This document shows, one piece after another, positions 1 through 64,000 of a stretch of DNA of 64,000 bases. Numbering within the stretch: position 1 is the first letter of the stretch; every line of letters starts with the position of its first letter. Under the pieces are notes generated by a model. It was not told where the DNA came from. It searched no databases and saw only the letters and a list, made by a program, of their open reading frames with translations. This DNA comes from Sphingomonas sp. (lineage in GTDB: Bacteria > Pseudomonadota > Alphaproteobacteria > Sphingomonadales > Sphingomonadaceae), in assembly GCF_017304635.1 (NCBI RefSeq), contig NZ_JAFKMA010000001.1, positions 434,001 through 498,000 of the forward strand, read 5' to 3'. Made by a program: the position numbers and the translations under genes.

Positions 1-237
1 GCGCTTTGCAGCCTCGGCCAGATCGTGGTTGCTATCGATCTCCGCGTCGGCAAGCTGATAGAGTCCGCGCGAGAGACGCTGCACCGTGCCTTCGGAGAGC
101 ATTCGGGATATGATGGTGGCGGCTATTCCCTCCGCCGCAAGCTCGCCTGTGCGCATCATGCCATGCGTCGCGAGCAGGTCCCGCGCTCTCTCTGCCTGCG
201 GCGAGCGGCTGTTATGTTTCCTCGGAGAGTTCTTCAT
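1..237 (-). CDS. AbiEi-like type IV antitoxin, N-terminal part
   Basis: The gene starts at an ATG at 237 and runs off the left edge, leaving 79 codons. After a basic N-terminus the protein reads as a winged-helix domain typical of AbiEi antitoxins: a helix with ARDLLATHGMMRTGEL, then ISRMLSEGTVQRLSRGLYQL, whose final RGLY turn is the AbiEi hallmark. In the family this domain binds DNA and represses the antitoxin-toxin operon; a nucleotidyltransferase toxin (AbiEii) usually follows. Here that would lie outside the window, so a complete toxin-antitoxin pair cannot be confirmed. GC is visibly lower than in the core. Confidence 0.7.
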   Translation of the reverse strand, partial: MKNSPRKHNSRSPQAERARDLLATHGMMRTGELAAEGIAATIISRMLSEGTVQRLSRGLYQLADAEIDSNHDLAEAAKR

Positions 238-249
238 GGATACCGAGGT

Positions 250-277
250 ATTATAACATTGCGCCAGATCGATCAAG
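250..277 (-). promoter_or_regulatory. candidate promoter of the AbiEi-like gene
   Basis: On the minus strand a perfect TATAAT (complement of 250-255) lies 12 bases upstream of the ATG at 237. A CTTGAT hexamer sits 16 bases further upstream as a weak -35. A perfect -10 is notable in such GC-rich DNA. The call rests on sequence resemblance only. Confidence 0.4.
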
Positions 278-330
278 CTCGGCGAAATTGAGGCTGGCGA
301 TCCGACCCGCAGGCTGGGTTGAAGAAGATG

Positions 331-365
331 GAGCGCGCCGATCCGCCGCTCAGATCGGCGCGCTC
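331..365 (-). terminator. candidate terminator of the ParB operon
   Basis: A perfect 13-bp inverted repeat (331-343 and 353-365) with a 9-base loop lies about 170 bases past the stop of the second ParB-like gene. On the minus strand it is followed by a pyrimidine-rich stretch (CATCTTCTTC) but not a true T run, so it could instead be an RNA-stabilising hairpin. The rest of 238-538 shows no gene. Confidence 0.5.
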
Positions 366-538
366 CTGGAATTATCACGCCGCAAACGCGGTGTGCGGCC
401 AGCCATATGACGGCTGACCTAGCGGGCTCCATGCGGGTTCGCCGCCATTCCCGCCACCGCCCTCGATCCGCCCCACGCGGCGGCTTCTCCGACGGTCCCG
501 GCGCTTATGGGTCCCGGTCCCCCTTAACCCAGCCGTCC

Positions 539-1429
539 TCAGGCGGATGTCGACTGATCGAGTGAGGCCGCCTGAACAATCGCACGGAAATTCCCCAGGA
601 ACTCGGGATGCCGCCGCTCGAGAAAGCCCTCAATCTCGGGCTTGGAAAGCAGCCGTTCGAGAAAGCCCGATGCGACGACCAGCACCAGCATGTCGTCGCC
701 GTAGGAGGCTTCGAGTTCCTTATAGTCTTCGCTCACCGACGCCATCTCTCGCTCGAGCCGCGCCATCTGCTCAGCTGAGAGGCCGGTCGCTTTCTTCAGT
801 TCGTCGGGCTTGTGCAGATCGGCCGCCTTCGAGGTTGCGAGCAAAGCCTTGGCATAGCTCACGGTGTAGTTATTCGCCGAGACCATGAGTTCGGCCACCT
901 CGAGCTGGCGAATGGGCTTCATCTTGCGAAGCTTCTGGAAGGCGTGATGTCCGACTGGCTTGTCCTTGAGCAACTCGGCCACATCCGGACTGATGCCCGC
1001 CAGAAGATGCCGCCGTTGACGGATGACCTTCACATCAACATTGAGCGCGCGGGCCAGCTTTTCCTCGGAAACGCCTCGATCGAGCGCGCGCACGATCATG
1101 TAGTGCTCCTGGATCGTCGCCAGCCGGTTCACCCGCTTATTGTAGGTGAACGACTCATCGTCGTCGGCGACAACGCAAGGCGCGTCGGCAGCGTCCAGAA
1201 ACCGCAGGGCATCGAGCCGCATATGTCCGTCGAGCAGTAGGTAGCTGCCATTTTTCTGACGAGCGATCGAAAGTGGCTCTATCAATCCTACCTCCTGCAC
1301 CGAGGCGGCGATCCGGCGGTATTTGACTGTGTCGCGTACACCCGCCGGCAAAGCCTTAGTCGGCAACAGGTCGGCGATCGGCAGGTTCAGGATCTTGCGC
1401 TCGAACGCAATCTTGACCAGATCCGCCAT
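539..1429 (-). CDS. RepB-like ParB-domain protein (second of pair)
   Basis: This 296-residue protein has a ParB/sulfiredoxin-like N-terminal domain, an HTH region (about residues 119-141) and a C-terminal part resembling the plasmid RepB C-terminal domain. Where canonical ParB has GERRxxA for CTP binding, it has DGHMRLDAL (residues 67-75); the following ENLQR-like box is NRLATIQEHY (101-110). It may therefore not act as a normal CTP-dependent clamp. The start at 1429 was chosen because it lies 7 bases after the stop of the upstream ParB-like gene and opens directly into conserved sequence; an upstream extension would overlap that gene. It is the last gene of the recombinase-ParB-ParB operon. 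A role in DNA binding, element maintenance or recombination control is inference. Confidence 0.75.
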   Translation of the reverse strand: MADLVKIAFERKILNLPIADLLPTKALPAGVRDTVKYRRIAASVQEVGLIEPLSIARQKNGSYLLLDGHMRLDALRFLDAADAPCVVADDDESFTYNKRVNRLATIQEHYMIVRALDRGVSEEKLARALNVDVKVIRQRRHLLAGISPDVAELLKDKPVGHHAFQKLRKMKPIRQLEVAELMVSANNYTVSYAKALLATSKAADLHKPDELKKATGLSAEQMARLEREMASVSEDYKELEASYGDDMLVLVVASGFLERLLSKPEIEGFLERRHPEFLGNFRAIVQAASLDQSTSA

Positions 1430-1436
1430 GCTAAAC

Positions 1437-2315
1437 CTATGCCGGCCCGATGCGCTCGGCGAGCGCACGTGGCAATGTGCTGAGGCCCTCCGCCCGGAGC
1501 AGCGCCACAAAATGATCGTCGGCTAACAGACGGCGCAATGCGTTGGCCACGAACAGCAGCCTGCTCCGTGCGAGAGAAGCGCGCTTGATCAACAGCTTTT
1601 GCCGTTCTGTCTCGCGCTGATAGGCGCGGATCAGTCCTTCCGAGGTGACCGGTTTCTGGGCACGGCCAGGCCGCGCTCCCTGCTTATGAAGCTGCTTCCC
1701 GCTGGTGTTGCGCTGGTCGATGATCTTCCGGATCGCGAGCACCTGATTGCCCGGGATGGTCTTTTCCTCATAGGCTTGGGCCAGCGCCTGCTGGACTTCG
1801 CCATCCTTGGCCCGCGCGATTTCCATCGCGATCGTGTGCGGGATCACGCCGCGCTCGACCGCGGCAATCAGCTTTTCCTCACCATTCTCGAGCAGCAGGC
1901 AGATGGCGCTGACATATTCGACTGAGAAATCGACCTTGGCGGCGATCTCGGAATAGGAATAGCCGCGCGCACTAAGCGCGCCGATGGCGTGGACCAGTTC
2001 GAGCGGGCTATGCTGGCGGCGTGCCAGATTTTCGACGAGGCTCATGACGAAGCAGTCTTCCTCGATCGCATCGATCACGATGGCGGGGATCTCGGTCTGG
2101 CCAAGCGCCACGAACGCCTCGAGGCGTCCTTGACCGCAGACCAGATCGAAGCGGGCCTTTCCAGGCCGTTGGCTGACCGTGATCGGCTTCTTCAGGCCCA
2201 GATGGGCAATGCTGTTTACCAGCTCCTGGAATATCCGCTTGTTGCGGACACGAGGATTCAGCACCGTGATGTGGTCGACGGGAATCGACCGGATCTCAGG
2301 CGGCGGTGGGGTCAC
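1437..2315 (-). CDS. ParB/RepB/Spo0J-family protein (first of pair)
   Basis: This 292-residue protein has a ParB N-terminal domain, with the P-motif region reading CGQGRLEAF (60-68) and the ENLQR box reading VENLARRQHSPLE (94-106). A central HTH follows (about 118-140), then a basic, helical C-terminus. GQGR replaces the usual GERR, so nucleotide binding is uncertain. The gene starts at a GTG whose GTGA overlaps the recombinase stop by 4 bases, so translation is probably coupled. No parA and no obvious parS repeats are in view, which argues against an ordinary partition system. Together with the downstream RepB-like protein it may form a DNA-bound complex serving the recombinase (inference). 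Confidence 0.8.
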   Translation of the reverse strand: MTPPPPEIRSIPVDHITVLNPRVRNKRIFQELVNSIAHLGLKKPITVSQRPGKARFDLVCGQGRLEAFVALGQTEIPAIVIDAIEEDCFVMSLVENLARRQHSPLELVHAIGALSARGYSYSEIAAKVDFSVEYVSAICLLLENGEEKLIAAVERGVIPHTIAMEIARAKDGEVQQALAQAYEEKTIPGNQVLAIRKIIDQRNTSGKQLHKQGARPGRAQKPVTSEGLIRAYQRETERQKLLIKRASLARSRLLFVANALRRLLADDHFVALLRAEGLSTLPRALAERIGPA

Positions 2316-3880
2316 GCCGCTGCCTTCAGCGGAACGCGCCGCGACAGATCAAACAGTGCCTCCAGTGAGTCAAACCGATAGGCATCAAGGAGGATGCCGT
2401 TTTCTGGCGCCAGTCGCAGATTGGACGCGGAGCCGAAATCGAGCCAAGGCAGCAGGTAGTAGTCGCGGATGGCCAGGTTATCCGGCTCCATGCGTGCGAC
2501 GATCGTGATGCTCGGGCGAAGCCCACTATCAAAGCGGACCTTCCAGCGTAGTGAGCCCGCCAACGTTTCGTGGCAGCGCGAGATTGCCAGCGACGCGCTG
2601 AACTCTTCGTTGATGTGGAGGAGATCGGTCACCGTATCGCGGCGGACCGATCCGCCGGCTTCGCCAATATCCGCAATCACCTGCGCGACGACATCAGGAT
2701 GAAGCGCGCGGAGCGCTCGATTCATCTCGATGTACCGGTAATCCCTGGACGGGGCATAGCCGACCAGCTTGTAAGCCCGTACCAGGCTGCCGAAGCGATG
2801 TCGGAAGGTCGAGCTCGACGGCATGCCCTCAATTTCGTCAATGACGAGTCCCGAAAGCCATCCCTTCTCGGTCAGCAAGGCTGACAGCCGGCTGAGCAAC
2901 TCCTCGTCCGAAAAGCGCCGGCTCCGCTCCTGAATAATGCGCTGGGCGGCCTCGAAGAAGTCGCGCTCCACGATCGCTTCGAACGCCCCATCACCGCGCA
3001 CCCACATGTCGGGCGTGTTTACGACGCGCTTCGCCTTCAACTTGAAGGAGCCCCGGTTATAGACGTTGTTGCCGATGTACTTTTCGTTGGTCAGCACTTG
3101 GTGGACCGTTCCGCGCGTCCAAGGCCGGCCGAGATCGGTGAGAATCCCTTCGTCGTTCAGTGTCACCGCGATCTCTGTCTCGGTATGCCGCTGCACGACG
3201 AACATCCGATAGAGCCGGCGTACCATCTCGACTTCTTCAGGCGGGCCCGGCTTGAGAATGACCCGGTCGGTCTGTAGGCTCTTTTGCTCGCCCCGGTTGA
3301 GCACCGCCTTGGGCTGACGATGCTCATCAATGAGATAGCGCCGCAAACCAAAGCCAGCCGCACCGCCTTGCCGAAAGCCCAGCCGGATCAGCCGGCACTG
3401 GCCAGTGAAGACCTTAACGGAGAGCTCCCGGCTGTACTCGCCAGCCATAGCTCGCTTCATGCTCTTGATGATCGTCGCGCTCAGGCTACCATCGTTCTCG
3501 AATTGCTCTGCGCAATACTGGACAGTTATCCCGGCTTCGCGGCAGATGAATTCGTAATAGGCGCTCTCATCGGCGTCTTGGAAGCGGCCCCAACGGCTGA
3601 CATCGTAGACAAGGATCGCCTTGAAGTCGGCTTGCCCGCTACGCACGTCGGCGATCAGCTGTTGAAGGGAAAGCCGACCATCAAGGCGTAGCCCGCTTTT
3701 GCCTGAGTCCTCGTAGGTCTTGACGATCTCAAAGCCGCGCCGAGCAGCATATTGCGCGATGATCTCGGCCTGATTCTCGGTCGAGTATTTCTGATGATCG
3801 GTCGACATGCGCACATACTGCGCGGCGCGGATCGGCGCGCGTGGCGTAGTTTCGACAGGAATGGACTCCGGCAAGCTCAT
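2312..3880 (-). CDS. large serine recombinase
   Basis: This 522-residue protein has an N-terminal resolvase domain with the catalytic motif YVRMSTDHQ (Ser26) and the SRWGRF signature near residue 100. A recombinase DNA-binding domain follows from about residue 170 (GFGLRRY, then WTRGTVHQVLTNEKYIGNNV). Such enzymes integrate, excise or invert DNA through a 5' phosphoserine intermediate. The last 180 residues or so show neither the usual zinc ribbon nor a long coiled coil, so the C-terminal part looks divergent. It is the first gene of an operon with two ParB-like genes and faces an HTH gene across a 74-base gap containing a perfect inverted repeat. Excision would probably also need a directionality factor, for which the neighbours are candidates (inference). 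Confidence 0.9.
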   Translation of the reverse strand: MSLPESIPVETTPRAPIRAAQYVRMSTDHQKYSTENQAEIIAQYAARRGFEIVKTYEDSGKSGLRLDGRLSLQQLIADVRSGQADFKAILVYDVSRWGRFQDADESAYYEFICREAGITVQYCAEQFENDGSLSATIIKSMKRAMAGEYSRELSVKVFTGQCRLIRLGFRQGGAAGFGLRRYLIDEHRQPKAVLNRGEQKSLQTDRVILKPGPPEEVEMVRRLYRMFVVQRHTETEIAVTLNDEGILTDLGRPWTRGTVHQVLTNEKYIGNNVYNRGSFKLKAKRVVNTPDMWVRGDGAFEAIVERDFFEAAQRIIQERSRRFSDEELLSRLSALLTEKGWLSGLVIDEIEGMPSSSTFRHRFGSLVRAYKLVGYAPSRDYRYIEMNRALRALHPDVVAQVIADIGEAGGSVRRDTVTDLLHINEEFSASLAISRCHETLAGSLRWKVRFDSGLRPSITIVARMEPDNLAIRDYYLLPWLDFGSASNLRLAPENGILLDAYRFDSLEALFDLSRRVPLKAAA

Positions 3881-3920
3881 CAGACCGAACTACTTTCATT
3901 GGCTTCAAGCGGACAAGTTC

Positions 3921-3947
3921 GACTTCCCATCATCTTATTGGGAAGTC
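3921..3947. promoter_or_regulatory. perfect 9-bp inverted repeat, candidate operator
   Basis: GACTTCCCA (3921-3929) and TGGGAAGTC (3939-3947) form a perfect inverted repeat with a 9-base spacer. It lies in the short gap between the divergent recombinase and HTH genes and overlaps the ribosome-binding region of the HTH gene. The placement suits autorepression by the HTH protein together with control of the recombinase operon; this is inferred from position and symmetry. Confidence 0.55.
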
Positions 3948-3954
3948 AGTGCGA

Positions 3955-4344
3955 ATGTCGCTCTCCGAGAAAGACCGAAAACTTCAGTCCGAGACTGGAA
4001 AAGAATTTCAGAATCGGGCTTCAACCGAACCGCTGGTGACCGCGATTGCTGCAGCCCTGAAGGAGGAGTTCGGTAACAAGCCTGCCGCCCTCAAGACGGT
4101 CGCTCGGCTGACGCGATCGAACGAGCGGGCGGTGCGGAACTGGTTCGAAGCCAAGAATGGCCCCAGTGCCGAGAATCTCGTAGTGCTGATGCGCCATTCC
4201 GATCTTATATTAAGGACCGTATTGGCGCTGGCTGATCGTCGAGATCTGGTCATGGCGGTCGGCCTGGCCACACTTCGGCGGCACCTCATAGACACGGTGG
4301 CGGCGATCGACGGTTTGCCTCAGGACCCTCCAGACGCGGTTTAG
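3955..4344 (+). CDS. small HTH DNA-binding protein
   Basis: This 129-residue protein has a central helix-turn-helix-like segment: AALKTVARLTRSNERAVRNW followed by FEAKNGPSAENLVVLMRHSD. That is the pattern of an XRE-like domain with its conserved N-G-P-S-x-x-N turn. The ATG at 3955 was preferred over a GTG at 3949 because GGAAG lies 9 bases upstream of it. It is transcribed away from the recombinase operon, across an inverted repeat that it probably binds. Such genes next to recombinases often act as element repressors, but no function is proven here. Confidence 0.65.
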   Translation: MSLSEKDRKLQSETGKEFQNRASTEPLVTAIAAALKEEFGNKPAALKTVARLTRSNERAVRNWFEAKNGPSAENLVVLMRHSDLILRTVLALADRRDLVMAVGLATLRRHLIDTVAAIDGLPQDPPDAV

Positions 4345-4552
4345 GCCCAGTCGAAATAAGGTCAGCTTTCAGACCTTATAAGCATTCAGCCAACCGGATG
4401 TGTCGCCGAGCCGATCTGACGAGGACCGCCAGCGTTTGGCCGCGATCTGCCGCGGCGCTTCAACGGGTCTCTCCTTGTATGCGGGCCGCTCGCCTCAGGG
4501 CAGTGCGCATGCACCCGAGGCTTATGGCGCAGCTGCGATCAGCTGAGGCCGC

Positions 4553-5176
4553 CTACCGGATACGCTGGAGAAGGACATAGTTGCCGTCGTAGCCGATACG
4601 ACGACGTACCCGGCCAGCGACTGCTATGGTACGGCCGGTCGGCACCTGAGTGGACCGACCCACATTATATGCCTCTTCGAAAGAAGAAGTAGAAACCTTT
4701 TTGCCCAGCCGCTCGAGCGCCTCGGTCGCAAGGCGCTTGATGCCGACGATAGGGACAGGCTTGCCCGTGAATGGCGACACCTCTGCCTTGGCATAAAGGC
4801 CATAGCCGATCTGGACCAATTTGCCATTTATGGTCCGTTGTCGAAGCGCGCGTCCGACCCCGTCATAGCTACCGAGGTGAGCGAAATCGCTGCGGAGGAA
4901 GACGTTGCGCTTCGAACGACGGACCTTCTGCTCGATCGCGTCGCCTATGGAGTTCACGGAAACCGCCGCCGCACGATCGGCTTTGCGATATCGCCCGCGC
5001 CCCACGCGCATCAGCTTCTCTTCGGCGATCAACTGCCTGAGCACCCGGCCTACCGAATCAAAGTTTTCGCCCGGCGCGACTTCGGTGCGCGTGAGGGTGT
5101 CGCCCGATGCGAAGCGGTCCATGATCCGGATTCCGAGAGTAGACATGCCTTGACCAAAATACGACGTTTCCGACAT
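4553..5176 (-). CDS. DUF6088/AbiEi-like protein
   Basis: This 207-residue protein has two tandem winged-helix repeats (about residues 15-65 and 78-130). Each ends in an RGRYRKA- or GYGLYAKA-like turn, as in AbiEi-type antitoxins. A C-terminal segment with STQVPTGRTIAVAGRVRRRI resembles DUF6088. Family members are DNA-binding and often linked to toxin-antitoxin loci. No AbiEii-type toxin gene lies in the 208 bases downstream, so this copy is solitary. An alternative start at Met11 (5146) has AAGG just upstream. It lies on the accessory side of the probable island boundary. Confidence 0.65.
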   Translation of the reverse strand: MSETSYFGQGMSTLGIRIMDRFASGDTLTRTEVAPGENFDSVGRVLRQLIAEEKLMRVGRGRYRKADRAAAVSVNSIGDAIEQKVRRSKRNVFLRSDFAHLGSYDGVGRALRQRTINGKLVQIGYGLYAKAEVSPFTGKPVPIVGIKRLATEALERLGKKVSTSSFEEAYNVGRSTQVPTGRTIAVAGRVRRRIGYDGNYVLLQRIR

Positions 5177-5190
5177 CCATATACGGATGT
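5173..5190. promoter_or_regulatory. small palindrome over the DUF6088 start
   Basis: ACATCC and GGATGT flank a 6-base AT-rich centre (ATATAC) and overlap the proposed start codon at 5176. A palindrome at the start of a winged-helix gene suits autorepression, as in AbiE systems, but 6-bp arms can occur by chance. Confidence 0.35.
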
Positions 5191-5279
5191 TCAGCTGTGA
5201 CTCAAAGTACAGGAGCCAGCCGCAATGAGCGGGGCGTGCCGCATGCCTGCGGTGTGATCTATGCGGTGGAACCTAGACC

Positions 5280-5465
5280 TGACGGTATTAAGCGAGGCGA
5301 ACGTGACGGTATCGACGGGCGCGTGAATGCCTAAAAATGATAACAAGGACGATGCCATCCCGAATGCGGTCTAGCGATAGACAGCGATAGCTGGTAACTG
5401 GCCCTCTGTGGCATTTCCAAAGCGAAATCAGTGACTTAAGAATATGACGGTATTGCTGACGGTAT
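5280..5465 (+). repeat. four direct copies of TGACGGTAT
   Basis: Copies lie at 5280-5288, 5304-5312, 5445-5453 and 5457-5465, forming two pairs spaced 24 and 12 bases apart. In each pair the first copy is followed by T and the second by C. Direct repeats of this size next to islands often serve as arm-type sites for tyrosine integrases or excisionases; that role is inferred. Confidence 0.6.
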
Positions 5466-5538
5466 CGCTAAGTCTGAAAATTTATTTTCCGTGGCAACTC
5501 AATAGGTTATTATGGCTCCGAATAATCGAATGGGAATG

Positions 5539-5580
5539 ACGAAGACTCGAAATCGTGCGGGGCACGATTTCGGCTTCGTC
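5539..5580. repeat. long imperfect hairpin
   Basis: CGAAATCGTGC (5548-5558) pairs perfectly with GCACGATTTCG (5562-5572) around a 3-base loop, and outer arms GACGAAG (5539-5545) and CTTCGTC (5574-5580) extend the stem. It lies about 30 bases upstream of the first core gene. It could be a terminator-like structure or part of an attachment site; there is no T run on either strand. Confidence 0.5.
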
Positions 5581-5612
5581 ACTCGGCACCGCAGAATACC
5601 GCGAGCAAAACG

Positions 5613-5864
5613 ATGACCCCCGAACGCGTTCTTATCGAGACGATCGGCTGGGCCGGCGCGGCTTTGATCCTCGCCGCGTACGTCCTGCTGTCGACCGGAC
5701 GGACCACCGGGCAATCGCGCGGCTATCAATGGATGAACGTGGTCGGCGCGGCCTGCTTCGTGCTGAACAGCGGCTATAACGGCGCGATCCCGTCGGCGGT
5801 GCTCAACGTGATCTGGGCGGGGATCGGGCTATACACCTTATGGGTCATTCGGCAGGGACGATAA
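5613..5864 (+). CDS. CBU_0592-like small membrane protein
   Basis: This 83-residue protein has three hydrophobic segments (about residues 8-28, 43-58 and 60-78) and little else. The pattern IGWAGAALILAAYVLLSTGR followed by YQWMNVVGAACFVLNSGYNG matches small inner-membrane proteins grouped as CBU_0592-like, whose role is unknown. Its TAA stop overlaps the ATG of the next gene (TAATG), so the two are probably co-translated. Confidence 0.65.
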   Translation: MTPERVLIETIGWAGAALILAAYVLLSTGRTTGQSRGYQWMNVVGAACFVLNSGYNGAIPSAVLNVIWAGIGLYTLWVIRQGR

Positions 5865-6208
5865 TGCTGACGCTTTACGGCATTCCCAATTGCGACACGG
5901 TCAAGAAGGCGCGGGCGTGGCTCGATGCGCGGGGCACGGCCTACGCGTTCCATGACTACAAGAAGGCGGGCGTGGAGGAAGCGTCGCTACGTCGCTGGAT
6001 CGCAGTGCTCGGCTGGGAAACGGTACTTAACCGTGCCGGGACGACCTTCCGCAAGCTGCCCGACGCCGACCGCGCCGATCTCGATGCCGACAAGGCAGTG
6101 GCGCTGATGCTGGCACAGCCGTCGATGATAAAGCGCCCGATCGTCGAGGGGGAGGGCATCCTGCTCGCCGGGTTCAAGCCCGAGGCATGGGAAGCCGCAT
6201 TCGGCTGA
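5864..6208 (+). CDS. ArsC/YffB-like thioredoxin-fold protein
   Basis: This 114-residue cytoplasmic protein has the N-terminal motif GIPNCDTVKKA, typical of the YffB branch of the ArsC/Spx family. It also has the conserved IKRPIVE segment near residue 88 and the terminal GFKPEAWE. The single active-site cysteine suggests glutathione-dependent thiol chemistry rather than arsenate reduction. The start at 5864 overlaps the stop of the preceding gene. A second ArsC-family gene lies at 18757-19095. Confidence 0.85.
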   Translation: MLTLYGIPNCDTVKKARAWLDARGTAYAFHDYKKAGVEEASLRRWIAVLGWETVLNRAGTTFRKLPDADRADLDADKAVALMLAQPSMIKRPIVEGEGILLAGFKPEAWEAAFG

Positions 6209-6264
6209 CCTTGCCAAGGCCGCGGTTGCGGCGCAGTCTCTCGATCCGAACTGGGAGAGGGCAA

Positions 6265-6708
6265 ATGGCAATCGGAACAAGGCCGCCGGCATGGTTCTGG
6301 CTCGTCGCGATCATGTTGCTCGCGTGGAACGCGATGGGTGTGTGGGCGTGCATCCAGCAACTGCATTTCGGTGCCGAGTCGTGGGGGCCGCACACCACCG
6401 ACTATGACCGCCGCCTCTACGCCGCGCTGCCGGCATGGTACAATTACGTCTATATCGTCGCGACGTTCGGCGGCCTGCTCGGCGCGCTGGCGCTGTTGCT
6501 CAAGGAAAAGCGGGCGCGGTGGCTGTTCTGGCTGTCGTTCGTCGCGGTGATCGTGATGTTCGGTTATGTGTTCGGCGCGACTGATCTGATCCAGGCGAAG
6601 GGCAAGCGCGCAGCGATCGCGTTTCCGGCGATCGTCGCGGGCGTCGCGGCCTTCTCGATCTGGTTCGCGCAATATGCGACGCGCCGGGGCTGGATCGGCC
6701 GGCGCTAG
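6265..6708 (+). CDS. uncharacterised four-helix membrane protein
   Basis: This 147-residue protein has four predicted membrane helices, at about residues 10-30, 58-80, 88-106 and 120-138. The loop after helix 1 holds GAESWGPHTTDYDRRLYAAL. The ATG at 6265 has a GGGAGAGGG ribosome-binding site. I do not recognise a functional family with confidence. It converges on the HTH gene at 6705, overlapping its end by 4 bases. Confidence 0.7.
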   Translation: MAIGTRPPAWFWLVAIMLLAWNAMGVWACIQQLHFGAESWGPHTTDYDRRLYAALPAWYNYVYIVATFGGLLGALALLLKEKRARWLFWLSFVAVIVMFGYVFGATDLIQAKGKRAAIAFPAIVAGVAAFSIWFAQYATRRGWIGRR

Positions 6709-6926
6709 CTTTCCCAGCCGAATACCTCGTCGAGCGATTTGCCGAACACCTGTGCGATGCGGAACGCGGCGTCGAGGCTGGGCGAATATTTTCCCGCCTC
6801 GATCGCGGCGACGGTCTGCCGCGTCAGGCCGATCCGCTCGCCGAGCTCCGCCTGGGTCATTTCGCTGGCCAGGAAGCGGAGCAGCCGTACCTGATTGACC
6901 ACGCGGCCGGGCGGCGGCTTAGCCAT
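6705..6926 (-). CDS. XRE-family HTH regulator, short
   Basis: This 73-residue protein is almost entirely one helix-turn-helix domain: MTQAELGERIGLTRQTVAAI then EAGKYSPSLDAAFRIAQVFG, ending in LDEVFGWES. The pattern matches the short YgzD/PBSX-like repressors. Its start overlaps the end of the upstream membrane-protein gene by 8 bases, so the pair is one transcription unit. Pairs of this HTH type with a DUF2178-like membrane protein are common. It probably represses its own operon at the palindrome at 7380-7397 (inference). Confidence 0.85.
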   Translation of the reverse strand: MAKPPPGRVVNQVRLLRFLASEMTQAELGERIGLTRQTVAAIEAGKYSPSLDAAFRIAQVFGKSLDEVFGWES

Positions 6927-7347
6927 GCCGTCCGCTCCGGTAGAAAACGATCTGCGCGCCGTAATGCACGACCTCGGCGATCACGATCGCGGCCATGATG
7001 CCATACGCCATCCCGGGCGCGGTCAGTCCGAGGTGCATGCTTGCGGCGACCAGCACCACGCCGCTCAGCAGTACCGGATAAGCGATTGCCGACGATCCTC
7101 GCGCGATGGCCTTATCGCGTTCATCGCTGCCCGCGCTGGCATCCTTCGGTGCTGTCGCGGCGGTGATCACGCTGGCGACGATGATCAGGAGGACCTGAAT
7201 GACCACCGCGCCGAAGAATCCGATCATATGACCGTGGTCCGGGCCACGGCCGCTCGCGACTGCCGACAGCAGGAAGGCGAAATAGATTCCCCAGACAGCG
7301 AGCGTCGTAATGACGGATATCCAGGCGATTTTTTCCTTGAATGGCAT
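6919..7347 (-). CDS. DUF2178-like membrane protein
   Basis: This 142-residue protein has four hydrophobic helices at about residues 10-30, 42-65, 90-108 and 112-132. The cytoplasmic loop holds SAGSDERDKAIARGSSAIAY, the conserved DERD..I...S feature of DUF2178 proteins. Function is unknown. It is the first gene of the operon with the HTH regulator and has a clear promoter with an overlapping palindrome upstream. Confidence 0.75.
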   Translation of the reverse strand: MPFKEKIAWISVITTLAVWGIYFAFLLSAVASGRGPDHGHMIGFFGAVVIQVLLIIVASVITAATAPKDASAGSDERDKAIARGSSAIAYPVLLSGVVLVAASMHLGLTAPGMAYGIMAAIVIAEVVHYGAQIVFYRSGRHG

Positions 7348-7378
7348 TGCGAACCTCGTGTGTGAATTGTTAGGCTAT

Positions 7379-7406
7379 ATGTTATAAAAATTTAACATTG
7401 AGTCAA
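7379..7406 (-). promoter_or_regulatory. promoter and palindromic operator of the DUF2178/HTH operon
   Basis: On the minus strand TTGACT (complement of 7401-7406) and TAACAT (complement of 7379-7384) are separated by 16 bases. The palindrome TGTTA-N8-TAACA (7380-7397) covers the -10 and most of the spacer. A repressor bound there would block RNA polymerase, fitting autoregulation by the small HTH protein. Confidence 0.6.
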
Positions 7407-7471
7407 GTTAAACGATCATTGCCGTTGGACGGCGCTGGCGAGGGTGAGGTGGAGCAGCTAAGGGGACGCCC

Positions 7472-8344
7472 ATGTCCACGACCTTCACGATCGACACCGC
7501 GACCAGCCGCGCCAATCCGACTCCCGCGCCGATGAAGCGGCTGACCGTGCCGGCGATCCAGCGGCGCAAGGTCGAGGGCGCGATCGCCGAGCCGCTGGTG
7601 ATGCTGACCGCCTACACCGTGCGGATGGCGCAACTGCTCGATCCGCATTGCGACCTGCTGCTGGTCGGCGATTCGCTGGGGCAGGTGGTGTACGGCCTGC
7701 CGTCGACGCTGCCGGTGACGCTCGACATGATGATCGCCCACGGCGCGGCGGTGGTGCGGGGCAGCTATCATGCGGTCGTGCTCGTCGACATGCCGTTCGG
7801 CAGCTACGAGGCGTCGCCCGAGGCGGCGTTCGCGAATGCGGCGCGCATCCTGGCGGAGACCGGCTGCGCCGGCGTCAAGCTGGAGGGCGGGGCGGCGATG
7901 GCACCGACGATCCGCTTCCTGACCGAACGCGGAATCCCGGTAATGGCGCATGTCGGCCTGACCCCACAGGCGATCAACGCGCTTGGCGGCTATGGCGCGC
8001 GCGGCCGCAGCCAGGCGGAGGAGGCGAAGATCATGGCCGATGCCAAGGCCGTCGCCGATGCCGGCGCCTTCGCCTTGGTGGTCGAAGGCGTGGTCGAGCC
8101 GATCGCACGCAAGATCACCGAGGTCAGCGACGTCCCCGTCATCGGCATCGGCGCGTCGGCGGCCTGCGACGGGCAAGTGCTTGTGGCCGAGGACATGCTC
8201 GGCCTGTTCGAGCGCACGCCACGGTTCGTGAAGCGCTATGACGACATGGCGGCGCACGTCACCGGCGCGGTCGAACGCTATGCCGCCGAGGTGCGCGCGC
8301 GCACTTTCCCGGGGACGGAGCAGACCTACGCCCCCAAGTCGTAA
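7472..8344 (+). CDS. panB: 3-methyl-2-oxobutanoate hydroxymethyltransferase
   Basis: PanB converts 3-methyl-2-oxobutanoate to ketopantoate with 5,10-methylenetetrahydrofolate, the first committed step of pantothenate and CoA synthesis. The 290-residue protein has the TIM-barrel motifs [27 protein letters not shown] (metal-binding Asp), [16 protein letters not shown] and the C-terminal [15 protein letters not shown]. The N-terminal 20 residues or so are an extension ahead of the conserved core. AAGGGGA precedes the ATG. No panC lies beside it. Confidence 0.95.
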
Positions 8345-8428
8345 GGCGCGCCGTCAAGCCGCGTTGCGTTTCGGGCGCGCGCCGCTAAGAGTTCGCACCC
8401 AATCCCGCCACAATTGGAGCCCATTCCC

Positions 8429-9118
8429 TTGGCCGTGACGCCGCATACCGACGAAGCTTTCCTGCGCGAGGTCGACGAGGAACTGCGCCGCGACCAGATG
8501 GCCGACGTCTGGACGCGCTACGGCCGCCTGATCGTCGGTGCGATCATTGGCGGGCTGGCGGTTTTTGCCGCGATCCTGGGCTGGCGCTACTGGACGCACA
8601 GCCATGCCGAAGGCGAAGCGGTCAAGTTGCAGAGCGCTTATGACGCGATCGGCGCGAACAAGCCCGATCAGGCCGCGCCGATCCTGGCCGACCTCGATAG
8701 CTCGGGCGGCCCGGGCTACCGCGCGATCGCGCGGATGCTGGAGGGCAACCAGCTGCTCCAGGCCGGCAAGGCCAAGGAAGCCGCCGCCAAGTTCGCCGCC
8801 GTCGCCGGCGACGATGCGGTCGGCAAGCCGTATCGCGATCTGGCGCTGATCCGCCAGACGACGATCGAATTCGACACGCTGGCGCCGCAGACGGTGATCG
8901 ACCGGCTGCAACCGCTGGCGGGGAAGGGCTCGGCCTATCTCGGCAGCGCGGGCGAATTGGTGGCGATCTCGTACCTGAAGCAGGGCAAGCCCAACGCGGC
9001 GCGCGACCTGTTCAAGGAGATTGCCGAGGGCGAGGACGTGCCCGACACGATCCGTCAACGGGCGGTTCAGATGGTGGACGCGATTGATGTCGGCGCGACC
9101 GACCTGAAGGGCAAATGA
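8429..9118 (+). CDS. YfgM-like TPR membrane protein
   Basis: This 229-residue protein has a cytoplasmic N-terminus (EAFLREVDEELRRDQM), one membrane helix at about residues 33-52 and a periplasmic TPR_21 domain. That is the layout of YfgM, which associates with SecYEG and periplasmic chaperones. I chose a TTG start at 8429 because GGAG lies about 9 bases upstream and the protein then begins with the sequence usual for relatives; a TTG at 8414 is possible. The next gene is bamB, 4 bases on, then der, the same order as E. coli yfgM-bamB-der. Confidence 0.85.
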   Translation: MAVTPHTDEAFLREVDEELRRDQMADVWTRYGRLIVGAIIGGLAVFAAILGWRYWTHSHAEGEAVKLQSAYDAIGANKPDQAAPILADLDSSGGPGYRAIARMLEGNQLLQAGKAKEAAAKFAAVAGDDAVGKPYRDLALIRQTTIEFDTLAPQTVIDRLQPLAGKGSAYLGSAGELVAISYLKQGKPNAARDLFKEIAEGEDVPDTIRQRAVQMVDAIDVGATDLKGK

Positions 9119-9122
9119 GCTG

Positions 9123-10451
9123 ATGATGACCAAATGGAAAACGCCGGTCGCGCTCGTCGCGCTGACCGCGCTCGGCGCGTGCGGCGTGTTTAAGGGCGGT
9201 GGGCGCAAGACGCCGGTGCTCGGCGATCGCGTGCCGATCCTGGTATCGGAAACCGATGCGAAGCTTGATCCGACGATCTCCGGGTTGCAGGTGCTGTTGC
9301 CGCAGCCGCAGGTCAACGCCGACTGGGCGCAGCCGGGCGGGAGCGCCGACAAGAATCTGGGGCACGTCGCGTTGGGCGCGAACATCGGCCGTGCCTGGAC
9401 GACGGTGATCCCGGCCGGGTCGAACCGCGAGCGGCTGGCGAGCACGCCGGTGGTGGCGGGCGGCAAGCTGTACGTGGTCGACGTCAACGCGCAGCTGCAT
9501 GCCTATAGCGCGGACACCGGTGCATCCTTGTTCACCGTGCCGATCCCCAAGGGCGATCGCAGCAAGCCGGCGCGGTTCGGCGGCGGCGTCAGCATCGACG
9601 GCGGCCGCGCGTTCGCGACCGACGGCCTGGGCGACGTCGTCGCGTTCGATGCCAATACCGGCACCGAAGTGTGGCGCGCGAAGCCGGGCGGTCCGCTGCG
9701 CGGCGCGCCGAGCGTCGATGGCGATCAGCTCTATGTGCTGAGCCAGGACAACCAGCTCTATGCGCTGTCGACCACCGATGGTTCGCTCAAGTGGACGGTG
9801 TCGGGCAGCCTCGAATCGCAGGGTGTGTTCGGCGTCGCCGCACCCGCTGTCGCGCGCAGCACGATCGTCGCCGGCTTTTCGAGCGGCGAACTCAACGCCT
9901 ATCGCTACGAAAACGGCCGCAGCCTGTGGAGCGACGCCTTGTCGCGCACCAGCATGTCGACTTCGGTGTCGAGCCTGTCCGATATCGACGCCGACCCGGT
10001 GATCGACGGCACCAACGTCTATGCGCTGGGGCAGGGCGGCCGCATGGTCGCGCTCAACCTGGCGAGCGGGCAGCGCATCTGGGAACAGAATTTCGCCGGC
10101 ATCTCGACCCCGTGGCTGGCGGGCGAATGGCTGTTCGTGGTGACCGACGAGAGCAAGCTCTACTGCCTGCAACGCTCGACCGGGAAGGTGCGCTGGATCT
10201 CGCAACTGCGCGCCTTCCGCACCGAAAAGAAGAAAAAGAAGAAGAACCCGCTGACGTGGTACGGCCCGGTTCTCGCCGGCAACCGGCTGGTCCTGACCAA
10301 CTCGCTCGGACAGGTCGTCTTCGCGAACCCGGCGGACGGCTCGGTCCAGCAGACGATGGAGAACAAGGTTCCGTTCACGCTCGGCCCGATCGTCGCGAAC
10401 AACACGCTCTACACGATCGACGAACGCGGGCGCATCGCCGCGTATCGTTGA
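9123..10451 (+). CDS. bamB: outer-membrane assembly lipoprotein BamB
   Basis: This 442-residue protein begins with a lipoprotein signal (VALVALTALGACG, lipobox Cys near residue 20) followed by PQQ-like beta-propeller repeats, for example LASTPVVAGGKLYVVD, LRGAPSVDGDQLYVLS and DADPVIDGTNVYALG. BamB supports BamA-driven insertion of beta-barrel proteins into the outer membrane. A run of six lysines (RTEKKKKKKNPLTW, about residue 365) forms an unusual basic loop; the frame stays intact through it. The gene follows the YfgM-like gene and precedes der. Confidence 0.9.
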   Translation: MMTKWKTPVALVALTALGACGVFKGGGRKTPVLGDRVPILVSETDAKLDPTISGLQVLLPQPQVNADWAQPGGSADKNLGHVALGANIGRAWTTVIPAGSNRERLASTPVVAGGKLYVVDVNAQLHAYSADTGASLFTVPIPKGDRSKPARFGGGVSIDGGRAFATDGLGDVVAFDANTGTEVWRAKPGGPLRGAPSVDGDQLYVLSQDNQLYALSTTDGSLKWTVSGSLESQGVFGVAAPAVARSTIVAGFSSGELNAYRYENGRSLWSDALSRTSMSTSVSSLSDIDADPVIDGTNVYALGQGGRMVALNLASGQRIWEQNFAGISTPWLAGEWLFVVTDESKLYCLQRSTGKVRWISQLRAFRTEKKKKKKNPLTWYGPVLAGNRLVLTNSLGQVVFANPADGSVQQTMENKVPFTLGPIVANNTLYTIDERGRIAAYR

Positions 10452-10474
10452 TTTAGTCGCGGCAGCGGCTCGCG

Positions 10475-10524
10475 CCCCCGCCCGGCCTCCCATGGAATGA
10501 GCCAATTGGGAGGCCGGGCGGGGG
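10475..10524. repeat. palindromic element, family A copy 1
   Basis: Perfect 18-bp arms (10475-10492 and 10507-10524) around a 14-base loop, with weaker symmetry outside. It lies between bamB and der. Copies at 22628 and 53487 share arm sequence blocks and the exact loop length. Confidence 0.85.
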
Positions 10525-10587
10525 AGCGGGCCGGTGCCGGGCAAACGGGAACGTGACGCGCGGCGTCACCCTCGCTACAGCGACCGG

Positions 10588-11958
10588 ATGCCTTTACCTA
10601 CCGTCGCCATCATCGGCCGACCCAATGTCGGCAAGTCGACGCTGTTCAACCGCCTGATCGGCAAGCGGCTGGCGCTGGTCGACGACCAGCCCGGCGTCAC
10701 GCGGGACCGGCGCGAGGGCGACGCGCACCTGCTCGGTCTCGATTTCCGCGTGGTCGATACCGCGGGGTATGAGGACCTCGACGCCGCGACCCTGCCCGGG
10801 CGCATGCGGCAGCAGACCGAGGCCGCGGTCGCGCAAGCCGACGTGGCACTGTTCCTGATCGACGCGCGCGCGGGGATCGTCCCGCTCGACGAGGAAATCG
10901 CGCGGTGGCTGCGCGGATCGACCACGCCGGTGGTGCTGGTCGCCAACAAGGCGGAAGGGCGCGCCGCCGAGGCCGGCGTGCTCGAATCGCTGGCGCTCGG
11001 GTTCGGCGACCCGGTGCAGCTGTCGGCCGAACATGGCGAGGGCATCGCCGACCTGTTCGAGGCGCTGCTGCCGCACATTCCCGATCCCGAAGATGTAATC
11101 GAGGACGACGATGAAAGTCCCGATGCGCCGCTCAAGCTCGCGATCGTCGGGCGGCCCAACGCCGGCAAATCGACGCTCATCAACCGGATGCTCGGCGAGG
11201 ACCGGCTCATTACCGGGCCAGAGGCCGGGATCACGCGCGATTCGATCGCCGTCGACTGGATGTGGCACGACCCGAAAGAGGATCGCGACCGCGCCGTGCG
11301 CCTGATCGACACCGCCGGCATGCGCAAGCGCGCCAAGGTGCAGGACAAATTGGAGAAACTGTCGGTCGCCGACGCCTTGCGCGCGGTCGATTTCGCCGAA
11401 GTCGTCGTACTGCTGCTCGACGCGACATTGGGGTTGGAAGCGCAGGATCTGCGTATCGCCGATCGCGTATTGGAGGAAGGCCGCGCGCTGGTGATCGCGC
11501 TGAACAAATGGGACGTCGCCGAGAATGCCTCGGCGCTGTTCAACGGCGTCAAGAAGGCGCTCGAGGATGGGCTCAGCCAGGTCAAGGGCGTGACGGTGAT
11601 GACCGTATCGGCCGCGACGGGGAAGGGGATCGACCAGTTGCTCGGCGCGGCGTTCGAAACGCGCGACGCATGGTCGAAGCGGGTCGGCACCGGCGAACTC
11701 AACCGCTGGTTCGAACGCGCGGTCGAGGCCAACCCGCCGCCCGCGCCCGGCGGCAAGCGGATCAAGATGCGCTACGTCACGCAGGTCAAGACGCGCCCGC
11801 CCAGCTTCGTCATCTTCGGCACCCGTGTCGATCAGCTGCCGGCGAGCTACGAACGCTACCTCGTCAATTCGATGCGACGTGAGCTCGGCTTCGGTGCCGT
11901 GCCCGTCCGGCTGACGTTCCGCGCCCCGAAAAACCCGTTCGATCGCGAGCGTAGCTGA
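10588..11958 (+). CDS. der: ribosome-assembly GTPase Der
   Basis: This 456-residue cytoplasmic GTPase is needed for 50S subunit maturation. It has two G domains: GRPNVGKST near residue 10 with DTAGYEDL, and GRPNAGKST near residue 190 with DTAGMRKR and ALNKWD. A C-terminal KH-like domain ends in FRAPKNPF. The start at 10588 gives the normal N-terminus MPLPTVAIIGRPNVGKS; upstream in-frame codons are not conserved-looking. The length matches the family. It follows bamB after a palindromic element. Confidence 0.96.
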   Translation: MPLPTVAIIGRPNVGKSTLFNRLIGKRLALVDDQPGVTRDRREGDAHLLGLDFRVVDTAGYEDLDAATLPGRMRQQTEAAVAQADVALFLIDARAGIVPLDEEIARWLRGSTTPVVLVANKAEGRAAEAGVLESLALGFGDPVQLSAEHGEGIADLFEALLPHIPDPEDVIEDDDESPDAPLKLAIVGRPNAGKSTLINRMLGEDRLITGPEAGITRDSIAVDWMWHDPKEDRDRAVRLIDTAGMRKRAKVQDKLEKLSVADALRAVDFAEVVVLLLDATLGLEAQDLRIADRVLEEGRALVIALNKWDVAENASALFNGVKKALEDGLSQVKGVTVMTVSAATGKGIDQLLGAAFETRDAWSKRVGTGELNRWFERAVEANPPPAPGGKRIKMRYVTQVKTRPPSFVIFGTRVDQLPASYERYLVNSMRRELGFGAVPVRLTFRAPKNPFDRERS

Positions 11959-12076
11959 CGCGCCAAGTCGCGGATGCGGCACGAATATCGTCCGCCATCA
12001 ACCCGACGTTTACTCCTACCCGATATGGGTAGCGTTCGGGGAAGCGCGGATAACGCGCGATGGAGACGAGACGAAC

Positions 12077-12484
12077 ATGGGCGACGACGGTCAGCTGGTC
12101 GATTGGAGCGCGTTCCAGGCGGCGCGAAGCGAGCTCGGCGCGGGCTTCGTCCGCATACTCGGCTATTTCCGGGAGGACGGCGTCAAGTCGCTGGCGGCGA
12201 TCGAGACGGCGATGCGTGCGGGCAGCGCCGCCGCATTGGTACTGCCGGCCCATACGCTGAAGGGCGAGGCGCGGCAGTTCGGGGCGGAGCCGCTGGCGGC
12301 GCTGGCCGAAACCATCGAGCATATCGCACGGCAATGCGTGGAGACGCGCGATCGTCCCGACCAGGCGCTGGAGCATGTCGTCAAGCTGCGCCCCTGCTTC
12401 GAAGCGACGCTGACGATGCTGGAGCGCGAGGCGAATCCGCTGGTCGAGCGCCGGCCGATGGCGTTCGGCCGGCGCGCGATCTGA
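12077..12484 (+). CDS. Hpt-domain phosphotransfer protein
   Basis: This 135-residue protein is essentially one histidine-phosphotransfer domain. The phosphorylatable His lies in PAHTLKGEARQFGAEPLA (about residues 57-74), preceded by FVRILGYFREDGVKSLAAIE, the first helices of the four-helix bundle. Such proteins relay phosphate between a hybrid kinase and a response regulator; no partner gene is adjacent. In alphaproteobacteria an Hpt protein of this size could serve a global relay, but the partner cannot be told from sequence here. Confidence 0.8.
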   Translation: MGDDGQLVDWSAFQAARSELGAGFVRILGYFREDGVKSLAAIETAMRAGSAAALVLPAHTLKGEARQFGAEPLAALAETIEHIARQCVETRDRPDQALEHVVKLRPCFEATLTMLEREANPLVERRPMAFGRRAI

Positions 12485-12495
12485 TTATCCAGCGC

Positions 12496-12514
12496 GACGC
12501 GGCCAAGCCGCGTC
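12496..12514 (+). terminator. hairpin after the Hpt gene
   Basis: GACGCGGC and GCCGCGTC form an 8-bp perfect stem with a 3-base loop, 12 bases past the Hpt stop codon. No T run follows, so termination is likely but not certain. A second hairpin (about 12517-12540, arms GACCCCTG and CAGGGTC) follows directly. Confidence 0.45.
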
Positions 12515-12542
12515 GTCGACCCCTGCTTTGCAGGGTCGGCCG

Positions 12543-12590
12543 GGCTGATCGGGCGATGCGAATTAGCGCCGCTAATTCGCGCGATCAGCC
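12543..12590. terminator. bidirectional hairpin at the 3' end of bfr
   Basis: GCGAATTAGC (12558-12567) pairs with GCTAATTCGC (12571-12580), and outer arms GGCTGATCG (12543-12551) and CGATCAGCC (12582-12590) extend the stem. The structure overlaps the last codons of bfr and separates it from the converging Hpt gene. Confidence 0.6.
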
Positions 12591-13067
12591 CTCGTGCTCG
12601 GCCTTCGAGTTGAGCTGGACGTAATTCTCGATCCCCATCCGCTCGATCATCTCGAACTGCCGTTCGAGCGTGTCGACATGCTCCTCCTCGCTGTCGAGGA
12701 TGCGGCGGAACAGGTCGCGGCTGACATAGTCACGCACCTGCTCGCAATGCTCGATGGCGTCGCGCAGCAGCGGCAGCGCCTCCATCTCCAGCTCGAGATC
12801 GGCCTTCAGCACTTCCTCGACCGTCTCGCCGATGCGCAGGCGGCCGAGCAGCTGGAAATTGGGCAGGCCGTCGAGGAACAGGATGCGCTCCGACAGCCAG
12901 TCGGCATGCTTCATCTCGTCGATCGATTCCTCGCGCTCGAACTGGGCGAGCTTGTACACGCCCCAGTGGTCGAACAGCCGGTGGTGCAGCCAGTATTGGT
13001 TGATCGCGGTCAACTCGTTCTTGAGCGCCGTGTTGAGGAAATCGATAACCTTCGGATCGCCCTTCAT
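12585..13067 (-). CDS. bfr: bacterioferritin
   Basis: This 160-residue protein forms the 24-subunit iron-storage shell. The ferroxidase ligands are in place: Glu18 (KNELTAINQY), Glu51 and His54 (DEMKHAD), and later Glu and His residues (DLELEMEA, DSEEEHVDTLE). The haem ligand Met52 is present, so it is a haem-binding bacterioferritin rather than a plain ferritin. A bacterioferritin-associated ferredoxin gene lies 84 bases upstream on the same strand behind a Fur-like box, so both are probably iron-regulated. Confidence 0.96.
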   Translation of the reverse strand: MKGDPKVIDFLNTALKNELTAINQYWLHHRLFDHWGVYKLAQFEREESIDEMKHADWLSERILFLDGLPNFQLLGRLRIGETVEEVLKADLELEMEALPLLRDAIEHCEQVRDYVSRDLFRRILDSEEEHVDTLERQFEMIERMGIENYVQLNSKAEHEG

Positions 13068-13151
13068 CCGCTCACATCCTTTGCTGAGGCTGACGGCGGG
13101 ACCCTAGCGCGACGATCGCGGGGAGGACAGCCCAATACGAGGATGCGCGGT

Positions 13152-13322
13152 TCAGGCGCCGGCGCGCTCGGCGTCGATGATCGAGCGGGCGAAGGGGACG
13201 CACTGGCCGCATTTGGGCTGCATGCCGAGCGTGCGATAGGCCTGGCATGCGGTCATCGACCCGTTGCGCGCAGCCTCGCGGACTTGACGCTCGCGGATCG
13301 CATTGCAGACGCACACCATCAT
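13152..13322 (-). CDS. bfd: bacterioferritin-associated ferredoxin, 56 aa
   Basis: Reading the minus strand from 13322 gives a 56-residue protein that begins MMVCVCNAIRERQVREAA and ends ARSIIDAERAGA. It has the four cysteines of the BFD-like [2Fe-2S] fold (CxC at positions 4 and 6, and CGQC at about 38-41). Bfd reduces haem in bacterioferritin to release iron. Length and spacing match the family. The gene is short and easy to miss, lies directly upstream of bfr and has a Fur-like box 41 bases upstream. Confidence 0.92.
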   Translation of the reverse strand: MMVCVCNAIRERQVREAARNGSMTACQAYRTLGMQPKCGQCVPFARSIIDAERAGA

Positions 13323-13362
13323 GAGACCGATTATCCCTCACGCTCGTTACGATCGAGTTAGC

Positions 13363-13381
13363 GATAGTGAGAATGATTCGC
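13363..13381. promoter_or_regulatory. Fur-like box upstream of bfd-bfr
   Basis: GATAGTGAGAATGATTCGC matches 13 of 19 positions of the classic Fur box GATAATGATAATCATTATC. It lies 41 bases upstream of the bfd start, where a regulator would overlap the promoter, so iron control of bfd and bfr is likely. Whether Fur or another family member binds cannot be read from sequence. Confidence 0.6.
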
Positions 13382-13385
13382 AAGC

Positions 13386-14681
13386 CTATTGCGAGGCGTT
13401 CGCATGAATCGGGCGCCGCCGGAATCGCTGCCACCGGCCGCGTGCGGCACTCCGCCACAACCATTCGAACGGGCCGTAGGTAAAGCGATCGAGCCATGGC
13501 TTCGACCAGGCCAGCATCAGCGCCCAGATCATGGCGACCACGATCAGGCATTGCCAGCGTTCGATCCGCCCGTACCAGCCGAACCCATAGCCGTTGAACG
13601 CCGTCGTCACGACGATGCTCGTGCCGAGATAATTGGAGAACGCCATCCGCCCCGTCGCCGTCAGCCGCGCGGCCAGCCAGCGCGCGCGGCCCGATTGCAC
13701 GAACAGGATCACGATCGCCGCATAGCCGAGGCTCAGCAACGGACGGAGCAGCGTCAGCTGGATCGCATCGGTGGCGATCATCGTCATCGGCGCGAACCGC
13801 GTCCGCTCCAGCCAGGCGACCAGTGGCGCATAACCGAGCCACAGGAGCGGGATCGGCGCGGCGAGCAGCCAATAGGTGCGTCGCGACCAGGCTCCCGAAA
13901 AGAACCCCAGCCGGAACAACGCCATCCCGATCAGCATCAGCGCGATCGTGTCGGGCAGGGCGTCGATCAGGATCACCGTCTCCGCGAACAGGCTCATCGG
14001 CGCGCGCACGCGCAACGCGTCGAGCCAGGTGCCGCGATAGCCGGCGAGTTCGCTCGCCAGCATCTCCGGCGGCGGCTTGGCCTCGCGGTCGTACGCCTGC
14101 CATCGGGCGATATCGGCGGGGGCGGCGTCAGGGCGCGCGACCGCGGCCTGGAGCGCGGCGACGTTCTGGTAGGCGACTATGCCCTCGACCAGCTTGAACG
14201 CCAGCAGGGCGATGCCGATCGCGATGAGCAGACGCGGCCGCGCGCGCCACGCAAAGAACAGGGCGGCGCCGCAGAGTGCGTACAGTACCAGGATATCGCC
14301 CATCCAGATCAGGTAGGCGTGGAGCAATCCGAACAGCAGGAGCGTCGCCATGCGCGCGTAATGGACGACGACCGGCCGCTCCCCGCCGGCCATGGCGCGC
14401 TCGGCGATCAGCACGGTCGACGCGCCGAACATCATCGTGAACAGGCCGCGGAACTTGCCGTCGGCGATGACGTAGGCAAGCGCCCATTCCCACCAGTTCG
14501 CGCCGGTCGCACCGCCATAATAATTGGGGTCGAGATAGGCGTAGGACGGCATCGTCATACTGACGACGTTGAGCAGGAAGATGCCCATGACGGCGATGCC
14601 ACGCACCGCGTCGAGCGTTTGCAGACGCGGTGCCGACGCCGTGCCGGGTGTCCGAAGGCGAGCGGGTGCGGCGGCGGTCAC
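13386..14681 (-). CDS. DUF418 (YeiB-type) membrane protein
   Basis: This 431-residue inner-membrane protein opens with RLQTLDAVRGIAVMGIFLLN, the DxxRGIAxxGI signature of YeiB/DUF418 proteins. It has about ten hydrophobic helices and the conserved C-terminal segments RMAFSNYLGTSIVVTT and YGPFEWLWR. The family is uncharacterised but resembles acyltransferase-like membrane proteins. The 220 bases upstream, up to the end of purL, show no other gene. Confidence 0.88.
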   Translation of the reverse strand: MTAAAPARLRTPGTASAPRLQTLDAVRGIAVMGIFLLNVVSMTMPSYAYLDPNYYGGATGANWWEWALAYVIADGKFRGLFTMMFGASTVLIAERAMAGGERPVVVHYARMATLLLFGLLHAYLIWMGDILVLYALCGAALFFAWRARPRLLIAIGIALLAFKLVEGIVAYQNVAALQAAVARPDAAPADIARWQAYDREAKPPPEMLASELAGYRGTWLDALRVRAPMSLFAETVILIDALPDTIALMLIGMALFRLGFFSGAWSRRTYWLLAAPIPLLWLGYAPLVAWLERTRFAPMTMIATDAIQLTLLRPLLSLGYAAIVILFVQSGRARWLAARLTATGRMAFSNYLGTSIVVTTAFNGYGFGWYGRIERWQCLIVVAMIWALMLAWSKPWLDRFTYGPFEWLWRSAARGRWQRFRRRPIHANASQ

Positions 14682-14901
14682 CGACCGTCGCCCCGCATCA
14701 TGGAAAGGCGTTGCGGCCCCGATCGCTGCCCTGCCGCCCCCTCACCGATCACGATCGTTCGCCCCCAAACTTGACAAACTTGACGAGGGTAGGCCGGCCA
14801 GAACGATCCGCCCTGCTCTCGTGTGGCGGACGCGATGACCGATCGGTTCCGGTCCAGCTGCCCGCTAGCACCATCGTGAACTGTAGGACAGCAATCAGTC
14901 G

Positions 14902-17115
<2,214 letters not shown>

Positions 17116-17204
17116 GCGCGCGCGATAGCGGGGTGGGGCGCTCTCGTCACCTACCGCACGCGCCAGCAAGCGTCTGTTCAGCCGATTCATGCGTTGGCAG
17201 GCCG

Positions 17205-17966
17205 ATGATCGTCCGCTCCCCCGCCGAACGCGCGCGCGGTGCCGCCATCTCGGCGGCGCTGATGGGGGGATTGTTATGGGCGCTGATCGCCGGGCTGGCG
17301 GTGCGGCTCGGCCCGCTGCCGGTCGAGCGGCCGGGCGTGCTGATGGGCCTGACTCTGCCGCCGCCGCAACCGCCCAAGCCGCGCGAGCCGATGCACAGCG
17401 ATCGCGCGCCGAAGCGCGAGGGCGCGGCGGCCCCGCCCGCGCTGAAGGCGACCGCGACCGAAGTGACCGCGCCCAAGCCACTGCTGCCGCCACCCCCGCA
17501 GCCGATCGCGGCGGCGCCGGTCGCGAATACGGGTGCCGCTCCCACACAGGGTGCGGCGCCGGTCGCCGGTCCCGGGACTGGCGCGGGCGGCGAGGGCAAC
17601 GGCTTCGGCGCGGGCGGCGAGGGTGACGGTCCTGGCGGCGGCGGCGAAGGGCGCGACACCCCGCCGCGGCGGGTCGGCGGGCGGATCAAGCCGGGCGACC
17701 TGCCCGACGATCTCGCCTACAACCTGACCTCGGGAGTCGATCTGGTGGTGGGCGTAAAATATGCCGTCGAGGAGGACGGCCACGTCGACGAATGCCGCGT
17801 CACGCGATCGAGCGGCAATCGCGAGCTCGATACGCTCACCTGCCAGCTGATCGAGCAGAAATTCCGCTACCGCCCGGCGCTCGACGAGAATCGGCATCCG
17901 TTCAAATCGTACATCGTCGAGAACCACACTTGGAACTTCGAGGACGTGCGCGAGCGGCGGCACTGA
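17205..17966 (+). CDS. TonB-like envelope protein
   Basis: This 253-residue protein has a short cytoplasmic start, one membrane helix (about residues 15-35), then a long proline-, alanine- and glycine-rich linker including [13 protein letters not shown]-terminal domain of about 90 residues ([20 protein letters not shown]) resembles the TonB C-terminal fold. TonB links the energised inner membrane to outer-membrane receptors. ExbB and ExbD genes are not adjacent, so this may be a TonB paralogue or a structural relative. Confidence 0.75.
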
Positions 17967-18036
17967 ATCCCGGTACAGGGAACTCCGCGTGCGTAACGAT
18001 CGTTGGGGCGGCGCTTCACAGATTGGGAGATGTATC

Positions 18037-18732
18037 ATGCGTTCCAAGACACTGCTCGCTTGCGTGTCGGCGCTGGGGCTGACGCTGACCGCCGCCTCGC
18101 CGGCGTTTGCCGAGGGCAAGACCGATCGCGCGCGCCAGGCGATCGCGGAGGCGCAGGCCAAGGTCGACGCCGCGTCCCGGCTCGGCACCGCCGCGACGGC
18201 GCCACGTACGCTGGCCGATGCGCAGGCCGCGCTGCGGGCGGCGCAGGACGACCTGAAGGGTAGCCACAAGGAACAGGCGATCGCTGACGCCCAGCGCGCC
18301 TCGCAACTCGCCGACACCGCGATGAACGAAATGCAGCGGATGCGCGCGGAGCATGCGCGCGACGATCGCGCCGCCGCCGATGCGCAGACCCAGGCCGCGC
18401 AGGCCCAGGCCCAGGCGCAGCAGGCGCAGGCTCAGGCGGCCGACGCCAACGCCCGCGCCGCCGCCGCGCAGGATGCCGCCGCCGCTGCCCAGGCCGATGC
18501 CGCCGCCGCGCGCGCCGCGCCGCCGGTGATCGTCCAGACCCCGGCGCCGGCGCCGGACCCCGCGCCGACAACGACGACCGCGACGACGACGACCGAAACG
18601 GTCGCGCCGGCCACCCGCACCGTCACGCGCGTCGTACCGAAGCGCCGTGTCGTCCATCGCAAGGTCGTTCGCGCTGCGACGCCGGCCGCCGCGACCAAGA
18701 CCACGACGACGGTCACGACCCACACCAACTGA
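18037..18732 (+). CDS. exported Ala/Gln-rich coiled-coil protein (DUF4398-like)
   Basis: This 231-residue protein starts with a Sec signal peptide (SALGLTLTAASPAFA, cleavage after AFA). A DUF4398-like helical region (TDRARQAIAEAQAKVDAASR) follows, then alanine/glutamine heptads, a proline-rich link, threonine-rich tracts and a basic patch (RVVPKRRVVHRKVVR). It is probably a periplasmic or outer-membrane-associated coiled coil. GGGAGA precedes the ATG. Function is unknown. Confidence 0.75.
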   Translation: MRSKTLLACVSALGLTLTAASPAFAEGKTDRARQAIAEAQAKVDAASRLGTAATAPRTLADAQAALRAAQDDLKGSHKEQAIADAQRASQLADTAMNEMQRMRAEHARDDRAAADAQTQAAQAQAQAQQAQAQAADANARAAAAQDAAAAAQADAAAARAAPPVIVQTPAPAPDPAPTTTTATTTTETVAPATRTVTRVVPKRRVVHRKVVRAATPAAATKTTTTVTTHTN

Positions 18733-18756
18733 GTCGCGACGCTCGGCCGGGTTCGT

Positions 18757-19095
18757 TCAGAGAATCGAACCGACCCGGTCGGGCGGCCGGCCGATCACGA
18801 CACCCTTGTCGGTTGCGATCAGCGGGCGCTCGATCAGGATTGGATCCGCCGCCATCGCGGCTAGCACGGCCTCGTCGCTCGCCCCGGCCAGCGCCTTCGC
18901 GCCGTCCTCCGTCTTGCGCAATCCGTCATGTGGGCTGATCCCGCCGCGAGCATAGAGCGCGGCCAGTTCTTCGCGGGTCGGCGGGTGCTTGAGATACTCG
19001 ATTACCGTCACCTCGACCCCCGGCTTCTCGTGCAGGATCGCCAGCGCCTCGCGCGATTTCGAGCAACGCGGATTGTGCCAGATCGTCGCTTTCAC
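18757..19095 (-). CDS. arsC: arsenate reductase (glutaredoxin type)
   Basis: This 112-residue protein has the active-site motif HNPRCSKSREAL with the catalytic cysteine near residue 10, IEYLKHPPTREEL, and the conserved ILIERPLIA segment carrying the third active-site arginine. The family reduces arsenate to arsenite with glutathione and glutaredoxin. The GTG start at 19095 has GGAGG upstream, and its GTGA overlaps the stop of the MFS gene. No arsR or arsB is nearby, so an actual role in arsenic resistance is uncertain. Confidence 0.85.
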   Translation of the reverse strand: MKATIWHNPRCSKSREALAILHEKPGVEVTVIEYLKHPPTREELAALYARGGISPHDGLRKTEDGAKALAGASDEAVLAAMAADPILIERPLIATDKGVVIGRPPDRVGSIL

Positions 19096-20318
19096 TTCGC
19101 CTCCTCCGCCAGGAAGTCGACATCGGTGCGCTCGGGCCCGACCGCCGTCCACACGACCAGCACGACCGCGGTGATCCCCGCGACGATCGCCAGCGCCAGC
19201 CCGTAATTACCGCCGTGCGACTCGGCGATGCCCGCCTGGATCGGGCCGTTGCGCGACGCGATCAGGTTGCCGAGCTGATAGGCGAACCCCGGGAACATGC
19301 CCCGCACCAGCGCCGGCGACAGTTCGTTGAGGTGGACCGGCACGATCCCCCACGCGCCCTGCACCGCGACCTGGATCAGGAACGCGCCGAGCGCCAGCAT
19401 CACCGGCGTCGCCGCGAACGCCCAGAGCGGGATGATCGGCAGAGCGAGCAGGCTGGCGACGATGATCGCGCGCTTGCGCCCGATCCGTTCCGACCAGACG
19501 CCGAACCCGATCCCGCCGACGATCGCCCCGACATTGCCGATCATCGCCAGCAGCCCGACGGTGTGCGTGTCGAACCGGTGCTGCTCCTTGAGGAAGGTCG
19601 GATAGAGGTCCTGCGTCCCGTGGCTGAAGAAGTTGAAGCACGTCATCAGCACGACGAGGTACAGCGCGATCCGCCAGTTGGCGGCGAGCTCGCGCAACGG
19701 GTTGGCGGGCTTTTCGTGCCGACGCCGCTCGAACGCCGGGCTCTCGTCGACGTGCAGGCGGATCAGGAAGACCAGGATCGCCGGCGCGATGCCGACCATG
19801 AACATGCCGCGCCAGCCGATATGGTCGAACAGCAGGAAGTAGATCAGGCTGGCGAGGAAATAGCCCGACGGATAGCCCGATTGCAGCAGCCCGGAGACCG
19901 GTCCGCGCAGCTTCGCCGGGATCGATTCCATCACCAGGCTGGCGCCGATGCCCCACTCGCCGCCCATGCAGAACCCGAACAAGGCGCGGATCACGAACAG
20001 GCTGGTCAGGCTCCACGCGAAGGCGGATGCGAACGAGAAGATCGAGAACAGCAGAATGACGATCATCATGATCGGCCGTCGCCCGAACCGGTCGGCCATC
20101 CAGCCGAACGCGAACGCGCCGAACGGGCGGGCCGCCAGCGTCAGGAAGGTCGCTTCCGATACCGCCTTGATATCGGTGCCGAATTCCTTGGCGATCGCCG
20201 ACAGCATGAACACGAGCAGGAAGAAGTCGAACGCGTCGAGCGTCCAGCCGAGATAGCTCGCCCAGATCGCGCTGCGTTGCCTGGGCTGGAGCGTCTTCAG
20301 GTCGGCGATCAGCGTCAT
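19092..20318 (-). CDS. MFS transporter (carboxylate/sugar-acid type)
   Basis: This protein of about 408 residues has twelve predicted membrane helices. It has the major-facilitator signature in loop 2-3 (GWMADRFGRRPIMM) and a first helix with LGWTLDAFDFFLLVF, as in the SHS branch that carries lactate or sialate with protons. The start at 20318 begins MTLIADLKTLQPRQRSAIWA; a TTG 15 codons upstream is possible. It is translationally coupled to the arsC-like gene by a 4-base overlap. The substrate is not readable. Confidence 0.85.
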   Translation of the reverse strand: MTLIADLKTLQPRQRSAIWASYLGWTLDAFDFFLLVFMLSAIAKEFGTDIKAVSEATFLTLAARPFGAFAFGWMADRFGRRPIMMIVILLFSIFSFASAFAWSLTSLFVIRALFGFCMGGEWGIGASLVMESIPAKLRGPVSGLLQSGYPSGYFLASLIYFLLFDHIGWRGMFMVGIAPAILVFLIRLHVDESPAFERRRHEKPANPLRELAANWRIALYLVVLMTCFNFFSHGTQDLYPTFLKEQHRFDTHTVGLLAMIGNVGAIVGGIGFGVWSERIGRKRAIIVASLLALPIIPLWAFAATPVMLALGAFLIQVAVQGAWGIVPVHLNELSPALVRGMFPGFAYQLGNLIASRNGPIQAGIAESHGGNYGLALAIVAGITAVVLVVWTAVGPERTDVDFLAEEAK

Positions 20319-20691
20319 TCGGGCTCCCCGGCTTGCGCGGAACGTGGCGAAGTTGACGCGCAACCGCGCCTGTCAGGCGTTGCGCGCGCACCGGTCGACC
20401 ACGGCGGCTCCGCGAGGATGACCGACATCATCCTACATTGCCAGCGCGTTCGTGGTGGGGGGAGAGAGGCCGGGGAGACGGAAGGGCGGAGTTGGGGCAA
20501 TGTGGAGCGCTTCGCTCGCGACCCAACATCGATAGGCGCCACACCGGCGGAGGCCGGGGTCCAGTTGGCAAGGCTCTCGTGATGAAGTGCATCGCGTCGT
20601 TACGATCGTCCCCCAACTGGGCCCCGGCCTTCGCCGGGGTGGCGGTATCGTTCGCGTCGGCCGCGCGACCAACACATTCCCCCACCGCTCC
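20319..20691. other. intergenic region with repeat
   Basis: This 373-base gap between the MFS gene start and the DUF983 gene end has no convincing gene. Its right half is occupied by a large imperfect palindrome (20538-20643). Confidence 0.5.
20538..20643. repeat. palindromic element, family B copy 1
   Basis: Arms GCCACACCGGCGGAGGCCGG and beyond (20538-20568) pair imperfectly with 20613-20643, which contains CCCCGGCCTTCGCCGGGGTGG. The 44-base centre is unpaired. Related to elements at 31979, 33281 and 34503. Confidence 0.75.
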
Positions 20692-21186
20692 TCAATCCTC
20701 GCGGTCGGTCCCCGCCTCGGCATCGCCGTGGAGCTTGCTCCACAGCCCCTCGGTCCCGGCCTCGGTGCCGCGGTTGACGAATTGCGAGGCGACCAGCCAG
20801 CCCTTGATCGGCGCGAGCGGCAGGATGCATCCCGCCGCCATGATCGGCGCGGAGGTGACGAGGTGCACCCAAAGCGGCGGGTCGAACGCGACCTGGATCC
20901 ACACCACGACGAAGATCAGCGGCAGCGCGACCAGGCACAGCGAGAAGAAGGCCGGCCCGTCGTCGGGCGCGGCGAAGCGGTAATCGAGCCCGCACACGTC
21001 GCAGCGATCAGCCAGTTTCAGCCACGATCGGAACATCCGTCCCTCGCCGCAGCGCGGACACCGCCCGCGCCAGCCGCAGTTGAAAATCCAGCGCAGCCGA
21101 TCGCCACCCGACGCGAAATGCGTGCCGGGCCAGTCGCGTTGCGTGCCGGCCGTGTCGGCGTGATCCGGCGTGGGTGTCGTGGACAT
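20692..21186 (-). CDS. DUF983 membrane protein
   Basis: This 164-residue protein has a zinc-ribbon-like segment (CGWRGRCPRCGEGRMF, then CDVCGLDYRF) followed by two membrane helices (about residues 80-100 and 107-127). That is the DUF983 layout. In alphaproteobacteria such genes often lie near respiratory oxidase genes, but here it lies behind accC. Function is unknown. Confidence 0.85.
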   Translation of the reverse strand: MSTTPTPDHADTAGTQRDWPGTHFASGGDRLRWIFNCGWRGRCPRCGEGRMFRSWLKLADRCDVCGLDYRFAAPDDGPAFFSLCLVALPLIFVVVWIQVAFDPPLWVHLVTSAPIMAAGCILPLAPIKGWLVASQFVNRGTEAGTEGLWSKLHGDAEAGTDRED

Positions 21187-21246
21187 GCGGTAATCGACCC
21201 CGGCGGACAGCGATGTTGGAGGATCGTTGGATGAAAGTTGGACGGA

Positions 21247-22614
<1,368 letters not shown>

Positions 22615-22627
22615 CTTGATTTCCTAG

Positions 22628-22709
22628 GCCGCGCCGGCCCGCTCCCCCACCCGACCGCCCACAGGATAAACTGGTTGGGCGGTCGGATGGGGGAGCGGGC
22701 CGGCGCGGC
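22628..22709. repeat. palindromic element, family A copy 2
   Basis: 34-bp arms (22628-22661 and 22676-22709) with one mismatch and a 14-base loop, between accB and accC. The arms share CCCGCTCCCCCACCCGACCG with the copy at 53487. In RNA it would form a very stable hairpin inside the acc transcript. Confidence 0.9.
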
Positions 22710-22725
22710 GCAAAACTTGAGACTC

Positions 22726-23211
22726 TTACTCGACGACGACGAGCGGTTGGTCGAACTCGACCGGCTGGCCGCTGGTCACCAGGATCGCGGCGACGGTCCC
22801 GGCGGCGGTCGCGGTGATCGGGTTCATCACCTTCATCGCCTCGATGATGAGGAGCGTGTCGCCGGCCGCGACCTTCTGCCCGACCGTCACGAACGGCTTC
22901 GCCTCGGGATTGGGCGCCAGATAGGCGGTGCCGACCATCGGCGACTTGACCGCATTGGCCGTGCTGGCCGGGGCCGGCGCGCCGGCGTCGGCGGGCGCGG
23001 TCGCCGGTGCCGCGGCGGGGGCCGCCGCCGGTGCCATCGGGGCGGGAGCATAGGCGACGGGAGCCGCCACCGCCGCCGCCTTGCGCGCGACGCGAACCTT
23101 GCGGTCGCCGTCCTCGACCTCGATCTCGGTCAGGTGCGTGTCGTCGAGCAACGTCGCCAGCTGGCGCACCAGTTCAACGTCGATCCGCATGCTGTCGTTG
23201 TTATCTGCCAT
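22726..23211 (-). CDS. accB: biotin carboxyl carrier protein
   Basis: This 161-residue protein has an N-terminal helical part ([20 protein letters not shown]), an Ala/Pro-rich linker, and the C-terminal biotinyl domain with the biotin-accepting lysine in [11 protein letters not shown]. The start at 23211 ([11 protein letters not shown]) was chosen; an upstream frame reaches 23283 but has an atypical sequence. It lies between aroQ and accC. Confidence 0.95.
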
Positions 23212-23260
23212 GCAACCCCCATCGGCCTTCATTCGGGCCAAGTCAAAGTCGCGCCCTGTG

Positions 23261-23695
23261 TCAGAGAGCGGCGGCGGCTTCAAGCGCGAGCATATAGGAC
23301 AGCGCGCCGAATCCGGAAATGGTTCCGCGCGCCGCGCGCCCGACGAAGCTGACGTGGCGGAAGTCCTCGCGCGCCAGCGGGTTGGACAGGTGCACCTCGA
23401 TCACCGGCACCGAAATCGCCCTGATCGCATCATATAACGCCACCGATGTATGGGTCAGCGCGCCGGCATTGAGTAGGATCGCCTTGACGCCCCAGCCCTG
23501 CGAATCGTGCAGCCAGTCGACCAGGTGCCCCTCATGGTTCGATTGCCGCATGTCGACGACATAGCCGAGCTCCTTCGCCCGCACCGTCAACCGCTCGGCA
23601 ATGTCGTCGAGCGTGTCGGCGCCATAGATGTCCGGCTCGCGCGTGCCGAGCAGGTTGAGGTTGGGGCCGTTCAGGACGAGGATCGTTTCGGTCAC
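23261..23695 (-). CDS. aroQ: type II 3-dehydroquinate dehydratase
   Basis: AroQ makes 3-dehydroshikimate in the shikimate pathway. The 144-residue protein has the type II motifs [20 protein letters not shown] (with the active-site loop Arg and Tyr), [23 protein letters not shown] and [17 protein letters not shown]. It starts at a GTG at 23695. It heads the aroQ-accB-accC group and is divergent from thiS. Confidence 0.96.
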
Positions 23696-23749
23696 CTTTG
23701 GCCTTTCGGGTGTGGCGCAATCGATCGCGCCCCTATATCGCGGTTCGTG

Positions 23750-23977
23750 ATGAATACCATGCACACCGACGGCACCGTCTCGATCACGGTCAATGGCGAG
23801 CATCGCCGGGTGGCGGCGGGGCTGAGTCTCGCGCAGCTGGCGGCCGAGCTCGGGCTGGTGCCGGAAAAGGTCGCGGTCGAACGCAATCTGGAAGTGGTGC
23901 CGCGCTCGACGCTGACGCAGGTCATGGTCGAGGATGGCGACGAGATCGAGATCGTCCACTTCGTCGGCGGTGGGTAG
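23750..23977 (+). CDS. thiS: sulfur carrier protein ThiS
   Basis: This ubiquitin-fold protein of 75 residues carries sulfur for the thiazole half of thiamine. It has [20 protein letters not shown], the [13 protein letters not shown] segment and a C-terminal GG tail (VHFVGGG) that is activated as a thiocarboxylate; one extra glycine follows the usual pair. ATG codons at 23750 and 23759 are both possible starts. thiG follows, but with a palindromic element between them. Confidence 0.92.
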
Positions 23978-23987
23978 ACGGATCGCC

Positions 23988-24069
23988 GTGCTCCTGCGGA
24001 AGCAGGAGCCTAGGGTTTATCGCGGGCCGACCGTTATTAGGCCCTGGGTTCCTGCTTTCGCAGGAACAC
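23988..24069. repeat. palindromic element, family C copy 1
   Basis: Arms 23988-24015 (GTGCTCCTGCGGAAGCAGGA and on) and 24042-24069 pair with few mismatches. It fills the gap between thiS and thiG and ends about 10 bases before the first thiG ATG. Each arm is itself a small hairpin (CTCCTGC..GCAGGAG). Related to the element at 37087. Confidence 0.85.
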
Positions 24070-24078
24070 GAGAAGTGG

Positions 24079-24888
24079 ATGAAGCGCATGAATATCGCCA
24101 CCCCCGTGACCGCGAACGCCGACGATAGTTGGAGCGTCGCCGGGCGCACGTTCCGCTCGCGGCTGATCGTCGGCACCGGCAAGTACAAGGACTTCGCGCA
24201 GAACGCGGCGGCGGTCGAGGCGTCGGGGGCGGAGATCGTCACGGTCGCCGTCCGCCGTGTCAACGTCAGCGATCCCAAGGCGCCGATGCTGACCGACTAT
24301 ATCGATCCCAAGAAGATCACCTATCTGCCCAACACCGCCGGCTGTTTCGATGCCGACAGCGCGGTCCGCACGCTGCGGCTGGCGCGCGAGGCGGGGGGCT
24401 GGGACCTGGTCAAGCTGGAAGTGCTGGGCGAGGCGCGCACGCTCTACCCCGACATGCGCGAGACGCTGAAGGCGACCGAGACGCTGGTCCGCGAGGGGTT
24501 CAAGCCGATGGTCTATTGCGTCGACGATCCGATCGCGGCGAAGCAGCTGGAGGAAGCCGGCGCGGTCGCGATCATGCCGCTCGGCGCGCCGATCGGGTCG
24601 GGGCTCGGCATCCAGAACCGCGTGACGATCCGCCTGATCGTCGAGGGCGCGGGCGTGCCCGTGCTGGTCGATGCCGGGGTCGGCACGGCGTCGGACGCGG
24701 CGGTGGCGATGGAGCTCGGCTGCGACGGCGTGCTGATGAACACCGCGATCGCCGAGGCGAAGGATCCGGTGGCGATGGCGCGCGCGATGAAACTGGCGGT
24801 GGAAAGCGGGCGTTTGGCGTATCGCGCCGGCCGCATGGGCCAGCGCCGCTATGCCGATCCGTCGAGCCCGCTGGCCGGGCTGATCTAG
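24079..24888 (+). CDS. thiG: thiazole synthase
   Basis: ThiG joins deoxyxylulose phosphate, dehydroglycine and ThiS-borne sulfur to make the thiazole phosphate. The 269-residue protein has [46 protein letters not shown] and the phosphate-binding [20 protein letters not shown]. Starts at 24079 and 24088 are both possible; the latter has GAGAAG at a more usual distance. Confidence 0.95.
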
Positions 24889-24914
24889 GGCGGCATTGTC
24901 AAGAGGACGGGCCG

Positions 24915-25736
24915 ATGCGCCGATTGCTGCCGACGATTGCCGCGCTGGCGCTGGCCGCGTGCCACCACAGCGACAAGTTCGACAATCCCAACGCGATGGT
25001 CAACGACAGCGCGCCGGTGAAGGCAACCGCGCCGCAAGCCGTCGAACTGAAGGCGGCGGACGGCAAGCCGGTGTTCGGCATCTATTATCCGGTGACCAAC
25101 CCGAAGGCGCTGATCCTGCTGTTCCACCAGGCTGGATCGTCGAGCGGCGAGTATAAGGACATCGCGCCGCGGTTGCAGCGCGAGGGCTATGCGAGCCTGG
25201 CGATCGACCAGCGGATCGGCGGCAACCTCTATGGTCCCAACCGGACGATGGCGGCGGCGGGCGTCCGTCCGCAATCGGCGACGAGCGGTCCGGACCCCGA
25301 TTTCCTGTCGGCGCTTCCCGACCTGGAAGGCGCGCTGGCCTGGGCCAAGGACAAGGCGGCGGGCGCGCCGATCGTGCTGTGGGGATCGAGCTATTCGGCG
25401 AGCGAGGTGTTCCTGCTCGCCGCCTCCTCGTCGGCCAAGGGCGCGGTGAAGGCGGTGCTCGCCTTTTCGCCGGGCGAATATTTCAACGACAAACTGATGG
25501 TCGAGCATGCCGCGGCCAAGGTCAGCGTGCCGGTGTTCGTCACCTCCGCCAACACCGTCGGCGAGATCGACGAGGCCAAGCCGATCCTCGCCGCGACCAA
25601 GAGCCTCGACCGCCTGCAATACGTGCCGCAGGCGGGCGTGCACGGTTCATCGACGCTCAACGCCAACAAGAACCCGGGCGGCGCCGACGAGAATTGGCGC
25701 GCCGTGCTCGGCTTTCTCAAACGTCAGTTTCCTTGA
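24915..25736 (+). CDS. alpha/beta-hydrolase lipoprotein (dienelactone-hydrolase-like)
   Basis: This 273-residue protein has a lipoprotein signal (TIAALALAACHHS) and then an alpha/beta-hydrolase fold. It has the strand-loop LILLFHQAGSSSGEY, the nucleophile elbow GSSYSASE (a G-x-S-x-S variant of G-x-S-x-G) and a likely catalytic His in QAGVHGSSTL. It is probably anchored to the periplasmic face of a membrane. The substrate is unknown. Confidence 0.8.
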   Translation: MRRLLPTIAALALAACHHSDKFDNPNAMVNDSAPVKATAPQAVELKAADGKPVFGIYYPVTNPKALILLFHQAGSSSGEYKDIAPRLQREGYASLAIDQRIGGNLYGPNRTMAAAGVRPQSATSGPDPDFLSALPDLEGALAWAKDKAAGAPIVLWGSSYSASEVFLLAASSSAKGAVKAVLAFSPGEYFNDKLMVEHAAAKVSVPVFVTSANTVGEIDEAKPILAATKSLDRLQYVPQAGVHGSSTLNANKNPGGADENWRAVLGFLKRQFP

Positions 25737-25830
25737 CCTGCATCAGGAACTTACGCCGCATCGGTCCGTTTTCTGTTGCGCTGCCGGAACGCGATCGCCC
25801 CCGACGCGCGGCAGGAAAAGGATATTCGAA

Positions 25831-26013
25831 ATGGGTGAACTGACCGACAAGATCAAAGGCAATATCGACGAAGCCGTCGGCAAGGTGAAGCAGGCGATCG
25901 GCGGCCACCAGGGCGACAGCGAACTGCACGACGAGGGCGTCGCGCAGCAGGGCAAGGGCAAGTTCGAGCAGCTCAAGGGCAAGGTCAAGGGCGCCCTCGG
26001 AGATGATATCTGA
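25831..26013 (+). CDS. CsbD-family stress protein, 60 aa
   Basis: This 60-residue hydrophilic protein reads GELTDKIKGNIDEAVGKVKQ followed by KGKFEQLKGKVKGALGD, the repeat pattern of CsbD proteins. These are small, abundant and induced by general stress; their mechanism is unknown. A spacing of 94 bases separates it from the upstream lipoprotein gene. Confidence 0.9.
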   Translation: MGELTDKIKGNIDEAVGKVKQAIGGHQGDSELHDEGVAQQGKGKFEQLKGKVKGALGDDI

Positions 26014-26025
26014 CGAAGCGCGCAC

Positions 26026-26047
26026 GCGCCCAGCCTAGCTGGGCGCG
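26026..26047 (+). terminator. hairpin after csbD
   Basis: GCGCCCAG and CTGGGCGC flank a short loop, 15 or so bases past the CsbD stop. There is no T run, so it may only stabilise the transcript; the stronger terminator lies about 80 bases further on. Confidence 0.4.
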
Positions 26048-26124
26048 AGACGCGCAAGTCCGGCCGGCGGGGCGCCAGCCCCGTCCGACGACGCGGCTCC
26101 GCCGCGGCGCTAAGGTCTAGCGAT

Positions 26125-26154
26125 GGGCCGTCCTACCGGACGGCCCTTTTCTTT
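26125..26154 (+). terminator. Rho-independent terminator
   Basis: GGGCCGTCC (26125-26133) and GGACGGCCC (26138-26146) form a perfect 9-bp stem with a 4-base loop, followed by TTTTCTTT. This is the clearest intrinsic terminator in the window; it ends the csbD transcript and lies just upstream of the SMP-30 gene. Confidence 0.85.
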
Positions 26155-26197
26155 ATCCTCCCACCGCGCCATGACGTCACGCGGAAGAGGATACCCG

Positions 26198-27118
26198 ATG
26201 TTCGAATACGAAATCGTCGCCGACGGCTTGCGCTTCCCCGAAGGCCCGGTCGCGATGGCCGACGGCAGCGTCGTGCTGGTCGAGATCGCCGCCGGCCGCA
26301 TCACCAGCGTCCGTCCGGACGGGACCAGGGAAACCGTCGCCGAGCCCGGCGGCGGGCCGAACGGCCTGGCGATCGGACCGGACGGCAAGCTCTATTGCTG
26401 CAACAATGGCGGGTTCAACTGGCACGATGCCGGCGCGTATCTCGCGCCGCACGGCCAGGCCGACGATTATTCGGGCGGGCGGATCGAGCGGATCGACCTC
26501 GCGACCGGCGCGGTCGAGACGCTGTACCGCGACGGCGACTTCGGCTGCGTGTTGCGCGGGCCCAACGATATCGTGTTCGATGACGCCGGCGGCTTCTGGT
26601 TCACCGACCACGGCAAGAACCGCCCGCGCGAACGCGACATCACCGGCATCTTCTACGCCAAGGCGGACGGCAGCCACCTGGCCGAAGTGATCTTCCCGAG
26701 CGAGAACCCCAACGGGGTCGGCCTGTCGCCCGATGGCAAACGGCTCTACGCGGCGGAAACCTATACGTGTCGGCTGATGGCGTTCAACGTCGTCGCGCCG
26801 GGCCAGGTCGACGGCACCGCCGGGCCGGGCGGCCCCGGCATCCCACTCTATCGCCCTGCCGGCTACAAGTTCTTCGATTCGCTGGGGGTCGAGGACGGCG
26901 GCAACGTCGCCGTCGCGACGATCGGCGAATGCGGCATCACCGTGATCTCGCCCGCCGGCGAACTGGTCGAGTTCGTCCCCACCGACGACATCTTCACCAC
27001 CAACATCTGCTGGGGCGGGGCAGATATGATGGACGCCTACATCACCCTCTCCGGCACCGGGCGCCTGGCGAAGATGCGCTGGAAGCGGCCGGGGTTGAAG
27101 CTGCAGTATAATGGCTGA
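26198..27118 (+). CDS. SMP-30/gluconolactonase-like protein
   Basis: This 306-residue protein folds as a six-bladed beta-propeller of the SMP-30/gluconolactonase/LRE type. It has the N-terminal LRFPEGPVAMADGSVVLVEI (metal-ligand Glu), GPNGLAIGPDGKLYCCNN, LRGPNDIVFDDAGGFWFTDH (metal-ligand Asn) and GVGLSPDGKRLYAAET. Family members hydrolyse sugar lactones; the substrate here is unknown. It overlaps the next gene by 8 bases. Confidence 0.88.
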   Translation: MFEYEIVADGLRFPEGPVAMADGSVVLVEIAAGRITSVRPDGTRETVAEPGGGPNGLAIGPDGKLYCCNNGGFNWHDAGAYLAPHGQADDYSGGRIERIDLATGAVETLYRDGDFGCVLRGPNDIVFDDAGGFWFTDHGKNRPRERDITGIFYAKADGSHLAEVIFPSENPNGVGLSPDGKRLYAAETYTCRLMAFNVVAPGQVDGTAGPGGPGIPLYRPAGYKFFDSLGVEDGGNVAVATIGECGITVISPAGELVEFVPTDDIFTTNICWGGADMMDAYITLSGTGRLAKMRWKRPGLKLQYNG

Positions 27119-27560
27119 GTTCTCTTATCGCCCGTTGCGACGGGACGAGATGGATGTCGCCGCGGACCAGCATCGTCTAGCCGGGGAGCTGATTCCCGGG
27201 TTCGACCTGTCGCTGCACAGCGCGCAGGACACGCGCGCTTTCTATTGCGAAACGGTCTTCACCGGCGGTCCGGTGTGGGGCGCGTTCGACGGCGACACGC
27301 TGGTCGGGCACATGGCATTGAAGCCCGGCTGGATCGATCATCTCTACGTCGATCCGGCACATCACGGCAGAGGCATCGGCCGCGCACTGATCGCACTGGC
27401 GCAAGACGCGGCGGCCGACCTGCAACTCTATACCTACGCCGCCAATGCGCGGGCGCGGCGCCTGTACGAGACGGCGGGGTTCGTCGTCGAAGAACACGGC
27501 TTCGATCCCGAGCATGGCAACCGCGTGCCCAACGTCCGCTACCGCTGGCGGCGGGCATGA
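27111..27560 (+). CDS. GNAT-family N-acetyltransferase
   Basis: This 149-residue protein has the GNAT acetyl-CoA site IDHLYVDPAHHGRGIGRALI (Q/R-x-x-G-x-G/A) and the C-terminal helix and strand NARARRLYETAGFVVEEHG. The acceptor is unknown. It overlaps genes on both sides, so the SMP-30, GNAT and HAD proteins are made from one operon. Confidence 0.88.
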   Translation: MAEFSYRPLRRDEMDVAADQHRLAGELIPGFDLSLHSAQDTRAFYCETVFTGGPVWGAFDGDTLVGHMALKPGWIDHLYVDPAHHGRGIGRALIALAQDAAADLQLYTYAANARARRLYETAGFVVEEHGFDPEHGNRVPNVRYRWRRA

Positions 27561-28213
27561 CGCGCGATACCGTCATCTTCGACTTCGGCGGGGTCGTCAC
27601 CTCGTCGCCGTTCGAGGCGTTCAACCGGCTGGAGGCGGAGCGGGGCCTGCCCCGCGACCTGATCCGGCGGATCAACGCGGCGGACGGCGACGGCAATGCC
27701 TGGGCGCGGTTCGAGCGGGCGGAGATCGATGCGGCGGCGTTCGATGCGCTGTTCGCCGCGGAGGCGAGGGCGCACGGCCACGACCTGCGCGGCGACGACG
27801 TGCTCGCGGTGCTGGCCGGCGACATCCGCCCGGGCATGGTCGCGGCGATCGACTGGCTGAAGGCGAACGGCTACCGCGTCGGCTGCATCACCAACAACGT
27901 CCCCACCGGCGAGGGCGCGGGGATGGCGCGCACGGCGGAGAAAGCGGCGGCGATCGCCGCGATCCTGGCGCGGTTCGACCATGTCGTCGAATCGTCGAAG
28001 GTCGGCATCCGCAAGCCCGATCCGGCGATCTACCGGCTGGCGTGCGAGGCGCTGGGCGTGGTGCCGGCGCAATGCGTGTACCTCGACGACCTCGGCATCA
28101 ACTGCAAGCCCGCCGCCGCGCTCGGCATGGCGGCGATCAAGGTGACAGGCGAGGGGCAGGCGCTGGGTGAACTGGCGGCGGCGCTGGGGCTGGCGGCGGG
28201 GACGTTGCGCTGA
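27557..28213 (+). CDS. HAD-IA family hydrolase
   Basis: This 218-residue protein has motif I FDFGGVVTSSPF, motif II CITNNVP, the lysine of motif III in ESSKVGIRKPDPAIY and motif IV YLDDLGINCKPA. The GGV after the catalytic Asp is typical of the epoxide-hydrolase-N/acyl-CoA-dehydrogenase-linked HAD branch. Its ATGA overlaps the GNAT stop. The substrate is unknown. Confidence 0.88.
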   Translation: MTRDTVIFDFGGVVTSSPFEAFNRLEAERGLPRDLIRRINAADGDGNAWARFERAEIDAAAFDALFAAEARAHGHDLRGDDVLAVLAGDIRPGMVAAIDWLKANGYRVGCITNNVPTGEGAGMARTAEKAAAIAAILARFDHVVESSKVGIRKPDPAIYRLACEALGVVPAQCVYLDDLGINCKPAAALGMAAIKVTGEGQALGELAAALGLAAGTLR

Positions 28214-28259
28214 GGCCGGGTGGCGGTTTCGCGCGGCGCCGCTCGGCCACGCAAACCTC

Positions 28260-28343
28260 GTCACCTCGGACTTGAGCCGGGGTCCAACTTCTACCTGATC
28301 CTTCTGCGCAAAAAGCGGGACCCCGGCTCAAGGCCGGGTGACG
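28260..28343. repeat. palindromic element, family D copy 1
   Basis: GTCACCTCGGACTTGAGCCG (from 28260) pairs with the segment at 28317-28343 (GGGACCCCGGCTCAAGGCCG and on). It lies in the 258-base gap between the HAD gene and scoA, which shows no gene. Related to the element at 47112. Confidence 0.85.
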
Positions 28344-28471
28344 GGAGAGGGGGTCGGTTTGGTCGAATACGGCTCCGGGCGGAGCGGGACCGGCTCGGCA
28401 GATGATCGGGCGGAACCGGCCGGCATCGCCCCCTTGCGCAGCGGCCTCAACCAACGGCATAGCGTCGGGCC

Positions 28472-29179
28472 ATGAAGAAGCTCTATCCCGATGCCGCCGC
28501 CGCGCTCGATGGCGTGTTGTTCGACGGCATGACGATCTGCGCCGGCGGGTTCGGCCTGTGCGGCATTCCCGAGCGGTTGATCGACGCGATCCTGGCGGCG
28601 GGGACGACGGATTTGACGATCGCCAGCAACAATGCCGGGATCGACGGCGAGGGGCTCGGCAAGCTGCTCCGCTCGCGGCAGGTCCGGAAGATGATCTCGT
28701 CCTATGTCGGCGAGAACAAGGAGTTCGAGCGGCAGTATCTGGCCGGCGAGCTTGAGGTGGAATTCTGTCCGCAGGGGACGCTGGCCGAGCGGTGCCGCGC
28801 AGGTGGGGCGGGCATTCCCGGCTTCTATACCAAGACCGGCGTCGGCACGCAGGTGGCGGAGGGCAAGGAAGTCCGCAGCTTCGACGGCGAGGACTACATC
28901 CTCGAACGCGGCATTCGCGCCGACCTGTCGATCATCAAGGGGTGGAAGGCGGACGAGGCCGGCAACCTGGTGTTCCGCAAGACCGCGCGCAACTTCAACC
29001 AGCCGATGGCGACCGCCGGCAAGGTCTGCGTCGCCGAGGTCGAGGAAGTGGTGCCGGTCGGCAGCCTCGACCCCGACCAGATCCACCTGCCCGGCATCTA
29101 CGTCAACCGCCTGATCGTCGGCGCGCCCTACGACAAGAAGATCGAGTTCCGCACCGTCCGCGAGCGTGTCGCGGCATGA
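28472..29179 (+). CDS. scoA: 3-oxoacid CoA-transferase subunit A
   Basis: This 235-residue protein has the CoA-transferase family I subunit A signature [16 protein letters not shown], the [20 protein letters not shown] segment and the LPGIYVNRL terminus. With subunit B it moves CoA between succinyl-CoA and an acetoacetate-type acid. The B subunit lies 1.4 kb downstream rather than adjacent, separated by a phosphatase and a DUF5076 gene. Confidence 0.93.
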
Positions 29180-29221
29180 GGCGGCTGGAGCCTTGTCGTG
29201 ACGGCGGCACGCGTCCGTAAG

Positions 29222-30271
29222 ATGAAGCCGATCGTAATCCTGGCGGGATTGGCGTCCAGCCTCGTGCTGAGCGGTTGCGTTGCCGCGGCGGCTCCTGTCG
29301 TCGCAGCCGGTGCGATCGGGCAGAAGGGGTTGCACCACAAGCGCAGTCGCCAGCCGCTGCCGACCGCGGCAGCGTCCGCACCGCCGTCGTCCGCCGTTCC
29401 AGCCTCCGGAAGCGTGCCGCCGGGGATGCAATACCTTTACGGATCGGGTGAAGCGGCGGCGATCAGCACGCAAGCCTATCTCGGGCTGGCCGATTTCCTG
29501 CAGGCGCGGGCGAGCGACTTCGCGGTCGGGCACCCGGTCAATTCGGTGGTGCTGGCCCCTGACGCGACGTTGGCCGCCCCGAAGTTCCTGACGTGCACGT
29601 CGGGCCAACGGCCGGCGGTCGTGCTCGATATCGACGAGACGGCGCTCTTGAACCTGGGCTACGAAGCCGACGACAGTCAGCGCGGTGGCCCATACGATCA
29701 GCGTCGCTGGGATCGTTGGGAGGCGAGCGGCATGACCGCGGTCGAGCCGGTGCCTGGCGCGGTGGAAGCCCTGCGGTCGGCGCGCGCGGCTGGCGTGGCG
29801 GTCATCTTCAATTCCAATCGGTCGGCCATGAACGCCGCGGCGACGAGCTGGGCGCTGACGATCGCGGGGCTCGGCCCGGCGGTGCACGGCGACACGCTGT
29901 GGCTGAAGGGCGATGCCGGCTCGACTGGCAGCGGCAAGGACGCGCGGCGCTGGGCGATCTCCGCCAGATATTGCGTCATCGCGATGGTCGGCGACCAGCT
30001 CGGCGATTTCAGCGACCTGTTCAACGCGGCCGATATGACGCCGATGCAGCGGCGCCAGGCGATCGCGCTGCCGCTGGTGCGGATGCTGTGGGGGCATGGC
30101 TGGTTCGTGCTGCCCAACCCGGTCTACGGCACGGGTCTGAAGGGCAATATCGACGACGTCTTCCCGAAGAACCGCCGCTGGATCGATCCCGGCCCGCCGA
30201 TGGCCGTCGCGCCGACCCAGCCGCCGGCGACCGTCCCCAACCCGACCGCCGGAGCGCCGACCCCGAAATGA
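29222..30271 (+). CDS. class IIIB HAD acid phosphatase lipoprotein
   Basis: This 349-residue protein has a lipobox (SSLVLSGCV) and then the e(P4)-like acid phosphatase domain. The catalytic DxDxT is in [15 protein letters not shown], with IFNSNRS and the acidic motif [11 protein letters not shown] later. Relatives are outer-membrane phosphatases that strip phosphate from nucleotides. N- and C-terminal Pro/Ala-rich tails are poorly structured. Its stop overlaps the DUF5076 start (ATGA). Confidence 0.88.
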
Positions 30272-30594
30272 GCGCCAACGACAATCCGGTCGCGATCGAC
30301 CTGATGCCCTTCATCGATTCGCTGCGCGGCGCGCGCGAGTTCCTGCGCATCTGGGCGACCGAGGACGGCCGGCTCAACTGCTTCGTCAATCCGCGCGGGC
30401 TCGGGGCCGACCCGGCGCTGTTCGGGGTGGCGCTGCGCGACAGCATGACGCACGCCGCGGCCGCCTGGTCGCGCGCGACCGGCATTCCGGAGGACGAGGC
30501 GCTGGCGCGGATCCGCGAAGGCTTCGACCAGGACGCCGACACCCCGACGAACGACTTGCCGCCGCCGGTGGTGGTGGCGCGAAAGGACCATTGA
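30268..30594 (+). CDS. DUF5076 protein
   Basis: This 108-residue acidic cytoplasmic protein has [20 protein letters not shown] and [20 protein letters not shown], matching the alphaproteobacterial DUF5076 family of unknown function. It overlaps both neighbours (ATGA with the phosphatase, TGATG with scoB), so it is tightly co-translated with the CoA-transferase B subunit. Confidence 0.8.
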
Positions 30595-31241
30595 TGGCTT
30601 GGACTCGCGACGACATGGCCGCGCGCGCGGCGAAGGAACTGCGCGACGGATATTACGTGAATTTGGGGATCGGCATCCCGACCCTGGTCGCCAACCACAT
30701 CCCGGCCGGCGTCGAAGTGACGTTGCAGTCGGAGAACGGCATGCTCGGCATCGGCCCGTTTCCGTTTGCCGGGGAGGAGGATCCCGACCTCATCAACGCC
30801 GGCAAGCAGACGATCAGCCAGTTGCCGCAGTCGGTCTATTTCGGGTCGGAGCAGAGCTTCGCGATGATCCGCGGCGGCCATATCGACCTGACCGTGCTCG
30901 GCGCGATGGAAGTGGCGGAGAATGGCGACATCGCCAACTGGATGATCCCCGGCAAGATGATAAAGGGGATGGGCGGTGCGATGGACCTGGTCGCCGGGGT
31001 CAAGAAGATCATCGTGGTGATGGAACACACGTCGAAGAACGGCGACCCGAAGTTCATCCCGAGCTGCACGCTGCCGCTGACCGGCAAGAACGTGGTCGAC
31101 ATGGTCATCACCGACCTGGCGGTGTTCCAGCGCCCCGACCACCAGTCGCCGTTCCGCCTGATCGAACTGGCCCCCGGCGTGACCGCGGACGAAGTCGCGG
31201 CGAAGACGACGGCGCGGTACGAGGTGCCGGTCGCCGCGTAA
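30594..31241 (+). CDS. scoB: 3-oxoacid CoA-transferase subunit B
   Basis: This 215-residue protein has [18 protein letters not shown] and the catalytic glutamate in [14 protein letters not shown], where a glutamyl-CoA thioester forms. [18 protein letters not shown] and [12 protein letters not shown] follow, as in the family. It is the partner of scoA at 28472. The overlap with DUF5076 suggests all four genes are one transcript. Confidence 0.94.
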
Positions 31242-31294
31242 GTACTTGATCGAACGCATTGTCGGCGGGCGCGGCGGGGCCTAGGCTTGCGCGC

Positions 31295-31972
31295 ATGTTC
31301 GCCGCGTTCCGCCGCCGTTACCTCGACGTCCTGGCGTCGATCTATATCTATAACGAGCATCGCGGGTACACCTCGATCGACCGCGTGCTGGAGGCGGTGC
31401 GCGTGCGCTGTCCCGACGACGCCACCTTCATCGCCGCGATCGAGAAGCACCGCGCCGACGAGCGCAAGCATTACACGATGTTCCGCCGCTGGTTCGAATT
31501 GCAGGGCAAGATGCCGCTCCAGGTCGATCGCGCGCTCGGTCATATCGACCGCTTCGTCGAGATCGTGTTCCGCCAGACGATCGACGAGCTCGACACGCAG
31601 CAGGTGATCGACTCGCCCGACATGTTCGAACGCCTCTGCCGCGTCATCATGCTGACCGAGATGCGCGGCATGTGGCAGGTCGAGAAGCTGCTCCGATCGC
31701 CGCTCATCAAGGGCGATCCGGTGATGATGCGGATTTTTCGCATCGTCGAAAAGGACGAGCCGAGCCACTGGATGCCGTATCGCGACTGGCTGATCCGCAC
31801 CGGTCGCCGCCAGGCGAAATGGAGCGAGCGGCTGGCCGACTTCTGGATCCACCGCGAATTGCTGTTCCTGAAGATCCCGGTGCTGTTCCTCAACCCGTGG
31901 CTGCCGCGCCGCACTGACTGGGCCGACGCGCTGGAGAACGAGCCGGCACCGCGACCGCTGGCGGTGGCCTGA
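31295..31972 (+). CDS. ferritin-like domain protein
   Basis: This 225-residue helical protein has paired acid/His motifs of a diiron ferritin-like fold: YNEHRGYTSI, KHRADERKHYTMFRRW and, in the second half, VEKDEPSHWMPYRDW. No signal peptide is seen; the C-terminal part (LFLKIPVLFLNPWLP) is hydrophobic and may touch a membrane. Specific function is unknown; relatives are often annotated only as ferritin-like. Confidence 0.7.
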   Translation: MFAAFRRRYLDVLASIYIYNEHRGYTSIDRVLEAVRVRCPDDATFIAAIEKHRADERKHYTMFRRWFELQGKMPLQVDRALGHIDRFVEIVFRQTIDELDTQQVIDSPDMFERLCRVIMLTEMRGMWQVEKLLRSPLIKGDPVMMRIFRIVEKDEPSHWMPYRDWLIRTGRRQAKWSERLADFWIHRELLFLKIPVLFLNPWLPRRTDWADALENEPAPRPLAVA

Positions 31973-31978
31973 CAAAGC

Positions 31979-32050
31979 CGTCGCCGCGGCGTAGGCCGGG
32001 GCACCATGTAATGATGCAGCCAGCGGCCCCGGCCTGCGCCGGGGCGACGG
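31979..32050. repeat. palindromic element, family B copy 2
   Basis: The left arm around GCGGCGTAGGCCGGGGC pairs with GGCCCCGGCCTGCGCCGGGG (from about 32024), with a 30-base centre. It sits directly upstream of the SDR gene. Confidence 0.75.
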
Positions 32051-32057
32051 AGGAACG

Positions 32058-33017
32058 ATGCGCGTATTACTGACCGGGTCGAGCGGGTGGCTCGGGCGGC
32101 ACCTCGCGCCGCTGTTACGCGAGCGGGGCGACGAGGTGACCGGGATCGACATCGCGCCGGGGCCGGATACGCACGTGGTCGGGAGCATCGCCGACCGCGC
32201 GCTGGTCGAGCGCACCGTGCTGAGCCACGGGATCGACGCGGTGGTCCATGCCGGCGCGCTGCACAAGCCGGACATCGCGCGCTATGCCCGCCAGGCTTTC
32301 GTCGATGTCAACGTGACCGGGACGCTCAACCTGCTCGAGGAAGCGGCGGCGGTGGGGGTCGAGCGGTTCGTCTTCACCTCGACCACCTCGCTGATGATTA
32401 GCCAGGCGATCCGCGACGAGACGGCGGATGCGCCGGTGTGGCTGGATGAAGACAGCGGGCCGCTCGAACCGCGCAACATCTACGGCGTGACCAAGCGCGC
32501 GGCGGAGGAACTGTGCCGGCTGTTGCATGGCGAGACCGGGATGCCGGTCGTCGTCCTGCGCACCGCGCGCTTCTTCCCGGAGGAGGACGACACGCATCGC
32601 ACGCTGTCGGGCGAGAACATGAAGGCGAACGAGTTCCTCCATCGCCGGCTGACGGTCGAGGATTGTGCGACGGCGCATGTCGCGGCGCTCGACGCGGCGC
32701 CGCGGGTGGGGTTCGGCACCTATATCGTGTCGGCGCCGACGCCGTTCGCGCGGGCGGATGCCGGTGCGCTGAAGGCGGATGCCGCGGCGGTGATTGAGCG
32801 GCTGTTTCCCGACGCGCGCGAACTGTACGCGCGGCGCGGCTGGTCGCTGCCGGCGAGCGTCGGGCGGGTGTACGACGCCAGCCGGATCGAGCGCGAGATC
32901 GGGTTTCGCTGCGCCGGCGACTTCGCTGCGGTGCTGGCGGCGCTGCGCGAGGATCGGCCGCTGCCGTTCGCGCACGATGCCGATTACGTGTCGCCGGCGC
33001 TCGGGCGGGTCGGCTAA
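32058..33017 (+). CDS. NAD-dependent epimerase/dehydratase (extended SDR)
   Basis: This 319-residue protein has the nucleotide-binding LLTGSSGWLGRHLAPLL, the strand/loop AVVHAGALHKP and the catalytic YGVTKRAAEEL (YxxxK). A C-terminal substrate part follows. The family acts on nucleotide sugars and related compounds; the substrate is not readable. GGAGGAACG precedes the ATG. Confidence 0.88.
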   Translation: MRVLLTGSSGWLGRHLAPLLRERGDEVTGIDIAPGPDTHVVGSIADRALVERTVLSHGIDAVVHAGALHKPDIARYARQAFVDVNVTGTLNLLEEAAAVGVERFVFTSTTSLMISQAIRDETADAPVWLDEDSGPLEPRNIYGVTKRAAEELCRLLHGETGMPVVVLRTARFFPEEDDTHRTLSGENMKANEFLHRRLTVEDCATAHVAALDAAPRVGFGTYIVSAPTPFARADAGALKADAAAVIERLFPDARELYARRGWSLPASVGRVYDASRIEREIGFRCAGDFAAVLAALREDRPLPFAHDADYVSPALGRVG

Positions 33018-33149
33018 CCCCTCGGGGAGTCGCGATAAACCAACGCTTGGGCGGAAGTGCGGCTATCGCCACCTGTCCCGCTCTGGTACAAGGTGCGTGT
33101 CGAATGGTGCGGGAAGCGTATCGTCGGCCGGGGAGTCTGGGGGTCGGGC

Positions 33150-33254
33150 ATGAAGCGGGTGCTGCTGTTGCTGGTGGTGGGTTCGGTGCTGAGCGGCGTC
33201 GCCGCCTATGCCGCGATGGCGCAGCCGGTCGTGGTGGATCGCGCCGCGGGTTGA
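33150..33254 (+). CDS. possible 34-residue secreted or membrane peptide
   Basis: A short frame encodes MKRVLLLLVVGSVLSGVAAY and then AAMAQPVVVDRAAG. The first 22 residues look exactly like a Sec signal peptide or single membrane helix, with a possible cleavage after AMA. A purine-rich stretch (GGGGAGTCTGGGGG) lies upstream. It could be a real small protein or chance. Confidence 0.35.
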   Translation: MKRVLLLLVVGSVLSGVAAYAAMAQPVVVDRAAG

Positions 33255-33280
33255 CGTTCACGCGGATCGATTGACGCGGA

Positions 33281-33390
33281 TGCCACCACCCCGGCAAAGG
33301 CCGGGGCCCGGTCGGGTGACGCGGGTCACCTCGTGCTGCGCTTCGTCACGTCGACCTTTCCATCTGGCCCCGGCCTTCGCCGGGGTGGGT
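33281..33390. repeat. palindromic element, family B copy 3
   Basis: Left part 33281-33310 (GCCACCACCCCGGCAAAGGC and on) pairs with 33364-33390 (CTGGCCCCGGCCTTCGCCGG and on). It lies in the gap before the quinone oxidoreductase gene. Confidence 0.75.
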
Positions 33391-33500
33391 GTCGTAAGCG
33401 GGTGATCCGCCTTCCGTTATTTCCACCACCTCCAGGACTGGACGCGCCCGCCGCTTCGCTGGCAAGGATACCGCGGTTTCGAATCCGTGGGAGAGTGACG

Positions 33501-34502
33501 ATGCGGGGCTTGTTGTCGAAGGCGCCGGGCGGTCCGGACACGCTGGTGATGGACGAGCTGCCCGATCCGGTCGCGGGGCCGGGCCAGGTCGTCGTCGCGG
33601 TCAAGGCGTGCAGCATCAACTATCCCGACGTCCTCATCATCGAGGACAAGTACCAGATGAAGCCGCCGCGCCCGTTCGCGCCGGGCAGCGAGATTTCGGG
33701 CGTGGTCGACAGCGTCGGCGAGGGCGTGACCGACTTCGCGCCGGGCGACCGCGTGCTGTGCACGACCGGCGCGGGCGGGCTGGTCGAGAAGATCGCGGTG
33801 CCGGCGTCGTCGCTCTACCCGTTGCCCGAGGGGCGATCGTTCGAGGAGGGGGCGTCGCTGCTGCTCACCTACGCGACGACGATCCACGCGCTGCTCGACC
33901 GCGGGCATCTGAAGGAGGGGCACAACCTGCTCGTGCTGGGCGCGGCGGGCGGGGTCGGGCTGGCGGCGATCGAGCTCGGCAAGGCGTTCGGCGCGCGCGT
34001 CGTCGCGGCGGTCTCGAACGAGGAAAAAGCGCAGGCGTGCCGTGACGCGGGTGCCGACGAAACCATCGTCTATGGCCGCGCACCGTTCGACAAGGACCAG
34101 TCCAGGGCGCTGGCCGAGGAGTTCAAGGCGCAGGCCGGAAAGGCCGGCTACGACGTGATCTACGATCCGGTCGGCGGCGACTATGCCGAGCCGGCGTTGC
34201 GCTCGATCGGCTGGGAAGGGCGGTATCTGGTGGTCGGCTTCCCGGCCGGCATCCCGCGATTGCCGCTCAACCTGACCCTGCTCAAGAGCTGCGACGTGTG
34301 CGGCGTGTTCTGGGGCGCCTTCGCCGCGCGCGACCCGCAGGCCAACCGCGCGCATGTCGACCGCCTGTTCCGCCTGTGGAAGGACGGCCGCATCGCCCCG
34401 CGCGTGACCGAGGTGTTCCCGTTCGACCAGGGCGGCGCGGCGATCGCCAAGATGGCGTCGCGCGGCGCGATCGGGAAGCTGGTGGTGAAGGTGGCGGACT
34501 AG
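33501..34502 (+). CDS. NADPH:quinone oxidoreductase family protein (MDR)
   Basis: This 333-residue protein of the zinc-less medium-chain dehydrogenase family has SINYPDVLIIEDKYQ, PFAPGSEISGVVDSVGEGV and the NADPH loop LLVLGAAGGVGLAAIELGKA. Relatives reduce quinones or act as acryloyl/crotonyl-CoA reductases. The ATG at 33501 follows GGGAGAG; longer upstream frames are not conserved-looking. Confidence 0.9.
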   Translation: MRGLLSKAPGGPDTLVMDELPDPVAGPGQVVVAVKACSINYPDVLIIEDKYQMKPPRPFAPGSEISGVVDSVGEGVTDFAPGDRVLCTTGAGGLVEKIAVPASSLYPLPEGRSFEEGASLLLTYATTIHALLDRGHLKEGHNLLVLGAAGGVGLAAIELGKAFGARVVAAVSNEEKAQACRDAGADETIVYGRAPFDKDQSRALAEEFKAQAGKAGYDVIYDPVGGDYAEPALRSIGWEGRYLVVGFPAGIPRLPLNLTLLKSCDVCGVFWGAFAARDPQANRAHVDRLFRLWKDGRIAPRVTEVFPFDQGGAAIAKMASRGAIGKLVVKVAD

Positions 34503-34587
34503 GTCGCCGCCCCGGCGAAGGCCGGGGCCGCCGTGTCGCTCACGCTCCGCCCATCACCGAGCGGCCCCGGCCTCCGCCGGGGCGACG
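34503..34587. repeat. palindromic element, family B copy 4
   Basis: GTCGCCGCCCCGGCGAAGGC (from 34503) pairs with GCGGCCCCGGCCTCCGCCGG (from 34561), between the oxidoreductase gene and the ATPase-inhibitor gene. Confidence 0.8.
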
Positions 34588-34656
34588 GCTAGCCTCTTCC
34601 CAACGCCTGCCCCGCGACCTATCTCCGTCCCGCAACAACCGCCTCAGGGAGCCAGC

Positions 34657-34980
34657 ATGACCACCTTCGACGATCGCGAGCGCGCCTTCGAGACCAAGTT
34701 CGCCCGCGACGAGGAGATGGCGTTCCGCGTCACCGCGCGGCGCAACAAGCTGCTCGGGCAATGGGCGGCGGGGCTGATGAAGCTGACGCCAGAGGAGACC
34801 GACGCTTATGCCAAGGCGGTGGTCCAGGCCGAGTTCGAGGAAGCGGGCGACGAGGACGTCGTGCGTAAGCTGCTCGGCGACCTGACCGCGGCCGGCACCG
34901 ACGTCGACGAGGCGGCGGTGCGCAAGGCGCTGGAGGAACAGGCGATCGAGGCGCGCCGCCAGTTGCTGGAATCGCAGTGA
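34657..34980 (+). CDS. F1-ATPase inhibitor zeta subunit (DUF1476)
   Basis: This 107-residue protein starts TTFDDRERAFETKFARDEEM, then ARRNKLLGQWAA, the signature of the alphaproteobacterial zeta subunit. In Paracoccus its N-terminus inserts into F1 and blocks ATP hydrolysis. It is followed closely by bolA and grxD, a common alphaproteobacterial arrangement. Confidence 0.92.
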   Translation: MTTFDDRERAFETKFARDEEMAFRVTARRNKLLGQWAAGLMKLTPEETDAYAKAVVQAEFEEAGDEDVVRKLLGDLTAAGTDVDEAAVRKALEEQAIEARRQLLESQ

Positions 34981-34981
34981 C

Positions 34982-35212
34982 ATGCCGATGGCCGCGACCG
35001 AGATCGAGGCGATGATCGTCGCCGCCATCCCCGATGCGCGGGTCGAGATCACCGACCTGGCCGGGGACGGCGACCATTATGCCGCGCGCGTCGTCGCCGG
35101 CAGTTTCCAGGGTGTTTCGCGCGTCGAGCGGACCCGCCGCGTCTATGCCGCGCTCGGCGGACGGATGGGCGGCGAACTCCACGCGCTGCAACTCACGACA
35201 GCAGTAGAATGA
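34982..35212 (+). CDS. BolA-family protein
   Basis: This 76-residue protein has VEITDLAGDGDHYAARVVAG and SFQGVSRVERTRRVYAALGG, the BolA fold with the conserved H and R/V segment. BolA proteins bind [2Fe-2S] clusters together with monothiol glutaredoxins. It is one base from the ATPase-zeta gene and 10 bases from grxD, consistent with a joint iron-sulfur role. Confidence 0.92.
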   Translation: MPMAATEIEAMIVAAIPDARVEITDLAGDGDHYAARVVAGSFQGVSRVERTRRVYAALGGRMGGELHALQLTTAVE

Positions 35213-35222
35213 GGATTTGACG

Positions 35223-35552
35223 ATGAGCGACGCGACCCACGATCGCATCGACGGACTGGTCAAGGAGCATGACGTGCTCCTGTTCATGAAGGGCAGCCCG
35301 CTGTTCCCGCAATGCGGCTTTTCGAGCCGCGCGGTGGCGATCCTCGACCATCTCGGCGCCAAGTATGACAGCGTGGATGTGTTGCAGGATCAAGAGGTTC
35401 GCCAAGGTATCAAGGCGTACAGCGACTGGCCGACGATCCCGCAACTGTACGTCAAGGGCGAATTCGTCGGCGGCTCCGACATCATGATGGAGATGTACGA
35501 GAGCGGCGAGCTGGCGCAACTTTTCCAGGAGGCCGGCGTTACGGCAGCGTAA
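35223..35552 (+). CDS. grxD: monothiol glutaredoxin Grx4 type
   Basis: This 109-residue protein has the CGFS active site in KGSPLFPQCGFSSRAV, plus WPTIPQLYVKGEFVGGSDI for glutathione binding. Grx4 proteins carry and transfer [2Fe-2S] clusters, usually as a dimer or with BolA, encoded just upstream. The ATG at 35223 was preferred to a TTG two codons upstream. Confidence 0.95.
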   Translation: MSDATHDRIDGLVKEHDVLLFMKGSPLFPQCGFSSRAVAILDHLGAKYDSVDVLQDQEVRQGIKAYSDWPTIPQLYVKGEFVGGSDIMMEMYESGELAQLFQEAGVTAA

Positions 35553-35570
35553 CTGCCACAAGGGGTCTCT

Positions 35571-36854
35571 ATGCTTCTCAACGCCGACAAGATGCGTCGC
35601 CCGGGCGCAGGCGGACCGTTGATGTTGTGCGATCTGACGCAAAGCTACGCGCCGACGGGCGGTGGCGGGATCAGCACCTATCTGCGCGAGAAGCGCGATT
35701 ACGTGCTGACTCACACGCCGCACCACCTGCTCCAGATCGTGCCGGGGCCGGTCGACAAGATCACGGTCAACGGCCGTCACGTCTTCGTCCAGGTCGGCGC
35801 GCGTCAGGTGCCGGGCAGCCCCAATTACCGCTTCATCCTGCGCACCAACGTCGTGCGCGAGGTGCTGGCGACGTACCGCCCCGACGTGATCGAATCGCTG
35901 TGCCCGTGGGTGCTGCCGTGGACGGCGATCCACCATCGCCGGCAATTCCCGGAGACGACTTTGGTCGCCGGCTACCGCACCGACTTCCCCAACGCGCACA
36001 TCTATCGCGTCGGCGAGGCGAAGTTCGGGACGACGGTCGCGAGAGCGCTGCGACACCTGAGCTATGCCTATGCGCGGCGGACGTATCGTGAGTTCGACTG
36101 GGTCTACACGCTGAGCGAGGATGCGCGGGCGGCGCTCGGGCGGCTCGCCATCACGCATACCGACGTACTGCCGCTGGGCGTCGATATCGACATGTTCAGC
36201 CCGGCGAAGCGCGACCCAGCGTTCCGGCGCGAATTGGGGCTGGGCGGCGATGGCCCGCTGCTGATCTATTCGGGCCGCGTCGACAACGAGAAGCGCGCCG
36301 ACCGGCTGGTCACGATGTTCAAGCGCCTGCCCACCGATCTCGGCGCGGCAATGGTGATGGTCGGCGACGGCAAGCTGATGGACAAGGTCCGCCGCATGTC
36401 GAGCGGACTGCCGGTCGCGTTCCTGGGCTTCGAACAGGATCGCGGGCAGCTGGCGCGGGCGCTGGCGTCGTCGGACATCTACGTGTCGGCGATGGCCGAC
36501 GAGACGTTCGGCGTGTCGGTGATCGAGGCGCAGGCGTGCGGCCTGCCGGTGGTCGGCGTGGCGTCGGGCGCGATGCCCGATCGCGTGCCGGCCGGACTGG
36601 GGCTGCTCGGCCCGGTCGACGACACGCGCGCGATGGCGGCGAACGTCCAGCGCCTGTGGGCCGAGGATCACGACGCGGTGGGCGCGGCGGCGCGGGCGCA
36701 TGTCGAGACCAATTTCAGCTGGCGGCGGACGTTCGAGCGGCTGTTGGGCGACATCTATCCCAAGGCGATGCGCGAGTCGGCGGAGCGGCTTGCCGGCGCG
36801 CGCGTGCGCCAGACACAGGGTGCCTACGATCCGGCGCTGATGCCGGCCGAGTGA
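35571..36854 (+). CDS. GT4 glycosyltransferase
   Basis: This 427-residue protein has a GT-B fold. The N-terminal glycine loop SYAPTGGGGISTYLREK and the C-terminal donor site LIYSGRVDNEKRADRLVTMF are clear, as is the E-x7-E motif in ADETFGVSVIEAQACGLPVV. It probably transfers a sugar to a lipid or glycan acceptor at the cytoplasmic face. There is no signal peptide. It follows grxD by 18 bases. Confidence 0.88.
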   Translation: MLLNADKMRRPGAGGPLMLCDLTQSYAPTGGGGISTYLREKRDYVLTHTPHHLLQIVPGPVDKITVNGRHVFVQVGARQVPGSPNYRFILRTNVVREVLATYRPDVIESLCPWVLPWTAIHHRRQFPETTLVAGYRTDFPNAHIYRVGEAKFGTTVARALRHLSYAYARRTYREFDWVYTLSEDARAALGRLAITHTDVLPLGVDIDMFSPAKRDPAFRRELGLGGDGPLLIYSGRVDNEKRADRLVTMFKRLPTDLGAAMVMVGDGKLMDKVRRMSSGLPVAFLGFEQDRGQLARALASSDIYVSAMADETFGVSVIEAQACGLPVVGVASGAMPDRVPAGLGLLGPVDDTRAMAANVQRLWAEDHDAVGAAARAHVETNFSWRRTFERLLGDIYPKAMRESAERLAGARVRQTQGAYDPALMPAE

Positions 36855-37086
36855 TCGTTGCTGAAAGGGCCGGGTGAGGACGAACCGGCGCGAGATCGGG
36901 GGGAGAGCGCCGGTCCGTCCTGCTGAAGCGTTTCACCGCTTGGGCATCGTCAGCGTTGCAGCCGCCGTGCCAGATCGCGTCGATCGCGGATTCCTGCGGG
37001 TGTCGGTGGTTAACGGCTGAAGGCGAGTGGTGCGGGTTGTAAAATCCGCCGACGGTTTGGGCCGGGTCCTCGGCGCTCATCGCTCG

Positions 37087-37168
37087 TCGTGCTTCTGCGA
37101 AGAGCAGGATTCGAGGGCATACGACAGTGCCCCGGTGTCCTGGGCTCCTGCTTTCGCAGGAGCACGAT
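37087..37168. repeat. palindromic element, family C copy 2
   Basis: CGTGCTTCTGCGAAGAGCAG (from about 37088) pairs with GGGCTCCTGCTTTCGCAGGA and on (to 37168). The same arm sequence, with CTCCTGC...GCAGGAGCAC, occurs in the element between thiS and thiG. Confidence 0.8.
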
Positions 37169-37200
37169 TAGCGTACTGAGCACCCGACGACAATCCAGTT

Positions 37201-37216
37201 GACTACACCCGTAATC
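37201..37216. promoter_or_regulatory. BlaI/MecI-type operator 1
   Basis: GACTACACCCGTAATC is a near-palindrome with the TACA...GTA core of BlaI/MecI/CopY operators. It lies about 38 bases upstream of the blaI-like start, 5 bases from a second such site of opposite arrangement. Confidence 0.75.
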
Positions 37217-37221
37217 AATGC

Positions 37222-37237
37222 GATTACGAACGTAGTC
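37222..37237. promoter_or_regulatory. BlaI/MecI-type operator 2
   Basis: GATTACGAACGTAGTC is close to the reverse complement of operator 1, so together they form a larger dyad centred near 37219. Paired sites ahead of blaI genes are typical and support autorepression. Confidence 0.75.
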
Positions 37238-37253
37238 ATCTGGAGAGCGAGTC

Positions 37254-37622
37254 GTGGCCGAACGAATCAGCGATGCCGAACATGCGGTGATGGAGGTGCT
37301 GTGGGACAAGAGTCCGCTCACCGCGCAGGAAGTCGCCGAGCGCGTGCCCGCCGAACGCGACTGGAGCGCCAACACGGTCAAGACGCTGCTCGGCCGGCTG
37401 CTCGCCAAGAACGCGATCGCGCATGAGGAGCAGGGGCGGCGGTATCTCTATCGGCCGCTGGTCGAGCGCGAGGATTATGTCGCGGGCGAATCGCGGCGGC
37501 TGATCGACCGGCTGTTCGGCGGCAAGCTGACCCCGCTAGTCGCGCACCTGGCCGAACGCGACGAACTGACCGCGCAGGACATCGCCGAGATCGAAAAGCT
37601 GCTCAAGGAGCTGAAGGCATGA
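37254..37622 (+). CDS. BlaI/MecI/CopY-family repressor
   Basis: This 122-residue protein has the winged helix ISDAEHAVMEVLWDKSPLTA and DWSANTVKTLLGRLLAKNAI, then the dimerisation helices. In the family the partner protease's signal leads to cleavage of the repressor and derepression. It starts at a GTG with GGAG upstream. Its TGA overlaps the start of the M56 peptidase gene (ATGA). Confidence 0.93.
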   Translation: MAERISDAEHAVMEVLWDKSPLTAQEVAERVPAERDWSANTVKTLLGRLLAKNAIAHEEQGRRYLYRPLVEREDYVAGESRRLIDRLFGGKLTPLVAHLAERDELTAQDIAEIEKLLKELKA

Positions 37623-39268
37623 TCGGCTGGGCTATCGAGACGCTGATCGCGACCACCCTGCTGATGGTGCTGGTCATGGCGATCCGGCAACCGGTGCGGC
37701 GCAATTTCGGCTCGGGCGTCGCGTACGCGTTGTGGCTGTTGCCGGCGGGGCGGCTGTTCATGCCGCAACTGCCGGGCGATTCGCAGCTGACCCGATTGGT
37801 GGAGCCGATCGCGCAGCAGGTCGGGCAGGGGCCGGGCTACACGGTCGGCCTGCTCAACCCGGCGACGCTGCCGCCCGCGGTCGCGCAGCATGCGACGACG
37901 GCGAGCGCCGCGATCGGTCGCCACGGTTTCGAGGTCGCGGTGGTGCCGCCGACCGCGGTCGAACACGGCACGACGATCGGGATGCTGCTGCTCGGCCTGT
38001 GGGCGGTCGGCGCGACGGCGTTCCTGCTCTATTACGTCGCCGCGCACCTGCGCTTCCGGCATAGCGTCCTGCGCGGCGCCGGCCCCGATCGCGGCAAGGT
38101 CGGCGGCGTGCACGTGATCGAAAGCGACGCCGCGCACGGTCCGCTCGCATTCGGGGTTTGGCGCAAGTACGTCGCCTTCCCGCGCGACTTCGCCGACCGC
38201 TACGACGCCGACGAGCGCGAGTTCGCGTTGCTCCACGAGCTCGGCCATCATCATCGCGGCGACCTGATCGCCAACTGGGTCGCGCTGGCGCTGCTCGCGG
38301 TGCACTGGTTCAACCCGATCGCCTGGCGCGCCTATCGCGCGTTTCGCGCCGATCAGGAGATGGCGAACGACGCCCGCGTCTTGGCCGGGCGGTCGGCGGT
38401 CGAGCGTCATGCGTATGCCTGCGCCATCGTCAAGGCCGCGCACCCCGCCTTCGGGTCGGTGTCGGCGACGTGCCACCTCAACACCATCAAGGACCTGAAA
38501 GGGAGACTGAAGATGCTGACCACCGGACGCCATTCGCGCGCTCGTCTGGCGACGGGCGGCATCGCCGTCGCCGCGTTGACGCTGGCCGGACTCGGCCTGA
38601 CCGCGAGCGGCAGCGCCGCCGCTGGAACCGTCCGGGCGGGGGTCGAGAAGGCGACCGGCCTCGACTTCGCCAAGCTCGACGCCAGGCTGCAAAGCGCGCC
38701 GCCGGCCCCGCCCGCGCCGCCGAGCGACGTCGAGGTGAGCGACACGCCCGACACGCCTGCGGCACCGGGCAAGCGCTACAAGATCGTCCGCGTCGGCAAG
38801 GACGGCAGGACGACCTCGACCGAATGGGTCGTCCGCCCTGCCGTGCCGATGCCGCCAATGACGCCGATGACGCCCATGACACCGATGGCGGCCATGACGC
38901 CGGTCCCCCCGGCAACTCCGGCGGTGCCCTACATGCCGAACATCCCCGAAGTCCGCTCGGCCAATTGTCCGGGCAGCGGCCCGGCGGCCGATCGCCAGAT
39001 GGTGCTCAACCGCACCAAGGGCGACAAGCAGATCATCCTCATCTGCCAGAACCGGATCGAGCGGGCGGCGCAGCGCGGCGCGGAGATGGCGGCCAATTCG
39101 AAGGATATCGAACGCAACGCCTATACCCAGGCGCTAGCCGGGCTGCGCGCGGCGCGGGCGCGGATGGCGAACGACCCCAAGATGACCGGCGAGGCGCGCA
39201 GCGACGCCCTGGAAGGCATCGACGAATCGATCAAGGAGCTTGAGGACGACCTGGCCCACGCCGATTGA
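37619..39268 (+). CDS. M56 (BlaR1-type) membrane metallopeptidase
   Basis: This 549-residue protein has three or four membrane helices around a zinc protease site HELGHHHRGD (about residue 206) and NDARVLAG downstream, as in BlaR1. The segment from about residue 345 on lacks the penicillin-binding sensor domain of BlaR1. It is instead Pro/Met-rich (a TPM tandem repeat near residue 415), followed by a helical, cysteine-containing region. The sensed signal is therefore unlikely to be a beta-lactam by the classic route. It is coupled to the BlaI-like repressor. Confidence 0.88.
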   Translation: MIGWAIETLIATTLLMVLVMAIRQPVRRNFGSGVAYALWLLPAGRLFMPQLPGDSQLTRLVEPIAQQVGQGPGYTVGLLNPATLPPAVAQHATTASAAIGRHGFEVAVVPPTAVEHGTTIGMLLLGLWAVGATAFLLYYVAAHLRFRHSVLRGAGPDRGKVGGVHVIESDAAHGPLAFGVWRKYVAFPRDFADRYDADEREFALLHELGHHHRGDLIANWVALALLAVHWFNPIAWRAYRAFRADQEMANDARVLAGRSAVERHAYACAIVKAAHPAFGSVSATCHLNTIKDLKGRLKMLTTGRHSRARLATGGIAVAALTLAGLGLTASGSAAAGTVRAGVEKATGLDFAKLDARLQSAPPAPPAPPSDVEVSDTPDTPAAPGKRYKIVRVGKDGRTTSTEWVVRPAVPMPPMTPMTPMTPMAAMTPVPPATPAVPYMPNIPEVRSANCPGSGPAADRQMVLNRTKGDKQIILICQNRIERAAQRGAEMAANSKDIERNAYTQALAGLRAARARMANDPKMTGEARSDALEGIDESIKELEDDLAHAD

Positions 39269-39403
39269 TCGCCAGAGCGCGCGGTCGATCGCTGGGGCGG
39301 TCGGCCACGCGCTTGCCGGGGCGGCGCGTCTTTCCCTTGCGCGCGCCGCCCCGTCCCTTTTCCCTCTCTTGCGATCGTTCGTCGGAGCGGCCATCTCGCC
39401 GGC

Positions 39404-40273
39404 ATGAGCGATCAGCAACCCGGCGTGCCGCAGGTCCTGGAACCGCTGGTGACGCGGGTCCTGGCCGACAACCCGTCGCCCTTCACCTTCACCGGCACGC
39501 AGACGCATCTGGTCGGCACCGGCGACCTGGCGGTGATCGATCCGGGCCTCGCCGACGCCGCCCATATCGACGCGCTGATCGCCGCGATCGCCGGGCGGCC
39601 GGTGACCGCGATCCTGGTCACCCATACGCATCGCGATCACAGCCCCGGCGCCGTGCCGCTCAAGGCCGCGACCGGCGCGCCGATCGTCGGGTGCGCGCCG
39701 CTCGCGCTCGACGATCTCGGGCCCCGCGCCGATGCGAGCTTCGATGGCGACTACGCGCCCGACCGTGTGCTGACCGAGGGAGACAGCGTGGCGGGCGACG
39801 GCTGGACGCTCGCCGCGATCGCGACGCCGGGGCATACCAGCAACCACCTCGCCTTCGCGCTGCCCGAGGCGCAGGACGGACAGGGTGCGTTGTTCAGCGG
39901 CGATCATGTCATGGGCTGGTCGACCACGATCGTCTCGCCGCCCGACGGCGACATGGCCGCCTATATGGCGAGCCTCGCCAAGCTCCAGGATCGCCATGAC
40001 GCGATCTACTACCCCGCGCACGGCGATCCGGTGACCAATCCGCAGCGGCTGGTGCGCGGGATGATCGGCCACCGCAAGCAGCGCGAGGGGCAGATCCTGC
40101 GGCTGCTCGCGGCGGCCCCGCAGACCGTGCCGCAGATGGTCGCGCGCATGTATGTCGGGATCGACCCGCGCCTGTTTCCGGCGGCGGAGCGTTCGGTGCT
40201 GGCGCACCTGATCGATCTGGCAGCGCGCGGACGAGTGAACGAGGAAGGCGAGGCGTGGCGCGAGAGCATGTAG
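39404..40273 (+). CDS. MBL-fold hydrolase (LACTB2-like)
   Basis: This 289-residue protein has the metal site THTHRDHSPGAVPL (HxHxDH), TPGHTSNHLAFAL and SGDHVMGWSTTI. The C-terminal winged-helix extension (REGQILRLLAAAPQTVPQMV) is as in LACTB2-like endoribonucleases and glyoxalase-II-like proteins. The substrate is uncertain. It overlaps the DUF4230 gene by 19 bases. Confidence 0.9.
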   Translation: MSDQQPGVPQVLEPLVTRVLADNPSPFTFTGTQTHLVGTGDLAVIDPGLADAAHIDALIAAIAGRPVTAILVTHTHRDHSPGAVPLKAATGAPIVGCAPLALDDLGPRADASFDGDYAPDRVLTEGDSVAGDGWTLAAIATPGHTSNHLAFALPEAQDGQGALFSGDHVMGWSTTIVSPPDGDMAAYMASLAKLQDRHDAIYYPAHGDPVTNPQRLVRGMIGHRKQREGQILRLLAAAPQTVPQMVARMYVGIDPRLFPAAERSVLAHLIDLAARGRVNEEGEAWRESM

Positions 40274-40965
40274 GACGCGGCGATGCCGCCAATTTCCTGG
40301 TCAAGGTCGGCGGCGGGCTCGCGCTGGTGACGCTGTTCCTGCTCGGCGGGCTGTGGCTGGTCTCGGCCTATATCAAGCGAACGGTCGATCCGAGCCCGGT
40401 CACGATCGCCTCGGCCAGCGTGCAGGGCCTGCGTGAACAGAACAAGCTGTCGGCGTTCCAGGCGAGCTTCGTCGCGGTCGTGACCTCGAAGCAGACGCAA
40501 CTGGGCTTGTCGACCGACCGTACGATCATCATGCCGGGGACGGTCGATTATTCGGTCGATCTCGCGAACCTGCGCCAGCGCGACGTGGTGTGGGACGCGA
40601 AGACGAAGACGCTGGGCGTGACCTTGCCGCCGGTCACGGCGTCGCCGCCGCGGATCGATCTCAACGCGGTGCGCTATTACGGGCATAGTGGCATCCTCGG
40701 CACGTTCACCAGCGCCGGCGAGAAGCTCGACGCGATCAACCGCGATGCCGGGCAGAAGGAACTGACGCACCAGGCGCTCCAGCCCGAAACGATGAAGCTG
40801 GCCCGCGACGCCACCCGCCGCGCGGTCGAACGCAGCTTCGCGCTGCCGCTGAAGGCCGCCGGCATCACCGCGACCGTCCGCGTGCGTTTCGCCGACGAAG
40901 GCGTGAACGACGAGGTGTGGGACATGTCGAAGCCGATCGACGGCGTCGATTATAGCGGCCGCTAG
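40255..40965 (+). CDS. DUF4230 membrane-anchored protein
   Basis: This 236-residue protein has one N-terminal helix (about residues 20-42) and a soluble domain that reads like DUF4230: SVQGLREQNKLSAFQASFVA and GTVDYSVDLANLRQRDVVWD. Function is unknown. It starts at a GTG inside the end of the MBL gene, so the pair is co-translated. Confidence 0.78.
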   Translation: MAREHVGRGDAANFLVKVGGGLALVTLFLLGGLWLVSAYIKRTVDPSPVTIASASVQGLREQNKLSAFQASFVAVVTSKQTQLGLSTDRTIIMPGTVDYSVDLANLRQRDVVWDAKTKTLGVTLPPVTASPPRIDLNAVRYYGHSGILGTFTSAGEKLDAINRDAGQKELTHQALQPETMKLARDATRRAVERSFALPLKAAGITATVRVRFADEGVNDEVWDMSKPIDGVDYSGR

Positions 40966-41022
40966 CGAAGCTCCGCGTTTTTTGGTACGATAGGCCATCG
41001 ACATTTCCGGGGGGGAAATTCG

Positions 41023-41745
41023 ATGGCCACGCTCGCAGACACCACGATCCGCCCGATCGAACGCGATCGGCTGTTCTTCTTCGTCATGTCGCTCGCGATC
41101 GCCGCGGTGGTGGTCGGCGGGTTCAGCCTGCAACTGGTGGAGGGGCGATCGACCTTCGCCTCGCCATGGTGGGTGCACGTCCATGGCGTCACCTTCATGG
41201 GATGGCTCGGCATCTATCTCACGCAGAACTGGCTGGTCTGGCGCAACGACACGCTCGCGCACCGCAAGCTTGGCAGGATCGCCGCTTTCTATGTCGGCTG
41301 GATGGTGCTGATAGGGATCGGCGCGAACACGATGGCGGCGGTGCATCACCGGATACCCCCCTTCTTCGAGCCCAACACCTTCCTGGTGATGGACTGGCTG
41401 ACCGTGCTGGTGTTCGCCGGGCTGACCTGGGCGGGCGTACGCTTTCGCGAGCGGACCGACTGGCACCGGCGACTGATGCTGTGCGGCGCGATCCAGGTGA
41501 TGACACCAGGCGTGGGGCGGCTGCTGCCGCTGCCGCTACTGACCCAGACGCAGCAATTGTGGACGATCTGGGCGTGCCTGGTGCCGTTCATGGCGGCGGC
41601 GGCGATCTACGACTGGCGGACGCGCGGGCACGTCCATGTCGCCTATGCGTGGGGGTTCGGCGCGATCACGCTGGCGGTCGCCGTGATGCGGCCATTGGCC
41701 TTCACGCCGCCGATGCTCGCGCTGACGCACTATCTGACCGCTTGA
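41023..41745 (+). CDS. uncharacterised seven-helix membrane protein
   Basis: This 240-residue protein has about seven hydrophobic helices. It has conserved-looking histidines (WWVHVHGVTFMGWLGI, LAHRKLGRIAAFYVGW, DWHRRLMLCG) in the manner of haem-binding or DUF2306-like membrane proteins, but I do not assign a family. GGGGGGAAA precedes the ATG. Confidence 0.7.
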   Translation: MATLADTTIRPIERDRLFFFVMSLAIAAVVVGGFSLQLVEGRSTFASPWWVHVHGVTFMGWLGIYLTQNWLVWRNDTLAHRKLGRIAAFYVGWMVLIGIGANTMAAVHHRIPPFFEPNTFLVMDWLTVLVFAGLTWAGVRFRERTDWHRRLMLCGAIQVMTPGVGRLLPLPLLTQTQQLWTIWACLVPFMAAAAIYDWRTRGHVHVAYAWGFGAITLAVAVMRPLAFTPPMLALTHYLTA

Positions 41746-41776
41746 TCGCCGCGTCCCGTGGGGCCATGTCGGCCCG

Positions 41777-42775
41777 ATGGAACAGCATCCTTCGCTCAAG
41801 GGCGTCGACATCCGGGCCGAGATCGAGCGGCTGCGCCGCGAGCGCAACGCGGTGATCCTGGCGCATTACTACCAGAAGCCGGAAATCCAGGACCTAGCCG
41901 ATTTCGTCGGCGACAGCCTCGACCTGTCGCGGAAGGCGCAGGCAACCGAGGCCGACGTCATCGCCTTTTGCGGCGTCCGCTTCATGGCGGAAACGGCGAA
42001 GATCCTGAGCCCGCAAAAGATCGTCGTGCTGCCCGACATGAACGCCGGATGCAGCCTGGAGGACAGCTGCCCGCCGGAGCAGTTCGCGGCGTTCCGTAGC
42101 GAACATCCGGACGCGATCGCGCTGACCTACATCAACTGCTCGGCGGCGGTGAAGGCGCTTTCCGACGTGATCGTCACCAGCTCGTCGGCCGAGAAGATCC
42201 TGAGCCAGATTCCGAAGGACCAGCCGATCATCTTCGGGCCCGACCGCAACCTCGGCGGGTACCTCGCGCGCAAGACCGGGCGCGACCTGATCCTGTGGCC
42301 GGGCGTGTGCATCGTGCACGAGGCGTTCAGCGAAACCGAATTGCTCAAGCTGAAGGCGCAGTATCCTGGGGCGCCGGTCGCCGCGCATCCCGAATGCCCG
42401 CCGGTCATCCTCGACCATGCCGATTATGTCGGATCGACCAGCGGCATCCTGGAATTCGCCAAGAGCTTCGACGGCGACACGCTGATCGTCGCGACCGAGC
42501 CGCACATCATCCACCAGATGGAAAAGGCGCTGCCGGGCAAGCACTTCATCGGCGCGCCGGGGGCGGACGGCAACTGCAACTGCAACATCTGCCCGTACAT
42601 GGCGCTCAATACGATGGAGAAGCTCTACGTCGCGTTGCGCGACCTCGAGCCGCGGATCGAACTGGAGGAGCAGTTGCGTCTCAAGGCGAAGAAGAGCCTC
42701 GACGCGATGCTGGCGATGGCGAGCGGGACGGTGGGGCTCGGCGACCTCGGCCCGCGCAAGGTGACGGGGGACTGA
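41777..42775 (+). CDS. nadA: quinolinate synthase
   Basis: NadA condenses iminoaspartate with dihydroxyacetone phosphate to make quinolinate for NAD synthesis. The 332-residue protein has AHYYQKPEIQDLADFVGDSL, FCGVRFMAETAKIL, a [4Fe-4S] cysteine in DMNAGCSLEDSCP, AHPECPPVI and the third ligand in NCNCNICPYMALNTM. nadC lies 2.7 kb downstream; nadB is not in the window. Confidence 0.96.
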   Translation: MEQHPSLKGVDIRAEIERLRRERNAVILAHYYQKPEIQDLADFVGDSLDLSRKAQATEADVIAFCGVRFMAETAKILSPQKIVVLPDMNAGCSLEDSCPPEQFAAFRSEHPDAIALTYINCSAAVKALSDVIVTSSSAEKILSQIPKDQPIIFGPDRNLGGYLARKTGRDLILWPGVCIVHEAFSETELLKLKAQYPGAPVAAHPECPPVILDHADYVGSTSGILEFAKSFDGDTLIVATEPHIIHQMEKALPGKHFIGAPGADGNCNCNICPYMALNTMEKLYVALRDLEPRIELEEQLRLKAKKSLDAMLAMASGTVGLGDLGPRKVTGD

Positions 42776-42780
42776 GCCGC

Positions 42781-44157
42781 GTGACGGTGCGCCTGTCCCG
42801 TCGCGAGGCCGTCGCGGCGCTGGCGGCGACAGTCGCCGCGCCGGCGTTCGCGGCCGATCCCGACATCGACTGGGCGGCGCTGGCGACCGACGTCAAGGCC
42901 GAGATGGCGTGGGCGTGGGGCCAGTATCGCGAGCGCGCCTGGGGCAAGGACGATTTCCTGCCGGTGTCGGGCGGGGCGAAGAGCTTCCCGCTCAAGGACC
43001 ATCACCTCGGCCTGTCGCTGATCGAAGCGATGGACACGTTGTGGGTGATGGGGCTGGATGCCGAGTTTGCCGATGCGCTGGACTGGGTGAAGACCAGCCT
43101 CGACTTCGATGTCGATGGCGACGTGTCGGTGTTCGAGACCAACATCCGCCTCGTCGGCGGGTTGCTGTCGGCGCATCATGCGAGCGGCGATCCGGTGGTG
43201 CTGGCGAAGGCGCGCGATCTCGCCGACCGGCTGCTGCCCGCGTTCAAGACACCGACCGGGATGCCGTACCGCTTCGTCAACCTGAAGACCGGCGCGGTGC
43301 GCGATCCCGCGACCAACCCGGCCGAGACGGGGACGATCATCGCCGAATTCGGCACGCTCAGCAAACTGACCGGCGACCGCAGATATTATCGCGCCGCCAA
43401 GCGTGCGATGGAGGCGATGTACCGGCGGCGGTCGAAGATCGGCCTGCTCGCCGACAAGATCGACGCGACGACCGGACAATGGCTCAGCCGCCGCGCGACG
43501 GTGGGGCCGCCGTCGGACAGCTTCTACGAATATTGCTGGGACGGCTGGGATCTGTTGCGCGACCGTGGTTGCAAGGCGATGTACGAGACACTGACGCGCG
43601 CGATCCTGCGCTATCAGCCCGCGACGATCGGTGATCGTCTGTGGTTCGTCGATGTCGATTTCGAGACCGGCGCGCGGCTGTCGACGGAGCAGGACGAACT
43701 GGCGAGCTTCTATGGCGGGTTGCTCGCGCAGGGCGGCGCGCACGAGCAGGGCGCGGCCTATATGCGGGCCTGGGCGAGCGTGCAGGACCGCTACGGCATC
43801 CTGCCCGAGGGATACGATCCCGCGACCGGCCAGCCGACTGTCCTGACCAACGCGCTGCGCCCCGAACTCGCCGACGCGGCGTTTACCCTGTGGCTGATCG
43901 ATCGCGGCGCCGAATGGCGGATGATCGGCCGCCAGCATTTCCTCAACATGAAGCGCTGGAACCGCGCCAAATACGGCTATACCGATTTGGCCGATGTCGT
44001 GACCAAGAAGCAGGCGGATCACTGCCCGGGCTATTGGTGGTCCGAACAGATGAAGTATTACTACCTGCTGTTCAGCGATACGCCACGGTTCGATTACAAG
44101 AACAACTATCTCTCGACCGAGGGTAACGTGCTGCGCGGGTTCCGGCGCGGGTTGTAA
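42781..44157 (+). CDS. GH47 alpha-mannosidase, exported
   Basis: This 458-residue protein has a Tat-like signal (RLSRREAVAALAATVAAPAF) and motifs of glycoside hydrolase family 47: IEAMDTLWVMGL, FETNIRLVGGLLSAHHASGD, EFGTLSKLTGDRRYY, PPSDSFYEYCWDGWDLL, LRPELADAAFTLWLI and the terminal STEGNVL, whose Thr binds calcium in the family. GH47 enzymes are mainly eukaryotic ER/Golgi alpha-1,2-mannosidases; bacterial members are known but few. It starts at a GTG 6 bases after nadA and is followed by a GH19 gene. Confidence 0.9.
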   Translation: MTVRLSRREAVAALAATVAAPAFAADPDIDWAALATDVKAEMAWAWGQYRERAWGKDDFLPVSGGAKSFPLKDHHLGLSLIEAMDTLWVMGLDAEFADALDWVKTSLDFDVDGDVSVFETNIRLVGGLLSAHHASGDPVVLAKARDLADRLLPAFKTPTGMPYRFVNLKTGAVRDPATNPAETGTIIAEFGTLSKLTGDRRYYRAAKRAMEAMYRRRSKIGLLADKIDATTGQWLSRRATVGPPSDSFYEYCWDGWDLLRDRGCKAMYETLTRAILRYQPATIGDRLWFVDVDFETGARLSTEQDELASFYGGLLAQGGAHEQGAAYMRAWASVQDRYGILPEGYDPATGQPTVLTNALRPELADAAFTLWLIDRGAEWRMIGRQHFLNMKRWNRAKYGYTDLADVVTKKQADHCPGYWWSEQMKYYYLLFSDTPRFDYKNNYLSTEGNVLRGFRRGL

Positions 44158-44207
44158 TGTAGGGTTTCGTGTCCCACGCCCCCTCGCGATTTTCGAAGGG
44201 AGGGAGC

Positions 44208-44864
44208 ATGACCGTTACAGCCGCCGCCATCGTCGCCCGGTTCGCACCGCGCGCGCTGCCCGCTTATGCCGCGGCGTTTCGCGATCCCGGCGGGTTGTTG
44301 GCGACGGCGGGGATCGCGACGCCGCTCCGCCTCGCGCATTTCATGGCGCAGGCGATGGAGGAGACCGGCGCGCTGACCGTGGCGGTGGAGAACGGCAATT
44401 ATTCGGCCGGCGCGCTGGCGCGGATGTGGGATTCGGGGAACTGGCACCGCTATTTCGCCGATCGCGACGCCTGTATCGCGATGGCCGCGACGTGCCGGCG
44501 CGACGGTGGGGAGACGCTGTTCAACCTCGTCTACGGCAATCGCATGGGCAACGGCCCGCCGGCGAGCGGCGACGGCTGGCGGTTCCGCGGGCGCGGCGTG
44601 CTGCAGACGACGGGGCGCGGCAACTATGCGACGTGCGCGGCGCGCTGGGGCATCGACTTCGTCGCGCGACCGGAGCTCGTCGCGGCGGCCGAGCATGCGC
44701 TGAAACCGGCGATCGCGGAATGGACCGACAAGAACGCCAACGCCGCCGCCGACCGCGACGATATCGAGCGCGTGACGCTGCTGGTGAACGGCGGGCGGAT
44801 CGGGCTGGTGGCGCGGCGGGCCTGGCTTGCGCGCATCAAGCCGTTCGTCGGGATCGCGAGCTAG
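44208..44864 (+). CDS. GH19-type chitinase/endolysin-like protein
   Basis: This 218-residue protein has HFMAQAMEETGALTVAVENG (catalytic Glu), YGNRMGNGPPASGDGWRFRG and GRGVLQTTGRGNYATC, the GH19 core seen in phage endolysins and chitinases. There is no signal peptide, and no phage genes lie around it. AAGGGAGGG precedes the ATG. It probably cleaves peptidoglycan or chitin. Confidence 0.88.
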   Translation: MTVTAAAIVARFAPRALPAYAAAFRDPGGLLATAGIATPLRLAHFMAQAMEETGALTVAVENGNYSAGALARMWDSGNWHRYFADRDACIAMAATCRRDGGETLFNLVYGNRMGNGPPASGDGWRFRGRGVLQTTGRGNYATCAARWGIDFVARPELVAAAEHALKPAIAEWTDKNANAAADRDDIERVTLLVNGGRIGLVARRAWLARIKPFVGIAS

Positions 44865-45385
44865 TCCTCGTCCAGCGCCGCCGCCATGTCGGCGAGCTTC
44901 GCGATCGTGTTCATGTTGCGCGCGGTGCCGGCCTTGGCGGCGGGGACGACCAGCTTCGACTGCCCCATGCCGTGGTCGGTGTAGCGGATGTAGATTTCGC
45001 GTTTGCCCACCGCGATTTCCTCGCCGTCGACATGGCGCGCGTCGGCGGCGGCGTCCTTCGGCGGTTTCTCGTCGAGCAGCACCGCGACGACGCGGTTGCC
45101 GGGCGCCTTGGCGAACGGATTGGCGTCGCGGATCGCGGCGAGCTCCTTGGCGGTGCGCACCATCACCGGCACGGCCTTGCCCGCATAATCGGCGAGCGCC
45201 TTTTCCAGCGCGGCCTTGACCGCCGTCTCGCTCTTGCCGCTGGTGAAGGCGACGTTGCCGCTGGCGATGTAGGTCTTCACGTCCGCGAATCCGGCATCCT
45301 CGCACATCCTGGTCAGCTCGCTCATCGGCAGCTTGCCGGTGCCGCCGACGTTCACGGCGCGCAGGAAGGCGGCATAGGCGGGCAT
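44861..45385 (-). CDS. DUF1697 protein
   Basis: This 174-residue protein begins PAYAAFLRAVNVGGTGKLPM, then GFADVKTYIASGNVAFTSGK, the diagnostic start of DUF1697. The function of the family is unknown. It converges on the GH19 gene with a 4-base overlap. Confidence 0.9.
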   Translation of the reverse strand: MPAYAAFLRAVNVGGTGKLPMSELTRMCEDAGFADVKTYIASGNVAFTSGKSETAVKAALEKALADYAGKAVPVMVRTAKELAAIRDANPFAKAPGNRVVAVLLDEKPPKDAAADARHVDGEEIAVGKREIYIRYTDHGMGQSKLVVPAAKAGTARNMNTIAKLADMAAALDED

Positions 45386-45439
45386 CGGTCGTCTCCTCGC
45401 GGGCTGGCGGCGCAGCTTGCTTCATGGCAGGGCGGGGCG

Positions 45440-46294
45440 ATGACGCAAATGGCTTTCGACCTGCCCGGTTTCGACCTCGACGGCTTCGTCCGCGCGACGC
45501 TGGCGGAGGATCTGGGGGCGGGGGGCGACATCACCTCCGCTGCGGTGATCCCGGCCGACGCGCGGTTCGCCGGGGTGATGGACAGCCGCGACGCGATCGT
45601 CGTCGCCGGCCTGCCGATCGCGGCGGCGTTCTTCCGCGCGCTCGACCCCGATGTCGTGATCGAGCTGCTGACCAGCGACGGCCAGCGCGTGGCGGTGGGC
45701 AGCGACCTGATGCGGCTGTCGGGCATGGCGCGCGGCATGCTGACGGCGGAGCGATCGGCGCTCAACACGGTCCAGCATCTGTCGGGCATCGCCACGCTGA
45801 CCCGCGCCTATGTCGATCGCATCGCCGGGACGGGGGCGATCCTGCTCGACACGCGCAAGACGATCCCCGGGCTGCGCAGCCTCGAGAAATACGCCACTCG
45901 GATGGGCGGGGCGACCAACCATCGCATGGGGCTGTGGGACGCGGCGATGATAAAGGACAATCACGTCGCCGTCGCCGGATCGGTCGGCACCGCGGTCGAG
46001 CGCGCCAAAGCGGCCGGGATCGCTCGGATCATCGTCGAGGTCGATCGCGTCGACCAGATCGAACCCGCGCTGGCGGCCGGGGCGACTCACCTGCTGCTCG
46101 ACAATATGGACCCGCCGACCCTGCGCGGTGCGGTGACGTTGGTCGGCGGGCGCGTGCCGACCGAAGCGTCGGGCGGCGTCACGCTGGAGACGATCCGCGC
46201 GATCGCCGAGACCGGCGTCACCTATATCAGCGTCGGCCGGCTGACGCAGTCGGCGCCCGCCGCCGATATCGGGCTCGATTTCCAGCCGCGCTGA
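45440..46294 (+). CDS. nadC: nicotinate-nucleotide pyrophosphorylase
   Basis: NadC turns quinolinate and PRPP into nicotinate mononucleotide. The 284-residue protein has RATLAEDLGAGGDITSAAVI, LDTRKTIPGLRSLEKYATRM, GGATNHRMGLWDAAMIKDNH and VDRVDQIEPALAAGATHLLL, then LEASGG-like EASGGVTLE. It works with NadA, encoded 2.7 kb upstream. Confidence 0.96.
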   Translation: MTQMAFDLPGFDLDGFVRATLAEDLGAGGDITSAAVIPADARFAGVMDSRDAIVVAGLPIAAAFFRALDPDVVIELLTSDGQRVAVGSDLMRLSGMARGMLTAERSALNTVQHLSGIATLTRAYVDRIAGTGAILLDTRKTIPGLRSLEKYATRMGGATNHRMGLWDAAMIKDNHVAVAGSVGTAVERAKAAGIARIIVEVDRVDQIEPALAAGATHLLLDNMDPPTLRGAVTLVGGRVPTEASGGVTLETIRAIAETGVTYISVGRLTQSAPAADIGLDFQPR

Positions 46295-46356
46295 ACGTTG
46301 CGTGGCGACGCCTCGCCCGGCTAAGTTATCGATGCAATCGCAACGGAGGACGGGTG

Positions 46357-47064
46357 ATGAAGACAGGCTGGCTGGCGGGAGCGATCGCGATGCTGACGCC
46401 AGGCATCGCCACGGCGCAGGCCTTGGTCTGCACGCCGCCCGCGAACCCGCCGCGCCCGGTGCCGGACCTGCCGAGCGCCGACCAGCCCGCCCGCAACCTG
46501 CCGATCGGCAGCTACACGCTCGCGATCACCTGGGCGCCGCAATTCTGTCGCAACGGCGGGTTCAGCCCGGCGGCGCGGTTCCAGTGCGGCGGCGGCAATC
46601 GTTTCGGCTTCACGCTGCATGGCCTGTGGCCCGACGGGCTCGGCAAGGACTGGCCGCAATATTGCGCGGCGACCCCGATCCTGCCGCCCGCGACGATCCG
46701 CCGGACGATGTGCGCGACGCCGTCGGCGCAACTCGTCCAGCATGAGTGGGCGAAGCACGGCACCTGCACCGGCTGGCGCCCCGACGCCTATTTCGCGAAG
46801 TCGACCGGACTGTACGCGAAGCTGCGCTATCCGGACATGAACCGGCTGTCGCGCGGGCCGCTGACGGTCGGGCAGTTCGCCGATGCGTTCGCGCGCGCCA
46901 ATCCCGGCGTGCCGGCGAACGCGATCCGGGTGACGGCGCATGACGGCTGGCTCGACGAGCTGTGGCTCTGCCTCGACACGAAGCTGCGCTACGAGCGCTG
47001 CAAGGCGGGCACCGGTGGGCTGGCCGTCGATGCGTCGCTCAAGATCTGGCGCGGGCGGCGCTAG
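46357..47064 (+). CDS. RNase T2 family ribonuclease, secreted
   Basis: This 235-residue protein has a signal peptide (AGAIAMLTPGIATAQA). It also has both catalytic boxes of RNase T2: FTLHGLWPDG (CAS I, catalytic His) and HEWAKHGTC (CAS II, His and Lys), with several cysteines for disulfides. It is probably periplasmic, as in E. coli RNase I. GGAGGA precedes the ATG. Confidence 0.94.
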   Translation: MKTGWLAGAIAMLTPGIATAQALVCTPPANPPRPVPDLPSADQPARNLPIGSYTLAITWAPQFCRNGGFSPAARFQCGGGNRFGFTLHGLWPDGLGKDWPQYCAATPILPPATIRRTMCATPSAQLVQHEWAKHGTCTGWRPDAYFAKSTGLYAKLRYPDMNRLSRGPLTVGQFADAFARANPGVPANAIRVTAHDGWLDELWLCLDTKLRYERCKAGTGGLAVDASLKIWRGRR

Positions 47065-47111
47065 GGCCGATCGACATCCGACGGTTGAGATAGCCGTTCC
47101 GCAACCACCCC

Positions 47112-47218
47112 GTCACCCCGGCCTAGTGCCGGGGTCCACCGGGCGGCTTTCCATGAAAAGAGGATCGAGCGATGCGCCGGCGGCACCGTGGACCCCGGCA
47201 CAAGGCCCGGGGTGACGG
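47112..47218. repeat. palindromic element, family D copy 2
   Basis: GTCACCCCGGCCTAGTGCCG (from 47112) pairs with 47186-47217 (GTGGACCCCGGCACAAGGCC and on). A 45-base centre separates the arms. Related to the element at 28260. Confidence 0.85.
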
Positions 47219-47240
47219 AGTGTGCTATTGTCCAGCCGTT

Positions 47241-47660
47241 CTAACCGTCGACCGTCACCGTCGCCGGGTGATGCTTGTCGAGATGCTTGCGGATGATCCG
47301 CAGGTTGCGCGTGTTCGAGCGGAAGAAATAATCGGGGATCACGCCGACGACCGGGATCAGCCCGAGCAGGAAGTCGATCCCGACATTGCCCATCATCCGC
47401 GCCATCTGCGTCTTCGACATGCCGAGGTTGCGCGCTTCCCACACCATGTACGCGCCGAGCGCCGCGCCGATGACGTCGCCGCCGACCGGGATCGCGTCGA
47501 GCAGCACGTCGAGGCCGATCCTGCGCTTCAGGAACGGCAGCTTGACGAGCCCTTCGAGCAGATGTTCGAGCGCGACGACGCGCTGGCGCACGGCGGCGGG
47601 GCCTTTGCCGATCGGCAGGCGGTCGAGCCCCAGCGGGGGCATGCGAGTGGTGTTGGCCAT
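47241..47660 (-). CDS. DUF4112 membrane protein
   Basis: This 139-residue protein has GLDVLLDAIPVGGDVIGAAL and GIDFLLGLIPVVGVIPDYFF, the duplicated glycine/proline hairpin helices of DUF4112, with a basic C-terminus. Function is unknown. Its start lies 8 bases past the stop of the upstream solute-binding gene, so the two are an operon. Confidence 0.85.
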   Translation of the reverse strand: MANTTRMPPLGLDRLPIGKGPAAVRQRVVALEHLLEGLVKLPFLKRRIGLDVLLDAIPVGGDVIGAALGAYMVWEARNLGMSKTQMARMMGNVGIDFLLGLIPVVGVIPDYFFRSNTRNLRIIRKHLDKHHPATVTVDG

Positions 47661-47668
47661 GATCCCCG

Positions 47669-49144
47669 TCAGTTGGTGTCGTTGCGCAGGTGATTCAACG
47701 GGTGCCAGCCGCGCGCGTTCCCTTGCCATTGCTTGAGCCGGAGCGAGACCAGCGACCAGCGGAACGGCGTCGCGATCGGAATGAAGGCGACATCGTCGGC
47801 GAGCAGCCGGTCGGCCTCGGTAATGTGCGTCGCGCGCTGTGCCATGTCGGGCGCGTCGCGCGCCGCCTCCAGCGCGGCGGTGGCCTGCTCGCTGCACGGC
47901 TGGCAGGCGGTCGCGAGATACCAGCGCGCGCTGTCATAGGGCGCGACCGCATCGACCAGCCGAAGGTCGGCCGCATCGCTCATGCCGACGCGTTGCGGGA
48001 CGATGCCGATCAGGATCAGCCGCGCGGCGAGCTGGCCATAGAGCAGGGTCGCGCCGGGGCCGGTGGGCAGGGAGATGCGCAGCACGATCGGCTCGGGGTG
48101 TTGCGCGCGATAGGTCGCGACCTGCTGGCGGGCGGCGGCGAGCCGCGCGTCGGCGGTGCCGTTCGCCCAGGCCGGTGCGGCGGGCGCGGCGGCGGCGTCG
48201 AGCTTGTCGGGCAGCAGGCGCTCGACCGGCTGGCCCCAATCGGGGGCGATGGCGGCGATCAGCGCGGTGCGGTCGATCGCCGCCGCGATCGCGCCGCGGC
48301 CGGCGGGATCGATCAGGAAACCCTGGCGGTCGACGATCGCCAGCCCGAACAGCCCAGCGGTCGCATCGAGCTTGATATTGTTCGGCGCCGTACCCGCACG
48401 CGTCACCAGCGGCCAGTCGGCCAGCGTCCCGCCCGCGACATAATCCGATTGCTTGCCGACGAACCGCACGATCGCGCGCGACGCGCCTTCGCCGATCAGC
48501 CGGACGTCCTGCTCGGGCGCGGGGGCGGCGATGTCGTCGTCGGGCGATCGGTCGAGGTCGGCGACCGGACGCAGCAGCCGGCCGACCGGGTCGCCGTCGC
48601 GCACGATCCGGAACGGTCCGCTGCCGCCCGGCGGGTTGGCGCGCAGGATCGCGAGGTCGGGTTGCGCGAACAGCTTGAGCAGGTCGGGTCGCGGCCGCGT
48701 GAGGCTGACCTCGACCACCCGCTCGGTCATCGGCTTGATCTCGTCGATCGCGGTCAGGAAGGGTTTCAGCGGGTTGCGCGAGTCGGGGCCGATCGCGCGG
48801 CGCAGGATCAAAGCGACGTCGCTCGCCGTCACCGGGTCGCCGTTCGCCCATGCCGCCTCGCGCAGGCGGAAGATATAGGTGCGGCCGTCGTCGATCACGA
48901 TCCAGCGTTCGGCGAGCCCCGGCTCGACCTGCCCGGCAGCGTCGAACCGCACCAGGCCCTGCGCGGTCGCGTCGATCAGCATGCGGTCGGGCATGTCGGC
49001 GGAGCGGTGGTTGAGGTCGACATAGCCGGGCGCGCTGCCGATCGCGCTGACCACGACCGGTCCCTTGTCGGGGCGCGGGCTGCACGCCGCCATTGCCAGC
49101 GCCGCCAGCAGCGGCAGGAAGCGAAGGAAGGGCGGGCGGGCCAT
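47669..49144 (-). CDS. SBP family 5 solute-binding lipoprotein
   Basis: This 491-residue protein has a lipobox (LLAALAMAACSPR) and the family 5 (oligopeptide/dipeptide-type) fold: GLAERWIVIDDGRTYIFRLR and AAWANGDPVTASDVALILRR near the N-terminus, as in OppA/DppA. No permease or ATPase genes are adjacent, so it is an orphan binding protein or has taken another role. The start at 49144 puts the signal peptide first. Confidence 0.85.
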   Translation of the reverse strand: MARPPFLRFLPLLAALAMAACSPRPDKGPVVVSAIGSAPGYVDLNHRSADMPDRMLIDATAQGLVRFDAAGQVEPGLAERWIVIDDGRTYIFRLREAAWANGDPVTASDVALILRRAIGPDSRNPLKPFLTAIDEIKPMTERVVEVSLTRPRPDLLKLFAQPDLAILRANPPGGSGPFRIVRDGDPVGRLLRPVADLDRSPDDDIAAPAPEQDVRLIGEGASRAIVRFVGKQSDYVAGGTLADWPLVTRAGTAPNNIKLDATAGLFGLAIVDRQGFLIDPAGRGAIAAAIDRTALIAAIAPDWGQPVERLLPDKLDAAAAPAAPAWANGTADARLAAARQQVATYRAQHPEPIVLRISLPTGPGATLLYGQLAARLILIGIVPQRVGMSDAADLRLVDAVAPYDSARWYLATACQPCSEQATAALEAARDAPDMAQRATHITEADRLLADDVAFIPIATPFRWSLVSLRLKQWQGNARGWHPLNHLRNDTN

Positions 49145-49322
49145 GTCGCTTCCTGCCACCGCGCCCCGCGTCGCGCCACCCATGGCCGCCCGGGCAAAAG
49201 AATTTTTGGGCCACCCGGCGGCCATATTTACAGCCGATTCGCCGCCGCATAAAGGTCGCTACGAGGGGCTCCTCCGACAGGGTGGAAATGGGCATCGCCG
49301 TGGCGGTGGAAGGTCGAGCTAT

Positions 49323-50288
49323 ATGCAAATGAGCCAATTCCTGCGCGAACGCGCGGCGTGGATCGGGACGGTCGATCGCGCGATCGTGCTGCTGCTCGGC
49401 GTCGCGGTCGGGAGTGCGATCGGCCTCGCCTTCGCCGGCGGCGCGGGCAGTGCGGCGGCGGTCGCGCCCGTCTCCGCTCCGGAAGTCCGCCAGCTCGCCG
49501 CGAGCAAGCCGGCACCCGCCGATGCCGAGGCGAATCTGGTGACGGAATGCGCGCCCTGCTTCGGCCTGTCGCAGCAATTGCAGCGCACGGCGGCGCAGGG
49601 CGGTCGTGTCCGCGTCGGCGTGTTCGGCGACAGTTTCGGCAAGGGCGTCTGGTCGGGCGTGTTGCAGCAACTGCCGGCGAAACAGGGCTATGACGTGACC
49701 GATTACGGGCAGGAAGCGATCGGCTTCACCCGGTACAAGAGCCTGAACCTCGAAAAGCATCTGGCCGACCAGCTGCGCGGCGGCGACGTCGATATCGCGG
49801 TGGTGTCGTTCGGCGCCAACGATGCGCAGGGCATCATCACGCCCGAGGGGCATTATGCGCCGTTCATGGGGCCGTTGTGGCAGCAGACTTTGGCCGGGCG
49901 GCTTGATCGCTATATCGGCATCCTGCGCCAGCATAAGGCGCTGGTCTATTGGGTCGGCCTGCCGCGGATGCGCGACCCGGCACTCGATGCGCAAGTCACC
50001 CAGATCAACGATTTCTATCATCGCGAGATGAACCGGCTGGGCGTGCCGTTCCTCGACAGCCGCCCGGTCGCGTCCGACGCGCACGGCCAGTTCGCGCCCT
50101 ACCTGATCGACCCGCGCGACGGTCAGCGCACGCTGATCCGCGCGACCGACGGCATCCACATGTCGATGACCGGCTATATCTGGATCACTCGCGATCTGGT
50201 CGAACGGATCCGCCGCTACGTGACGCAGGTGCGCGAGGAGGCGGGCGTGGCGGCCCCGGTCCAGCCGACGAAGAAGAAGGCGGCCTGA
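49323..50288 (+). CDS. DUF459/SGNH-like membrane-anchored protein
   Basis: This 321-residue protein has one N-terminal membrane helix (about residues 18-40) and a periplasmic SGNH-like domain: VGVFGDSFGKGVWSGV (nucleophile Ser), VVSFGANDAQGI, YWVGLPRMRDPAL and, near the end, DGIHMSMTGYIWI with the Asp/His pair. DUF459 proteins are linked to acyl transfer in the envelope. It heads a four-gene cassette with a second SGNH gene and an MBOAT gene. Confidence 0.85.
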   Translation: MQMSQFLRERAAWIGTVDRAIVLLLGVAVGSAIGLAFAGGAGSAAAVAPVSAPEVRQLAASKPAPADAEANLVTECAPCFGLSQQLQRTAAQGGRVRVGVFGDSFGKGVWSGVLQQLPAKQGYDVTDYGQEAIGFTRYKSLNLEKHLADQLRGGDVDIAVVSFGANDAQGIITPEGHYAPFMGPLWQQTLAGRLDRYIGILRQHKALVYWVGLPRMRDPALDAQVTQINDFYHREMNRLGVPFLDSRPVASDAHGQFAPYLIDPRDGQRTLIRATDGIHMSMTGYIWITRDLVERIRRYVTQVREEAGVAAPVQPTKKKAA

Positions 50289-50290
50289 GC

Positions 50291-51583
50291 GTGCGCGCGA
50301 TCCTGGCGGGGGTGGCGCTGGCGTGCGGCGTGGCGGTGGCCGGGCCCGCCGTGGCGCGCTGCACGGGTCCGACCTGCAACTTCGATACGTTGAAGCCGGT
50401 GTTCAAGCGGCTGGCGGCGGCGCGGGGCGGGCAGGGGCCGGGCGTCCATATCCTCCAGATCGGCGACAGCCACACCGCGGGCGACGTGACGCCGGGGGCA
50501 TGGCGCGACCTGATGCAGGCGCGGTTCGGCATCGCCGGGCGTGGCGTGCTGGCGCCGGGGCGGCCTTATGACGGCTATCTGACGCACGGCGTCACCGCGA
50601 CGATGGCGCCGGGCCAATGGTTGATCGGCGCGACCTTCGGCAAGAATTCGGCGGCGTCGCGCCCGCTGCTCGGCGTGTCGGGGTTCAGCCTGACCGCGAC
50701 GCGCGCCGGCGCGACCATGGCGTTGAGCGCGGACAGTGCGGCGATGGCGTTCGATCGCTTCGTCCTGTGCGCGATCGGCGGGCCGGGGGCGGGCGGGGTG
50801 ACGGTGCGGTTCGATGGCGGCCTGCCGCTGCATTTCGACTTCACCCAGGCGCAGGTCGGGCCGGCGTGCCAGACGCTCAACGAGATCGCGCCGCGTACCC
50901 GCGTCGAGGTGACGACCGACCTGGCCGGGCTGACGCTGACGTCATGGGCGACGTTCCGCGACAATGTCGGCGGCGTGGCGGTGTCGAACGTCGGCGTGGT
51001 CGGGTCGCAACTCATGCACTTCGCGCGCGCCGACGATGCCGTGATCGCGGCCGAGCTGGCGGCGTACCGGCCGGACCTGATCGTGCTGGCGTTCGGCACC
51101 AACGAAGGCTTCACCCCGCGGTTCGATCCGGTCGCGTACGAAGCGACGGTGCGGGCGCAGATCGCACGGTTGCGGCGGTTGTCGGGGGACGTTCCGATCC
51201 TGTTGCTCGGCGCGCCCGACGCGCTCAGCCGCAACGCCGCGTTGCGGTCGAACGCCGACGGCGCGCCGGTCGAGTGCGAAAGCGGGCTGGCGGCGGTAGT
51301 GTCGTCGGCGACGACGGTGCAGCCGGTGCCGAGCGGCAAGCCGGCGTTGTTCGCGCCGCCTGCGCTCGCCGAAGTGCGCCGCATTCAGCGCAAGGTCGCG
51401 GGCGATCTGGGCGTCGCTTTCTGGGACTGGCAGGCGCGGATGGGCGGGGTGTGTAGCGCCAAGGGCTTCGTCGAGCGCGCCGACCCGTTGATGCGCGGCG
51501 ACTATGTCCACTTCAAAAGCGGCGGCGGGCGCGTGATCGCGCAGGCGCTGATGGACGACCTCGACGCGGCGGGGATGAAGTAG
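50291..51583 (+). CDS. SGNH/GDSL-type periplasmic hydrolase
   Basis: This 430-residue protein has a signal peptide (AGVALACGVAVAGPAVARC), block I HILQIGDSHTAGDVTPG, LIVLAFGTNEGFTPRF and the C-terminal block GDYVHFKSGGGRVIAQALMD (catalytic His). It starts at a GTG 2 bases past the upstream stop. With the MBOAT protein it probably completes acyl transfer to a surface polymer, as AlgX/AlgJ do for alginate (inference). Confidence 0.85.
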   Translation: MRAILAGVALACGVAVAGPAVARCTGPTCNFDTLKPVFKRLAAARGGQGPGVHILQIGDSHTAGDVTPGAWRDLMQARFGIAGRGVLAPGRPYDGYLTHGVTATMAPGQWLIGATFGKNSAASRPLLGVSGFSLTATRAGATMALSADSAAMAFDRFVLCAIGGPGAGGVTVRFDGGLPLHFDFTQAQVGPACQTLNEIAPRTRVEVTTDLAGLTLTSWATFRDNVGGVAVSNVGVVGSQLMHFARADDAVIAAELAAYRPDLIVLAFGTNEGFTPRFDPVAYEATVRAQIARLRRLSGDVPILLLGAPDALSRNAALRSNADGAPVECESGLAAVVSSATTVQPVPSGKPALFAPPALAEVRRIQRKVAGDLGVAFWDWQARMGGVCSAKGFVERADPLMRGDYVHFKSGGGRVIAQALMDDLDAAGMK

Positions 51584-51602
51584 GCGTGTATAAAACCGCC
51601 TC

Positions 51603-51698
51603 GCCCTCACCCTTCCGCGCCTTCGGCGCTCCCTCCCTCTCCCAATGGGAGAGGGAAGGGGCCCGCGACGCGCAGCGTCGTGGGAAGGGTGAGGGTGA
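51603..51698. repeat. palindromic element, family E
   Basis: GCCCTCACCCTTCC (from 51603) pairs with GGGAAGGGTGAGGGTG (51682-51697). A perfect inner hairpin CCCTCTCCCAATGGGAGAGG and a GACGCGCAGCGTC hairpin lie between. It sits inside the acylation cassette, between the second SGNH gene and the MBOAT gene. Confidence 0.8.
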
Positions 51699-51730
51699 TC
51701 TGAATAAAGCTGGCGGGGAGCCGGCTTAGT

Positions 51731-53137
51731 ATGCTGTTCCCGACGCTGACCTTCGGTCTGTTTTTCCTCGTCACGTTCGCGGTCGTGTGGGCGGCGCCGT
51801 CGAACGAGTGGCGCAAGCTGCTGCTGCTCGTCGCTAGCTGGTATTTCTACGGCGCGTGGGACTGGCGGTTCGTGCCGTTGCTGATCCTGTCGGCGCTCGG
51901 CAACTGGGCGGTCGGGCGCGCGCTGGCGAGCGAGCGGACGCACGTCAAGAAGTCGATCCTGCTGGCGGGCGTGGCGCTGAATCTCGCCGTGCTGGCGTTC
52001 TTCAAATATTTCGATTTCTTCGTCGATCAACTCGCGGGCACACTGACGCTGCTGGGGTTCGAGCGCGACATCCCGATGTTGCAGGTGATCCTGCCGATCG
52101 GCATTTCGTTCTTCACCTTTCAGGGGATCAGCTACGTCGTCGACGTCTATCGTGGGCGGGTGCCGGCGGCGCGGCTGCTCGACATCCTATTGCTGATGTC
52201 GTTCTTCCCGCACCTCGTCGCCGGACCGATCGTCCGCGCCGCCGACCTGGTGCCGCAGTTCCAGGCGAAGCCGAAGCTCGACCGATCGATGGTGTCGATG
52301 GCGCTGCTGCTGATCGTGTGGGGATTGTTCAAGAAGGCGGTCGTCGCCTCGACGCTGGCGGTCGATTTCGTCGATCCGGTGTTCGCCGATGCGACGTCGC
52401 ATTCGGCGATCGACCTCGTCATCGCCGCATACGGCTATGCGGTGCAAATCTATTGCGACTTCTCGGCCTATTCGGACATGGCGATCGGGCTGGCGGCGTT
52501 GTTCGGCTATCGCTTCCCGCGCAACTTCAACCAGCCGTATCGCGCGCGGTCGTTGCAGGATTTCTGGCGGCGCTGGCACATCAGCCTGTCGCAATGGCTG
52601 CGCGATTATCTGTATATCGAGGCGCTGGGCGGCAATCGCGGCGGCGAGCTCAAGACCTATCGCAACCTGATGCTGACCATGCTGCTCGGCGGGTTGTGGC
52701 ATGGCGCGAACTGGACGTTCGTGATCTGGGGCGGCATCCATGGCGGCGCGCTGGCGATCGAGCGGTGGTGGGGCGAGCACAAGACGGCGCGCAAGCCGCT
52801 GTCCGATCGCGCGCGGCTCATCCTCACCTTCCACGTCGTCGTGCTGGCCTGGATCTTCTTCCGCGCGCCGAGCTTCGGGGATGCGATGACCTATCTCGGC
52901 GGGATCGTGATGCCGTGGCGCGCGACCTGGGCGGTGACCGCGACGCCGCTGGTGATCGCGCTGATCGGCCTTGGCCTCGCGATGCATGCGGCGCCGCAGC
53001 GCTGGCTGAGCGATGGCGCGATCCGGTTGCAACGGATGCCGGCGTGGCAGGTGGCGGCGGTGGTCCTCGTCCTGATGCTGACGATCGACGCGATGCGGTT
53101 CGAGGGCGTCGCGCCCTTCATCTATTACCGGTTCTGA
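51731..53137 (+). CDS. MBOAT O-acyltransferase (AlgI-like)
   Basis: This 468-residue inner-membrane protein has about eleven helices and the MBOAT motifs: SYVVDVYRG, DFWRRWHISLSQWLRDYLYI and the catalytic histidine in LGGLWHGANWTFVIWGGIHG. AlgI-like proteins pass acyl groups across the membrane for O-acetylation of exported polymers. It follows the two SGNH genes and precedes a small membrane protein gene by 14 bases. Confidence 0.94.
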   Translation: MLFPTLTFGLFFLVTFAVVWAAPSNEWRKLLLLVASWYFYGAWDWRFVPLLILSALGNWAVGRALASERTHVKKSILLAGVALNLAVLAFFKYFDFFVDQLAGTLTLLGFERDIPMLQVILPIGISFFTFQGISYVVDVYRGRVPAARLLDILLLMSFFPHLVAGPIVRAADLVPQFQAKPKLDRSMVSMALLLIVWGLFKKAVVASTLAVDFVDPVFADATSHSAIDLVIAAYGYAVQIYCDFSAYSDMAIGLAALFGYRFPRNFNQPYRARSLQDFWRRWHISLSQWLRDYLYIEALGGNRGGELKTYRNLMLTMLLGGLWHGANWTFVIWGGIHGGALAIERWWGEHKTARKPLSDRARLILTFHVVVLAWIFFRAPSFGDAMTYLGGIVMPWRATWAVTATPLVIALIGLGLAMHAAPQRWLSDGAIRLQRMPAWQVAAVVLVLMLTIDAMRFEGVAPFIYYRF

Positions 53138-53151
53138 GGGAGCCTGCGACG

Positions 53152-53469
53152 ATGCACGATTTCCCGGTCGACCTGCCCGACGCCCCGCCGCCGGCGCCGC
53201 GCGACCTGCGCTGGACGGCGAGCATCATCGCGCTGGTCGCGGTCGGCCTGCTCGCGACCAATGCGATCTCGCTGTCCGAATGGGCCGGCGAGCTTCCGCC
53301 GAGCGAGCGCGTCGTGCGCTTCGTCGCGGTGGTCGACACCTGGCGCGCCGTCACCGACCGCACCGGCCTCGCCGCACCGCGCGCTGGCATGCACGCGGTG
53401 TGGAAGAAGCTGGAGAGCGCCCGCTTCCCGGGTCAACCGCCGGCCGCGGCGACGAGCACGACCGGCTGA
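53152..53469 (+). CDS. small membrane protein of the acylation cassette
   Basis: This 105-residue protein has a proline-rich start, one membrane helix (about residues 22-44) and a short periplasmic part. It matches no family I know. Its position directly after the MBOAT gene suggests an accessory role in the same complex, similar in place (not sequence) to AlgF-type helpers. Confidence 0.6.
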   Translation: MHDFPVDLPDAPPPAPRDLRWTASIIALVAVGLLATNAISLSEWAGELPPSERVVRFVAVVDTWRAVTDRTGLAAPRAGMHAVWKKLESARFPGQPPAAATSTTG

Positions 53470-53486
53470 GTCATTTTTGACCAGGC

Positions 53487-53564
53487 GGCGCCGGCCCGCT
53501 CCCCCACCCGACCGCCCATAGAATAACCTGATTGGGCGGTCGGGTGGGGGAGCGGGCCGGTGCC
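53487..53564. repeat. palindromic element, family A copy 3
   Basis: 32-bp arms (53487-53518 and 53533-53564) with one mismatch and a 14-base loop lie between the converging small-protein and cell-wall-hydrolase genes. They could act as a bidirectional terminator. Confidence 0.9.
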
Positions 53565-53580
53565 GCAACCGCGTTAGCCC

Positions 53581-54153
53581 TCAACGATAGAAGATATGAT
53601 CGCCGAGCGTGCCGACCCGCGCGCGCGAGCGGAAAAAGCGTGGCGGCGTCGAATTGGCGGCGTGGTAGAACAGCGCGCCCGGCACGACCGGCGGGCTGAC
53701 CTTGCCCAGCGCATCGCGCGCGGCGGCGACCGCGCGGTCCCATTGCGGGCTATGGCGATCGGGGTTGTAGGCGTCGGCGTCGAAGAACTGGCCGGGCTGG
53801 TCGACCACCGCGCAGGGCGTGCGGCCGAAGCGGTCGCCGACGGTGGTGCGCATGACGATCAACTGCGCGACCGCGAGTTGCCCGCGCTCGGGCTGGTTGG
53901 CGGCTTCGTGGCGAACGACCTTGGCGATGCATTCGACCGAGGCTTCGTCGATGGCGGGGGCAGGGGCGACGATGGCGGGCTCGACCTTGGCGAGCGTTCC
54001 GACGTCGTCGGCATCGGCGACCGTCGCGGAAGATGCGAGTGCTGCGGCGACGGGGGTCGCGGGGCGCAGCGCGGTCGTCGAGGAGGATGCCAGCGTCGGA
54101 ACCATCGCGGCACCGGCAAACGAGATCAACATCAGGCGATTGAACGAAAGCAC
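53581..54153 (-). CDS. SleB-like cell-wall hydrolase, exported
   Basis: This 190-residue protein has a signal peptide or anchor (MLISFAGAAMVPTLA), a low-complexity linker and a hydrolase_2 (SleB-like) domain: CIAKVVRHEAANQPERGQLA (catalytic Glu), CAVVDQPGQFF and PGALFYHAAN. It probably cuts peptidoglycan glycan strands during growth. It is transcribed towards the acylation cassette. Confidence 0.85.
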   Translation of the reverse strand: MLSFNRLMLISFAGAAMVPTLASSSTTALRPATPVAAALASSATVADADDVGTLAKVEPAIVAPAPAIDEASVECIAKVVRHEAANQPERGQLAVAQLIVMRTTVGDRFGRTPCAVVDQPGQFFDADAYNPDRHSPQWDRAVAAARDALGKVSPPVVPGALFYHAANSTPPRFFRSRARVGTLGDHIFYR

Positions 54154-54470
54154 TTGGAACTCGAAACGGGCGCAAGGCTCGTCGTCGCGCGAAACACACT
54201 ACCGGCGCTCGGATTCACCCCACGTCTTGCCGCCCGGAAGCTGTTGCGCTTCGGTTTATTGTCCGGGCCGGCCGTATTGGATGCGCCGCCTAATCGTTAC
54301 GCTGGCGGCAAATGGCAAAGCGGAGTCGGTGAACCGAGCTTGGCGGGGGACGAGTCGAGCCACTTTTGCCGATTTGGCGTTTTAGGGCGCGGCGTTTCCC
54401 GGCCAATGCGCGACTCGCGACAGGCTTCGCTTGCGTCGCGCGAGATCGCTTGCCATGCGGAGAGCCGTAC
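54154..54470. other. intergenic region, no gene seen
   Basis: These 317 bases separate the cell-wall-hydrolase start from tRNA-Leu. They must hold promoters for both, but I see no repeat or gene I can support. Confidence 0.4.
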
Positions 54471-54556
54471 GCGGACGTGGCGAAATTGGTAGACGCACGG
54501 GACTTAAAATCCCTCGCCCATCGGGTGTGCGGGTTCGAGTCCCGCCGTCCGCACCA
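54471..54556 (+). tRNA. tRNA-Leu, anticodon TAA
   Basis: Acceptor arms GCGGACG and CGTCCGC pair, followed by A and an encoded CCA. The anticodon loop CTTAAAA holds TAA, the variable arm is long (CGCCCATCGGGTG) as expected for a type II leucine tRNA, and the T-loop reads GTTCGAG. The first anticodon-stem pair is a mismatch (C/T). Confidence 0.97.
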
Positions 54557-54691
54557 TCGATAGAGTTGAGAAGTATCGGCGAAGGCCGTCATGCGTAGAT
54601 CGCATGACGTCGGACAGGGTCGGCTGTGCCGACCTGCCGGCCGGCCTCCAGCGAGTCCTGACGTAAGTGTGCTTACGCCACGCCGCCTCGG

Positions 54692-54970
54692 CTAGACATT
54701 CAGCCGGGCGCGCATTTCCTTGCCGGGCTTGAAATAGGGGACGCGCTTGGCGTCCACCGCGACGGTCTCGCCGGTGCGCGGGTTGCGGCCGGTACGGGCG
54801 TCGCGCGCGCGGGTGGAGAAGGCGCCGAAACCGCGCAGCTCGACTCGGCCGTCCGCCGCGAGCCGCTTGGTGATTTCGTCGAAGAAGGTGGCGACGATCG
54901 CCTCGATGTCGCGCAGCGCCAGATCGGGATTAGCGTCGGCCAGTTGCTGGATCAGGCTGGAACGGATCAT
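54692..54970 (-). CDS. ihfB: integration host factor beta subunit
   Basis: This 92-residue DNA-bending protein begins [20 protein letters not shown] and has the HU/IHF signature [20 protein letters not shown], then [20 protein letters not shown] with the intercalating Pro. The ATG at 54970 was preferred over an upstream codon. It follows rpsA on the same strand, a conserved order. Confidence 0.95.
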
Positions 54971-55078
54971 CTCTACCCCCTTCGTCCGGCAATCAGGGCG
55001 CCGGTCGCGGCTCACTCGAGGGCTGATCTAAATCAAAATCCGTCGAGGCAATAGGGCCAATCCGACACTAATGATAGG

Positions 55079-55114
55079 AAAACGGGTAGCGTCGGTGAAA
55101 ACGCTACCCGTTTT
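55079..55114 (-). terminator. terminator after rpsA
   Basis: AAAACGGGTAGCG (55079-55091) and CGCTACCCGTTTT (55102-55114) form a perfect 13-bp stem with a 10-base loop, 9 bases past the rpsA stop. Read on the minus strand the stem ends in TTTT. Confidence 0.8.
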
Positions 55115-55122
55115 GGGACAAT

Positions 55123-56746
55123 TTACTTCTTGGTTTCGCGTGCCTTGAGCGCCTCGCCCAGGATGTCGCCGAGCGACGCACCCGAGTCCGACGAACCGTA
55201 TTGCGCGACCGCCTGCTTCTCTTCGGCGATCTGCATCGCCTTGACCGAGAAGGTCGGCTTCTTCGACCGGTCGAAACCGGTCACCATCGCGTCGAACTTC
55301 TGGCCGACCTGGAACCGTTCCGGACGCTGCTCGTCGCGATCGCGACCGAGGTCGGTGCGCTTGATGAAGCCGGTCGCGCCGTCCTCGCCGACCTGCACCT
55401 CGAGGCCTGCGTCGCGGACTTCGAGCACGGTGACGGTGACGATGCTGTTCTTGTTCAGCTTCTCGCCCGATGCCGCCGCGGCGACGGCGCCCGACGGGCC
55501 ACCACGCTCGAGCTGCTTCATGCCGAGCGAGATGCGCTCCTTCTCGGCGTCGATGTCGAGCACGATCGCCTTCACGACCTCACCCTTGCGGTGCAGGTTG
55601 AGCGCGTCCTCGCCCGAAATGCCCCAGGCGATGTCCGACATGTGGACCATGCCGTCGACATCGTTGTCGAGACCGATGAACAGGCCGAACTCGGTCGCGT
55701 TCTTGACTTCGCCCTCGACGGTCGAACCGACCGGGTGCGCTGCCAAGAAGGCTTCCCACGGATTGGCCTGCGCCTGCTTCAGGCCCAGGCTAATGCGGCG
55801 CTTGTCCTCGTCGACCTCGAGCACGACGACATCGACTTCCTGCGAGGTCGAGACGATCTTGCCCGGGTGCACGTTCTTCTTGGTCCAGCTCATCTCGGAA
55901 ACGTGAACCAGGCCTTCGATACCCGGCTCGAGCTCGACGAACGCACCGTATTCGGTGATGTTGGTCACGCGGCCCGACATCTTCGCGCCGACATGATACT
56001 TGGCGGCGGCGCCGTCCCACGGATCGCTCTCGAGCTGCTTCATGCCGAGCGAGATGCGCTGCGTGTCCTTGTTGATGCGGATGATCTGGACCTTGACGGT
56101 GTCGCCGATGTTCAGGACTTCCGACGTTGACGACGCCGTCGATGATCTGGCCCTCGTGCAGGCTCTGGATCAGGCCCGACCGCTGCTCGGCGCGAGTCTC
56201 CTCGAGCACCGCGCGGCGCGACACGACGATGTTGCCGCGCTTGCGATCCATCTTCAGGATCTGGAACGGCTGCGGGATGTCCATCAGCGGCTGGACGTCG
56301 CGAACCGGACGGATGTCGACCTGCGAGCCGGGCAGGAACGCCACGGCGCCGTCGAGATCGACCGTGAAGCCGCCCTTGACGCGGCCGAAGATGACGCCGT
56401 CGACGCGGGCGCTCTGCGTGAACTCGGCCTCCAGCTTGTCCCACGCGGCTTCGCGGCGCGCGCGGTCGCGCGACAGCATCGCTTCGCCATGGACGTTCTC
56501 GACGCGGTCGACATAGACCTCGACTTCGTCACCGACCTTCAGGTCGGCCTTCTGGCCCGGCGCGGCGAACTCGCGCAGCGGCACGCGGCCCTCGGACTTC
56601 AGACCGACGTCGATGATCGCCATGTCGTTTTCGATGCCGGTGACGGTGCCATGCACCACGCGGCCTTCGAAGCCGTCGGCGTCACCCAGGGTCTGTTCGA
56701 GCAGTTTCGCGAAATCGTCGCGCGTCGGCGTAGCGGCAGAAGCCAT
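55123..56746 (-). pseudogene. rpsA: 30S ribosomal protein S1, frameshifted by an internal deletion
   Basis: The gene starts at 56746 (MASAATPTRDDFAKLLEQTL) and reads as normal S1 through domains 1 and 2 to residue 206 (GQIIDGVV). There the frame leaves S1. The S1 sequence resumes in another frame at EVLNIGD, then runs to the stop at 55123 through RISLGMKQLESDPWDG and three more S1 domains. Only four bases (AACG, 56125-56128) separate the two parts, where about 33 codons of domain 3 are expected. The loss is not a multiple of three, so no full S1 can be made. S1 binds mRNA on the 30S subunit and is essential in the species tested, so an assembly or sequencing error is likely. Confidence 0.9.
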
Positions 56747-57000
56747 AAAGAGACTGTTCCTAATCAATGTTTCCGGCCAACCGGTTGTCTCCGGTGGTCT
56801 TGGCCAAAACGCCCTGTCGGCCGCATGCCGGCAGGACATCCGGGCGAGCGTGGCAGCGGAGGGGGACTCTACGCGTCGAAATGCGAAAAGGGCGCGATGG
56901 GCTGGCCACCGCGCCGACCTCCGCGAGAACCTGCTCGCCGGACTCGCGCGCCCATAGCGCCACAGGGTCGGAAAGGCAAGGCGAAGCGCCGTGCCCGGGG

Positions 57001-59385
57001 TCAGGCGACGGCGCGCAGTTCGACGGTCGGCTTGCGATCGAGGATCGGGCGGAACACGAGCGACAGTACCATCGGCTTGTCGCCCGCCGGCGGCATCACG
57101 ATCAGGACACCGTTGGGGGCGGCATGGAACAGGTTCGGCGCGACTTCCTCCATAGCATCGACCCCGCCGCGCACCGCGATGGTCGACGCGGCGTGACCCT
57201 TCTGCAAATCGGCAAGCGACAGGTAGCCGCATTCCTCGACCTGCAACCACTCCCATTGCCGGCCGAGCTGGATCGCGATCGTCGGCCGCTGCGCTCCGAT
57301 TGGCACGCGGAGGTGATAGTAACCGTCGGTGGTCGGGAAGGCCGCGAAGTCCATCACCGTGTCGCCGTCGCTGCTCGCCAGGATGACGGGGACGTCGACC
57401 CCGCCGACTTCGAAATCGCTGGTGCGCAGGTCGAGCCGGAAGCGCGACGCGGCGAAGCTCGCCAGGCTGACCGGCAGGCCCTGCGACTGTAGCTCGGCCG
57501 ACAGGAATTGCGGCATCTGGTCGCTGTAGAACGGCAGTCCTCGTCGCCGGAGGCCGGCACGGCCGCGATCGGTGTCGACCAGCACGTCGGTGACCGCGAC
57601 CCCCATGTTGAAGTCGAAGTCGAACCGCTGGAAGACCGACACTTCCCCCGCATTGGGCAGGAACGCCAGCCGCGCCAGCACCGCCGCCGCGGCGCGGCAG
57701 CGGCTGTCGAGGTCGTCGGCCGCGGGCGGCGTCAGGATCGCGGCGCATCCTTGCCTGACATAGTCCATGCACGCCGCCTGGATGGCATCGCGAGTCGCGT
57801 TGTGCGTGGCCTTGCGATCGACCTTCTCGCGCACGGCCTCGCCCGTCGCGGTGAAGTCGATCGTCGAGCCCATCTCGACGTTGCACAACTGCTCCAGCGC
57901 GACGATCGACAGCGACAGCGCGTGCAGCGTGCGGAAATCGTAGTTGCGCAGGTCGATCATGCCGCGCTTGTCGAGCCCCGAGCGGCGCTTCTCGCGCAGG
58001 AAGACGTAACGGCCGATCACCGACACGCCCATCGCTTCGGCCAGCACCGGGGTGACCAGGTTCTGGACCGTGCCGTTATAGCCGGTGTCGACCAGCATCA
58101 CCGTGTCGCCGGGTTCGATCCCGACGCTGCGCATATGCGCGACCATACGATCGAGGAAGGCGGCGCGGCGCGCGAAAATCTTGCGCCGGATACCGGCGTC
58201 GCTGCGCACCCGTTTGGCCAGCGCGGCGCTCTGCTTCTCCTTGTCGGTCTTGGTGTCGGCCTTCAGGAAGCGGGCATATTCGTTCTCGAACAGCATGAGC
58301 TGGCGCGCGAGCGAGGCGATCGGCACCGCGCCGGTCCATTCGTCGAGGTGACGTTCGAGTGCGGCCTCGTCGGAAAGGGCGGCGCGCAGCGCGACGAAAC
58401 GACTGAGGTCGACCTTGCGGGCGCCGATCTCGGGATAGAGCTTGTCGAACACCTGGAACGGCAGATAGCCATCGCGCATCACGAACAGCGGCTTGACCGG
58501 CTTGCCCGCCGCGGCGCTGGCCGCATCGAGTTCCGCCTTCACCCAATGCGCATAGGTCGTCATCGCCGGGCCCATGACGTCGTGACCCAGTACGTAGGTC
58601 GGGTCGTCATGGCGGCGCAGCGCGACCGCCGCGCGATGCGGCTGACCGGTGGGACGCGTGATCCCGCAGGCCGGATCGAGGATTCGCGCAGTCGCATCCT
58701 CCATGCGGAGCCGCGAAGCGGTCTCGGCGTCGAACTGCTCGAGGTGCACGCCATGAATGCCGTGGGCGACCGCTCCGAGATAGTCGGCGGCATGGTTGTC
58801 GCCGAGGTGCAGCACCTTGTCGCCCGTGACGCCCAGCGTCTTCAGCACGTGCGCGAACAGTCCGTCGCACTTGCCCTCGCCATGGCTGTTCGACACGAAC
58901 ACATGGTCGATCATCGCCATGACCTCGTCGCCCGCAGCCGCGGCGATGTGCGCCCGCAACTGGGCCTCGGTCAGGTACATGTCCGACACGATCACGATGC
59001 CGAGACCCCGCCGCCTGGCCTCGCGCATCAATGCCACGGTCGGTGCGAAAGCGAAGGCATGACGGCGTTCGATCGCCAGTTCCGCCGCGACCGCGTCGGC
59101 GATGTCCGCATCGTCGGGGTCGGCCATCATCTCGCGATAGATGTCGGCGAGCCCGATCTCGCGAACCTTGCGATGGAGCCACGCGCTGCGCCGCGCCCGC
59201 GCCTCCGCCCACATTCGCGGCTCGACGCCGCCGCCCTGCGCCGGCAGTTCGGCGAACACGTCCGTCGGCGCATGCGTGTTGCGCCAGATCAGCGTGTCGA
59301 AGCAGTCGAGCGACAGGATTTCGATCCCGGCGGGCGCGTGGTCGAGCAGGGTGGCGACGTCGTAAGCGCGGATCGCGTGCAGCAT
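57001..59385 (-). CDS. large HAD-domain protein, function unknown
   Basis: This 794-residue protein has an N-terminal HAD domain (SLDCFDTLIWRN motif I, IVIVSDMYLTEAQLRAHI motif II, LHLGDNHAADYLGAVAHGIH motif IV). A long middle region follows (MRDGYLPFQVFDKLYPEIGA, VMLVDTGYNGTVQNLVTPVL), then a beta-rich C-terminal part. Relatives with SFDxFDTL motifs occur in surface-glycan clusters. It lies between cmk and rpsA, which are adjacent in many relatives, so it looks like an insertion into a conserved cluster. Confidence 0.75.
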   Translation of the reverse strand: MLHAIRAYDVATLLDHAPAGIEILSLDCFDTLIWRNTHAPTDVFAELPAQGGGVEPRMWAEARARRSAWLHRKVREIGLADIYREMMADPDDADIADAVAAELAIERRHAFAFAPTVALMREARRRGLGIVIVSDMYLTEAQLRAHIAAAAGDEVMAMIDHVFVSNSHGEGKCDGLFAHVLKTLGVTGDKVLHLGDNHAADYLGAVAHGIHGVHLEQFDAETASRLRMEDATARILDPACGITRPTGQPHRAAVALRRHDDPTYVLGHDVMGPAMTTYAHWVKAELDAASAAAGKPVKPLFVMRDGYLPFQVFDKLYPEIGARKVDLSRFVALRAALSDEAALERHLDEWTGAVPIASLARQLMLFENEYARFLKADTKTDKEKQSAALAKRVRSDAGIRRKIFARRAAFLDRMVAHMRSVGIEPGDTVMLVDTGYNGTVQNLVTPVLAEAMGVSVIGRYVFLREKRRSGLDKRGMIDLRNYDFRTLHALSLSIVALEQLCNVEMGSTIDFTATGEAVREKVDRKATHNATRDAIQAACMDYVRQGCAAILTPPAADDLDSRCRAAAAVLARLAFLPNAGEVSVFQRFDFDFNMGVAVTDVLVDTDRGRAGLRRRGLPFYSDQMPQFLSAELQSQGLPVSLASFAASRFRLDLRTSDFEVGGVDVPVILASSDGDTVMDFAAFPTTDGYYHLRVPIGAQRPTIAIQLGRQWEWLQVEECGYLSLADLQKGHAASTIAVRGGVDAMEEVAPNLFHAAPNGVLIVMPPAGDKPMVLSLVFRPILDRKPTVELRAVA

Positions 59386-59460
59386 GATGGGCTCCGAAGA
59401 AACGGTGCCGTTCTGCTGTGTTTTGGTTATCGGGCCGTTAACGATGCCCGCCGACGATCG

Positions 59461-60102
59461 TCAGTGGCCGGCGCGGGCCTTCAGCGCGACTTGCCGCTCG
59501 ACCAGTTCGATCGCGCGTTTCACTGCCGACTCGATCGACAGGAAGCTGGTGTCGAGGATGCCGGCATCCACCGCCATCACCAGCGGGGCGGCGTCGCGGC
59601 CGGTGTCGCGCAGGTCGCGCGCGCGGATGTCCGCCAGCACCTTGTCGAGGCTGATCGTCGAGCCGCGCGCCTTCAATTCGGCATGGCGGCGGCGCGCGCG
59701 AATCTGCGGCGTCGCCTTCACGAACAGCTTGGCGTCGGCGTTGGGCGCGATCACCGTGCCGATGTCGCGTCCGTCGAGCACGGCGCCGCCGGGTTGCGTC
59801 GCGAACTTGCGCTGGCGCTGGAGCAGGGCGGCGCGGACGAGCGGATGCGCGGACACGATCGACGCGCGCTGGCCGGCATCGTCGCCGCGCAGCACCGGAT
59901 CGTCGAGCAGCGCATCGTCGAAATTGCTCGCGGCGACGGCATCGGCCTCGACCGTCGGGTCGAGCTCCAGCCGACGGACATTCTCCGCCACCGCGCGATA
60001 CAGCAGGCCGGTGTCGAGGTGCGGCAGCGTGTAATGCCGGGCGAGCGCCCGGGCGACGGTGCCCTTGCCGCTGGCGGCGGGGCCGTCGACGGCGATAATC
60101 AT
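59461..60102 (-). CDS. cmk: cytidylate kinase
   Basis: Cmk phosphorylates CMP and dCMP. The 213-residue protein has the P-loop IIAVDGPAASGKGTVARALA, YRAVAENVRRL, LDGRDIGTVIAPNADAKLFV and ARARDL-like RARDLRDTGRDAAPL. The order aroA-cmk is conserved in proteobacteria. Length matches the family. Confidence 0.96.
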   Translation of the reverse strand: MIIAVDGPAASGKGTVARALARHYTLPHLDTGLLYRAVAENVRRLELDPTVEADAVAASNFDDALLDDPVLRGDDAGQRASIVSAHPLVRAALLQRQRKFATQPGGAVLDGRDIGTVIAPNADAKLFVKATPQIRARRRHAELKARGSTISLDKVLADIRARDLRDTGRDAAPLVMAVDAGILDTSFLSIESAVKRAIELVERQVALKARAGH

Positions 60103-60164
60103 GCGGTGAACTCCATTTCGGGTAGTCTAGGCGAGCGCGTGGCCGTGCGCCAGCCGATCGCGCG

Positions 60165-61508
60165 TCAGGCCGTGCCGTTCAACGCGTCGAGCGTCGCGAA
60201 GAAGGTCGGATAGCTCGTCGCGACCGGGGCGACGTCGTCGATCGTGACGGGTGCGCGCGCGACCAGCCCAGCGACCGTCATCGCCATCGCGATGCGGTGA
60301 TCGAGCAGGCTGGCGATCGTCGCGCCGCCGGGGATCGGATCGCCGCCGGTTCCGGTGATGGCGAGGCCGTCCTCATACTCCTCGACCGCGACGCCGCACG
60401 CGCCGAGTGCGGCCGCCATCGCGGCGATGCGATCCGACTCCTTGACGCGCAATTCGTGGGCGCCGCGCGCGACGGTGCGGCCTTGCGCCAGCGCGGCGGC
60501 GACGAACAGGATCGGATATTCGTCGATCATGCTCGGCGCGAGGTCGGGCGGCACCTCGATCGCGGTCAGGGGGGCGTGGCGGACGATCAGATCGGCGACC
60601 GGCTCGCCGCCGACGGTGCGCGCGTCGACCTCGGTAATGTCGGCGCCCATCATCCGCAAAGCGCCGAACAGCCCGGCGCGAGTCGGGTTGAGGCCGACAT
60701 TGGCGATCGTGACCTCGCTGCCCGGAACGATCGACGCGGCGACCGCCCAGAACGCGGCGGAGCTCGGATCGCCCGGCACCACGATCTGCTGCGGTTTCAG
60801 TTCGGCCTCGCCGCGGATCGCGATGACGCGACCGCGATTGGTCGCCTCGACGGTCAGGTCGGCACCGAACCCGGCGAGCATCCGCTCCGAATGGTCGCGC
60901 GTCGCGACCGGTTCGATCACGCGCGTGATGCCGGGCGTGTTGAGCCCAGCCAGCAGGATCGCCGACTTCACCTGCGCGGACGCGACCGGCAATATATACT
61001 CGATCGGCACCGCGGGGCTCAGCCCGCGGACCATCATCGGCAGGCATTGTTGGTTCCTGGCGCCGGGGCTGGCGGTGACGTCCGCGCCCATCAGCGACAG
61101 CGGCTCGATCACGCGGCCCATCGGTCGCTTCGACAGCGAGGCGTCGCCGGTAAAGGTCGCGGTGATCGGATGGCTGGCGACCAGCCCCGCGAGCAGCCGG
61201 GTCGACGTCCCCGAATTGCCCATGTCGAGCGCTGCATCCGGCTGTAGCAGGCCACCGACGCCGACCCCCCACACGCGCCACGTGCCGTCCTCGCCCCGTT
61301 CAATCGTCGCGCCCATCGCGCGCATCGCGGCGGCCGTCGCCAGCACGTCCTCGCCCTCGAGCAAGCCCTCGATCCGGCTCTCCCCGACCGCGAGCCCGGC
61401 GAACATCAGCGAGCGGTGGCTGATCGACTTGTCGCCCGGTACGGCGATGCGACCGCGCAAGCCGGTGCTGGCCGAAACGGTCGAGGGGCGGGGCAGGGGA
61501 TGCGGCAT
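60165..61508 (-). CDS. aroA: EPSP synthase
   Basis: AroA joins shikimate-3-phosphate and PEP in aromatic amino-acid synthesis. The 447-residue protein has GRIAVPGDKSISHRSLMFAG, LDMGNSGTSTRLLAGLVASH, ASLSKRPMGRVIEPL, SAQVKSAILLAGL and RVKESDRIAAMAAALGACGV. The sequence looks like the class II type (SGTSTR, GDxSxSxRPM). The ATG at 61508 was chosen over longer upstream frames. Confidence 0.96.
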   Translation of the reverse strand: MPHPLPRPSTVSASTGLRGRIAVPGDKSISHRSLMFAGLAVGESRIEGLLEGEDVLATAAAMRAMGATIERGEDGTWRVWGVGVGGLLQPDAALDMGNSGTSTRLLAGLVASHPITATFTGDASLSKRPMGRVIEPLSLMGADVTASPGARNQQCLPMMVRGLSPAVPIEYILPVASAQVKSAILLAGLNTPGITRVIEPVATRDHSERMLAGFGADLTVEATNRGRVIAIRGEAELKPQQIVVPGDPSSAAFWAVAASIVPGSEVTIANVGLNPTRAGLFGALRMMGADITEVDARTVGGEPVADLIVRHAPLTAIEVPPDLAPSMIDEYPILFVAAALAQGRTVARGAHELRVKESDRIAAMAAALGACGVAVEEYEDGLAITGTGGDPIPGGATIASLLDHRIAMAMTVAGLVARAPVTIDDVAPVATSYPTFFATLDALNGTA

Positions 61509-61607
61509 GGCGCGGGGCTTTGACAGCCCCCTTGCGCTATGGCAAGGCGCGCGCCACTTCGGGATCGACGATCCGAAAATCGCATAAATCGAAAGGTACT
61601 GGGCGGC

Positions 61608-61922
61608 ATGGTCAAGCCGGAATGGGGCACGAAGCGTACGTGTCCGAAATGCGGGACGCGTTTCTACGATCTGGGCAAGGAAGACCCGGTGACCTGCATC
61701 AATTGCGGCACCGCGTTCCAGCCGGAAGCGATCCTGAAATCGAAGCAGCCGCTGCCGTTCGAGGTCATCAAGGCCGACAAGCCCGAGAAGGACGATAGCG
61801 ACCTCGAGGGCGAGGATCTGGACATCGGCGAAGAGGGCGAGCCCTCGGCCGACGACGAAGTCGATCTGGGCGGCGACGACGATCTGGGCGTCGAGACCGG
61901 CGGCGACGACGACGAGCATTGA
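61608..61922 (+). CDS. TIGR02300 (FYDLN acid) protein
   Basis: This 104-residue protein has a zinc-ribbon-like N-terminus (CPKCGTRFYDLGKEDPVTCI, NCG) and an acidic C-terminus. It is the alphaproteobacterial FYDLN family, function unknown. It is divergent from aroA and precedes tRNA-Ala, as usual. Confidence 0.93.
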   Translation: MVKPEWGTKRTCPKCGTRFYDLGKEDPVTCINCGTAFQPEAILKSKQPLPFEVIKADKPEKDDSDLEGEDLDIGEEGEPSADDEVDLGGDDDLGVETGGDDDEH

Positions 61923-62021
61923 GGGCGACGGGCCGGTTCGTGCCGGCCCGCGAAAATACAAGCGAAACCCGCTTGTCATGGGCGCTGGCTCCGGTTAGGG
62001 GCGGCGCCTTCCCGGAAGTGT

Positions 62022-62097
62022 GGGGCCGTAGCTCAGCTGGGAGAGCGCTGCAATGGCATTGCAGAGGTCAGGGGTTCGATCCCCCTCGGCTCCACCA
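62022..62097 (+). tRNA. tRNA-Ala, anticodon GGC
   Basis: Acceptor arms GGGGCCG and CGGCTCC pair (one G-T), with discriminator A and an encoded CCA. The anticodon stem-loop CTGCA-ATGGCAT-TGCAG holds GGC, and the T-arm reads GGGGTTCGATCCCC. Confidence 0.97.
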
Positions 62098-62713
62098 TTC
62101 AAGTGAAAAATGCGTGAGAAACGTCCGCTTTTTCGGTGGATTGCGGTCGATATCCCAAATTTCGTCCCCCAGCACGGAGAAGCTTCGGCCGTTGGCTGAT
62201 CGATCCGACCAGATGTCGGTTGAGGCAAGCCTGTAGGGCGGACCAGCGCGACCGCGTTTGCCAGCGGCGACGAACTTCTCCGCGACGGTGCGTAGGGGGC
62301 GGCGTCGTTGTGCTACGAGCAATTCGCCTTGTCCGGCAGCCCGGGTAATCGGCTCGGCAGAGCTAACCCGCGGCATTCTTCGGGGCGCCCGATCGCTTTT
62401 TGCGTCTTCCCACTGTCATAGAGCGCACGGGATCGAGTGCTGCCACGATTTATCGAATGACCCGACCCGGCGAGTTTTCAACACTGGCGGCCATGGTCTC
62501 TAGATGACGGCGCCGCTCCGGCTCGTTTCGAAGCGAACGCCGATCTGGCCTTGTCGAAAAATGCATGGCGAGCAGGTGAGCGCCAGCCACATCTGACGCG
62601 ACCGGGCGTGCGGAGCAGGGCGGCCCACACTCTAATGGCGATGCTCGCTCCTCGCCATTCATATTCCAGTCACGCGCGATACCCATCATGTCCGAACCAG
62701 GGGGGAAATATCG
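62098..62713. other. 616-base region after tRNA-Ala, no gene recognised
   Basis: Several short frames exist on both strands but none resembles a known family or has a good start. No integrase, repeat or att-like duplication of the tRNA 3' end is visible. It may be an old island scar or an untranslated region. Confidence 0.4.
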
Positions 62714-64000
62714 ATGTCAGTATATCGCCTGGCCGCGCTGACCACGCTGCTGACGATCGGTGCCGCACCCGCATCAATCGATACGACCGTCGCGTATGAA
62801 CTGTCGCCGGAGATGAAGGACGGCGCCATCACCGCCCTGAACGTGGCCGTTCGGTTGCGCGCCGATCGCTCGGGTACGACCACGCTGGACTGGATGGGCA
62901 GCTGGGCTGGCGACGACCGGCTGGGCCGCTGGGCGCGCGACATCACGGTCGAGGGCGGAACGGCGACTCCGGCGCCGCATGGCGGTCGAGTCGTCCGGTC
63001 GGCACCTGGCGCACGTCTGACCATGCGATATCGGATCGTCTCGGCCTATGCCGCCGATCCGACAGTGGAGGATAGCGAGCAGAGCCGCCCGGTCATCCGT
63101 CCCGATTGGTTCTATGCGGTCGGCGAGACGCTCTACGCCCGCCCGGTCGATGGTCAGGATCGACCCGCTCGGTTCGCTTGGAAAGGGCCAGTCGGGATCG
63201 GATTCGCATCTGATACGCAGCACGAGCGCGGGCTGAACGGTACGCCGCGTAGCGTCGGCGACATCAGCGAAAGCATCGCGATCGGCGGGCGTAAGCTGTC
63301 AGTCGCCACCATTACGCTGAACGGCGATCTTGTCCGGGTCGCGCACATCGGTCGCTTCGGTTTCGACGGCGCGAAGTTCGATGCGCTCGCGCAGCGGATC
63401 GTCAGGACCGAGCGTGCTTTCTGGCGCGACGAGCGTGCGGGCCCCTTCCTCATCACCGCGATCCCGCTCACCGCGAAGCCGGGTTTCCGCGGGTTCGGCG
63501 GAACGGGTCGGAGCGACGCCTTCGCAACCTGGATCGACCAGGGTGCCGACCTGTCCGACATGGCCGCGTTGCTGGCGCACGAATATTTCCATAGCTGGAA
63601 CGGCCGACAGCTCGGGCGGTTCGCGGACGGTGCGGCTGCGCAAGCCTATTGGTTGAGCGAGGGATTCACCGATTTCTACACTCGCCGGTTGCTGCTTCGC
63701 GCCGGGCTCTGGTCGCCCGAGGACTTCATTGCTGATTGGAACCGGATGCTGCGCGCCTATGCCGCCTCGCCGTGGCGACAGGTCGGCAACGTCGCGGCTG
63801 CGGCCAAATATTGGAGCGGCGATTATGCTGCCGAAAAGCTGCCGTATCAGCGTGGATCGCTGCTGGCCGCGTTCTGGGACCACGCGCTGCGTACGCGTGG
63901 GCTCGGCAGTCTCGACGAGGTGCTACGCGCGCAAAGGGCCCGGGTAGCGGCATCGAGTCCGCGACCCGAGATCGTCGCCGCCTTCGTCGCCGAGATGGCG
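62714..64000 (+). CDS. M61-like (glycyl aminopeptidase) metallopeptidase, partial
   Basis: The gene starts at an ATG at 62714 behind AGGGGGGAAATATCG and is open to the right edge (429 codons). It has a signal peptide (LAALTTLLTIGAAPASI) and an M61 domain with the zinc site LLAHEYFHSWNGRQLG (HEXXH) and the downstream Glu in WLSEGFTDFYTRRLLL. M61 enzymes often have a C-terminal PDZ domain, which would lie outside the window. Confidence 0.85.
   Translation, partial: MSVYRLAALTTLLTIGAAPASIDTTVAYELSPEMKDGAITALNVAVRLRADRSGTTTLDWMGSWAGDDRLGRWARDITVEGGTATPAPHGGRVVRSAPGARLTMRYRIVSAYAADPTVEDSEQSRPVIRPDWFYAVGETLYARPVDGQDRPARFAWKGPVGIGFASDTQHERGLNGTPRSVGDISESIAIGGRKLSVATITLNGDLVRVAHIGRFGFDGAKFDALAQRIVRTERAFWRDERAGPFLITAIPLTAKPGFRGFGGTGRSDAFATWIDQGADLSDMAALLAHEYFHSWNGRQLGRFADGAAAQAYWLSEGFTDFYTRRLLLRAGLWSPEDFIADWNRMLRAYAASPWRQVGNVAAAAKYWSGDYAAEKLPYQRGSLLAAFWDHALRTRGLGSLDEVLRAQRARVAASSPRPEIVAAFVAEMA

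Follow-up and report, generated by a model that had tools for sequence, protein, structure and literature searches.

Is rpsA, the gene for 30S ribosomal protein S1, truly broken in this Sphingomonas genome, or was it broken by the assembly? In the window (the whole stretch of 64,000 nucleotides that was analysed), rpsA lies on the minus strand, from an ATG at 56746 to a stop codon at 55123. Frame 0 encodes S1 residues 1-206, and everything from SEVLNIGD to the stop is encoded in the +1 frame. We propose that this break most likely reflects a local assembly error, with an intact rpsA in the organism itself. The features of the locus are:

54692..55015, minus strand: HU/IHF-type DNA-binding protein, the downstream neighbor of rpsA (Pfam Bac_DNA_binding); a gene of this type is likewise downstream of rpsA in G041
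55123..56746, minus strand: rpsA, 30S ribosomal protein S1, broken by a gap of 92 bases with a change of frame (reading of open frames; NCBIfam NF004955 on both parts)
55123..56124, minus strand: 3' part of rpsA in the +1 frame, with the end of domain 3 and then domains 4-6 (frame reading, Pfam S1)
55790..56128, minus strand: unrelated tail of 112 residues, in frame 0 after residue 206 (stop at 55792-55790; the product is 318 amino acids)
56126..56127, minus strand: rpsA junction, with 92 bases absent relative to 109 of 109 related loci and no microhomology (locus spacing, junction alignment)
56129..56746, minus strand: 5' part of rpsA, residues 1-206, with S1 domains 1 and 2 and the first residues of domain 3 (frame 0 translation; Pfam S1 in two stretches of residues 1-204)
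57001..59385, minus strand: open reading frame of 794 amino acids that carries a HAD-hydrolase domain and separates the cmk homolog from rpsA (open reading frame list, domain match)
59497..60102, minus strand: homolog (77% identical) of the gene that lies upstream of rpsA in G271 (sequence comparison)

An earlier note on this DNA had read residues 1-206 and the part from EVLNIGD onward as S1 in two frames, and this is confirmed by the frame reading and by NF004955, which matches both parts (1.7e-100 on 56746-56134 and 3.8e-152 on 56043-55126). The note had also claimed an internal deletion of about 33 codons in S1 domain 3. The gap is indeed there, but its size was overstated: the spacing between the two flanks is 93 bases in all 109 related loci and 1 base here, so the gap is 92 bases, or 30 and two-thirds codons. 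(The spacing test covered 118 loci: the 109 related loci, 7 copies from the source genome itself, and L007 and L008, which are the RNase E/G and RNase R genes of the same genome and therefore yielded no spacing.) About 31 of the some 74 residues of domain 3 are absent. Pfam S1 finds five near-complete domains, while the third domain is represented by model positions 44-74 only. Taken literally, the product would be 206 residues of S1 followed by the unrelated tail of 112 residues.

The junction is sharply defined. The last base on the left is 56127 and the first on the right is 56126, and when aligned to the intact rpsA of a close relative (L009), it cannot slide either way and has no microhomology. 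A weak direct repeat flanks the junction (33 bases, 73%), and both copies are retained, so simple slippage from one copy to the other does not account for the deletion. Given this retention and the missing microhomology, we rejected slippage between repeats as the origin of the gap. By eye, the sequence around the junction contains no slippery site, and a search of viral contigs found no exact copies of the junction.

Both parts of the gene are fragments of rpsA by descent. Neither reaches the curated cut-off of NF004955 (878 bits), with the two parts scored separately at 336.9 and 507.4 bits; an intact relative (P0001) scores 995.3 bits. Six S1 domains are the rule in Proteobacteria (PMC6705787), and here there are five near-complete domains and part of the third. 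Nor is there a single open reading frame, as the frame changes at 56127/56126. A programmed frameshift would be expected to be conserved in relatives, but the spacing in all 109 related loci is that of an uninterrupted frame.

The neighborhood is the usual one for rpsA, except for an additional gene. The upstream homolog at 59497..60102, which we take to be cmk, and the downstream gene at 54692..55015, presumably ihfB, are the usual neighbors, and the HAD-domain frame is an extra one on the upstream side. Among the 109 related loci, whose flanks are limited, cmk was matched in 87 and ihfB in 59. For the HAD-domain frame, neither the stretch of G041 that was compared nor the short flanks of the 109 related loci gave a match.

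The closest known comparisons are the six-domain Sphingomonas rpsA genes of MAG isolate SCN18_26_2_15_R5_F_65_27 (L009, from genome G041) and S. mali NBRC 15500 (L010). The first 206 residues are 99% identical to those of G041, and the second part is 96% identical to L009 and 95% identical to L010. Unlike both of these, the gene here has a frame change and is 92 bases short within domain 3.

The gap lies in one of the more conserved parts of the gene. We aligned 103 of the 109 related loci; six with late-starting or incomplete matches were dropped, and L061, a Sphingomonadales MAG whose rpsA match contains a stop codon at its residue 369, was kept. By consensus conservation, the missing 92-base window ranks 37th of 1628 and is at the top among the windows that overlap the gap. 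Ranked by identity to L009, it is 215th of 1628. For exact runs of 31, 51, and 61 bases in common with L009, the peak is at gene positions 613-618, next to the gap's left edge (620); for runs of 21 and 41 bases it is elsewhere, at 957 and 951, respectively.

Before the gap, 30 of the codon differences to L009 are synonymous and 3 are non-synonymous; after it, the counts are 53 synonymous and 10 non-synonymous. The non-synonymous share is not above that of any of six intact relatives in the same comparison. Neither half seems to be under relaxed selection and the break does not look old, in a test that is blind to a very recent break.

How often is rpsA interrupted in other genomes of the genus? 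We found a match to S1 in 293 of 295 genomes, including the source genome; that S1 is full-length was established among the matches listed. We searched again in the 19 genomes whose best E-value was above 0 (the source genome is one of them) and in the 2 without a match. In these 21 genomes, rpsA was cut by a contig end in 13, had no match in 6, and was broken inside a contig in 2, namely the source genome and G271. The break in G271 (L201) is a short frame slip near residue 446, inside a long contig. None of the other 20 genomes with a weak or missing match has a gap like this one inside a contig. Thus, 13 drafts from the genus are likewise interrupted within rpsA, but their contigs stop there, whereas the source contig continues past the gap. 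The contig of G252 ends at residue 207, which is where the gap begins here, and a contig of G222 ends at residue 225. By a hand count, 2 of 17 contig ends (including putative ends in G192 and G256) fall in the 31-residue gap, versus about 1 expected, which is a weak excess.

The source assembly has some marks of how it was made. Two pairs of its contig ends overlap by exactly 149 bases, and exact overlaps of contig ends mark de Bruijn-graph assemblies. One contig begins within a 23S rRNA gene. Together, these features are compatible with short-read graph assembly. In the graphs of mixed samples, blocks that are common to several species lead to branches. A search for 16S, as a possible sign of a MAG or an isolate, gave no match in this genome, of which part of the assembly reads as N; 5 of 14 control genomes were also silent.

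The part of the assembly that was compared with a relative is otherwise clean. The junction lies in a 1.42 Mb contig, whose nearer end is about 490 kb away. We compared 664 kb of the source genome (of 3184 kb in all) to 656 kb of G041, in a comparison of reading frames that misses in-frame deletions. We matched 414 non-overlapping open reading frames of G041, 272 of them with an identity of at least 60% across more than 90% of their length. Just 8 of the 414 were flagged for a frame break, and rpsA was the only clear case: six of the other seven were extensions of reading frames, leaders, or adjacent intact genes, and the remaining one (o1743) looks like an antisense frame. The reverse comparison gave 15 rows for 14 reading frames, rpsA among them. 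With one clear break in 414 matched frames, we reject the idea that the genome is riddled with frame errors. The cleanness of the assembly cuts both ways. As the compared part is otherwise clean, such assembly errors are rare here; at the same time, a local error would be expected to show up as just such a single break in an essential gene.

A second rpsA, which the earlier note had asked to be sought, was not found in the readable genome, either with Pfam S1 (17 of 17 candidates scored) or with intact S1 as the query. This absence is not absolute because part of the assembly reads as N. The S1-domain genes in the readable genome are rpsA, RNase E/G, and RNase R. The missing segment, with the 92 bases of L009 as the query, had no copy among the best 40 of 64 candidates in the readable genome; the strongest of these matches was to domain 4 of the same rpsA (82%).

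If the deletion were real, its cost could be judged from E. coli. There, as described in PMC3858243, S1 without domains 5-6 is viable, S1 without domains 4-6 gives extremely slow growth, and loss of domains 3-6 is lethal. Among these alleles, the literal product here would correspond to the loss of domains 3-6. The E. coli alleles were made in the laboratory, whereas the break here is known from the sequence of one contig. A true deletion would run counter to the E. coli finding that domains 1-3 of S1 are needed for life. Our literature search turned up no paper on the essentiality of S1 in Sphingomonas and none that brings together Sphingomonas, rpsA, and a frameshift, and ribosomal proteins are not mentioned in the part of PMC10746277 that was available.

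The earlier note had offered an assembly or read error, a second copy, or an unusual S1 as explanations. That choice was well drawn, and error is the favored one. We propose that a short-read assembly dropped 92 bases where S1 domain 3 is highly conserved, with the assembly graph broken or wrongly bridged at a block that several species would share letter for letter. The living cell would then make a normal six-domain S1. The intact spacing in all 109 related loci, the conservation of the site, the contig ends of G252 and G222, the graph-type overlaps of the contigs, the unrelaxed selection, the failure to find a second rpsA in the readable genome, and the lethality of the comparable deletion in E. 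coli all favor an assembly error. Against it are the otherwise clean sequence in the compared part, the weakness of the excess of contig ends, the rank of the gap by identity to L009 (only 215th), and the distant peaks of the 21- and 41-base runs. Also, if the graph word was about 149 bases long, the junction must have been present in reads or in earlier contigs. The position of the junction mid-way in a long, otherwise clean contig would fit a real and recent inactivating deletion, either in a sub-population or in cells that keep an intact copy elsewhere, in unassembled sequence, and a second copy is conceivable in the sequence that reads as N. This seems unlikely, as no second rpsA was found in the readable genome, the junction is without microhomology, and, judging from E. 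coli (PMC3858243), a culture that had lost the gene altogether would be expected to die.

It is far less likely that the cell tolerates a variant S1, whether as domains 1-2 with the tail, as separate domains 4-6 made from an internal start, or, by +1 frameshifting, as an S1 that lacks about 31 residues of domain 3. Both parts of the gene are conserved, the ATG at 56043 does open a frame of 306 residues, and S1 proteins with fewer domains occur in some bacteria (PMC6705787). However, we saw by eye no ribosome-binding site ahead of this ATG, nor a slippery site, and no such gap recurs inside a contig in the 20 other genomes. It would be just as surprising to find a free-living alphaproteobacterium whose S1 is split or lacks a working domain 3, the parts being made separately or by +1 frameshifting and domain 3 being dispensable; a real, unusual S1 has no support outside the contig sequence itself. 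A base-calling error in homopolymers of long reads is the least probable explanation of all. Small frame slips do occur in drafts, as in G271, but the gap is 92 bases long and outside of any homopolymer, and the overlaps at contig ends point to short reads. These rankings are a matter of judgement, not calculation. If, as we believe, the break is an assembly error, then it is a matter for annotation only, where rpsA would be listed as a pseudogene or as a pair of short genes. It would also show that even a good assembly (this genome is rated 99.9% complete) can break a conserved essential gene.

We made a few other observations in this genome. The gene pnp has no match in the readable genome but is present in all 7 relatives that were tested. 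Of an 18-kb stretch around pnp in G041, the first 6.2 kb match here, followed by short pieces only (best 40 of 711 candidates). The place concerned in this genome is near 388151 of contig C3 (L273), and the unmatched part of the relative's stretch (L241) is 6212-18000, where the open reading frames beside pnp look to us like truB, rbfA, and infB. We do not read the absence of pnp as a loss because part of the assembly reads as N; pnp and its neighbors may lie in that sequence or in an assembly gap. The ends of contigs C7, C1, and C2 (L228, L229, and L230) carry similar copies of one gene, which looks like an M13-type peptidase, and the ends of C1 and C7 share exactly 149 bases. Finally, near the start of contig C6 there is a match to the ROSE-type RNA thermometer RF00435 (L225, 1351-1448), with 47.7 bits against a cut-off of 45.
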